Shown in pieces: positions 1 through 34,414 of a stretch of 34,414 nt of DNA. A program made the translations under genes and the position numbers. This DNA is from a bacterium (lineage in GTDB: Bacteria > Sysuimicrobiota > Sysuimicrobiia > Sysuimicrobiales > Segetimicrobiaceae). The number at the start of each line of letters is the position of its first letter. The first letter of the stretch is position 1. The stretch covers positions 1 through 34,414 of the forward strand of contig DASYZR010000145.1 of the NCBI GenBank assembly GCA_035945995.1. The letters run 5' to 3'. The notes under the pieces were generated by a model. The model saw nothing but the letters and a program-made list of their open reading frames with translations, was not told the origin of the DNA and searched no databases.

Positions 1-2
1 TA

Positions 3-2426
3 GAGGCCGCCGAGCTCGGCGGCCGCAAGGTCTTCGAGTTTCATCATCCCGACGATGTGCGGCGCGCCGTGGCGGAGTACGAGGCCATGGTCGCGGCCCC
101 CGGCAGTCAGACGACGGTCCGGCTTCGGGCCAGGCACAAAGACGGCTCCTGGCGGTGGATCGAGTCGATCCGCAAGAATCTGCTGCACGATCCCGCGGTC
201 GGCGCGATCGTCGTTACCTGCCGCGATATCACCACCCGCCGCGCCGATGAGGCCCAGCGCGCGCGGCGGCAGCGGTACGCGGAGTTTCTCGAGCGGTTCA
301 CGATGGACTTCAGCCGCTACCGCGAGCCGGCGGCGCTGTTTTCGGAGATCGCGCGCCGGTGCACCGAATTGCTGGGCGAATGGTCCTCGATCGCAAGCAT
401 CGCGCCGGGCGAGCCCCATCTGCGGTTCGAGGCGGTCTGTCATTGGGACCCGCAGAAGGTGGCGCGCTTCCGGGAGGTCGTCGAGGCCTCGCCCCTGCGC
501 GTCGACGACCCCACGATCCGAGCCGTCTTGGAGCAGCGCGGGCCGGTGGCGTTCGAGCGTGACGACCCGGCCGCGCAGGGGTTGACGCGGGAGATGCCCG
601 CGGCGGCCGCGGCGTTTACGCACCTCGGCATGCTCGCGGTCCTGGCCGTGCCGATCTACGTCGCGGACCGGCCGATCGGCCTGCTCAACATCGGCACGGT
701 GGCGTCGCGGCACTGGGACGACGAGGACCTGCGGCTCGCGTCGCTGATCGCGGACCGCGCCGGGGCGGCCATCCAAAACGCGCGGCTCATCGAAGCGGAA
801 CGGACCGCCCGGCGGGACGCCGAGCGCACGGCGGCGCGGACGGCGCGGCTGCAGCGCGTCACGGCCGCGCTCTCCGAGGCCCTGACGGTCACCCGGGTCG
901 CCGAGGTGATCTTGGAGCAAGGCACCGAGGCCGTCGGCGCGGCCGCTGGTTCCGTCTCGCTCCTCAGCCCCGACGGCGAGACCCTGGACCTCCTCCGCGC
1001 CGTCGGGTATCCGACGTCCACCGTCGATACGTGGCTGCGCGCGCCGCTGCCGGTCCAGGCCGTCTTGGCCGAGGTCGTCCGGCGCGGCGAGCCGATCTTC
1101 TTGGAGTCGGCGGATGCGCAGCAGGCAGGGTTTCCGGCGGCGGTGCCCGCGGCGTTCCAGCCGTTTGCAGGGCCGCGGGCCGTGCTCCCGCTCGTCATCG
1201 GCACCCGGATGCTGGGCGTCATGTCGATGGCCTTCGCGTCGCATCGGTCCCTGGATGAAGAGGAACGAGGCTTCATTGCGACCCTCGCCGGCCAATGCGC
1301 CCAGGCTCTGGAACGGGCCCGGCTGTACGAGCGCGAACGCCGGGTCGCCGAGACGCTGCAGCGGAGCCTGCTGCCGGCCGGGCTGCCCGAGGTGCCTGGG
1401 ATCCAGATCGCGGCGCGCTATCTGCCCGCAGGTCCGGAGGCGCGGGTCGGCGGCGACTGGTACGACGCGCTGGCGCTGGCGGACGGCCGGCTCGCGCTGG
1501 TCATCGGCGACGTCGTGGGCCACGGCATCCCCGCGGCCTCGGTCATGGGCCGGCTCCGCAACGCGCTGCGGGCCTATGCGGCGGAGGTCTCCTCGCCCGA
1601 AGAGGTGGTGCGCAGGCTGAACGGCCTCCTCGAGCGCGGCGAGAGCGCCACCCTCGTCTATCTCGTGCTCGACCCGACAACGAGGACGCTGACCTATGCG
1701 AACGCCGGGCACATGCCGCCGCTGGTCATCGGCCCTCACGGCCGGGCGGAATTCTTGGGCGGGGCGTCCCCGGCCCTCTACCGGCTGCCCGTGCCGTACC
1801 GTGAGTTCACGGCCACGGTCCCGGAGGGATCCACGATCGTCCTGTACACCGACGGACTGGTAGAAGACCGCGCCCGGCGCACCATCGATGAGGGGCTCGC
1901 CCGGCTGCAGGCGACCGCAGAACAGGCGCGGGGGGCCTCGGCGGAATTTCTTGTCGAGCGCATCGTGTCTGCGCAGACGGCCGGGCGCGCGCTCGAGGAC
2001 GACGTGGCCGTGCTCGTCGTGTCGCTCGAGCCGGCCGCGGATCGGGCCCTGAGCCTGCGGGTGCCGGCGGTCCCGGAGTCTGCGCAGGTGGTCCGGCGGA
2101 GCCTCTGGCGGTGGCTCACCGTGCTGGACGTGGACCCGCGCCGCCGGGAGGAGATCGTCGCGGCCTCGGGCGAGGCGTGCAACAACGCCATCGAGCACGC
2201 CTACAACGCCGCGGATGCGCACTTTTCCTTCGAGGCCGCCCGCGAGGACGACGACGTCGTGATCCTCGTGCGCGACCAAGGGCAATGGCGGCCACCGCGC
2301 CCCGGCCACAACGGCTTCGGCTTCACCCTGATGCGGGGGTTGATGGACGCGGTGGAGGTCGACCGGCGTTCCGACGGCACCACCGTCAGGTTGCGGCGGC
2401 GGGTCCGGCCGGAGGTGCGGGCGTGA
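3..2426 (+). CDS. PAS-GAF-GAF-SpoIIE phosphatase with C-terminal RsbW-like kinase domain (5' partial)
   Basis: A multi-domain regulator of a partner-switching pathway. The reading frame is open to the left edge, so the N-terminus is missing; a GTG at 57 is internal, because upstream codons already read as PAS sequence. Numbering from that GTG: end of a PAS fold and PAC segment (1-62, with KDGSWRW and RDIT), GAF 1 (about 75-245), a charged helix, GAF 2 (about 265-425), a SpoIIE/RsbU-type PP2C phosphatase (430-657, with metal-binding GGDWYD, GDVVGHG, YTDG and EDD), and a HATPase_c_2 domain (665-783, N-box EACNNAIEHAY). The usual DxGxG box reads DQGQW, so ATP binding by the kinase part may be altered. 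By family, the PP2C part dephosphorylates a STAS antagonist and the kinase part phosphorylates it or binds a sigma factor; PAS and GAF sense signals. The next gene is a STAS protein, overlapping by GTGA. No sigma factor is present in the window. Domain assignment is sure; the signal and target are unknown. Confidence 0.93.
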   Translation, partial: EAAELGGRKVFEFHHPDDVRRAVAEYEAMVAAPGSQTTVRLRARHKDGSWRWIESIRKNLLHDPAVGAIVVTCRDITTRRADEAQRARRQRYAEFLERFTMDFSRYREPAALFSEIARRCTELLGEWSSIASIAPGEPHLRFEAVCHWDPQKVARFREVVEASPLRVDDPTIRAVLEQRGPVAFERDDPAAQGLTREMPAAAAAFTHLGMLAVLAVPIYVADRPIGLLNIGTVASRHWDDEDLRLASLIADRAGAAIQNARLIEAERTARRDAERTAARTARLQRVTAALSEALTVTRVAEVILEQGTEAVGAAAGSVSLLSPDGETLDLLRAVGYPTSTVDTWLRAPLPVQAVLAEVVRRGEPIFLESADAQQAGFPAAVPAAFQPFAGPRAVLPLVIGTRMLGVMSMAFASHRSLDEEERGFIATLAGQCAQALERARLYERERRVAETLQRSLLPAGLPEVPGIQIAARYLPAGPEARVGGDWYDALALADGRLALVIGDVVGHGIPAASVMGRLRNALRAYAAEVSSPEEVVRRLNGLLERGESATLVYLVLDPTTRTLTYANAGHMPPLVIGPHGRAEFLGGASPALYRLPVPYREFTATVPEGSTIVLYTDGLVEDRARRTIDEGLARLQATAEQARGASAEFLVERIVSAQTAGRALEDDVAVLVVSLEPAADRALSLRVPAVPESAQVVRRSLWRWLTVLDVDPRRREEIVAASGEACNNAIEHAYNAADAHFSFEAAREDDDVVILVRDQGQWRPPRPGHNGFGFTLMRGLMDAVEVDRRSDGTTVRLRRRVRPEVRA

Positions 2427-2791
2427 CGCCGTGGGCGCAGGTCCGGCACCGGACGGACGACGGGGTCCCGATCGTGGCGCTTGAGGGCGAGGTCGATCTC
2501 GCCAACGTCCCGGAGCTGCAGAACAAGATCCTGCAGCACGTCCCGAATACGGCGGTCGGCCTGGTGCTGGATCTCTCAGGCGCCACCTACATGGACAGCT
2601 CCGGCGTGCATCTCCTCGTGGAGCTGGCCGACCGGCTGCGGAGCCGCCGGCAACGCCTGGCCGTCGTGGCCGCGGCCGCGTCGTTTGTGCGCCGGGTCAT
2701 CGAGTTGAGCCAGATTCCCACCATCATCACGGTCGAGGCGGATGTGGAACCCGCGCTCGCCCACGTCCGCGGTCCGAAGACTCGGCCGTAG
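2423..2791 (+). CDS. STAS-domain anti-sigma factor antagonist (RsbV/SpoIIAA type)
   Basis: A 122-residue single STAS domain. It contains the conserved phospho-acceptor segment DLSGATYMDSSGVHLL; the serine after MD is the expected phosphorylation site. Beta strands at the N-terminus (VPIVALEGEVDL) match the family. The GTG start at 2423 overlaps the stop of the upstream phosphatase/kinase gene by four bases, so the two are co-translated and very likely partners: the kinase domain would phosphorylate this protein and the SpoIIE domain would reactivate it. The 3' end overlaps the convergent nitroreductase gene by 65 bp. Family is certain; the downstream sigma factor or other target is not visible. 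Confidence 0.93.
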   Translation: MTPWAQVRHRTDDGVPIVALEGEVDLANVPELQNKILQHVPNTAVGLVLDLSGATYMDSSGVHLLVELADRLRSRRQRLAVVAAAASFVRRVIELSQIPTIITVEADVEPALAHVRGPKTRP

Positions 2792-3338
2792 CCCGGCGCG
2801 CTCCCGCCGCGCCGACCCCGGGCGCTCCGTTCTTCCAGGGCTGTCCGAACCGTTCCCGGCTCGCGACCTCGTCGAGCGCCTTCCGCTGTTTCTTCCCCCG
2901 GCCGCCCGGCCGGGCCGGGTAGCCGAACGGCACGACCGCGAGTAGCTCGAACTCGTCCGGGATGCCGAGCAGGGATTTGATCTCCCGCATGCCGAGGAAG
3001 CCGACCCAGTTGGAGCCGATGCCCTCCGACCACGCCGTGAGCATCATCGACTGAATCGCGCGGCTGCCGTCGGAGACGCCGAACTTCGATGCCCGCTCGA
3101 CGGCGACGGCCACCGCCAGCGGCGCCTGCGCGATGTACGGGCCGTACCTCGCGAGGGCGCCGAGCCGGCGGAGGGTGTCCCGATTCTCCACGACGATGAA
3201 ATGCCACGGCTGGCCGTTCTGGCTGCTGCCGGTGAGGCGTCCCGCGTCGACGATCCGCCGCACGACGTCCGGCGGCACAGGCGCGTCGCGGTAGCTGCGC
3301 ACCGCCAGGATCGTGCGCACCGCGTCAAAGAGGTCCAT
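2727..3338 (-). CDS. Nitroreductase family protein (FMN-dependent)
   Basis: A 203-residue protein of the nitroreductase superfamily, which reduces nitro compounds, quinones or flavins with NAD(P)H using bound FMN. The N-terminal signature RSYRDAPVPPDVVRRIVDAG, the FMN-contacting segment SSQNGQPWHFIVV (39-51) and the later GIGSNWVGFLG (106-116) are all family-typical. The core ends near residue 168 (RERFGQPW). The last 35 residues are Arg/Gly/Ala-rich, look non-conserved and overlap the STAS gene tail-to-tail. ATG start at 3338 with GGGAG just upstream; the fumarase stop lies only 8 bp upstream, so it is the last gene of the DUF1275-fumC-nitroreductase operon. The substrate cannot be inferred. 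Confidence 0.9.
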   Translation of the reverse strand: MDLFDAVRTILAVRSYRDAPVPPDVVRRIVDAGRLTGSSQNGQPWHFIVVENRDTLRRLGALARYGPYIAQAPLAVAVAVERASKFGVSDGSRAIQSMMLTAWSEGIGSNWVGFLGMREIKSLLGIPDEFELLAVVPFGYPARPGGRGKKQRKALDEVASRERFGQPWKNGAPGVGAAGARRATAESSDRGRGRARVPHPPRP

Positions 3339-3346
3339 GGGCTCCC

Positions 3347-4863
<1,517 letters not shown>

Positions 4864-4867
<4 letters not shown>

Positions 4868-5604
4868 CGTTCCGTATCCTCCTTCTCGCGGTGCCACGCG
4901 TCCGCAATGATAACCGCGATGAGCGCGACGAGCGGCGCCGCCACCGCCCGCATCGACCATCGGTATTCCGCGAAACCGCCCACGAGCGCGCCGAAGAGGT
5001 AGACGGCCCACAGGCCCGTCATGAGCGCGGTGCCCGGCGGCCCTCCCGCCGGGCGCGGGACGGCCGGCGCCGGGCCGCCCAATGCGGCCGCCGCGCGCGC
5101 GTTCCACCGGTCGAGCAGGTCGCCGGCCGTGTCGGTCGCGAGGCTGGTGAGCGTCCCCGTCACGTATGTGGTGGCGACCCGCTGCTCGCCGACGCGCCGC
5201 ACCGCCGCGCTCTGGATCCCCATCGCCGCCGAGAGCAGCGCGATCAACCAGTAGGCCGCGGGGTCGCCGACGTGCCCGCGCGGCGCGCCGAAGAGCGCCC
5301 ATGCCGCCATCGCCGCGGCCAGCACGGCCGCCTCGAGGCCGAGTCCCGATGAGGACCGCCCGCCCCGCATGGCCGCGGTCCCGGCGCCGGCGCCGGCGAC
5401 AAACGCCGCGATCGCCACGGCGTCATGCAGGGCTTGGGCCCACGCCGCCCGGCCGATGGACAGCCCCAAGAGAATGGTATTGCCCGTCATATTCGCCGTA
5501 AAGAGGCCGAGCATCAGATAGCCGACGGCATCGAGGCAGCCGGCGGCGCCCGCCAGCAGCAGCACAAGCCGTCGCCGTGGAACCGCCGGGGTGCCGTGCG
5601 CCAT
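4864..5604 (-). CDS. DUF1275 (YoaK-type) integral membrane protein
   Basis: A polytopic membrane protein of about 246 residues with six or so hydrophobic segments. The DUF1275 signature is clear near the N-terminus: [20 protein letters not shown] followed by [10 protein letters not shown]. The central [20 protein letters not shown] and TGTLTSL are also typical. The biochemical function of the family is unknown; a transport or membrane-stress role is only a guess. The ATG at 5604 is chosen because the family fold begins soon after; an in-frame TTG at 5688 would add 28 polar residues. It is the first gene of the minus-strand operon and is transcribed divergently from phnD, sharing the ~127-bp intergenic region. 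Confidence 0.88.
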
Positions 5605-5638
5605 CGCGCCGTACTTCGCACGCCGGCCGGGCGAGTCC

Positions 5639-5655
5639 TGGAGGAGAAGCCTCCA
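5639..5655 (+). other. Short inverted repeat in the DUF1275/phnD divergent intergenic region
   Basis: TGGAGG, a five-base loop and CCTCCA form a perfect 6-bp stem about 77 bp upstream of the phnD start. It could be an operator half-site pair or a small leader hairpin. No Pho-box-like direct repeats or good -35/-10 pair were recognised in this region. Confidence 0.3.
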
Positions 5656-5731
5656 CGGCGCAAGAAACTCTGTGCGCCGCCCAGGCAATCGTGACGCGTG
5701 GCGTACACCGCCGCCTCAAGGAGGCACGTAC

Positions 5732-6643
5732 ATGAGTCGTCGTCTTGCTGCTCTGGGGCTCGCCGCCGCGCTTGCGCTCGGCGTCGCGGTCGCCGCGCCG
5801 GCCCCGGTTCCCGCCCAAACCAAGCTGGTGATGGCGTTCGTGCCGTCCGGGGAAGCGCGGACGATCCTCGAATCGGGCAACCGCATCGCGCATCTGCTCG
5901 AGATGGCGACCGGGTACCAGTTCCAGACCTTTGTGGCGACGAGTTATGCCGGGGTCATCGAGGCGATGGGCGCCAACCGGGCCGACATCGGCTGGCTGAA
6001 CACGTTCTCGTACGTGATCGCCCACCAGAAATATGGCGTCGAGGTGCGGCTGGTCACGGTCCGATTCGGTCTGCCGTACTACAGGGCGGAGATCATCACG
6101 CAGTCCAATTCCGGCATCAACGGGCTCGCCGATCTGCGCGGCAAGCGCTTCGCCTACGTGGATCCCGCGAGCACCTCGGGCTACCTCTTCCCGGTCGCCG
6201 GGCTGAAGAAGGCCGGCTACGATCCGCAGACGTTTTTCGGCCAGACGGTCTTTGCCGGCTCACACAACAACGTGGTCCTCGCCGTCTACCAAGGCCGCGT
6301 GGACGCGGGGTCCGTGTTCGAAGACGCGCGGGCCACGGTGCAGAAGAGCCTGCCCGACGTGATGCAGAAGGTGAAGGTGGTGTGGAAGTCGGATCCGATC
6401 CCGAACGACACGGTCAGCGTCCGGAGGGGGCTCCCCGAGGACGTCAAAGCGAAGGTCACCAACGCCCTGCTCCGGTTCTCACAGACCCCGGCCGGACTCG
6501 ACGCGCTCAAGTCGCTGTACGAGATCGAGGCGCTGGCGGATTACAATCTGCTCGTGACCAAGTACAAGATCCACGCCGCGAACCTCGACGCGTTCTTTGA
6601 CCCGGTGCGGGACGTGCAGCGATACGTGGGTCTGACGCCGTAG
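5732..6643 (+). CDS. phnD: Phosphonate/phosphite-type ABC transporter substrate-binding protein (PhnD family)
   Basis: Extracytoplasmic binding protein of 303 residues. A Sec signal peptide is visible (SRRLAALGLAAALALGV, then a PVPAQT cleavage region). There is no lipobox cysteine, so it is either secreted or held by an uncleaved anchor. The mature part has the PhnD fold: LVMAFVPSGEA, a GANRADIGWLNTFSYV segment and the phosphoryl-binding loop DPASTSGYLFP. ATG at 5732 follows AAGGAGG with a 7-base spacer. Genes for the ATPase and permease follow. No C-P lyase, phosphonatase or phosphite dehydrogenase gene is nearby, so the ligand (phosphonate, phosphite or another oxyanion) is open. Confidence 0.92.
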   Translation: MSRRLAALGLAAALALGVAVAAPAPVPAQTKLVMAFVPSGEARTILESGNRIAHLLEMATGYQFQTFVATSYAGVIEAMGANRADIGWLNTFSYVIAHQKYGVEVRLVTVRFGLPYYRAEIITQSNSGINGLADLRGKRFAYVDPASTSGYLFPVAGLKKAGYDPQTFFGQTVFAGSHNNVVLAVYQGRVDAGSVFEDARATVQKSLPDVMQKVKVVWKSDPIPNDTVSVRRGLPEDVKAKVTNALLRFSQTPAGLDALKSLYEIEALADYNLLVTKYKIHAANLDAFFDPVRDVQRYVGLTP

Positions 6644-6645
6644 CG

Positions 6646-6684
6646 GTCCCCGTTCGCGCCGTCACGCCCGGCGGCGGCGGGGAC
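6646..6684 (+). other. Hairpin between phnD and phnC
   Basis: GTCCCCG (6646-6652) pairs with CGGGGAC (6678-6684), and inside it CGCCG (6657-6661) pairs with CGGCG (6669-6673). Such hairpins after a binding-protein gene commonly protect its mRNA or attenuate read-through, giving more binding protein than ATPase and permease. There is no U-tract, so full termination is unlikely. Confidence 0.45.
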
Positions 6685-6719
6685 GGATTCTCCTCCGGGG
6701 GCGGCTCCGCGGGCATCCA

Positions 6720-7490
6720 GTGACCGAGCCCATCCTGCGTCTCGAGCATTTAACCAAGGTGTACGAGGACGGCACGGCGGCGCTCACGGACGTCTCGTTC
6801 GAGGTCGCCGCGGGCGAATTTCTGGTCATCATCGGCCTGTCGGGGTCGGGCAAGTCCACGCTGCTTCGCTGCATCAACCGTCTGGTCACGCCGACCTCCG
6901 GCCGCGTGGTGCTGAACGGCCGGGACGTGACCGCGGCCGCCCGTGAGGAGCTGCGCGAGATCCGCCGCGGCGTCGGCATGATCTTTCAGCAGTTCAATCT
7001 CGTCCGCCGGGCTTCCGTGCTGACAAACGTCCTGGCCGGACGGCTCGGCTACGTGGCGCCGGCCTGGGCGCTGGTCAACTACTTCCCCGCCTCGGTGGTC
7101 GAGCAGGGGATGCGCAGCCTCGAGCGGGTCGGCATCGCGGACAAGGCGTTCACGCGGGCCGCCTCCCTGTCCGGCGGCCAGCAGCAGCGCGTGGGCATCG
7201 CGCGGGCGTTGATGCAGGAGCCCCGGTTGATCCTCGCCGACGAACCGGTGGCGAGTCTCGACCCGGCCTTGTCGCATTCGATCCTGAAGTACCTCGAAGA
7301 GCTCAACCGCAAGGACGGCATCACCGTGCTGTGCAGCCTGCATTTCTTGAGTCTGGCCCGGCGCTACGGCACGCGCATTCTCGCGCTCAAGGCGGGCCGG
7401 GTCGTCTTCGACGGCCGGCCCGCCGACATCGACGAGGCGCGCTTTCGCGCCATCTACGGCGAGCAGGCTGAAGAGGTCGAGATCACATGA
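6720..7490 (+). CDS. phnC: Phosphonate-type ABC transporter ATP-binding protein
   Basis: A 256-residue ABC ATPase energising import. Walker [11 protein letters not shown]-loop region [12 protein letters not shown] signature [15 protein letters not shown] and Walker [13 protein letters not shown] are all intact, followed by an H-loop in LCSLHFL. The segment [17 protein letters not shown] is characteristic of PhnC rather than other importers. GTG start at 6720; no strong ribosome-binding site. The 3' end overlaps phnE by ATGA, coupling ATPase and permease synthesis. Confidence 0.95.
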
Positions 7491-8626
7491 CACCGGCCAC
7501 ACCGGTGCCGTGGTATCGGTCCTGGCGCGCCTACGCCGGGTTCGTGATCGCAGTACTCGTGTACGCGTACGGTTGGCACGTCACGCAGATTCAGCTCGGC
7601 GAGCTGTGGCGCGGCGCGCGCCTGATCCGGCCGTTCGTCTCGGCCCTCGCCACCCCCGACGTCGCGGCGCGGGAGCCGGTGCTCGAGCGCGCCGCCGCGG
7701 GCTTCGATTACGGCGGGGCGGAACCGCCGTCCGGGCCCGCGGTCCCGCCGGGCGGACCCTCCCTCGGGCTGTCGCGACGATCCGGCGCGATCGGGGACCG
7801 TGTGATGGTGCGCGGCGAGGGCTTTGCGCCGGGCCGCGAGGGCGTGCTGTGGTGGGAAAATCAGATCGGCCAGCGCCAGCAGCTCGCGGGATTCCGCACC
7901 GACGCCGGGGGCCGGTTCACCGCCGCCGTCGTGGCACCGGACGTCCAGGGCACACGCAACCAGATCATCGCCGAGGTGACGACCGGCCTCGGCCCCTGGC
8001 GGTTCAGCCAGACCTTCTTCGTGGTGCTGGACCGCATGGTCGAGACGGTCTTCCTGGCGCTCATGGGCACGACGATGGGGGTGATTTTCGCCGTGCCCCT
8101 GTCGTTTCTCGGCGCGCGCAACCTGACCGGCCACCTGCCCGCCGGCGGCGCGGTCTACGCGCTCACCCGCACGGTGTTCAACCTCGCGCGCTCGATCGAG
8201 GCCCTCGTGCTGGCGATCATCTTCACGGTGTGGGTCGGGCTCGGCCCGTTTGCCGGCGTGCTGGCGCTCGGCGTGCACAGCGTGGCCTCGCTCGGGAAAT
8301 TGTATTCGGAGGCCATCGAGAGCATCGACACGGGGCCGATCGAGGCGGTGATGGCGACCGGCGCGAGCAGCCTGCAGATCATTCGCTACGCCGTCGTGCC
8401 GCAGATCGTGCCGCAGTTTCTCGCCTTCACGATCTACCGTTGGGACATCAACGTCCGCTTCAGCACCGTGATCGGGTTCGTAGGCGGCGGCGGGATCGGT
8501 TTTGTGCTCCAGCAGTACATCAACCTGCTGCAGTGGCCGCAGGCGGCGACCGCCCTATGGATGATCGCGCTCGTTGTCGCCGCACTCGATTACGCGAGCG
8601 CGGTGGTGCGCGAACGCCTCGTGTGA
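7487..8626 (+). CDS. phnE: Phosphonate-type ABC permease with inserted IPT/TIG-like extracytoplasmic domain
   Basis: A 379-residue permease; family members are usually about 260-280 residues. The first membrane segment is at about 15-30 (YAGFVIAVLVYAYGW). The standard permease core starts near 184 (MVETVFLALMGTTMGVIFAV) and includes the ATPase-contacting loop EAVMATGASSLQIIRYAVVP and the C-terminal membrane helices. Between them, about residues 70-183, lies an additional polar, beta-rich stretch: a Pro/Gly linker (GPAVPPGGPS), then SGAIGDRVMVRGEGFAPGR, TDAGGRF and VAPDVQGTRN. This pattern (G..V.V.G.GF.PG, then DA.G.F.A and P) resembles the IPT/TIG or related Ig-like fold. By topology it should lie outside the membrane, next to the docking site of the binding protein. 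Start overlaps phnC (ATGA). Confidence 0.9.
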   Translation: MTPATPVPWYRSWRAYAGFVIAVLVYAYGWHVTQIQLGELWRGARLIRPFVSALATPDVAAREPVLERAAAGFDYGGAEPPSGPAVPPGGPSLGLSRRSGAIGDRVMVRGEGFAPGREGVLWWENQIGQRQQLAGFRTDAGGRFTAAVVAPDVQGTRNQIIAEVTTGLGPWRFSQTFFVVLDRMVETVFLALMGTTMGVIFAVPLSFLGARNLTGHLPAGGAVYALTRTVFNLARSIEALVLAIIFTVWVGLGPFAGVLALGVHSVASLGKLYSEAIESIDTGPIEAVMATGASSLQIIRYAVVPQIVPQFLAFTIYRWDINVRFSTVIGFVGGGGIGFVLQQYINLLQWPQAATALWMIALVVAALDYASAVVRERLV

Positions 8627-8641
8627 CGCCCGGGGCCTCGG

Positions 8642-9430
8642 ATGAGGGCTAGGCGCGAAGGGGGCGGGGTGCCGTTGCTTCGTCCCGGCGCCTTCCTGGC
8701 CACCGGAGTCGCCGCGGCGGCGTTCACGACCCGACAGGGCGGCGTGAGCGGCGGTCCCTACCGGAGCCTCAACCTCTCCTACGCCGTCGGCGACGTGCGG
8801 ACGGCGGTGGCCCGCAACCGCCGGCGCGCCGCGGCCGCGATCGGCGCCGTCCCGGGACGCCTGGTCGAAGCGCAGCAGGTGCACGGAGCCGGCGTGGCCC
8901 TGGTCGGCCCGCACGACGCCGGCCGCACCCTGCCGGGCGTCGACGCGCTCGTCACCGACTCGCCCGACGTGTGGCTGGCCGTGCACACGGCGGACTGCGT
9001 CCCCGTGGTCATTCTCGATCCCGCACGTCCGGCCATCGCCGCGGTGCACGCCGGGTGGCGCGGGGTGGCCGCCGGCGCCGTGCCGGCGGCCCTCGGACGG
9101 CTGCGCACCGCGTTTCACAGCGATCCTGGCCGGTGCCTCGCAGCACTCGGCCCCGCCGTCGGCGGGTGCTGCTACGAAGTCGACGCGACGGTCGCCGGCG
9201 TAATGGGGGAGGCGCCGTGGTGGCCGCGGGCGTCCCGCCCCGGAGCCCCGGGAAAGTGGTACCTTGATCTGCGCGAGGCCATCCGCGCGCAACTGGGCGC
9301 GTCCGGGGTGCCGGCTGAGCGGATCGAGACGATCCCGGGCTGCACGCGGTGTCAGCCGGATCTATACTTCTCGTATCGGCGTGAGCGCGTGACAGGACGC
9401 ATGGCAGCGTGTATCCGGCTGTGCGGATGA
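8642..9430 (+). CDS. YlmD/YfiH (LACC1-like) multi-copper oxidoreductase fold purine nucleoside phosphorylase
   Basis: A 262-residue member of the YfiH/LACC1 family (DUF152), shown in other organisms to act on purine nucleosides (adenosine/inosine phosphorolysis, adenosine deamination). Metal-site and core motifs are present: TTRQGGVSGGPY, QQVHG (79-83 region), HTADCVPVVI, AVHAGWRG and GPAVGGCCYEV; the C-terminus has CTRCQPDLYFSYRRE. ATG at 8642 has no good ribosome-binding site. An in-frame GTG at 8669 follows a purine-rich GAAGGGGG and may be the real start. It opens the ylmD-ylmE-sepF block conserved in Gram-positive division clusters, and lies 15 bp after phnE. Confidence 0.92.
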   Translation: MRARREGGGVPLLRPGAFLATGVAAAAFTTRQGGVSGGPYRSLNLSYAVGDVRTAVARNRRRAAAAIGAVPGRLVEAQQVHGAGVALVGPHDAGRTLPGVDALVTDSPDVWLAVHTADCVPVVILDPARPAIAAVHAGWRGVAAGAVPAALGRLRTAFHSDPGRCLAALGPAVGGCCYEVDATVAGVMGEAPWWPRASRPGAPGKWYLDLREAIRAQLGASGVPAERIETIPGCTRCQPDLYFSYRRERVTGRMAACIRLCG

Positions 9431-9485
9431 GCCCAAAGGGAATAACGCCGTCCCGTCGAATACAGGCGCCGCCGGTGAGCCTTCC

Positions 9486-10172
9486 ATGGCCGATCTTGCG
9501 ACCAACGTGCAGGACGTACGCGCGCGGATCGCGGCGGCCGCGGACCGCGCGGGCCGTCGGGCGGATGCCGTCTTGCTGGTCGCCGTCACCAAGACGGTCC
9601 CCGTGGCCCGCATCCGTGATGCGGTTGCCCTGGGACTCCGCGCATTTGGGGAAAACCGGGTCCAGGAGAGTCGCAAGAAGATTCCGGCGGTGCCGGGAGT
9701 GTCGTGGCACCTGATCGGAAGCCTTCAGCGGAACAAAGCCAAGGAGGCCGTGCGTCTGTTCGAGGTCGTTCACTCGATCGATTCGGAGGCGCTGGCCGAG
9801 GAGCTCAGCCGGCGCGCGGAGCGCGAGGGCCGGGCGGTCGACGTGCTCGTCCAAGTCAACGTGGCCCGCGAGCCGCAAAAGCACGGCGCCGCGCCGGAGG
9901 AGACCGCCGCGCTGGTCCGCCGGACCGCGGCGCTGCCGGCGCTCCGGCTGCGCGGGCTCATGACCATCGCCCCGGCCGTCGCGAATCCGGAAGAGGCGCG
10001 CCCGGTGTTTCGGGCGCTGCGCGAACTGCGTGATCGCGTCGGGGACGAGGCCGGGATCGTGCTCCCGGAGCTGTCGATGGGCATGTCGGACGATTTCGAG
10101 GTGGCCGTCGAGGAAGGCGCGACCATGGTCCGCGTCGGGCGGGCCATATTTGCAGACCGCAGCCACACATAG
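9486..10172 (+). CDS. PLP-binding protein of the YggS/YlmE family
   Basis: A 228-residue fold-III PLP protein (PLPBP/YggS), which binds pyridoxal 5'-phosphate and maintains PLP and amino-acid balance without a known catalytic reaction. PLP lysine in LLVAVTKTVP, then GLRAFGENRVQE, WHLIGSLQRNK, VNVAREPQKHG and the phosphate-binding ELSMGMSDDFEVAVEEGAT, all in the expected order. The ATG at 9486 fits family length. It precedes sepF as in B. subtilis (ylmE-ylmF) and actinobacteria. Confidence 0.95.
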   Translation: MADLATNVQDVRARIAAAADRAGRRADAVLLVAVTKTVPVARIRDAVALGLRAFGENRVQESRKKIPAVPGVSWHLIGSLQRNKAKEAVRLFEVVHSIDSEALAEELSRRAEREGRAVDVLVQVNVAREPQKHGAAPEETAALVRRTAALPALRLRGLMTIAPAVANPEEARPVFRALRELRDRVGDEAGIVLPELSMGMSDDFEVAVEEGATMVRVGRAIFADRSHT

Positions 10173-10226
10173 CAGAGCGACGCAGCAGCGACTGCCGTAG
10201 CGGACGCCCCACACGGAGGGCGACAC

Positions 10227-10628
10227 ATGAGCCGGGTCATGCAACGGATGTGGCAGTTCTTGGGCTTCGGCGAGCACGAGGAAGGAGGAGCACCGGCCGA
10301 GACCGCGCCGTCGCGGGCGCCGATTTTTCGCCTGCACACCCAGCGGTCCTTTGAGATCGTGGTCCTCGAGCCGGGGCAATATGACGAGGCGCAGACTGCG
10401 GCCGATTACCTCAAGACGCATCGGCCGATCGTGCTCAACCTCAGGAATGCCCACAAGGACCTGGGGCGGCGCGTTGTCGACTTTCTGAGCGGCGTCGCCT
10501 ATGCGCTGGACGGGCACATGCACCGCGTGGGGGATGACATCTTCCTCTTCACCCCCGCCCACGTCTCTATTACGGCGGAGCACGTCCGCGAGGAGGCGGC
10601 ATCCGGAGGGCTGTTCCCGGTCGATTGA
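10227..10628 (+). CDS. sepF: Cell division protein SepF
   Basis: A 133-residue FtsZ membrane anchor. It has an N-terminal amphipathic membrane-binding helix (SRVMQRMWQFLGF), a short acidic linker (about 15-32), and the DUF552 ring-forming domain with VLEPGQYDEAQTAADYLKT, RPIVLNL and RRVVDFLSGVAYALDG. A GGAGG seven bases before ATG supports the start. SepF, not FtsA alone, is typical of Firmicutes, Actinobacteria and related monoderms. In B. subtilis it is followed by ylmG, ylmH and divIVA; none is found here. Confidence 0.96.
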   Translation: MSRVMQRMWQFLGFGEHEEGGAPAETAPSRAPIFRLHTQRSFEIVVLEPGQYDEAQTAADYLKTHRPIVLNLRNAHKDLGRRVVDFLSGVAYALDGHMHRVGDDIFLFTPAHVSITAEHVREEAASGGLFPVD

Positions 10629-10637
10629 TCCGCCGGT

Positions 10638-10653
10638 GTCCCGCCTGCGGGAC
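10638..10653 (+). terminator. Possible terminator hairpin after sepF
   Basis: GTCCCGC and GCGGGAC form a perfect inverted repeat separated by CT, starting 10 bases after the sepF stop. There is no clean U-tract (the nearest T-run, at 10678-10680, is 25 bases on), so it may be weak or Rho-assisted. Confidence 0.4.
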
Positions 10654-10683
10654 GGACGCCGGGACGAGATGAGGGTGTTTCGC

Positions 10684-10689
10684 TATACT
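10684..10689 (+). promoter_or_regulatory. mtnA: Possible -10 box (TATACT) upstream of mtnA
   Basis: TATACT stands out in a GC-rich gap 134 bases before the mtnA ATG. No -35 box at 16-18 bases and no extended TG is visible, so support is limited. The leader downstream holds two small palindromes: CGGCCGC-CT-GCGGCCG (10746-10761) and CTCCGCGGAG (10768-10777). I do not recognise a SAM riboswitch here. Confidence 0.3.
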
Positions 10690-10822
10690 GGCGGAGGTAC
10701 GGGTGTCGTGCTGCGTCTCCCGACGTCCGGCGGCGGAGCCACAACCGGCCGCCTGCGGCCGTGCGAACTCCGCGGAGGCGCCGCCATCCCTTGAAAACGT
10801 CCAGATCCGGAGACCGCACGCG

Positions 10823-11887
10823 ATGAGCACGGAGGTCCCCCTGTGGTGGGACGGCGGGGCGCTGTGTCTGCTCGACCAGACGGCGCTGCCGCACGACGTT
10901 CGGATCCACCGCTGCACGACGTGGGAAGACGTCGCCGAGGCGATCCGCTCCCTCCGCGTCCGCGGCGCGCCCGCGATCGGTCTCGCCGCGGCCTACGGCG
11001 TGGCGCTGGCGGCCGGAAGCGGGGGCGGGTCCCGCGGCGCACGTCTTGTCCGGCTGCGGGCGGCGGCGTCGGGGCTCCGCGCGGCGCGTCCGACGGCTGT
11101 CAACCTCGCTTGGGCGATCGACCGGCAGCTCGCCCTCGCCGAGTCGACGGCGGATGAGCAGCACCTCGCCGAGCGCCTGCTCGCCGAAGCGCACAGGCTC
11201 GCGCGGGCCGACGTGGAGATCAACCGTCGCCTCGGCGCCCACGGCGCCGCCCTGTTGCCGGAGGGCGCCCGGGTCCTCACCTACTGCAACACCGGCATGC
11301 TGGCGACCGGCGGGTGGGGCACCGCGTTCGGCGTCCTGCGGTGGGCGCACGAACACGGGCGGCGAATTCGCGTCATCGTCTGCGAAACCCGGCCGGTGCT
11401 CCAGGGCGCCCGGCTCACCGCCTGGGAACTGGTGCAGGCCGGCATTCCGGCGACGCTCATCACCGACAATGCGGCGGCGGCCCTGATGCGGGCAGGCGAG
11501 GTGGATGCGGTCATCGTCGGCGCCGATCGCATCGCGGCCAACGGGGATACGGCCAACAAAGTCGGCACCTACGCGCTCGCGGTCCTCGCCCACGCCCACG
11601 GACTGCCCTTCTACATCGCCGCGCCGCTCTCGACCGTCGATCTTGCCACCCCGGAGGGTACGGTGATCCCGATCGAGGAGCGTTCTCCCGACGAAGTGAC
11701 GATGCTGGCCGGCACGCGCGTGGCAGCCGCCGGGATCGCCGTACGCAACCCCGCGTTCGACGTCACCCCGCACCGGTTGATCACGGCCATCGTCACCGAA
11801 GCGGGCGTGCTGCGCCCGCCGTACCCCGTCACGCTGCGCGCAGCCAGAGACGCCGTGGGACGGGGACAGGCGGAGGCCGGGCGATGA
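10823..11887 (+). CDS. mtnA: S-methyl-5-thioribose-1-phosphate isomerase
   Basis: Converts 5-methylthioribose 1-phosphate to 5-methylthioribulose 1-phosphate in methionine salvage. The 354 residues cover the family: VRGAPAIGLAAAYGV, TYCNTGMLATGGWGTAFGV (catalytic Cys), ETRPVLQGARLTAWEL, and VGADRIAANGDTANKVGTYA (catalytic Asp). Related eIF2B-like ribose-phosphate isomerases are an alternative, but the NTG-LATGG and GADRI context fits MtnA. ATG at 10823 is chosen from the family start (WWDGGALCLLDQTALP); the frame extends further upstream without conserved sequence. No other methionine-salvage gene is in the window. It overlaps the glycosyltransferase gene by ATGA. Confidence 0.93.
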   Translation: MSTEVPLWWDGGALCLLDQTALPHDVRIHRCTTWEDVAEAIRSLRVRGAPAIGLAAAYGVALAAGSGGGSRGARLVRLRAAASGLRAARPTAVNLAWAIDRQLALAESTADEQHLAERLLAEAHRLARADVEINRRLGAHGAALLPEGARVLTYCNTGMLATGGWGTAFGVLRWAHEHGRRIRVIVCETRPVLQGARLTAWELVQAGIPATLITDNAAAALMRAGEVDAVIVGADRIAANGDTANKVGTYALAVLAHAHGLPFYIAAPLSTVDLATPEGTVIPIEERSPDEVTMLAGTRVAAAGIAVRNPAFDVTPHRLITAIVTEAGVLRPPYPVTLRAARDAVGRGQAEAGR

Positions 11888-13380
11888 AACGGACCCTCCG
11901 CCGGAAGACCATCGTCGTGTCCGTGCTGCTCGTCTGGGCCGCCGTTACCGCGCGGCAGCTCGCGCTGCACGACGCGACCTGGCTCTCGGCGATCTTTTTC
12001 GCGACGGGCCTGTACGGGACGGTGTTGATGGCCGTGGCGATCTGGCCCCGTCGGGAAGGCACGCCGCCGGCCGGCGTCCCGCCCGCCGGCGCGGGGGTCG
12101 GCCGGCCGTTTGTCAGCATCATCGTCCCGGCGCGCAACGAACAGGATGTGATCGCCGACACCGTTCGATGCCTCTGCGCGCTGGACTACCGGGACGACGC
12201 GGGGCGGCCCGCCTTCGAGCTCATCGTGGTGGATCACCGGTCGACGGACCGCACCGGGGCCGTGCTCGAGGACCTGCAGCGCGGCCTGGCTTTCACGGTC
12301 GTCCGGCCGTCCGTCCAGGACGGCGTGGGCAAGGCCGTGGCGCTGAACGTGGGCCTCGCCGGCGCGCGCGGGGACGCGATCTGCGTATTCGACGCCGACG
12401 CGCGCGTCGCGCCCGACTTCCTCGCGCGGCTGGTCCCGTACCTCAGCCGGCCGGGGGTGGCGGGCGTGCAGGCGCGCAAGCTGGTCTACGACGGCCGGCG
12501 AAATTTCCTGATGCGGGCGCAGGAAGACGACTATTTCGTCTTCCAGACGCTCACACAGCGCAGCCGGCACCGGCTCGGCGGCGCGGTGATCCTGACCGGC
12601 AACGGACTCGTCACGCGCCGCGCCGCGCTCGAAGCGGTCGGGGGCTGGAACGAGGAGGCGCTCACCGAGGACATCGATCTGTCGGTGCGCTACGCGCTCC
12701 GCGGCTGGACCGTTCATTACTGCGAAGACGTCGTCGTGTGGGAGGAGGCCGTGTCGACGTGGCGCGGCCTCGTGCAGCAGCGCACCCGGTGGTCCGAGGG
12801 TTCGCTCGGCTGTCTCTTCGAGTACGGCGCCGTCCTGCTACGGGCGCCGGTGTCGTGGCGGAAACGGTTCGACTTCCTCGTCTTTCTGTCCGGCTCGCTC
12901 GTCCTCGCGCTGTCGATGCTCGCGAGTTACGTTCTGCTCGCGGAGGACTGGCTGCTCAGCTTCACCTCGCACCGGCTGTCGGTCCTCAACGCGCTGCCCG
13001 TGGCGAAGCATCAGCCCTGGTACGCCTATTACTGGATCATCGTCATCCTCTCGACGGTGGCGAGCATCGCCGTGGAACGGGTCCGCACGCCTGCCGCCGT
13101 CCTGGTCACGTCGGCCCGGTACATGCTCTTCGCCACGCATCAAATTGTCACGCTGCCGCTCGCGCTGTACCGGTACGTCCGCAGCGTGTTCACCGGACGG
13201 ATCGAATGGATGAAGACCGAGCACAGCGGCGTGGGCCTCCCCGCGTTTGCGGGCCGGGCGGCGGAGCAGGGGATGTCGCGCGGCGTCACATCGTTGGCGC
13301 ACGCCGTAGGCTCAGACGCGCGGACCGCGGCGGCGCGTCCGGTGCGGTCGCCGCAGCCCGTGGCCGACCCCGCGCCCTAG
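11884..13380 (+). CDS. Membrane-bound family 2 glycosyltransferase (processive, cellulose synthase-like)
   Basis: A 498-residue inner-membrane GT2 enzyme that would build a polysaccharide from a nucleotide sugar. Two N-terminal membrane segments (about 9-24 and 35-54), a Pro/Gly linker (TPPAGVPPAGAG), then the catalytic domain: VSIIVPARNEQDVI, VVDHRSTDRT (116-124; most members have DD or DN rather than DH), the metal-binding DAD (170-172), the catalytic-base TEDIDL (261-266) and QQRTRW (298-303), which is the QxxRW-like motif of processive enzymes. Three or more C-terminal membrane segments follow (about 325-430). The tail after 445 is polar. Product unknown; a poly-GlcNAc, cellulose-like or glycolipid product are all possible. 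Start overlaps mtnA (ATGA). Confidence 0.92.
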   Translation: MKRTLRRKTIVVSVLLVWAAVTARQLALHDATWLSAIFFATGLYGTVLMAVAIWPRREGTPPAGVPPAGAGVGRPFVSIIVPARNEQDVIADTVRCLCALDYRDDAGRPAFELIVVDHRSTDRTGAVLEDLQRGLAFTVVRPSVQDGVGKAVALNVGLAGARGDAICVFDADARVAPDFLARLVPYLSRPGVAGVQARKLVYDGRRNFLMRAQEDDYFVFQTLTQRSRHRLGGAVILTGNGLVTRRAALEAVGGWNEEALTEDIDLSVRYALRGWTVHYCEDVVVWEEAVSTWRGLVQQRTRWSEGSLGCLFEYGAVLLRAPVSWRKRFDFLVFLSGSLVLALSMLASYVLLAEDWLLSFTSHRLSVLNALPVAKHQPWYAYYWIIVILSTVASIAVERVRTPAAVLVTSARYMLFATHQIVTLPLALYRYVRSVFTGRIEWMKTEHSGVGLPAFAGRAAEQGMSRGVTSLAHAVGSDARTAAARPVRSPQPVADPAP

Positions 13381-13428
13381 GCACGCGGGCGCGCCGATCG
13401 CAGACCGGGGAGGGCGGCCGCGCGTTAT

Positions 13429-13458
13429 TTGACGCTCACACCGGCCCTGTGCTAGAAT
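13429..13458 (+). promoter_or_regulatory. ileS: Sigma-A type promoter of the ileS T-box leader
   Basis: -35 TTGACG (13429-13434), an 18-base spacer and -10 TAGAAT (13453-13458). The -10 is preceded by TGC, so it is an extended -10. Transcription would start near 13465, just before the T-box structure. This is the best promoter match in the window. Confidence 0.8.
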
Positions 13459-13471
13459 CCGCGCACATCAC

Positions 13472-13825
13472 ACGATGACGGAGGACCGCGGCCGCGCGGC
13501 CCGTAAAGCGAGCCGGATGGCCCGCATCCGTCGGGCCCGCCTCGCGGACGCCGCAAGGTGATCTGGCGGGAGGCGACGACGCGAACGGGTCCGGTGAGAG
13601 CCGGTACGGCGCCGGCGGCACCGATCGCCTCCCGAGGTGCGGGGTCGAGGAGCAGGACGCTGCTCCGAGGCTCCGCCGGCCTGCCCCCACCATGGGGGCT
13701 TCCCCCGATACCGGGATATTCGGGCCTCCCGAAGGGCGGGACGGTCCGAACGAGTGCCGGAGCCGCGCTGGCCCCGGAACGAGGGTGGTACCACGGCGAC
13801 CCCGTCCCTTGAGGGACGGGGTCTT
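13472..13825 (+). ncRNA. T-box leader (tRNA-Ile responsive) of ileS
   Basis: A cis-acting RNA that senses uncharged tRNA. The conserved antiterminator sequence GGAACGAGGGTGGTACCACG lies at 13776-13795. Its UGGU bulge pairs with a tRNA end of A-CCA, which fits the A73 discriminator of tRNA-Ile. Upstream are Stem I-like elements: GATGACGGAGGA (about 13474-13485), the distal-loop-like AAAGCGAGCCGG (13505-13516), and a candidate specifier ATC (13561-13563) in GGTGATCTGG, i.e. isoleucine, matching the downstream gene. A strong hairpin (13798-13823) follows the T-box sequence, so low charged tRNA-Ile should favour the antiterminator and ileS expression. The specifier assignment is my reading of the primary sequence, not a folded model. 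Confidence 0.9.
13798..13823 (+). terminator. ileS: T-box-controlled terminator hairpin before ileS
   Basis: GACCCCGTCCC, loop TTGA, GGGACGGGGTC: a perfect 11-bp stem followed by TTATGATTT. The U-tract is broken, so it may be an imperfect intrinsic terminator. It ends nine bases before the ileS ribosome-binding site (GGGAGGA, 13833-13839), so some control at translation is also possible. Confidence 0.75.
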
Positions 13826-13845
13826 ATGATTTGGGAGGAACCGAG

Positions 13846-16800
13846 ATGCCGTTTCGGCCAGTCGATCCGCGCACCGATTTCCCGGCTCAGGAGCGGGCAA
13901 CCCTCGAGTGGTGGACCCGGGAAGGCATCCTCGGCCGGTATCTCGCTCGCAACCGCAACGCGGCGGAGCGGTGGTCGTTTCTCGACGGGCCGATCACGGC
14001 CAACAACCCGATGGGCGTCCACCACGCGTGGGGCCGGACGTACAAGGACCTCTTTTGCCGCTATCACACTATGCTCGGCCGCCGGCAGCGCTACCAGAAC
14101 GGGTTCGACTGCCAGGGCTTGTGGGTGGAAGTCGAGGTCGAGAAGGAGCTCGGCTTCAAAAGCAAGCGGGACATCGAGCGGTACGGGATCGCGGAATTCG
14201 TCGACCGGTGCAAGGCCCGAGTCTTGAAGTACGCCGGAGTGCAGACCCAGCAGTCCATCCGGCTCGGCTACTGGATGGACTGGGACAATTCGTACTACAC
14301 GATGTCTGACGAAAACAACTACAGCATCTGGTTGTTCCTCAAGCGCTGCTGGGAACGGGGCCTCGTATACAAAGGCCACGACGTCATGCCGTGGTGCCCG
14401 CGGTGCAGCACCGGCATTTCCGAGCACGAGATCGTGACCGAAGGATACCAAGAGGTCACCCACCTCAGCCTGACCGTGCGGCTTCCGATCGCCGGACGCC
14501 CCGGCGAGTATCTGCTGGTGTGGACCACGACACCGTGGACGCTCACGAGCAACGTCGCCGTGGCGGTGCATCCGGAGCTCACATACGTCAAGGTTCGCGA
14601 GGAAAGAGGTCCGTTACCCAAGGGGATATACTACGTCGCCCAAGACCGCGTGGAGTTTGTGTTCGCGGGCCAGCCGAAACCCAAGATTATTGACGCCATG
14701 CCCGGCTCGGCGCTCGTGGGCTGGAGGTACGAGGGGCCGTTCGACGATCTGCCGGCGCAGCAGGGTGTGACGCACCGGGTCGTGCCGTGGCCGGAGGTGA
14801 GCGCCACGGAGGGGACGGGGCTGGTGCACATCGCTCCCGGCTGCGGGGCCGAGGACTTCGCCCTCGGCAAAGAGCTCGACCTCGCGGTGCTCGCGCCGAT
14901 CGACGAGTTCGGCGTGTTCACCGAGCCCTTCGGCTGGCTGGCCGGCCGGCACGTGTACGACGTGGCCGCGCCGATCCGGGAGGACCTGGAACGCCGCGGG
15001 CTCCTGTATCGCGCCGACGACCACACGCACCGCTACCCGATGTGCTGGCGCTGCGGGAGCGAGCTGGTGTTCCGGCTCGTCGATGAATGGTTCATCGCCA
15101 TGGATTCGCTGCGCGAGCCTATGATGGCGGTGACCCGCCAGATCCGGTGGATTCCCGAGTTCGGGTTGGAACGGGAGCTGGACTGGCTGCGCAACATGCA
15201 CGACTGGATGATCAGCAAGAAGCGGTACTGGGGCCTCGCGCTGCCAATCTACGAATGCCGTGAGTGCGGAACGTTCGAGGTGATCGGCGGCGAGGACGAG
15301 CTCAAGGCCCGGGCCGTGGAGGGCTGGGACGTCTTCGCCGGCCACACTCCGCACCGGCCGTGGATCGACGCCGTGAAGATCCGCTGCCGCCGCTGCGGGA
15401 CCGTGGTCTCACGCATTCTCGACGTCGGCAACCCGTGGCTCGACGCCGGGATCGTGCCGTTCTCGACGATGTTTTACCGGCAAGACCCGGCGGCGTGGCG
15501 CGACTGGTTCCCGGCCGACTTCATCACCGAGGCGTTTCCCGGGCAGTACCGCAACTGGTTTTACTCGATGCTCGTGATGAGCACCGTGCTCGAGAACCGA
15601 CCGCCGTTTCTCACCTGCCTCGGCCACGCGATGGTGCGCGACGAGACGGGCCGGGAAATGCACAAGTCCTGGGGCAACATGATCGAGTTCAACGACGCCG
15701 CGGAGCGAATGGGCGCGGATGTCATCCGCTGGCTCTACGCCGTGCAGAATCCCGCGCAGAACGTCAATTTCGGCTACGGGCCGGGCGACGAGGTCCGCCG
15801 GCGGTTCATCCTGCCGCTGTGGAACGTCTACGCGTTCTTCGTGACCTACGCCAATCTCGACGGCTGGGCTCCCGCTGGCGCGGGACAGGTCCCGCCTGCC
15901 GGGAGGCAGATTCCGCCTGGCGGGAGGCAGGTTCCGCCTGGCGCGGGGCTGCTCGACCGGTGGATCCTCTCCCGGCTCGCGGACGTCACCGCGATCGTGC
16001 GGGAGCGGCTCGATGCCTACGACGTCGGGGGGGCCGCGCGGCCGCTGGAGCGATTCGTGGACGACCTGTCGTTGTGGTACGTTCGGCGCGGCCGGCGGCG
16101 GTACTGGAAGTCGGACGCCGATGCGGACAAACAGGCGGCGTACGAGACGTTGTACGGCGTGCTGGTCGCGCTGTCGAAGGTGCTGGCGCCGTTCCTGCCG
16201 TTTCTCGCGGAGGCCCTCTACCAGAACCTCGTCCGCTCGCTCGACGCCGCCGCCCCCGAGAGCGTGCACCTCTGCGCCATGCCGGGCCCCGACGCGGGCG
16301 CGCGGGATCCCGGCCTGGAGCAGGCGATGCAGCAGACCCGCCATTTCGTGTCCCTCGGACGCGCCGCCCGCGGGGACGCGCGCCTGAAGGTCCGGCAGCC
16401 GCTGGCCTTCGCGACCCTGCTCGACCGGTCCGGGTCCATCGCCGGCCGTCCCGAGCTGATCGAGCTGCTCCGGGACGAGTTGAACGTGCGCGACGTGCGC
16501 TTCGCCGGTTCGCTCGCGGAGCTCGGCCGGCTCGAGGTGCGGCCGCGCTTCGATCTGCTCGGCCCCAAGTTCGGAGGGCGCATCACCGCGATCGCGGACG
16601 CGCTGCGCTCGCAGGGTCCCGCGCTTGTCGAGCAGACGCCCGAGGGCGAGCCGTATCGCGTGCGGCTCGCGGCGGGCGACGAGATCCTGCTCGAGCGCGC
16701 GGAGGTAGACGTGCGCATGCGGTGGCGGGAGGCGCATGCCGGGGCCGGGGAGGGCGGCGCGTGGGTCGTCCTCGACACGACCGTCACCGACGACCTGGCC

Positions 16801-17106
16801 CGCGAGGGGCTCGCCCGCGAGCTCATCCATCAGGTCCAGCAGATGCGCAAGGAGGCCGGGCTCGAGATCGCGGATCGCATCACGCTCTATTACGACGACG
16901 ACGACCGGCTCGGTGACGTGCTGCGGGCGCACGGGGAGACAATTTTCCGCGAGGTGCTGGCGGTCGGCGCGGAGACCGGCGTCCCCGCCGGCGGCGTGCA
17001 CCGGAAATCGGTGCGCCTCGACGGGCACGCGGTGACGCTCGGAATCGCGCGCGAGCAGGATCGCGCGGCCGCCGCGCGAATCACTCGGCCCGAGGCAACG
17101 CCATGA
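13846..17106 (+). CDS. ileS: Isoleucine--tRNA ligase
   Basis: Charges tRNA-Ile with isoleucine; 1086 residues. The HIGH region reads NPMGVHHAWG (54-63), a form typical of one IleRS subgroup. The KMSKS loop reads MHKSWGN (605-611). The editing domain shows TTTPWTLTSN (227-236) and GTGLVHIAPG, and KKRYWGLALP precedes the second catalytic half. Cysteine pairs CWRC (400-403), CREC (471-474) and CRRC (514-517) suggest zinc sites. A 21-residue repeat (679-699) sits between the catalytic core and the anticodon-binding domain. The ATG at 13846 has GGGAGGA six bases upstream. Controlled by the T-box leader, and overlapping the next gene by ATGA. Valyl- or leucyl-tRNA ligase is excluded by the Ile T-box and overall motif set. 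Confidence 0.96.
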   Translation: MPFRPVDPRTDFPAQERATLEWWTREGILGRYLARNRNAAERWSFLDGPITANNPMGVHHAWGRTYKDLFCRYHTMLGRRQRYQNGFDCQGLWVEVEVEKELGFKSKRDIERYGIAEFVDRCKARVLKYAGVQTQQSIRLGYWMDWDNSYYTMSDENNYSIWLFLKRCWERGLVYKGHDVMPWCPRCSTGISEHEIVTEGYQEVTHLSLTVRLPIAGRPGEYLLVWTTTPWTLTSNVAVAVHPELTYVKVREERGPLPKGIYYVAQDRVEFVFAGQPKPKIIDAMPGSALVGWRYEGPFDDLPAQQGVTHRVVPWPEVSATEGTGLVHIAPGCGAEDFALGKELDLAVLAPIDEFGVFTEPFGWLAGRHVYDVAAPIREDLERRGLLYRADDHTHRYPMCWRCGSELVFRLVDEWFIAMDSLREPMMAVTRQIRWIPEFGLERELDWLRNMHDWMISKKRYWGLALPIYECRECGTFEVIGGEDELKARAVEGWDVFAGHTPHRPWIDAVKIRCRRCGTVVSRILDVGNPWLDAGIVPFSTMFYRQDPAAWRDWFPADFITEAFPGQYRNWFYSMLVMSTVLENRPPFLTCLGHAMVRDETGREMHKSWGNMIEFNDAAERMGADVIRWLYAVQNPAQNVNFGYGPGDEVRRRFILPLWNVYAFFVTYANLDGWAPAGAGQVPPAGRQIPPGGRQVPPGAGLLDRWILSRLADVTAIVRERLDAYDVGGAARPLERFVDDLSLWYVRRGRRRYWKSDADADKQAAYETLYGVLVALSKVLAPFLPFLAEALYQNLVRSLDAAAPESVHLCAMPGPDAGARDPGLEQAMQQTRHFVSLGRAARGDARLKVRQPLAFATLLDRSGSIAGRPELIELLRDELNVRDVRFAGSLAELGRLEVRPRFDLLGPKFGGRITAIADALRSQGPALVEQTPEGEPYRVRLAAGDEILLERAEVDVRMRWREAHAGAGEGGAWVVLDTTVTDDLAREGLARELIHQVQQMRKEAGLEIADRITLYYDDDDRLGDVLRAHGETIFREVLAVGAETGVPAGGVHRKSVRLDGHAVTLGIAREQDRAAAARITRPEATP
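15880..15942 (+). repeat. Three in-frame 21-bp tandem repeats inside ileS
   Basis: Units start at 15880, 15901 and 15922. They encode AGQVPPA, GRQIPPG and GRQVPPG, followed by AG. The second and third units differ at one base. Each unit contains a TTCCGCC...GGCGGGA-like inverted repeat. The tract forms a flexible Pro/Gly linker, so it is tolerated in the protein. Confidence 0.9.
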
Positions 17107-17879
17107 CGGGACCCGCGCGGCGGCGCACGCTCGGTGTAATCGGCGGGATGGGTCCTCTCGCGACGGCCGACTTCTACCTCCGGCTGGTGCGGGCCACGCC
17201 CGCGAAGACCGATCAAAACCATCTGCACGTGCTCATCGACAGCAACGCCGCGATCCCCGATCGTACCGCGGCCATCGAGGGACGCGGGCCCGATCCGACG
17301 CCCATGCTCGTGGAGACGGCGCAGCGCCTGGTGCGGGCGGGGGCGGAGGTCCTCGCCATGCCGTGCAACTCCGCGCACGCATTCCTGGACGCGATCCGCC
17401 GCGCCGTGCCGGTTCCCGTGCTCGACATGATGGCGGAGGTCGCGGCCGCGGCGGCGGCGCTGCGCCCCGCCCCGGCAACGGTCGGGCTGCTGGCGACGGC
17501 GGGGACGGTGCGGCAGCGGCTCTACGAGCATGCCCTTGCCCGGCGGGGCATCGGTGTGCTGCTCCCGGACGCCGCCGGCCAGCGCGTGGTGTCCCAGGCC
17601 ATCGCGTCGGTGAAGGCCGGCGACACGGGTCCCGCGGTGCGCGCCCGCGTCCGGGGGGCGGCCGCAGACCTGGTCCGCGCCGGCGCCGGGGCGATCGTGC
17701 TCGGCTGCACGGAGCTGCCGCTGCTCCTCGATCCCGGCGACGCAGCGGTCCCGATTCTCGACGGGACGGAAATCCTGGCGCGCGCCGCGGTCCGGGAGGG
17801 GCTCGGGGAATATCACTCAGCGGAAGAGCGTTCGCAAGGGAGTATCGGGGCGTCGCCCGCCCCGGTCAGGAGGCATTGA
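17103..17879 (+). CDS. Aspartate/glutamate racemase family protein
   Basis: A 258-residue cofactor-independent amino-acid racemase of the aspartate racemase (RacD/YgeA) type. N-terminal LGVIGGMGPLATADFYLRLV is diagnostic. The two catalytic cysteines are present in MPCNSAH (about residue 84) and GCTELP (about residue 202). Likely product is a D-amino acid for the cell wall, but substrate specificity cannot be read; hydantoin racemase relatives are less likely. The ATG overlaps the ileS stop (ATGA), so it is translated with ileS and presumably under the same T-box control, an uncommon pairing. The last ~25 residues look non-conserved. Confidence 0.9.
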   Translation: MTGPARRRTLGVIGGMGPLATADFYLRLVRATPAKTDQNHLHVLIDSNAAIPDRTAAIEGRGPDPTPMLVETAQRLVRAGAEVLAMPCNSAHAFLDAIRRAVPVPVLDMMAEVAAAAAALRPAPATVGLLATAGTVRQRLYEHALARRGIGVLLPDAAGQRVVSQAIASVKAGDTGPAVRARVRGAAADLVRAGAGAIVLGCTELPLLLDPGDAAVPILDGTEILARAAVREGLGEYHSAEERSQGSIGASPAPVRRH

Positions 17880-18470
17880 ATGCCCGACAAGCGCTCCGCG
17901 AAGAAGCCTGGTCGCCGCACTCCCGCCGCCCGCGCCGTCCGGCGCCGGCGTTCCGACCTGTCCCGCGCCGGTCGGGAGGCCGCCTCTCCGGCGGAGGCCA
18001 AGAAATCCGTCGGCCGATCCGCGCGCGCGGCGGCCGGTCCGGCAGAACCGGCGGCGCCGTCCCGCGCGGCCCGCGCGCGGGGGCTCTCCGGACCGCGGCT
18101 CGAGCCGTACCTGCGGCGCCTCTTGGACGAGCGCCGGCGGCTTCGCCAGGAGTTGTCCGAGATGGAGCAGCACCAGGTGAAGACCGAGGAGAAGCCGGTC
18201 GCCGACGTGTCCGGCAGTTACGATGACGACCTCGTCGACGTCGCCACGGAGACGTTCGAGCGGGAGAAGGGTCTCGCGCTCGAGAGCAGCGTGCAGGGAA
18301 TGTTGCAGATGGTGGAGGACGCGCTGCGGCGGGCCCGCGGCGGTACGTACGGCGTGTGCGACGGCTGCGGACGGTCGATCGATGCGAACCGGCTTCGCGC
18401 CATCCCCTACGCCCGCCTGTGCATCAAGTGCAAGGAGCACGAGGAGCGGCTGCGCAGCGTAACGCGCTGA
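17880..18470 (+). CDS. TraR/DksA-type C4 zinc-finger protein (YteA/YlyA-like)
   Basis: A 196-residue protein. Residues 1-70 are a basic, Ala/Arg/Pro-rich low-complexity extension. A coiled-coil helical region follows (76-100, LDERRRLRQELSEMEQ), then the DksA-like segment with DLVDVATETFEREKG (118-132). The zinc finger is C160-x2-C163 and C181-x2-C184. In proteobacteria DksA binds RNA polymerase's secondary channel and modulates rRNA transcription; Gram-positive YteA/YlyA relatives are less understood. The ATG directly follows the racemase TGA, with AGGAGG seven bases upstream. Its position between ileS and lspA matches B. subtilis ylyA. Confidence 0.92.
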   Translation: MPDKRSAKKPGRRTPAARAVRRRRSDLSRAGREAASPAEAKKSVGRSARAAAGPAEPAAPSRAARARGLSGPRLEPYLRRLLDERRRLRQELSEMEQHQVKTEEKPVADVSGSYDDDLVDVATETFEREKGLALESSVQGMLQMVEDALRRARGGTYGVCDGCGRSIDANRLRAIPYARLCIKCKEHEERLRSVTR

Positions 18471-18514
18471 CCCGCGGCGCCGGGCGCGGGAGGACGTCCG
18501 ATCGCCGGCCCGGT

Positions 18515-18970
18515 TTGGTCCTCGCCGGGTTCGTGCTCGCCTTCGGCGGCGGAACGGCGGCCGGCGCGCTGGCGCGGCAGCATCTGGCCCCCGGCGTCGA
18601 ACGCATCCTGGTGCCCGGTGTGCTGTCGCTCACGCTGCTCCACAACACGGGGGTGGCGTTCAGCCTGCTGCGCGGGCTCCCGCCGGCGGCGATCGTGGCC
18701 CTCGCCTTGACCCTGCTCGGTGTGGCCGTCTACAATAGGAACGCTTGGCCACGGACCGCCGCGGTCCGGTGGGGGCTCGGGCTCATGTCCGGCGGAGCCG
18801 CCGCCAATGTGGTCGAGCGGCTGCGCTTCGGGTACGTCATCGATTACCTCGACGTTCACGTCTGGCCGGTGTTCAACTTGGCGGACTCCGCCATCGTCGT
18901 GGGGGCCGGACTACTCGTCCTGGCATTGCTCAAGGCCGGCGGTGCAAGCTCCGAGATCGAACGGAGGTGA
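18515..18970 (+). CDS. lspA: Lipoprotein signal peptidase (divergent)
   Basis: Cleaves the signal peptide of diacylglyceryl-modified prolipoproteins in the membrane. About 151 residues with four hydrophobic segments. The catalytic aspartate pair is present (GYVIDYLD, D110; FNLADSA, D124), as are LLHNTGVAF and SGGAAANVVERL. The otherwise conserved TM1 Asp and Lys of the DxxxK motif are absent: the segment reads LAFGGGTAAGALA. The start is uncertain: the TTG at 18515 and a GTG at 18533 lack a good ribosome-binding site, while GGGAGG (18488-18493) lies too far upstream; the frame continues upstream through the preceding gene. Next to lgt, so the lipoprotein pathway genes are paired here. Confidence 0.85.
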   Translation: MVLAGFVLAFGGGTAAGALARQHLAPGVERILVPGVLSLTLLHNTGVAFSLLRGLPPAAIVALALTLLGVAVYNRNAWPRTAAVRWGLGLMSGGAAANVVERLRFGYVIDYLDVHVWPVFNLADSAIVVGAGLLVLALLKAGGASSEIERR

Positions 18971-18973
18971 ACG

Positions 18974-19798
18974 ATGAAGCCCGTGCTGTTCCAGATCGGG
19001 CCGTTTCCCGTGTCCTCGTTCGGCGTGTTCCTGCTCGTGGCGTTTGTCGCGGGGATCCTCGTGCTCCGGGCAAGGACCACCCGGTGGCGCTGGGACGCCG
19101 GCGAGGTCCTCGATCTCAGCCTCTACTCGATCATCGGCGGCGTCGTCGGCGCGCGCATCGGCTATGTGCTCGTCAACCTTCGGGACTTCGCCGCCGATTG
19201 GCTCCGCGTGTTCACCATCTGGCGGGATGCCGGACTCGCCTTCTACGGCGCACTCGTGGGCGGGGCGATCGTGGCATGGCTGTACAGCCGGCGGCGTGGC
19301 TGGGATCTCGACTGGCTCGCGGACGCCGCCGCCCCCGGCCTGGCCCTGGGGTACGCGATCGCAATGATCGGGACGCTCCTCTACGGGCTCAATTACGGGC
19401 GGGCGACTGCGGTGCCCTGGGCGGTCGTGCTGTTCGGCGAGCCGCGTCACCCGACGCAGTTGTATCTGATGGTCGCCGCGCTCGTCATCTTCGGAATCGT
19501 GCAGTCCGCGGCCGGCCGGCCGCACGCGCCGGGCCGCGTGTTTTGGACGTTTCTCGGCCTCTACGGGATCGCGCGGGTGGTGGTCGAGGTTTTCATGGAC
19601 AGCCCCCGCGTCGTCGGAGCGTTGACGCTCGCGCAGATCGTGAGTCTCATCGTCATCGTGCTGTCGGTCGTGATGTGGTTCGCGCTCGGCCGCCGGCCGG
19701 CCGCGGAGGGGCCCGCCGGTCCCGCCGACCAGGGGGAGGTCTCGGCCGGGGATGATCGGGAGTCCGTTCCGTCCGAGCCCGGTGCACCCCAGCTCTAG
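18974..19798 (+). CDS. lgt: Prolipoprotein diacylglyceryl transferase family protein (divergent Lgt)
   Basis: A 274-residue membrane protein with the Lgt fold: IGPFPVSSFGVFLL, VGARIGYVL, YGALVGG, GEPRHPTQLY and ARVVVEVF. Lgt transfers diacylglycerol from phosphatidylglycerol to the lipobox cysteine. Compared by eye with E. coli Lgt, several residues are changed: Tyr26 to F16, His103 to Y91, Arg143 to M131, Asn146 to T134 and Glu151 to L139. The Gly154, Arg239 and Glu243 equivalents (G142, R201, E205) remain. Activity is therefore doubtful or mechanistically different. GGAGGTGA sits just before the ATG, three bases after the lspA stop. The polar tail after about 245 is non-conserved. Confidence 0.85.
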   Translation: MKPVLFQIGPFPVSSFGVFLLVAFVAGILVLRARTTRWRWDAGEVLDLSLYSIIGGVVGARIGYVLVNLRDFAADWLRVFTIWRDAGLAFYGALVGGAIVAWLYSRRRGWDLDWLADAAAPGLALGYAIAMIGTLLYGLNYGRATAVPWAVVLFGEPRHPTQLYLMVAALVIFGIVQSAAGRPHAPGRVFWTFLGLYGIARVVVEVFMDSPRVVGALTLAQIVSLIVIVLSVVMWFALGRRPAAEGPAGPADQGEVSAGDDRESVPSEPGAPQL

Positions 19799-20807
19799 GC
19801 CGTCCGCGGTACCCGCCGGCGGGCCGGTGGAGGCCGGGTTGTCCGTCCATCGCTTCGACGCCGCGGCGGCCGACGCCGGCCGACGCCTCGACGTCGTCAT
19901 CGCCGGCCGCCTGCCGTCGCTCTCGCGGACGCGCATCGCGCAACTCGCGTCCGGCGGACGGGTTCGGGTTGACGGCCGGCCGCGTAAGCCGGCGTTCCGC
20001 GTGCGGCGGGGTCAGGCCGTCGAGGTGGCGGTGCCGGCCCCGGTGCCGTCCGGCGTGCGGCCGGAGGCGCTTCCCATCGAGGTCGTGCTCGAAGACGCGG
20101 ATCTCGTCGTCGTCAACAAACCGGCCGGGATGACGGTGCATCCGGCGCCCGGCCATCCCTCCGGGACGCTCGTCAACGCCCTGCTGGCCCGTGTGCGCGA
20201 TCTGTCCGGCATCGGCGGTGAGTTGCGTCCGGGCGTCGTGCACCGCCTCGACAAGGACACGTCCGGGCTGCTTGTCGTGGCGAAGACGGATGCGGCGCAC
20301 CGGGCACTCGCGTCCCAGTTCAAAGCCCACACGGCGCGGCGGACGTATCTCGCCGTCGTGCGCGGTCGTGTGCGCCGCGACGACGGCACCGTGGCCGCCC
20401 CGCTCGGCCGGCATCCTGTGCGGCGCCTGCGGATCGCCGTCGTCGCGAGGGGCCGTCAGGCGGTCACGCACTACACCGTCCTCGAGCGCTACCGTGACGC
20501 AACGCTGCTCGCGTGCCGGCTCGAAACGGGACGGACGCATCAGATCCGGGTGCACCTCGCGCACATCGGCCACCCGGTGCTCGGCGATCCGATCTACGGC
20601 CGCGCGCGCGCCCCGGAGATGGCGCGGCAGGCCCTGCACGCCGCCCGGCTCGAGTTCGTGCATCCGCGGACCGGGCGGCCGGTCGTCTGCACGGCGCCGG
20701 TGCCGCCGGATCTCGCGCAGCTGCTGGCCCGGCTGCGCAGCGATGCGGCGATTTCGGAAGCCGTACCTCCGGGCCTGCGGCGCGAGCCAAAGATGCGACG
20801 CCCATGA
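19752..20807 (+). CDS. rluD: RluA/RluD family 23S rRNA pseudouridine synthase
   Basis: Isomerises uridines in large-subunit rRNA. An N-terminal S4 RNA-binding domain (about 37-95: GRRLDVVIAGRLPSLSRTRI, VRVDGRPRKP) is followed by the catalytic domain. This has VVNKPAGMTVHP, the catalytic HRLDKDTSGLLVVAKT (Asp in RLD), GRTHQIRVHL and GHPVLGDPIYG. At 351 residues it is slightly long. The ATG at 19752 overlaps lgt by 47 bp, and the first ~25 residues look unconserved; an in-frame GTG at 19827 is the better start by family length. Corresponds to B. subtilis ylyB. Which uridines are modified is not known. Confidence 0.93.
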   Translation: MIGSPFRPSPVHPSSRPSAVPAGGPVEAGLSVHRFDAAAADAGRRLDVVIAGRLPSLSRTRIAQLASGGRVRVDGRPRKPAFRVRRGQAVEVAVPAPVPSGVRPEALPIEVVLEDADLVVVNKPAGMTVHPAPGHPSGTLVNALLARVRDLSGIGGELRPGVVHRLDKDTSGLLVVAKTDAAHRALASQFKAHTARRTYLAVVRGRVRRDDGTVAAPLGRHPVRRLRIAVVARGRQAVTHYTVLERYRDATLLACRLETGRTHQIRVHLAHIGHPVLGDPIYGRARAPEMARQALHAARLEFVHPRTGRPVVCTAPVPPDLAQLLARLRSDAAISEAVPPGLRREPKMRRP

Positions 20808-20915
20808 ACGGCCACGCCGGGGAACGTCCCGGCTCGCGCCGTAGGCATCACGACGCGAACGAGGCGGGGGACCCTTCCGTCCGGCGCGAAGCATAGGCCG
20901 GAGGTGGCGCGCGGC

Positions 20916-21458
20916 GTGGAGCGACGGGAAAAGGCGCGGGTGATGGATCAGGAGACGATCCGGCGGACCATCACGCGCATGGCCCACGAGATCGTCGAGC
21001 GCAACAAGGGCGCGGCCGGCCTGTCGCTCGTCGGGATCCAACGCCGCGGGGTGCATCTTGCCGAGCGGCTGGCCACCGCGATCGCGGCGGCGGAAGGCGC
21101 GGAGATTCCCGTCGGCACGCTCGACGTGACCGCGTATCGCGACGATCGGGACATGCGCGCGCCGGGCGGCGCGGCCGATACGCGGCTGCCGTTTCAGGTC
21201 GCCGGGCGGCAGATCGTGCTGGTGGACGATGTCCTCTACACCGGCCGCACCGTCCGCGCGGCGATCGCCGCGCTGATCGACCGCGGCCGGCCCTCGGGCA
21301 TTCAGCTCGCGGTCCTGGTCGATCGCGGCCACCGCGAATTGCCGATTCGCCCGGATTACGTCGGCAAGAATCTGCCGACGTCGTCGCGCGAACAGGTGGC
21401 CGTGCGGCTCCGGGAGCTGGACGGCGTGGACGAGGTCGTCATCGAAGAGCCGGTGTGA
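20916..21458 (+). CDS. pyrR: PyrR bifunctional regulator/uracil phosphoribosyltransferase
   Basis: A 180-residue PRTase-fold protein close in length to B. subtilis PyrR. Motifs: [18 protein letters not shown], the PRPP-binding [34 protein letters not shown] and KNLPTS. PyrR binds pyr mRNA attenuators in response to UMP and has uracil phosphoribosyltransferase activity. The GTG at 20916 is chosen because GGAGG (20900-20904) lies 11 bases before it and it restores normal length; a GTG at 20904 and an ATG at 20943 are in frame. No pyrimidine biosynthetic gene follows, unlike B. subtilis, and I see no anti-antiterminator in the 108 bp upstream. It ends three bases from the convergent rqcH. Confidence 0.95.
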
Positions 21459-21461
21459 GCG

Positions 21462-23225
21462 CTAACGCGCGGCCGGTCTGCCCCGCGACAGTCGGGGCGG
21501 CCCCGGCAGCGCAGGTGTGACCCGCAGCGTCCGTTCTCCTTCGTAGATCACCGCGCCCGGCGGCGCGCCGCGGGCCTTCCGCACCCGCTTCCGCGGCACG
21601 CAGTCGACCGCCGCCGCGGCCGTGTGGCGGGCCTCGCTGTAGTACGCGGCGATCTCCGCCGCGGTCCGCACGTCGGCCTCCCCGGCCGGCCCGGGGGTCT
21701 TGAGGATGATGTGGGCCCCCGGCACCGCGCGCGCGTGCAGCCACAGATCCTCCGGGCCGGCGGCGTGGAACGTGACGTGGTCGTTCTCCCGGGCGCTGCG
21801 GCCTACGAGGATGACACCCCCGCTCGGCGTCTCGAACCGGCGCGGTCCGGAGCGCGCCGCCGGTCGGGTCCGCGGCGGACGGCGCAGGAGGCGCCGGGCC
21901 ACGAGGTCGGCGTGCACCTCGTACAGGTCGTCGGCGGAGCCCGCCGTGTCGATCTGCACGGCGGCTTCGCGCAGCGCGAGGATCGTGCTCTCGAGGGCCG
22001 CGATGCGCGCCGGCACCGCGTGCGCGGCCGCCCGGGCCTTCGCATAGCGGCGGAAGTACCGCTGGGCGTTCTCGACCGGTCCGAGCGCCGGATCGAGGGG
22101 GATGTCGATCGAGGCGCCGCCGGCGGTGTGATCCGGAACGCTGACCGCGGAGGCTCCCGGCCGGGCCTCGCGTCCGTACGTGAGCAGCAACTCGCCCATG
22201 ACGCGAAACCGTTCGGCGGCTTCGCTTTCGGCGAGCGCCGCGCGATTCGCTTCGAGTGCCCGCCGGTTCTGCCGCAGCGCGGAGGCGACCGCGGCCGCGA
22301 GCGCGCGCCGCCGCTCATCGAGCACCGGAGTACACGCCGCCGCCTCGTAGTAGCGGCGAACCGCCTCGCTCATCGTGCCGACCCGTACGGCGTCGAGTGT
22401 CGCGTAGATGTCGAGGGGGACCGCCGCGAACGCCGCGGGGCGGCCGCCGCGGAGATAGAGCGTGGGCGCGAACGCCTCCGCGCGGAACGCGCCGGCGAGG
22501 GCGCGGACGGCCGATGCGAGGGCGGCCGCGGCGTCCGCCGCCCGGGCGGCCGGCGTGTCGGGATCCAGGCCGGCGCGCAGCGCGGCCTCGCGACCGAGAA
22601 CGGGCCCGAGTCCCTGCACGCCCTGCGCCAGGGCGCGCCATACCGGCCGGTCTCCGGCCAGGATGCCGGCGAGGGCGCCCTGATCGACCGCGTCGGCGCG
22701 CGGCCGGTCGGAAGGCGGGAGCCGGTAGGGTTTTCCGGGGAGGACGGGGCGCCGGGGCGACATCTGCTCGGTGACGATTTTCAGCGCCCCGACCACCGTC
22801 GCGTCGCCGGATGTTTCCACGGCGGCGGCCGGCCCCCGGGCAAGGAGCAGATTGCTGTGCCGCCCCATGATCTCGGCGACGAGGGTGTGCGGACCGTCGA
22901 GCGTCTCGATCTCCAAGAAGAGAATGCGTTCCAGCGCCGGCTGATCGACGCGCGCGATCCGTGCGTCGATCAGCCGGCTTCGCAGCATGAGGCCGAACGG
23001 GCCGAGGCGTTCGCCGGCGGGGGGGCCGCCGCCGAGATGGATCCGCGCAGCCTGCGGATGAATCGAGCAATACAGGCCCACGGTCCGGGGTCCGCTCCGA
23101 AGACCGAGGACGATTGTCTGCGGGTCCGGCTGGCGGACGCCGGCCAGCCGGTCCCCGGTGTGCGCGCCTAGATCGCGCGCGATCGCGGCCAGCGAGAGCG
23201 CATCGAACGCCGGTGGGGGAAACAT
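21462..23225 (-). CDS. rqcH: RqcH/NFACT family ribosome quality control protein
   Basis: Homologue of B. subtilis YloA/RqcH and eukaryotic Rqc2/NEMF, which binds stalled 50S subunits and recruits tRNA-Ala for C-terminal alanine tailing (older name fibronectin-binding protein FbpA). 587 residues: NFACT-N domain (1-~190, with VAEIMGRHSNLLL), helix-hairpin-helix region (~190-260), long coiled coils (~330-470), and a C-terminal NFACT-R domain with GRSARENDHVTFHAAGPEDL and WLHARAVPGAHIILKT. The tRNA-contacting Asp-Arg pair of B. subtilis (D97-R98) reads Glu-Arg here (E99-R100, in ALERILF). ATG at 23225. On the opposite strand from its neighbours, but at the syntenic yloA position between pyrR and yicC. 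Confidence 0.93.
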   Translation of the reverse strand: MFPPPAFDALSLAAIARDLGAHTGDRLAGVRQPDPQTIVLGLRSGPRTVGLYCSIHPQAARIHLGGGPPAGERLGPFGLMLRSRLIDARIARVDQPALERILFLEIETLDGPHTLVAEIMGRHSNLLLARGPAAAVETSGDATVVGALKIVTEQMSPRRPVLPGKPYRLPPSDRPRADAVDQGALAGILAGDRPVWRALAQGVQGLGPVLGREAALRAGLDPDTPAARAADAAAALASAVRALAGAFRAEAFAPTLYLRGGRPAAFAAVPLDIYATLDAVRVGTMSEAVRRYYEAAACTPVLDERRRALAAAVASALRQNRRALEANRAALAESEAAERFRVMGELLLTYGREARPGASAVSVPDHTAGGASIDIPLDPALGPVENAQRYFRRYAKARAAAHAVPARIAALESTILALREAAVQIDTAGSADDLYEVHADLVARRLLRRPPRTRPAARSGPRRFETPSGGVILVGRSARENDHVTFHAAGPEDLWLHARAVPGAHIILKTPGPAGEADVRTAAEIAAYYSEARHTAAAAVDCVPRKRVRKARGAPPGAVIYEGERTLRVTPALPGPPRLSRGRPAAR

Positions 23226-23284
23226 CGGCACCGATCGAGCCTCCGGGTCGGGCGGCGGCCGGCGCGGCCTGACGCGCGGGACGG

Positions 23285-23300
23285 CGTCCGGACGCGTCCG
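23285..23300 (+). promoter_or_regulatory. Overlapping palindromes in the rqcH/yicC divergent region
   Basis: CGTCCGGACG (23285-23294) and CGGACGCGTCCG (23289-23300) are perfect overlapping palindromes midway between the divergent rqcH and yicC starts. A protein-binding operator is possible; chance is also plausible at this GC content. Confidence 0.3.
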
Positions 23301-23328
23301 AACGAGCAAGGAGGAGATTCGCCGCGAG

Positions 23329-24225
23329 ATGCCGGACTTCCTGACCGTGGCACGGAGCATGACGGGCTTCGGGGCAGGAGAGATTGCGACCGCGATGGGC
23401 CGCTACGGCGTAGAGATTCGCGCCGTCAACCACCGGTTCAGCGAGGTGGTGGTGCGGCTGCCCCGGGATCTGTCGCCGCTTGAAGACCGGGTCCGCGGTC
23501 TCGTCCAGAGCCGGGTGCTCCGGGGGCGTCTCGATGTGGCGATCGTCCGGGACGATTACGCGAGACGACCCCGGACCGTCAAGGCCGACGTGGAGCTGGC
23601 CAAGGCCTACGTGGCGGCTCTCGACGGGCTCAGAGAGACGCTGCCGGTTTCGGGGGGCCTGGATCTCTCGCTCCTGCTGTCGCTTCCCGACCTTGTCAAG
23701 GTCGAAGAGGAGAAGGAAGATGTGGAGGCGTCCTGGCCCGCGGTCGAACGCGGCGTGGGGGCGGCCCTCGACCGGCTCGTCGCGATGCGGGACGCGGAAG
23801 GCGCTCGTCTTGCCGGCGATCTCCGCGAGCGCCTCCTGCGGATCCAGCACCTCGCCGACGCGATCGCCGAGCGGGCGCCCGGCGTCGTCGAGGACTACCG
23901 CGCGCGCCTCGGACGCCGAGTGGCGGAGCTCGCCGGCGCCGTCGCCGTCGACCCGGCCCGGCTCGCCACGGAGGTCGCGGTGTTCGCCGATCGCGCCGAT
24001 ATCACGGAGGAGCTGACGCGCCTGCGCGGCCATCTCGAGCAGAGCCGGGCGACGCTCAGCGAGTCCGGGGCCATCGGCCGGACGCTGGAGTTCATCGTTC
24101 AGGAGATGGGCCGCGAGACGAATACGATCGGCAGCAAGGCGAACGATCTCGAGATCACCCGGCGCGTCATCGCGGTCAAGGGCGAGCTCGAGAGCCTGCG
24201 CGAGCAGATTCAGAACGTCGAGTAG
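23329..24225 (+). CDS. yicC: YicC family endoribonuclease
   Basis: A 298-residue YicC/YloC protein; family members are metal-dependent endoribonucleases that act on structured RNA and help degrade small RNAs in E. coli. Diagnostic N-terminus [11 protein letters not shown], then [11 protein letters not shown], and C-terminal [20 protein letters not shown]. The C-terminal DUF1732 segment is intact. ATG at 23329 with AAGGAGGA 12 bases upstream. Starts the yicC-remA-cmk-coaC-priA-def-fmt run, in the conserved order of Firmicutes. Confidence 0.94.
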
Positions 24226-24247
24226 ACAGCCGGAAGGCGGCGCGGCC

Positions 24248-24631
24248 ATGGACACGCGGCTCATCAATATCGGGTTCGGCAACATCGTGGCGGCCAGCCG
24301 GATCATCGCCATCGTGAGTCCGGACTCCGCGCCGATCAAGCGGATCATTCAGGAGGCCCGGGACAAGGGCATCCTCATCGACGCGACGTACGGCCGGCGC
24401 ACGCGCGCGGTGGTGATCACGGACAGCGGGCACGTCGTGCTCTCCGCGGTCCAGCCGGAGACGGTTGCGCACCGGTTCACGAGCAAGGAGGCCGTGGAGG
24501 AGGAAGAGGAAATGGAGGAGGAGCCCGTGGCCCCGGCGGAGGCGGCGGACGCGCGCATGCCGCGGGGCCGTCCCGCGCAGACCGGGGGCGGGGCTGCCCC
24601 GGCTTCGCGGGGCGGGACTGCCGGCGAATGA
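24248..24631 (+). CDS. remA: RemA-like DUF370 DNA-binding regulator with acidic C-terminal tail
   Basis: The first ~80 residues are a full RemA/DUF370 domain ([48 protein letters not shown]). In B. subtilis RemA is an oligomeric DNA-binding activator of biofilm matrix and osmoprotection genes. Here a tail of about 45 residues is added: first acidic ([13 protein letters not shown]), then Gly/Ala/Pro-rich. Usual length is about 85-90; this one is 127. The tail might weaken or tune DNA binding. Overlaps the next gene by ATGA. Confidence 0.92.
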
Positions 24632-25170
24632 TTCTGACGGTGAGCGGGGAGATCGGCGCCGGGAAGAGCACCGTTGCGCGGGCGCTGGCACAGACGCTCG
24701 GGCTCCGCTATCTCTCCGGCGGCGACGTGTTTCGTGAAGAGGCGCGGCGGCGCGGTCTGACGTTGTCGGCGCTCGGCGAGCTCGCGGAGCGGGATCCCTC
24801 GATCGACCGGATGATCGATCAATTGCAGGTGCACGCCGCGCGCGGCGGCGCGATCGTGGTCGACAGCCGTCTGAGCGGCTGGCTGGTCGACGGCGACTTC
24901 CGGGTCTGGCTGCGTGCGCCGCTGGACGTGCGCGCCCGCCGTGTCGCGGCCCGCGACGCGGCGCCGGTCGAGGCGGCGCGGGCCGCGATCGAGAACCGCG
25001 AGGCGTGCGAGCGCCGGCGCTACGCCGGATTGTATCAGATCGACCTGGGCGACTTGACCCGCTACCATCTCGTGCTCGATACGGCGGTGTGGCGGGCGGA
25101 GGATATCACCCAGGCGATTGCGGCGCTCGCGCGCGCGTTCTGCGGCGAGCGGTCGGGCCAGCGGGCGTAG
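24628..25170 (+). CDS. Archaeal-type (d)CMP kinase in the usual gmk position
   Basis: A 180-residue P-loop kinase. P-loop GEIGAGKST (7-15), then [42 protein letters not shown], and the C-terminal [20 protein letters not shown]. The order G.G..FR..A, AERDP..D...D, the .SRL.GW. segment and RY...Y.IDL.D follows archaeal cytidylate kinases (the short type of ~175-190 residues), not bacterial Cmk (~220) or guanylate kinase. It lacks the guanylate-kinase signature S.T.R..R.GE. Likely phosphorylates CMP/dCMP with ATP. It occupies the slot between remA and coaBC where gmk normally lies; rpoZ is also absent. Overlaps remA (ATGA). Confidence 0.85.
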
Positions 25171-25174
25171 CCGC

Positions 25175-25735
25175 GTGCCCGCGACACTCGACGGACGGAC
25201 CGTCGTCCTCGGGATCTCCGGGAGCATCGCCGCCTACAAGGCCGCGGTGCTTGTCCGGCTGCTCCGCGCGCGCGGGGCGGAGGTATACGTGGTGATGACC
25301 GCGGCCGCGTCGCGCTTCATCAGCCCGCTGACCCTGCGGGCGCTCTCGCATCAGCCGGTGGTGAGCGACATGTGGGCCGGCGACACGCCGTGGGTCGAAC
25401 CCCACGTCGCGCTCGGCGAGCGCGCCGACCTCCTGATCGTGGCGCCGGCGACCGCCGACATGCTCGCCCGGCTGGCCGCCGGGCTCGGGGACGATCCGGT
25501 GTCGGCCACCGCGCTGGCCACGCGCGCGCCCGTGCTGGTCGCGCCGGCCATGAGCGACGCGATGACGGCCTCGCCGGCGGTTCAGGAGAATCTGTCGCGG
25601 CTGCGGACCCGCGGGGTGCACGTGGTGGGACCCGAGCACGGTCCGCTGGCGTCGGGCCGCATTGGGCTCGGCCGCATGACGGAGCCGGAGACGATCGTCG
25701 AGGCCGCCGCCGCGATCCTTGCCGGCGGACGCTGA
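25175..25735 (+). CDS. coaC: Stand-alone phosphopantothenoylcysteine decarboxylase-like flavoprotein (CoaC half only)
   Basis: A 186-residue HFCD flavoprotein at the syntenic coaBC position. VVLGISGSIAAYKA binds FMN; H77 (PHVALGERADL) matches the catalytic histidine; APATADMLARLAAG and RIGLGRMTEPETI are family-typical. The usual PAMN reads PAMS (124-127), and the CGD cysteine is Ser (LASG, about 157-161); both positions vary in some actinobacterial homologues I can recall. The CoaB synthetase half that normally follows (about 200 residues) is absent: priA begins 12 bases after the stop. CoaA-pathway function is probable but not certain; another flavin decarboxylase role is possible. GTG start at 25175. 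Confidence 0.82.
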   Translation: MPATLDGRTVVLGISGSIAAYKAAVLVRLLRARGAEVYVVMTAAASRFISPLTLRALSHQPVVSDMWAGDTPWVEPHVALGERADLLIVAPATADMLARLAAGLGDDPVSATALATRAPVLVAPAMSDAMTASPAVQENLSRLRTRGVHVVGPEHGPLASGRIGLGRMTEPETIVEAAAAILAGGR

Positions 25736-25746
25736 GAAGCGTGGAG

Positions 25747-27948
25747 ATGGGAGTCGTGGACGCGGAGCTCCGTCGCGCTGCTCCGACGGAGGTCCACGCC
25801 GCCGGCGCCGATCCGAACCTGTACGGTGAGGTGCTCCTGCCGCACACCGGCGGGCTCGCCGATCGGCCGCTGACGTACCGAATCCCGCCGGCGCTGCGGC
25901 CCTTCGCGGCCGTCGGGGCGCGCGCGGAAGTCCCGCTCGGCCCGCGGCGGGTTCTCGGTGTGCTGCTGGCAGTCCGGGAGGACGACGGGGTCCGCGCCGC
26001 ACGGCCCATCCGCGACGTGGTCGACATTCCCGACGAACCGCCGCTCGTCACGCCGGCGCTGCTCGCCCTTGCGCGGGAGATCGCAGCCGAGACGCTCTCT
26101 CCGCTCGGCAATGCCGTGCAGTGCCTCGTGCCGCCGGACGTACTGCGCCGGCGTCCGCCGTCCCGGCCGCGGATCGTCGTGCGCCATCCGTCGCGGCCCC
26201 TTCCGGCGCGTCTCGGCCGGCGGCAGGCCGCGATGCTGGCCATCCTGGACGCCGCGCCGGAAGGCGTCCCGGTCTCCGACCTCGTCGGCGCCGGCGGACG
26301 GGACGGCCTGCGGCGGCTTCTTGAGAGCGGGCTCGCGCAACTCCGTGAAGCCGTCCGGACGCCGTCACCCGGCGCGGCGCGCCCGCCCGTGCATCCGCGG
26401 GATGCGAAGTCCGGCCGCCGGAACGGCGGGCCGGTCCGTCCGGCGCTGCTCCTCGGGCATCCGGACGCGAGGGCCGCGTGGATCACCGATGCCGTCGCGT
26501 CCGCCGTGCGCGACGGGGACCGCGCTCTCGTCGTGGTGCCGGAGATCGTCGACGTGCCGCCGATGGTGGAGTCTCTCCGGCGTCGGGCGGCCGGGACGAT
26601 GGCGGTCCTTCATTCGGGCCTGTCACGGCGGGAACGCCGCGCGTCGTGGATGCGCGCGCGCGACGGTGCGGCGGACGTCGTCGTGGGGACCCGGTCGGCG
26701 CTCTTCGTGCCGCTGCCGCGCCTCCGCCTGATCATCCTCGACAACGAGCCGGCCGAGGCCCATAAGTCCGACGCGGCGCCGCGGTATCACGCGCGGGACG
26801 TCGCCCTGCGGCGGGCACGGCTCGAAGGCGCCCGGGCGATCCTCGGCGCGTCGGCGCCGTCCGTCGAAACCTACGCCGCGGCGGCGGCCGGCGATCTGAG
26901 CGCGATCCGCCTGCCGCCGCCGCGTTCGCTTCCGGTGCTCACCGTCGTCGACATGCGCGCGGAGCGCCACGAAGGGCACGCCGGGTACCTGAGCCGCGCG
27001 CTGGTACAGGCCGTCGGCCGCCATCTGCGGGCTCCGGGCGGCGTCGCGCTGCTCGTCCAGCGGACCGGCTATGCGCGCGTGCTGCTCTGCCGCGAGTGCG
27101 GTGCCGCAGTGCGGTGTCCCGCCTGCGACGTCGCGATGGCGTACGACCGCGAAGCCGGCACCGTGCGCTGCCGCGTGTGTGCGCGGACCGCGCGGGCGCC
27201 GGACGTCTGCCCGCGCTGCCGCGGCGTCGATCTGCGCGGCGTCGGGGCCGGCACGAAGCGCATCGAGGAGATTGTGCGCCGCCTCTTTCCGGGCCTCAGG
27301 ATGGCGCGGTTCGACGCCGAGACCGCGGGCGGCGCCGACCGCGTCGTCCGGGACTTCGCCGAGGGCCGGCTGCGGTTGCTCGTCGGCACCGCGCGGCTGC
27401 TGCGGGCGCCCGGGCTCCGCCCGACCCTCGTGGGCGTGATCGACGCCGACGGCCCGATGTACGTCCCCGATTTTCGCGCCGCGGAGCGCACGCTGCAGCG
27501 GCTTCGCGCGGCGGTGAACTGGGCCGCCGCGTCCGGCGGGGGCCGGCCGGCGCCCGAAGTCGTCCTGCAGACCCGCGTCCCCGATCACCCGGTCATGCGC
27601 GCGATTCGCGCCGGCGACGACGCGGCGTTCTATGACGGCGAGCTCACCGCGCGCCGCGCCTTCGGGTATCCTCCGTACGCGCGGCTGGCGCGGGTGGTGG
27701 CCGAGGCATCTGCGCCGGCGGTCGCGCGGGCGCTGGCCGCCCGCATCGCGGCCGCCGCCCGGGCCCAGGGGCTGGACGTGCTGGGGCCGGCGGTGCTGGC
27801 GGCACCCGGCCACGCCCGCGTCCAGTGCGTGCTGCGGGCCGCGGACGGGACCGCGCTCCGCGACGGGACGCGGGCCGTCCTCGCCCGCGTTCCGGTGCCC
27901 CCGGGAACCCGCCTGGTCGTCGACGTGGACCCCCAGGAGATGGTGTGA
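25747..27948 (+). CDS. priA: PriA-like primosomal protein N' lacking all helicase ATPase motifs
   Basis: A 733-residue PriA homologue. The N-terminal 3'-DNA-binding domain (about 25-135, with PLTYRIPPALRP, VGARAEVPLGPRRVLGVL), VVVGTRSALFVPL (311-323), PRYHARDVALRRA (345-357), eight zinc cysteines (448, 451, 457, 460, 475, 478, 488, 491), GVGAGTKRIEEIV, PDFRAAERTLQR and the C-terminal domain are recognisable. The Walker A GxTGSGKT is replaced by GHPDARAA (237-244), DEEH by DNEP (332-335), and the QVAGRAGR motif by AAVNWAAAS. It cannot be an ordinary ATP-driven helicase; it may act as a DNA-binding replication-restart scaffold, as proposed for actinobacterial PriA. ATG at 25747 with GAGAAG seven bases upstream; GTG at 25741 is an alternative. 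Overlaps def (GTGA). Confidence 0.9.
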   Translation: MGVVDAELRRAAPTEVHAAGADPNLYGEVLLPHTGGLADRPLTYRIPPALRPFAAVGARAEVPLGPRRVLGVLLAVREDDGVRAARPIRDVVDIPDEPPLVTPALLALAREIAAETLSPLGNAVQCLVPPDVLRRRPPSRPRIVVRHPSRPLPARLGRRQAAMLAILDAAPEGVPVSDLVGAGGRDGLRRLLESGLAQLREAVRTPSPGAARPPVHPRDAKSGRRNGGPVRPALLLGHPDARAAWITDAVASAVRDGDRALVVVPEIVDVPPMVESLRRRAAGTMAVLHSGLSRRERRASWMRARDGAADVVVGTRSALFVPLPRLRLIILDNEPAEAHKSDAAPRYHARDVALRRARLEGARAILGASAPSVETYAAAAAGDLSAIRLPPPRSLPVLTVVDMRAERHEGHAGYLSRALVQAVGRHLRAPGGVALLVQRTGYARVLLCRECGAAVRCPACDVAMAYDREAGTVRCRVCARTARAPDVCPRCRGVDLRGVGAGTKRIEEIVRRLFPGLRMARFDAETAGGADRVVRDFAEGRLRLLVGTARLLRAPGLRPTLVGVIDADGPMYVPDFRAAERTLQRLRAAVNWAAASGGGRPAPEVVLQTRVPDHPVMRAIRAGDDAAFYDGELTARRAFGYPPYARLARVVAEASAPAVARALAARIAAAARAQGLDVLGPAVLAAPGHARVQCVLRAADGTALRDGTRAVLARVPVPPGTRLVVDVDPQEMV

Positions 27949-28499
27949 CCGCGCGCACACTCGAGATCGTGACCGTCGGCGATCCCCGCGCGGCCATTCT
28001 GCGCCGGCGCGCGCAGGCCGTGCGGACGGTCACGCGCGACGTCCGGACGCTCATCGAGCAGATGTTTGAGACCCTCCGCCACGCGCGCGGACTCGGGCTG
28101 GCGGCGCCGCAGGTCGGGGTCGCGCAGCGCGTCGTGGTCATCGAGGTGCGGGATCGCCGCCTCGCGCTCGTGGACCCGGAGATTCTCAAGCGGGACGGCG
28201 AGGCGCTCGGCACGGAGGCCTGCCTCAGCATTCCCGGTTTGCTCGGCGATGTTCCGCGGGCGACGCATGTGGTCGTGCGGGCGCGCAACCGGCGCAACCG
28301 ATACATTACCGTCGACGCCGAAGGACTGCTGGCCCGCGTGCTCCAGCACGAGGTCGACCATCTGAACGGTGTGCTCTTCCCCGACCGCGTCCTGGATCCC
28401 AAGACGCTGCGGCGCGTGGACGACGAGGCGACGGAGGTCGCCCCGGAGAGCGCCGCCTCCGCGGACGAGATCCGCGTGTCCGGCGACGCGGCGTCGTGA
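27945..28499 (+). CDS. def: Peptide deformylase
   Basis: Removes the formyl group from nascent N-terminal formyl-methionine. Three motifs are intact: GLGLAAPQVG (motif 1), EACLSIPG (motif 2 with the metal-binding Cys; the usual EGCLS is EACLS), and QHEVDHLNGVLF (HExxH, motif 3). 184 residues, with a ~20-residue acidic tail. GTG start at 27945 overlaps priA, and the gene overlaps fmt (GTGA). def-fmt pairing is the usual functional unit. Confidence 0.96.
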   Translation: MTARTLEIVTVGDPRAAILRRRAQAVRTVTRDVRTLIEQMFETLRHARGLGLAAPQVGVAQRVVVIEVRDRRLALVDPEILKRDGEALGTEACLSIPGLLGDVPRATHVVVRARNRRNRYITVDAEGLLARVLQHEVDHLNGVLFPDRVLDPKTLRRVDDEATEVAPESAASADEIRVSGDAAS

Positions 28500-29452
28500 A
28501 GATCATGTTCTTCGGCACCCCCGAGTTCGCCGTGCCGTCGCTCGACGCGGCGCTGGCCGTCGGGGAGGTCGTCGCGGTCGTGACGCGCCCGGACAAGCCG
28601 CGCGGCCGCGGCCTGCAGGTGGAGCCGCCGCCCGTGGCGCGCGCCGCCGACGAGTACGCGCTGGAGGTGCTGCAGCCGGGGTCGCTGCGCGATCCGTCGT
28701 TCCTTGCGCGCCTCGGGGAGCTCGCGCCGGACGTCGGCGTGCTCGTCGCGTTCGGCCGGCTGGTCCCACCCGAAGTCCTCGCGCTGCCGCCGCGCGGCAT
28801 CGTCAACGTCCATCCGTCGCTGCTGCCGCGGTACCGCGGCGCCGCGCCGATTGCCCGCGCCATCGCGGCCGGCGAAACCGAGACCGGCGTCACGATCCTG
28901 TACCTTTCCGAAGAACTGGACGCCGGCGACATCATCCTGCAGCGCGCGGTGCCCATCGCGCCGGAAGCAACGACCCGGACGCTGACCCCGCATCTCGCGG
29001 CCGGGGGGGCCGGGTTGCTGGCGGAGGCGCTGCGTCTCATCGAGGCCGGTCGCGCGCCGCGCCGCGCGCAGGATGCCTCCCTCGCGACGTGGGCGCCGCG
29101 CCTCCGGCGGGAGGACGGGGAGATCGACTGGCGCCGGCCCGCGGCCGGCATCGTGAATTTGGTCCGGGCCTGCGACCCGTGGCCGGGGGCCTTCACCCAC
29201 GTGCAGGCCGACGAGGTCAAGGTCTGGCGGGCGACGGCATCTGCGGTATCGCCGGGGCGGGCCGGCGCGCCCGGGACGGTGCTCGACGTCCCGAACGACG
29301 ACCGGTCGCCGCTCGTCGTGGCCGCCGGCGACGGAGCCGTGCTGGTCCACGAAGTGCAGCCCGCCGCCGGCCGGCGGATGACCGCGGCCGCGTACGCGCG
29401 CGGCCACCGGCTCGACGCCGGCACGGCGCTGGGGCGCCGCGGAGGCGCCTGA
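28496..29452 (+). CDS. fmt: Methionyl-tRNA formyltransferase
   Basis: Formylates initiator Met-tRNA with 10-formyl-THF. 318 residues: FFGTPEFAVPSL (N-terminal), HPSLLPRYRGAAPIARAI (catalytic His and SLLPxxRG), TGVTILYLSEELDAGDIILQ (catalytic Asp in the loop), then a C-terminal OB-fold (about 205-315). GTG start at 28496 from the GTGA overlap with def. Confidence 0.96.
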   Translation: MKIMFFGTPEFAVPSLDAALAVGEVVAVVTRPDKPRGRGLQVEPPPVARAADEYALEVLQPGSLRDPSFLARLGELAPDVGVLVAFGRLVPPEVLALPPRGIVNVHPSLLPRYRGAAPIARAIAAGETETGVTILYLSEELDAGDIILQRAVPIAPEATTRTLTPHLAAGGAGLLAEALRLIEAGRAPRRAQDASLATWAPRLRREDGEIDWRRPAAGIVNLVRACDPWPGAFTHVQADEVKVWRATASAVSPGRAGAPGTVLDVPNDDRSPLVVAAGDGAVLVHEVQPAAGRRMTAAAYARGHRLDAGTALGRRGGA

Positions 29453-29453
29453 C

Positions 29454-30113
29454 GTGCCGTCTCGATCGGGCAAGTTTCGCGTCGCCCATCACGAGTGGCA
29501 TTCGCCGGAGTACGTCCAGGAGTGGATCGCGAAAGATGCCCGGAGAGAGGCGGACCGGCGGGCGCTGCTCCGCCGAATGCTCGCGCTCGCGCCGTTTGCC
29601 GCGGCCGCGGGGCTGGAGGTCCTGGATGTCGGCGGCGGATACGGCCTCGTGACCGACGAGGTGCTGTCGGCGTTTCCGCGGGCCCGGGTAACCCTGCAGG
29701 ATTATTCGGAGCGGATGATCGAACGCGCCCGCCGGCACCTGGCCGGTCGCGGCGGTCACGTCAGGTACATCTTGGCCGATCTTCGCAGGCCGTCCTGGAG
29801 CGGACGCGTGGGCGGTCCCTTCGATCTCGTCGTGTCCGCGATCGCGATCCACAACCTGGCCGATGCTCGTGCGTTCGCCGCCTGTTATCGTGCCGTCCAC
29901 GCCGTGTTGAAGCCGGGGGGCTGCTTCCTCGACTGCGATCACTTCGACCGTGTCGGGGGCATCGACGCGCACCTGAGGGCCCTGCGGCGTGTCGGATTCG
30001 AGGCCGTCGAATGCGCGTGGCAGGTGCCCCGGACGGCGATCGTCAAGGCCGTCCGGCCCCAGGCAGGGGGAACGCGTGCCGGCGTTGCGTCGGACCGGCG
30101 CGCCGCGGATTAG
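29454..30113 (+). CDS. Class I SAM-dependent methyltransferase
   Basis: A 219-residue protein. SAM-binding motif I LEVLDVGGGYGLVTDEVL (about 53-70), motif II-like acidic LQDYSERMIERAR, motif III ILADLRRP, and a PFDLVVSAIAIHNLAD segment typical of small-molecule methyltransferases. The N-terminus has HEWHSPEYVQEWI, which may contact substrate. Substrate unknown. GTG start two bases after the fmt stop, so co-transcribed with def-fmt, an addition to the conserved cluster. The last ~20 residues are basic and unconserved; the stop overlaps the convergent Imm1 gene by four bases. Confidence 0.85.
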   Translation: MPSRSGKFRVAHHEWHSPEYVQEWIAKDARREADRRALLRRMLALAPFAAAAGLEVLDVGGGYGLVTDEVLSAFPRARVTLQDYSERMIERARRHLAGRGGHVRYILADLRRPSWSGRVGGPFDLVVSAIAIHNLADARAFAACYRAVHAVLKPGGCFLDCDHFDRVGGIDAHLRALRRVGFEAVECAWQVPRTAIVKAVRPQAGGTRAGVASDRRAAD

Positions 30114-30493
30114 CCCGGACGTCCGATCACGCCCCCGTCGCCGGAATCATTGTGCCAGGCAATCCACGGCGCCGGCTCGCCCGTGAGCAGGAAGTGCTGC
30201 AGCGCCTTCTTCACGTCCCCGGCGGGGAGCGCCCAGCAGGCGGGATACTCGTCAACTTGGCCGTTGTCGAGGCGGTACTGAATCGCTCCGTCGGCGGGGC
30301 CCGCGTACTCCACGTTGCGCGAACTAAAGCCCGGATCACCGTTCTCCCGAAGATACATCAGCCACCCCGAGTCACCATTCAACAAGGCGCACAGGGTCGC
30401 TCCGTTCCCGCCTTCTATCCAGAGCTCGAGGAACTGCGGACGCCCCGGGTTCAATGCATCGTCCAGTTCGGCGAGCGTATGAAGCACCCGCAT
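30110..30493 (-). CDS. Imm1 family immunity protein (orphan)
   Basis: A 127-residue protein that fits the Imm1 family of polymorphic toxin immunity proteins: LELWIEGGNGATLCALLNGD, GWLMYLRENGDPGFSSRN, YRLDNGQVDEYPACWALP, and PAPWIAWHND near the end. Imm1 proteins neutralise deaminase or nuclease toxin domains. ATG at 30493 with GGGGAGGGG just upstream. No toxin gene lies next to it; the flanks are a methyltransferase and a YugP protease. Its base composition is less GC-rich than the surroundings (72 G/C in 120 bases at 30301-30420). Assignment is from recognising the pattern, not from a search. Confidence 0.72.
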   Translation of the reverse strand: MRVLHTLAELDDALNPGRPQFLELWIEGGNGATLCALLNGDSGWLMYLRENGDPGFSSRNVEYAGPADGAIQYRLDNGQVDEYPACWALPAGDVKKALQHFLLTGEPAPWIAWHNDSGDGGVIGRPG

Positions 30494-30557
30494 GCGCCCC
30501 TCCCCGGCACTCCGCGTCGTTCGGAATTTCCAGCATCGGTTCGTGAACCCTTCCACG

Positions 30558-30589
30558 GCCCCGGCGGCGCGCGGCAACGCCGCCGGGGC
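30558..30589 (+). other. Perfect 12-bp hairpin between the Imm1 gene and the YugP-like gene
   Basis: GCCCCGGCGGCG (30558-30569), an eight-base loop and CGCCGCCGGGGC (30578-30589). It lies in the divergent region just upstream of the YugP-like promoter. No U-tract on either side. It may insulate the two transcription units or be an operator. Confidence 0.55.
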
Positions 30590-30601
30590 TTGGCCGGGCT
30601 G

Positions 30602-30610
30602 TGCTACAAT
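30602..30610 (+). promoter_or_regulatory. Extended -10 promoter of the YugP-like gene
   Basis: TGC then TACAAT (30605-30610) is a good extended -10, with the same TGTGCTA context as the ileS promoter. No matching -35 is seen at 16-18 bases. Transcription would start near 30617 and give a ~15-base leader before the ATG at 30633. Confidence 0.6.
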
Positions 30611-30632
30611 GGCGGGGAGTGGGGGTGTTGGG

Positions 30633-31337
30633 ATGTTTTTTTGGGATCCAACGTACATTATCGTCCTGCCCGCGATCCTGCTGGCGCTGTACGCCCAGCT
30701 TCGGGTCAAGGCGACGTACGGCAAGTACAGCCAGGTCCCGGTGGCCAGCGGCCTCACCGGCGCCGAGGCGGCGGCCGAGATCCTGCGGCGGAACGGGCTG
30801 TCGGGCGTGCGGATCGAACGCATCGACGGAACGTTGACCGATCACTACGATCCACGCACCCGGGTGCTGCGGCTGTCGTCGGACGTCTACGACGGTGCGT
30901 CGGTGGCCGCCGTCGGCGTGGCGGCCCACGAGTCCGGCCACGCTCTTCAGCACGCGGACAACTACGGACCGCTCGCGCTGCGCTCGGCGATCGTGCCCGT
31001 GACCCAGTTCGGCTCGTGGCTGGCCTGGCCGATCTTCCTGATCGGGTTCTTCTTCCATTCCGGGACGTTCATGCAGCTCGGCATCTTGATCTTCAGCGCG
31101 TTCGTCGCGTTTACCGTGATCACGCTGCCGGTCGAGTTCGATGCCAGCGGCCGGGCGCTCCGCGTCCTGGCCGGCGGCCCCTCAGGCGCCGGCCGGCTGA
31201 TGACCGAGGGCGAGCTGCGCGGCGTGCGCGCCGTGCTCGGCGCCGCGGCGCTGACGTACGTCGCGGCGGCGGCGACGGCGATTCTCGAGCTGTTGCGGTT
31301 GATCCTGCTCTCCAACATGTCGCGGCGGGAGGAGTGA
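30633..31337 (+). CDS. YugP-type zinc metallopeptidase, membrane protein
   Basis: A 234-residue membrane protease of the PF04298 family. MFFWDPTYIIVLPAILLALY is the N-terminal membrane segment; then GLTGAEAAAEILRRNGL, the substrate-side TDHYDPRTRVLRLS, and the zinc site AAHESGHALQH (H99-E100 and H103). TLPVEFDASGRAL is the third-ligand region, and TYVAAAATAILELLRLILL the C-terminal segments. Function in bacteria is not well defined; a membrane-protein quality-control role is inferred. It precedes rsmB by 28 bp. Confidence 0.93.
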   Translation: MFFWDPTYIIVLPAILLALYAQLRVKATYGKYSQVPVASGLTGAEAAAEILRRNGLSGVRIERIDGTLTDHYDPRTRVLRLSSDVYDGASVAAVGVAAHESGHALQHADNYGPLALRSAIVPVTQFGSWLAWPIFLIGFFFHSGTFMQLGILIFSAFVAFTVITLPVEFDASGRALRVLAGGPSGAGRLMTEGELRGVRAVLGAAALTYVAAAATAILELLRLILLSNMSRREE

Positions 31338-31365
31338 TGCTGCCGCGGCGCGTTCCGTCCCGGCT

Positions 31366-32700
31366 ATGGATCATCGTCCCACGGCCCGCGAGGTGGCGCT
31401 AGAGGTTCTGCACCGCGTCGACGCCGACCGGGCGTGGAGCGGCGCCGCGCTGCGCGCCGCGCTCACCCGCGCCGGGCTCGCGCCGGTCGACGAGGCCTTC
31501 GTGACCGAGCTCGTCTACGGGACGTTGCGGCATCGCGGACAGGTCGACTGGGCGCTCGCGCAGGCGCTGCACCGCCGCCTGGACACCCTGCCTCCGCGCA
31601 TCCGCGAGGTCCTGCGGTTGGGCGCGTACCAGTTGGCGTTTCTGTCCCGGGTGCCGGCCAGGGCGGCCTGTGCCGAGACCGTCGACCTCGCCCGCCGCGT
31701 CGGCCACCCGGGGACCGTCGCGCTCGTCAACGCAGTGATGCGGCGTCTCGCCGCGTCGCCGCCGGTGTGGCCGGCCCCGTCCGATACCGCGGAAGCGATC
31801 GCGGTGCTGGCCTCGCACCCCGAATGGCTGGTCGCGCGGTGGCTGGCCCGCTTCGGGCCGGACGAGACGCGCGCGCTCTGCGCCGCGAACAACGAGCCCC
31901 CGCCGTCCGCGGTACGGCTCAACACGTTGCGGGGGAGTGTGGACGCCCTGGACGCGCGCCTCGCCGCCCTCGGCATCGAAACGCTGCCGTCGCCCCTGGT
32001 GCGGGAAGGCCGGCGGATTCGCACCGGACCGCCGGAGGCGCGCGCGGCCGCCTACGCGGAGGGCCTCGCCGTGCCGCAGGACGAGGGCTCGATGCTGGTC
32101 GCGCGGTTGGTCGCGCCGCGTCCGGGGGAGTTTGTGATCGACGCGTGCGCCGCGCCGGGCGGCAAGACCACCCACCTCGCGGCGCTCATGGACGGCCGCG
32201 GGCGCGTCCTTGCGTGCGACGTCACGCCGAAGAAGGTCGACACCGTCGCCCGCCAGTGCCGCCGCCTCGGGGCGACCGGAGTGGAGACGCGCGTCCTGGA
32301 CGCCGGGCTCCTCGGTGAGACGTATCCGGACGCCGCGGACCGCGTGCTCGTCGATGCGCCTTGTTCCGGGCTCGGCGTGGTGCGCCGCAGGCCCGAAATC
32401 CGGTGGCGCATCCACCCCGACGATCTCGCGGCGGTGGCGGTCCGGCAGAAGCGTCTGCTGGCCGGCGCCGCCGGCGCGGTTCGTCCGGGCGGGCGATTGG
32501 TGTACAGCGTCTGTTCGCTCGAGCCCGAAGAGGGGCGCGAGGTCATCGCCACGTTCCTCGCGGCGTCCCCCACGTTCGCGCCCGAGCCGGTCGAGGGCTG
32601 GCCGTTTGCGACCCCCGATGCGCCGGGCACCGCGTTCCTGTACCCGCACCAGGCGGGGACCGACGGGTTCTTCGTCGCCTCGCTGCGGAGGGCGGCGTGA
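31366..32700 (+). CDS. rsmB: 16S rRNA (cytosine-967-C5) methyltransferase
   Basis: Methylates C967 of 16S rRNA. 444 residues: N-terminal NusB-like RNA-binding domain (1-~140: REVALEVLHRV, LVYGTLRHRGQVDWAL, LRLGAYQLAFL) and a C-terminal SAM methyltransferase with FVIDACAAPGGKTTHLA, VLVDAPCSGLGVVRRRPE (first Cys of the pair) and YSVCSLEPEE (catalytic Cys). The ATG at 31366 fits. Overlaps rlmN by GTGA, as in the B. subtilis yloM-yloN order. Confidence 0.95.
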   Translation: MDHRPTAREVALEVLHRVDADRAWSGAALRAALTRAGLAPVDEAFVTELVYGTLRHRGQVDWALAQALHRRLDTLPPRIREVLRLGAYQLAFLSRVPARAACAETVDLARRVGHPGTVALVNAVMRRLAASPPVWPAPSDTAEAIAVLASHPEWLVARWLARFGPDETRALCAANNEPPPSAVRLNTLRGSVDALDARLAALGIETLPSPLVREGRRIRTGPPEARAAAYAEGLAVPQDEGSMLVARLVAPRPGEFVIDACAAPGGKTTHLAALMDGRGRVLACDVTPKKVDTVARQCRRLGATGVETRVLDAGLLGETYPDAADRVLVDAPCSGLGVVRRRPEIRWRIHPDDLAAVAVRQKRLLAGAAGAVRPGGRLVYSVCSLEPEEGREVIATFLAASPTFAPEPVEGWPFATPDAPGTAFLYPHQAGTDGFFVASLRRAA

Positions 32701-33914
32701 CGGCCGCTGGCGTGACGAGCGCGCAACGGACGGGGGCGGCGGCCGGTCGCGCCGTCTCCCCCGGCGGAGGCGAACAGGGGCGTCCGCGAGGCACGCCGGA
32801 CCGCGCCCGTGCCCCCGACCTCCGGGGCCTGTTGCTCCCCGAGCTTGTCGAGCTTGTCCGCGGTCTCGGCGCGCCGGCGTACCGCGGCCGGCAGATTGCG
32901 CGGTGGATTTACGGCCGGGGCGTGGAGCGCATCGCCGACATGACCGACCTGCCCGTCGAGTTCCGCGGGCGCCTCGCCGGCGCGGCCCGCCTGGGCGGGT
33001 TGACCGTGCGGCGATCGACCGAGGCACCCGACCTGTCGGCGACCAAGCTGCTGGCCACCTGCGACGACGGACAGACGGTGGAATGCGTCCTGATGCGCTT
33101 CGACGACGGCCGGCGGAGCGCGTGTCTCAGCACGCAGGCCGGCTGCGCGATGGGCTGTGTGTTCTGTGCGACGGGGCTCGGGGGATTCGCCCGGAATCTC
33201 AGCACGGCCGAAATCATCAGCCAGGCAAGCCTGATTCGCGCGCGGGCCGACCGGCGGGTGGGCAACGTCGTGTTCATGGGGATGGGGGAGCCGCTGGCGA
33301 ATTACGATGCGACGGTCCGCGCGGCCCGCATCCTCACGGCACCGTGGGGCTTCGGCATCGGCGCGCGGCATCTGACGATCTCGACCGTGGGGCTCGTGCC
33401 GCAGATCCGGCGGCTCGCGCGGGAAGGCCTGCCGATCACCCTGGCCGTGTCGTTGCACGCGCCGGCCGACGCGTTGCGACGGCGGCTCGTCCCGGTGACC
33501 GAGCGGTATCCGATCGCCGAGTTGCTCGCGGCGTGCCGCGACTACCTGGCGGCGACCGGCCGCCGCATCACGTTCGAGTACGTCCTCATCGACGGTACGA
33601 ACGACGGCGATCGCGAGGCGCGCGCGCTCGGCCGGCTGCTGCGCGGCCTCCTCTGCCACGTCAACGTGATCCCGCTCAACCCGGTGGCCGGGATCCCGCT
33701 GCACCGTCCGCCGGCGGCGCGCGTGAGGGCGTTCGCGCGGAGTCTGCGCGAGTCGGGCGTGCCCGTCACCGTGCGCATCGAACGCGGGACCGAGATTCAG
33801 GCGGCCTGCGGACAACTGCGCCTCCTGGACGGCACCGGTCGCGCCTCGCGGTGGACGCCGGCGGCGTCCGCCGGCGGCGGGTCGACCCACGCGGCCGGGG
33901 GAGGCGTCTCGTGA
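32697..33914 (+). CDS. rlmN: Dual-specificity 23S rRNA/tRNA adenine-C2 methyltransferase (radical SAM)
   Basis: Methylates C2 of A2503 in 23S rRNA and A37 in some tRNAs. 405 residues. The N-terminal ~38 residues are Ala/Gly/Arg-rich and not conserved. Core starts at DLRGLLLPELVELV. Radical-SAM cluster C150-AMG-C154-VF-C157, VFMGMGEPLANYD, HLTISTVGLVPQIRRLA, LAVSLHAPADALRRRL and the CxQL end (AACGQLRL) are present; the catalytic cysteine is in the C-terminal part. The GTG at 32697 overlaps rsmB; a GTG at 32712 is an alternative. Confidence 0.95.
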   Translation: MTAAGVTSAQRTGAAAGRAVSPGGGEQGRPRGTPDRARAPDLRGLLLPELVELVRGLGAPAYRGRQIARWIYGRGVERIADMTDLPVEFRGRLAGAARLGGLTVRRSTEAPDLSATKLLATCDDGQTVECVLMRFDDGRRSACLSTQAGCAMGCVFCATGLGGFARNLSTAEIISQASLIRARADRRVGNVVFMGMGEPLANYDATVRAARILTAPWGFGIGARHLTISTVGLVPQIRRLAREGLPITLAVSLHAPADALRRRLVPVTERYPIAELLAACRDYLAATGRRITFEYVLIDGTNDGDREARALGRLLRGLLCHVNVIPLNPVAGIPLHRPPAARVRAFARSLRESGVPVTVRIERGTEIQAACGQLRLLDGTGRASRWTPAASAGGGSTHAAGGGVS

Positions 33915-34414
33915 GTCTCCTGCTGCGATTCGAGCGGCGGCTCGAGGCGCTCGTCGAGGGGATGTTCTCGCGATGGGGGCGCGACCGCGTGCATCCCGTG
34001 GAAATCGGCCGGCGCGTACTCCGCGAGATGGAGGCCGGCGCAGTGGCCGGCCTGCACGGCACGCTGCTCCCGAACGAATACCAGGTGTTTCTCAATTCCA
34101 AGGACTTCACGCCGTACCAGTCGTTCGCGCCGGCGCTCATCGCGGAACTCACCGGCATGATCCGCGCCCGGGTCGAGGAGCTGGGCGCCCGGCTCGGCGG
34201 GCCTGTCGCGGTGAGCCTCGAGGCGCGGGACGCCATCGCGGCCGGCGAGATCTATGTCGAGGCGCGGCTGGCGCCGGTGTCCGGGGTGCCCGACGCGGGC
34301 GCCGGCGAGGCCGAGGCGGTGCCGGGCCCAGGCACGGATACGCGCGTCTACCGTCGCGAGCGCGCCGCCGGCGGGCGGCTGCGGGTGCTCGCGGGCCCCG
34401 CCGGCCCCGCGGGC
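33911..34414 (+). CDS. fhaA: DUF3662/FhaA-like protein (3' partial)
   Basis: The first 168 codons are open to the right edge. GTG at 33911 overlaps the rlmN stop (GTGA). The DUF3662 domain is clear (LLRFERRLEALVEGMFSRWG, HPVEIGRRVLREMEA, LLPNEYQVFLNSKDF, ELTGMIRARVEELGARLGGP). In FhaA-type proteins this domain is followed by a linker and a phosphothreonine-binding FHA domain, usually beside kinase, phosphatase and wall-synthesis genes (the actinobacterial pknB cluster). The stop and any FHA domain lie beyond the window. A kinase/phosphatase pair would be expected next, matching the prpC-prkC position after yloN in B. subtilis. Confidence 0.88.
   Translation, partial: MSLLLRFERRLEALVEGMFSRWGRDRVHPVEIGRRVLREMEAGAVAGLHGTLLPNEYQVFLNSKDFTPYQSFAPALIAELTGMIRARVEELGARLGGPVAVSLEARDAIAAGEIYVEARLAPVSGVPDAGAGEAEAVPGPGTDTRVYRRERAAGGRLRVLAGPAGPAG

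Follow-up and report, generated by a model that had tools for sequence, protein, structure and literature searches.

PhnE, the permease of a phosphonate-type importer encoded in the window (the whole stretch of DNA that was analysed, 34,414 nucleotides), carries a predicted Ig-like beta-sandwich in a loop that most likely lies outside the cytoplasm. Judged by alignments and a tree of its relatives, this insert is the mark of a whole PhnE clade, not an oddity of one genome. Its proposed role is that of an independently gained docking platform for the substrate-binding protein PhnD, analogous to the P2 domain of MalF, a reading that we put at a probability of about 0.5.

PhnE is the last gene of a compact operon with the order phnD-phnC-phnE, read entirely from the plus strand, in which the start of phnE overlaps the stop of phnC by 4 bases. 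Both operon partners that the definition of PhnE (TIGR01097) calls for, PhnD and PhnC, are encoded there. PhnD passes the general NCBIfam model TIGR01098 and fails the narrower TIGR03431; among solved structures it is closest to ArrX, PtxB, HtxB and PhnD. The PhnE of the window is the sole one found in its genome, where the next matches have E values of 2.8e-6 or weaker and cover only parts of the core. The C-P lyase protein PhnJ was found in 1 of 43 genomes of the window's phylum and was absent from the window's own genome. The features of the operon and of PhnE are as follows.

5732-6643, plus strand: phnD, substrate-binding protein of 303 amino acids, with a signal peptide without lipobox (PF12974, E 4e-67; TIGR01098)
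6720-7490, plus strand: phnC, ATPase (TIGR02315, 321 bits, over the cut-off)
7487-8626, plus strand: phnE, permease of 379 amino acids with the extra domain (open reading frame; TIGR01097, 253.2 bits against a cut-off of 216.7)
7523-7585, plus strand: first membrane helix of PhnE, residues 13-33 (AlphaFold2/DSSP)
7595-7651, plus strand: second helix of PhnE, residues 37-55, directly ahead of the extra domain (AlphaFold2/DSSP)
7658-8023, plus strand: extra segment missing from ordinary PhnE, residues 58-179, about 120 residues (alignment of 113 PhnE rows)
7664-8005, plus strand: predicted Ig-like beta-sandwich, residues 60-173 (AlphaFold2; neocarzinostatin-like fold for residues 84-182)
8009-8620, plus strand: MetI-like permease core, residues 175-378 (MetI chain 3tuj_B; PF00528)
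8303-8404, plus strand: presumed EAA/coupling-helix region contacting the ATPase, residues 273-306 (motif read from the sequence)

The TIGR01097 model spans only residues 163 to 378 and leaves about 120 residues of insert-type PhnEs unannotated. Across 113 distinct PhnE rows, residues 58 to 179 correspond to 103 to 201 amino acids in 103 rows and to 7 to 16 amino acids in 10 rows; the row with 103 amino acids is L029, in which the insert is disrupted. Nine short PhnE rows of the window's phylum have 7 residues at this position, which agrees with the statement of the sequence-only reading that ordinary PhnE lacks such a domain. That reading had placed the domain at 7694 to 8035 (residues 70 to 183), a range that lies on a real segment, misses about ten residues at its beginning and runs into the first turns of the helix that follows. 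Residues 173 to 379 align with MetI (3tuj_B) over 204 residues with a Z score of 20.4, and residues 273 to 306, which we take to be the EAA/coupling-helix motif, contain many invariant columns in a 65-row alignment. The protein resembles ordinary PhnE (TIGR01097), the short permease found in importers of phosphonate and phosphite, in its core, its EAA region and its operon partners, and differs from it in having about 120 residues where ordinary PhnE has about 7 and in belonging to a clade that stands apart with a support of 100/100.

The AlphaFold2 model of PhnE (65 rows; mean pLDDT 94.1, pTM 0.82) has strands at residues 60-75, 92-95, 105-111, 118-124, 130-137, 144-149 and 157-173, followed by a helix at 175-208, and the ten-residue means of pLDDT range from 83 to 98 across residues 61 to 180. 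The Ig-like beta pattern that had been read from the sequence thus reappears in the model as strands from residue 60 on. Residues 84 to 182 folded alone form strands again, with a pLDDT of 83. The best match of this isolated domain among solved folds is the neocarzinostatin group (Foldseek E 2.3e-3; VIA-align Z 9.8, rmsd 1.7 Å over 78 residues, 18% identity); numerous Ig-like folds rank next. Pfam, NCBIfam and a sequence search of solved structures gave no reliable match to the window's copy of the insert, and no Pfam family, TIG (PF01833) included, matched it at E values up to 1 or 0.5. Among 45 members of the insert family, weak matches were obtained to IPT/TIG (PF01833; 5 members, best E 0.0023), BIg21 (PF05688; 6 members, best E 0.013) and PF00960 (3 members, best E 0.01). 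Matches to CD276 (E 4e-6) were set aside as repeated weak matches in one chain. The insert contains a G-F-P and T-D-G-F pattern that presumably resembles IPT/TIG and BIg21 domains, and it shares with them an Ig-like beta-sandwich of seven predicted strands; unlike these domains, it sits in a permease loop and not in a repeat or adhesin context. From the initial IPT/TIG label the Ig-like beta-sandwich can be kept, whereas the family name finds no Pfam match and gives way to neocarzinostatin as the nearest solved fold.

The apoproteins of neocarzinostatin, C-1027 and macromomycin are secreted carriers of enediyne chromophores. Their family (PF00960) provides the best solved fold for the isolated domain, although the window's copy has no match to the family itself. 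A domain of this kind could bind a cofactor or the phosphonate-type substrate close to where the importer opens, in a manner comparable to the neocarzinostatin cleft; profiles also match C-1027 (E 0.022) and PF00960 weakly, in line with the fold. However, likeness of fold shows no function, a mean pairwise identity of 34% does not suggest one conserved pocket, and specificity is already supplied by the binding protein, so that a ligand-holding module appears quite improbable.

Three membrane helices are predicted by AlphaFold2 between the insert and the EAA loop. Since the EAA loop is cytoplasmic, this number of helices would place the insert on the opposite side of the membrane. Cysteines occur at the same two columns in 56 of the 103 inserts and are absent from 45, among them the window's own copy; one further insert has two cysteines, one of them shifted, and one other has a single cysteine elsewhere. 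No column of PhnE outside this pair holds more than 8 cysteines. The shared pair has the look of a disulphide, a bond that requires oxidising surroundings. On the tree, its state changes no more than 3 to 4 times (61 of the 70 insert rows scored, the other 9 being absent from that alignment), and a test on independent pairs is not significant; with so few changes, the cysteine argument is supporting and not decisive. Topology and shared cysteines together make an extracytoplasmic position of the insert most likely. The structure prediction of PhnE alone, proposed earlier as a check, returned a folded domain that is most likely extracytoplasmic. The opposite outcome, a cytoplasmic segment or a disordered linker, did not arise and is rejected on the predicted fold and the shared cysteine columns.

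The PhnD of the window begins with a signal peptide, and no cysteine precedes its mature part, as the sequence-only reading had it in describing this protein as free of a lipobox. The same reading went on to suggest that the domain may tether the lipobox-less PhnD and so substitute for a lipid anchor. A lipobox is likewise absent from the PhnDs of the 24 other insert systems of the phylum (15 placed in the phylum and 9 with an inferred phylum, namely L036, L038 to L041, L044, L046, L051 and L061, with L046 placed through an identical sequence), which fits this suggestion. However, the short-PhnE systems of the same phylum have no lipobox either (0 of 5), and in Chloroflexota the lipobox is present in 20 of 22 insert-system PhnDs by script and in 21 by eye. 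Insert-system PhnDs labelled Actinomycetota have it in 2 of 2 cases and those labelled Spirochaetota in 3 of 17, and among systems without a phylum label it occurs in 5 of 6 with the insert and in 5 of 9 with a short PhnE. These counts leave out exact repeats and PhnDs with a cut or unaligned N terminus (such as L160, read by eye), and the script overlooks L066 and L170, where the lipobox is visible by eye. Five genomes that encode both systems run opposite to the prediction: four of the insert partners bear a lipobox (G651, G258, G326 and G195) against two of the short partners (G258 and G326, which are near copies of each other), and in G704 neither does. In addition, Omp85 is encoded in 39 of the 43 genomes of the phylum, the window's own included, pointing to an outer membrane and a periplasm in which a soluble PhnD can be retained.

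The PhnD lipobox tracks phylum and not the insert. The expected link between the domain and a missing lipobox fails on both sides, as the insert partners of Chloroflexota are nearly all lipoproteins and the PhnDs read in the window's phylum lack a lipobox with either type of PhnE; nor are the PhnD partners of other insert-bearing PhnEs generally without a lipobox. The counts across phyla and the two-system genomes make an insert that replaces the lipobox so improbable that we regard it as ruled out as a general link. The window also contains a gene for Lgt (prolipoprotein diacylglyceryl transferase; 18980-19681, plus strand), one of two in the genome; the cell is thus capable of making lipoproteins, though PhnD is not one.

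A PhnE over the cut-off is present in 34 of the 43 genomes of the window's phylum. All 34 have the insert type, judged by an HMM match that starts at position 36 or later, and six of them (G008 to G011, G019 and G041) have a short PhnE as well. Relatives of the window's PhnE are labelled Terrabacteria group ANGP1, Chloroflexota and Spirochaetota. The short and insert types occur side by side in Chloroflexota and Spirochaetota, with many short ones there, and the 80 loci compared, being the best 80 of 528, are biased to query-like PhnEs and overstate the frequency of the insert. On plasmids, none of 1037 matching records covers 80% of the query, and one Chloroflexota plasmid carries the insert.

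All 70 insert rows fall into a single clade with a support of 100/100 in a tree of 101 permease cores, which was built without the insert columns, is unrooted and has a bootstrap that is not fully settled. The clade spans the window's phylum, Chloroflexota and Spirochaetota and comprises 73 rows, the three scored without insert being L171, one of the tandem pair of L092, and L029 with its disrupted insert. Spirochaetota rows are nested among Chloroflexota rows, which suggests transfer between phyla. The simplest reading of this pattern would be one gain of the insert, later losses and transfer between phyla.

Comparison with six relatives at the genus and family levels gave dN/dS values of 0.22 to 0.44 for residues 91 to 180 and of 0.04 to 0.16 for the core, with the linker at residues 58 to 90 as the most variable part. 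According to these ratios, the insert is under purifying selection and kept, yet evolves faster than the channel. Its retention in relatives and this selection show that it is no chance read-through. Across 54 operons, mean pairwise identity is lowest for the insert (34%), higher for PhnD (48%) and highest for PhnC (67%) and the core (68%).

Several loci depart from the common layout. Tandem PhnE genes that both bear the insert are found at L062, L068, L070, L097, L110, L112 to L114, L165 and L167. The PhnEs of L172, L173 and L177 (Chloroflexota genomes G068, G055 and G096) reach about 610 to 630 amino acids; besides the Ig insert, they have a mostly hydrophobic stretch of about 220 residues that separates core helices two and three. 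The insert of L055 (PhnE frame from base 2111) has 201 residues, with a stretch ahead of the Ig domain that, by the impression of its sequence, looks PKD-like. In L029, L043 and also L140, with the PhnE frame starting at base 686, a piece resembling the C-terminal part of PhnD (50 bits, from PhnD residue 238 on) takes the place of the central portion of the insert, which is either a recombination or a fault of MAG assembly. The short-type PhnE of L159 (G202, PhnE frame from base 3107) has about 60 residues of a different, non-Ig kind at this place in the outer loop, and the slot seems tolerant of insertions. Extensions of about 100 residues ahead of the usual first helix, with a PGLGQ-type motif and hydrophobic stretches, occur in L182 (4280-5839), L092 and many loci of Chloroflexota and Spirochaetota; the window's PhnE has none.

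Ig-like domains are frequent in bacterial surface proteins, and the only other match of the insert profile in the genome, a weak one (E 0.009), is an Ig-bearing protein of secreted type (L157, 403-1818, plus strand). Both would suit a domain that binds peptidoglycan, polysaccharide or an envelope protein and thereby fixes the importer in the cell envelope. Such an anchor is nevertheless unlikely, given that the same domain occurs in outer-membrane phyla and in Chloroflexota, which are mostly single-membraned, and that the window's copy gave no match to any family of envelope-binding domains.

An insert in contact with PhnD would be expected to co-diverge with it to a degree that the divergence of the operon as a whole does not explain. 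In a set of 54 operons, insert and PhnD divergence gave partial correlations of 0.49 (linear), 0.39 (cubic) and 0.36 (rank) once the divergence of the core, of PhnC and of the N-terminal stretch was controlled; these controls are the only correction for shared ancestry, which the permutations do not remedy. The corresponding values for insert and PhnC were 0.05 to 0.11. For the N-terminal stretch, whose rate of evolution equals that of the insert, the values with PhnD were -0.10 to 0.02. Taken phylum by phylum, the PhnD signal is weaker: the contrast is plain in Spirochaetota (0.28 to 0.30 for PhnD versus -0.15 to -0.09 for PhnC), but by rank it is nearly gone in the window's own phylum (0.36 versus 0.33) and absent in Chloroflexota (0.36 versus 0.38). 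A composition effect shared by PhnD and the insert, which both evolve fast and lie outside the cytoplasm, could mimic co-evolution. The co-divergence lends mild support to a PhnD-facing role of the insert, and as indirect support it leaves plausible the earlier proposal that the domain serves PhnD.

The domain may instead have a structural role only, stiffening the outer loop or packing two PhnE subunits against each other with nothing specific to PhnD. This would fit the confident strands that continue into helices on both sides, selection on the insert that falls clearly short of that on the core, and the tolerance of its losses and of the non-Ig stretch of L159 in the same slot. It does not explain as readily why the insert is retained near-universally in the clade, nor why in the whole set its divergence tracks PhnD more than PhnC while that of the N-terminal stretch does not. 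We consider a purely structural role possible but doubtful.

Docking of PhnD, the preferred reading, has its closest parallel in the maltose importer of E. coli, in which MalF is paired with MalG, a subunit not known to carry a P2-like domain. Contact between the P2 domain of MalF and MalE has reportedly been described by Daus 2007 and Daus 2009. Like P2, the insert appears to be a folded extracytoplasmic domain in the outer loop of a type I permease. The structural alignment with MalF (4jbw_F) starts at residue 52 of the PhnE model, which corresponds to MalF residue 261, close to where P2 ends, and the slot looks equivalent. P2 is larger, with 181 residues (91 to 271), and one of its segments contacts MalE directly, according to passages of PMC3150292. 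No MalF chain was among the matches listed for the isolated PhnE domain, which is no evidence against kinship.

Following this parallel, a PhnE clade of type I importer permeases would have acquired an Ig-like beta-sandwich in its outer loop, ahead of the second membrane helix, probably once. A homodimer is expected because there is a single PhnE gene, and it would carry two Ig-like domains on its outer face, each presumably held by strands running straight into helices. The domain would hold or orient PhnD above the translocation path, as P2 does MalE, and through this putative contact may affect transport. It is not indispensable, as short PhnEs manage without it and, within the clade, L171 and one member of the L092 tandem pair lack it. 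The nearly invariant residues of the insert (P115, W123, G128, D139 and G142), which may be fold-forming, also speak against docking in that they indicate no obvious binding face. More tentatively, the insert may be a separately evolved MalF-P2-like solution, in which one neocarzinostatin-like Ig arm per subunit would retain PhnD at the transporter throughout the cycle. A permease built as a homodimer or from a tandem pair would then have two receptor-holding arms, and a swap of arms would change the accepted binding protein.

Searches of the open-licence part of PubMed Central listed no publication on an Ig-like domain of PhnE. Type I importer permeases are usually viewed as bare channels, with specificity residing in the binding protein and with MalF P2 as the textbook exception. 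A widespread clade of Ig-armed PhnEs, together with armless PhnEs in the same genomes, would provide natural pairs for probing docking and affinity.

Follow-up and report, generated by a model that had tools for sequence, protein, structure and literature searches.

The window, the whole stretch of 34,414 nucleotides analysed here, carries a priA gene on its forward strand within the conserved gene run yicC-remA-kinase-flavoprotein-priA-def-fmt (around 25747-27948). The features of this region are:

24248..24631, + strand: remA-like gene of the priA gene run (PF04025)
25118..25735, + strand: CoaC-like flavoprotein gene, immediately upstream of priA (PF02441)
25747..27948, + strand: priA, encoding a motorless PriA of 733 aa (translation; PF17764, PF18074, TIGR00595), sole copy found in the genome
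25828..26133, + strand: 3' DNA-binding domain (3'BD), residues 28-129 (PF17764, E=4e-16)
26455..26478, + strand: dead Walker A, GHPDARAA replacing GVTGSGKTE, residues 237-244, with Arg242 at the catalytic Lys position (alignment)
26470-26472, + strand: codon of Arg242, Walker A Lys position
26740..26751, + strand: eroded Walker B/motif II, DNEP replacing DEEH, residues 332-335, with Asp332 and Glu334 retained (alignment)
27088..27219, + strand: zinc-binding region, residues 448-491, 8/8 cysteines present (alignment; weak match to PF18319)
27508..27534, + strand: eroded motif VI, AAVNWAAAS replacing QVAGRAGR, residues 588-596, arginine fingers gone (alignment)
27673..27933, + strand: PriA C-terminal domain, residues 643-729 (PF18074, E=8e-7, above the gathering score; 8/8 conserved residues present)
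27945..28499, + strand: def, peptide deformylase (PF01327), beginning with a GTG that overlaps the stop codon of priA (GTGA)
28496..29452, + strand: fmt, methionyl-tRNA formyltransferase, a conserved priA neighbour (PF00551/PF02911)

Because of this overlap, priA and def are co-transcribed and probably coupled. Where both genes are assembled in a genome of the order, fmt nearly always lies near priA, and yicC, remA and the kinase gene also precede priA in a locus of another family of the order (f6, L113). The flavoprotein gene (25118-25735) encodes just the CoaC-like half, 205 aa long, as does its counterpart in a relative from the window's own family (f1, L056); coaBC is the usual occupant of this position in Bacillota. 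The slot after remA holds a cytidylate-kinase-like P-loop protein (PF13189) both in the window (24628-25170) and in the f6 locus (L113:5087-5731), and gmk is the usual gene after remA in Bacillota. An Rfam scan of the window gave no matches.

The priA gene is a single uninterrupted reading frame, and its product carries all the features that define membership of the PriA family, namely the 3'BD (PF17764, 59 bits against a cut-off of 22.7), a match to the PriA equivalog profile TIGR00595 (353 bits, above the cut-off of 230), an eight-cysteine, two-zinc region and the C-terminal domain (PF18074, 30.3 bits, cut-off 26.9). The closest solved structures are Klebsiella and E. coli PriA. The top PDB matches of the AlphaFold model (pLDDT 80.6, pTM 0.77) are all PriA (8fak, 6dcr and 4nl4, E about 1e-50), well ahead of every other helicase (Mfd at 1e-14). 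As the query was accompanied only by intact relatives in the input alignment, the model may lean towards the PriA fold and shows fold compatibility, no independent proof.

The signature of an active motor (Walker A GxTGSGKT, DEEH and motif VI QVAGRAGR) is absent from this protein. It was compared with 72 intact PriA sequences (50 from genome contig loci, 7 from family f4 and 15 outgroups), and a position was taken as conserved when it was conserved in at least 90% of these. Few conserved residues are retained in motifs I (3/12), II (2/4), III (2/5), V (2/4) and VI (2/7); outside the ATPase motifs, retention is 48/62 for the remaining motor core, 9/12 for the zinc region and 8/8 for the C-terminal domain. 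The 3'BD has also lost part of its conserved residues (4/8 retained). When pooled, 11/32 positions are retained in the ATPase motifs versus 69/90 elsewhere (Fisher p = 2.9e-5), and the erosion of the motor is therefore selective. The blocks PEI, HSGL, GTRSAL, YHARD and DFRAAER are still present. An earlier, sequence-only reading had described a PriA homologue here with every ATPase/helicase motif erased and its DNA-binding, zinc and C-terminal parts remaining. Its coordinates, reading frame and three quoted strings are exact, the three parts are all found (PF17764, eight cysteines, PF18074), and alignment to intact PriA places no intact Walker A or DEEH elsewhere in the protein. Only the word 'every' slightly overstates the loss, as Asp332, Glu334 and the GT of motif V remain. 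At the level of sequence, the observation of a motorless PriA is confirmed well beyond chance.

The order is represented in the genome collection by 43 genomes, and these also make up the whole of its phylum there. With a single class and a single order, the phylum would be consistent with Sysuimicrobiota (CSP1-3; PMC11604079). The motor motifs are lost in 28/28 readable PriA proteins of three families, i.e. f1 (the window's family, 11), f2 (10) and f6 (7); one of the 28 (G036) is a fragment without the Walker A region. They are intact in 7/7 PriA of family f4, and the single fragment from f3 has an intact motif VI. The f4 proteins (e.g. L065, G014) belong to the same order, occupy the same priA-def-fmt neighbourhood and share about 44% identity with the window PriA, but GVTGSGKTE, DEEH and QVAGRAGR are all present in them. 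In f5, represented by one MAG, PriA is half eroded (L070, G015), with GLLEGEKTE as Walker A, DEEH kept and QLAGKTG as motif VI; this protein may be a midway stage of motor loss. PriA is missing for four f6 genomes (G035, G037, G039, G042) and one f7 genome (G017), where the fmt contig ends alongside or priA was not found. Because intact PriA occurs in relatives with this same neighbourhood, the loss occurred within the phylum, separately from that in actinobacteria. A PriA tree, proposed in the earlier reading as a check, places the window PriA nested in its own phylum.

How often the motor was lost inside the phylum depends on the marker, as deep branching differs three ways between the RpoBC, ribosomal-operon and PriA trees. 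With the motif columns left out, PriA trees unite f1, f2 and f6 (SH-aLRT 95-99) and reject or nearly reject both alternative placements (AU p 0.008-0.095). The RpoB+RpoC tree groups f1 with the intact families f3/f4 (SH-aLRT 98) and a 22-gene ribosomal-operon tree places f1 at the base (support 98); both imply two independent losses, in f1 and in the ancestor of f2 and f6, which we regard as possible but less likely. Against two losses, a single origin is compatible with the species markers when combined (AU p=0.257), and the three families share an arginine at the Walker A lysine. Long stems are a factor on both sides. A single motor loss in the ancestor of f1, f2 and f6 is most likely.

The shared arginine was read in an ungapped column, 23 residues before the proline of PEI. 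Among the motorless PriA of the order, all that can be read here (27/27) have Arg in this column, with variable residues around it; all seven f4 proteins and f5 have Lys. On the Walker B side, Asp332 is retained in 26/28 and Glu334 in 28/28 motorless PriA of the order. The same Lys-to-Arg exchange occurs in three more sampled genomes (G088, G119, G203) and in PriA of Deinococcus-Thermus (PMC4504706), and the corresponding substitution in E. coli PriA, K230R, abolishes its ATPase (PMC4504706). The fixed arginine suggests that this residue has retained a structural role. More tentatively, the dead P-loop might have acquired a new job, in which a salt bridge from the arginine to the Walker B acids would lock the lobes in the fork-bound state; we consider this possible but doubtful. 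If true, a state otherwise controlled by ATP would be fixed, and a switchable remodeller would have become a permanently closed scaffold, repeatedly via the same first step.

Taken as a whole, the protein is very probably a functional PriA, inherited vertically, that has turned into a pseudohelicase and would recognise forks and recruit DnaB without unwinding of its own. Sequence loss, single copy, selection, intact relatives, retained domains, gene order and the presence of DciA are direct observations. For the window PriA we infer absent ATPase activity, a scaffold function and DnaB recruitment. Abandoned forks would be recognised through the 3'BD, the helicase-lobe scaffold, the zinc region and the C-terminal domain. 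ATP would be neither bound nor hydrolysed and the lagging strand would not be unwound by PriA itself; DnaB would be recruited with the DciA-type loader encoded in the genome and would do the unwinding once loaded. Motor loss would have begun with, or passed through, the Walker A Lys-to-Arg exchange; the other motifs would then have drifted, with selection still acting on the parts for DNA binding and docking. Given the partial loss in the 3'BD, DNA recognition may be altered too.

The probable loader, DciA, is found in 40/43 genomes of the phylum, including that of the window. As a trait permitting motor loss it was rejected, since it occurs in 13/16 motorless versus 51/62 intact genomes, without enrichment. 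A replacement helicase of the UvrD family was likewise discarded, as motorless and intact families encode the same pair of types (of about 740 aa and 1050 aa).

The earlier suggestion of a further motor for replication restart here is not supported. E. coli remains viable with ATPase-dead priA alleles, which still allow primosome assembly (cited in PMC4504706), and PriA K230A was the variant employed for loading DnaB onto forks (PMC10175261); a second motor is therefore not required. We consider it unlikely that the dead PriA depends on a compensating motor, such as PcrA/UvrD, RecG or a partner helicase, to have the fork opened. The genome does carry genes of the RecG, Mfd and UvrD types (RecG and Mfd as judged from secondary TIGR00595 matches in frames of fitting size), but they are equally present in relatives with an intact PriA and nothing marks a replacement. 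No helicase confined to motorless families turned up, UvrD-family proteins and DciA being alike in intact and motorless relatives, and in E. coli an ATPase-dead PriA supports restart.

It is very improbable that the protein is an ATPase still active through non-canonical motifs. The retained Walker B residues Asp332 and Glu334 would fit this, as would the motif V GT, but the P-loop glycines, Lys and Thr and both motif VI arginines are absent, and the K-to-R exchange by itself is enough to abolish the ATPase of E. coli PriA (PMC4504706).

It is even harder to see the window priA as a decayed copy or pseudogene with the true helicase PriA encoded elsewhere. The genome is a MAG in 181 contigs, so that a missing second copy is conceivable, but a profile search of this 98.8% complete assembly, carried out for the second, intact priA that would have overturned the earlier reading, found one priA only. 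Its frame is open throughout, its operon position is retained, and 11/11 readable genomes of family f1 are the same. The dN/dS values (Nei-Gojobori) are well below 1, with 0.27-0.33 in the window's genus, 0.27-0.36 for pairs across family f1, 0.15-0.31 in f2/f6 and 0.14-0.23 in the intact f4. The window PriA is therefore under purifying selection, somewhat relaxed; neither a loss of such selection nor a broken frame, as expected of a pseudogene, is seen.

Actinobacterial PriA (e.g. that of M. tuberculosis) also lacks the ATPase motifs, with the whole lineage affected. Acquisition from actinobacteria, which the high G+C content (72% in the window) and the similar loss might suggest, is scarcely credible, as the window PriA scores 415 bits with PRK05580 (the helicase subfamily) versus 178 with PRK14873 (the actinobacterial one), a comparison protein of the actinobacterial type (G150) shows the reverse (132 versus 770 bits), and the protein nests in its own phylum in a neighbourhood shared with its relatives. 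A plasmid search for actinobacterial PriA gave nothing usable.

In a wider survey, 233 genomes (190 outside the phylum) were searched by profile, and most gave a full-length helicase-type PriA match. Motifs were examined in 30 of the weakest-matching genomes outside the phylum, and in 16/30 Walker A, DEEH and motif VI are missing or nearly so; among these 16, two (G107, G216) retain the lysine and three (G078, G114, G163) have a loose alignment of the motor region. By profile type, one of the 16 (G150) is actinobacterial (PRK14873), and nine others scanned match best with helicase-type models, like the window PriA. On an RpoB tree of 93 genomes, a motorless versus intact label needs 12 changes, at least 8 of which are forced by well-supported branches; most 'intact' labels derive from a profile match starting at Walker A, motifs not individually read, and RpoB alone resolves deep branches poorly. 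The motor thus seems to have been lost in at least eight separate bacterial lineages, and PriA seems to be mainly a scaffold able to dispense with its motor. No PriA match at E<=1e-20 was obtained in several fairly complete genomes (G058, G073, G074, G076, G101, G118 and others). The one-contig, 1.4 Mb genome G078 encodes a PriA-like protein of 637 aa (L240, 364-2274, + strand) in which only the PriA zinc region exceeds the Pfam cut-off, and the 3'BD and motor are unrecognisable.

The earlier suggestion that the motorless form may extend beyond actinobacteria or have arisen more than once is borne out on both counts, given the PRK05580 type of the window PriA and the intact PriA in the same order. 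Its repeated origin stands, although it was already known in principle from Deinococcus-Thermus (PMC4504706).

PriA is almost always named a helicase, and conservation extends to its motor, which is dispensable in E. coli. As intact, half-eroded and dead versions occur in one order and at least eight losses are seen, the question of why the motor is conserved becomes testable by comparison. Such a comparison could show which genome traits accompany motor loss (DciA is not one) and in which order the motifs fail. Additionally, annotation pipelines label many proteins 'replication restart helicase' that cannot be helicases.

Compared with known systems, the window PriA shares domain order and fold with E. 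coli and Klebsiella PriA (8fak, 6dcr, 4nl4; about 27% identity in the structural match), in which the ATPase motifs are intact. Actinobacterial PriA (PRK14873) resembles it in the lineage-wide absence of these motifs but is another subfamily by profile score, and the window PriA has its zinc region complete and is highly similar to helicase PriA. A close counterpart is the PriA of D. radiodurans, a published and tested pseudohelicase that has no ATPase or helicase activity and binds forks and DnaB (PMC4504706). As in Deinococcus, Walker A and B are eroded with a Lys-to-Arg exchange in Walker A, the DNA-binding parts are kept and the protein is the sole PriA, a likeness that for the window is one of sequence only. 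A DciA-type loader is a further likeness of the lineages, seen in the control genomes Thermus and Deinobacterium. The two differ in phylum and have separate origins, the biochemistry is available for Deinococcus only, and in the window PriA Walker A is almost entirely replaced and motif VI is gone too. A motorless PriA as such is already known, and its repeated origin has been partly known since 2015 (PMC4504706); new are the independent origin in this phylum, the intact-to-dead series in one order, the fixed arginine and how broadly the loss recurs.
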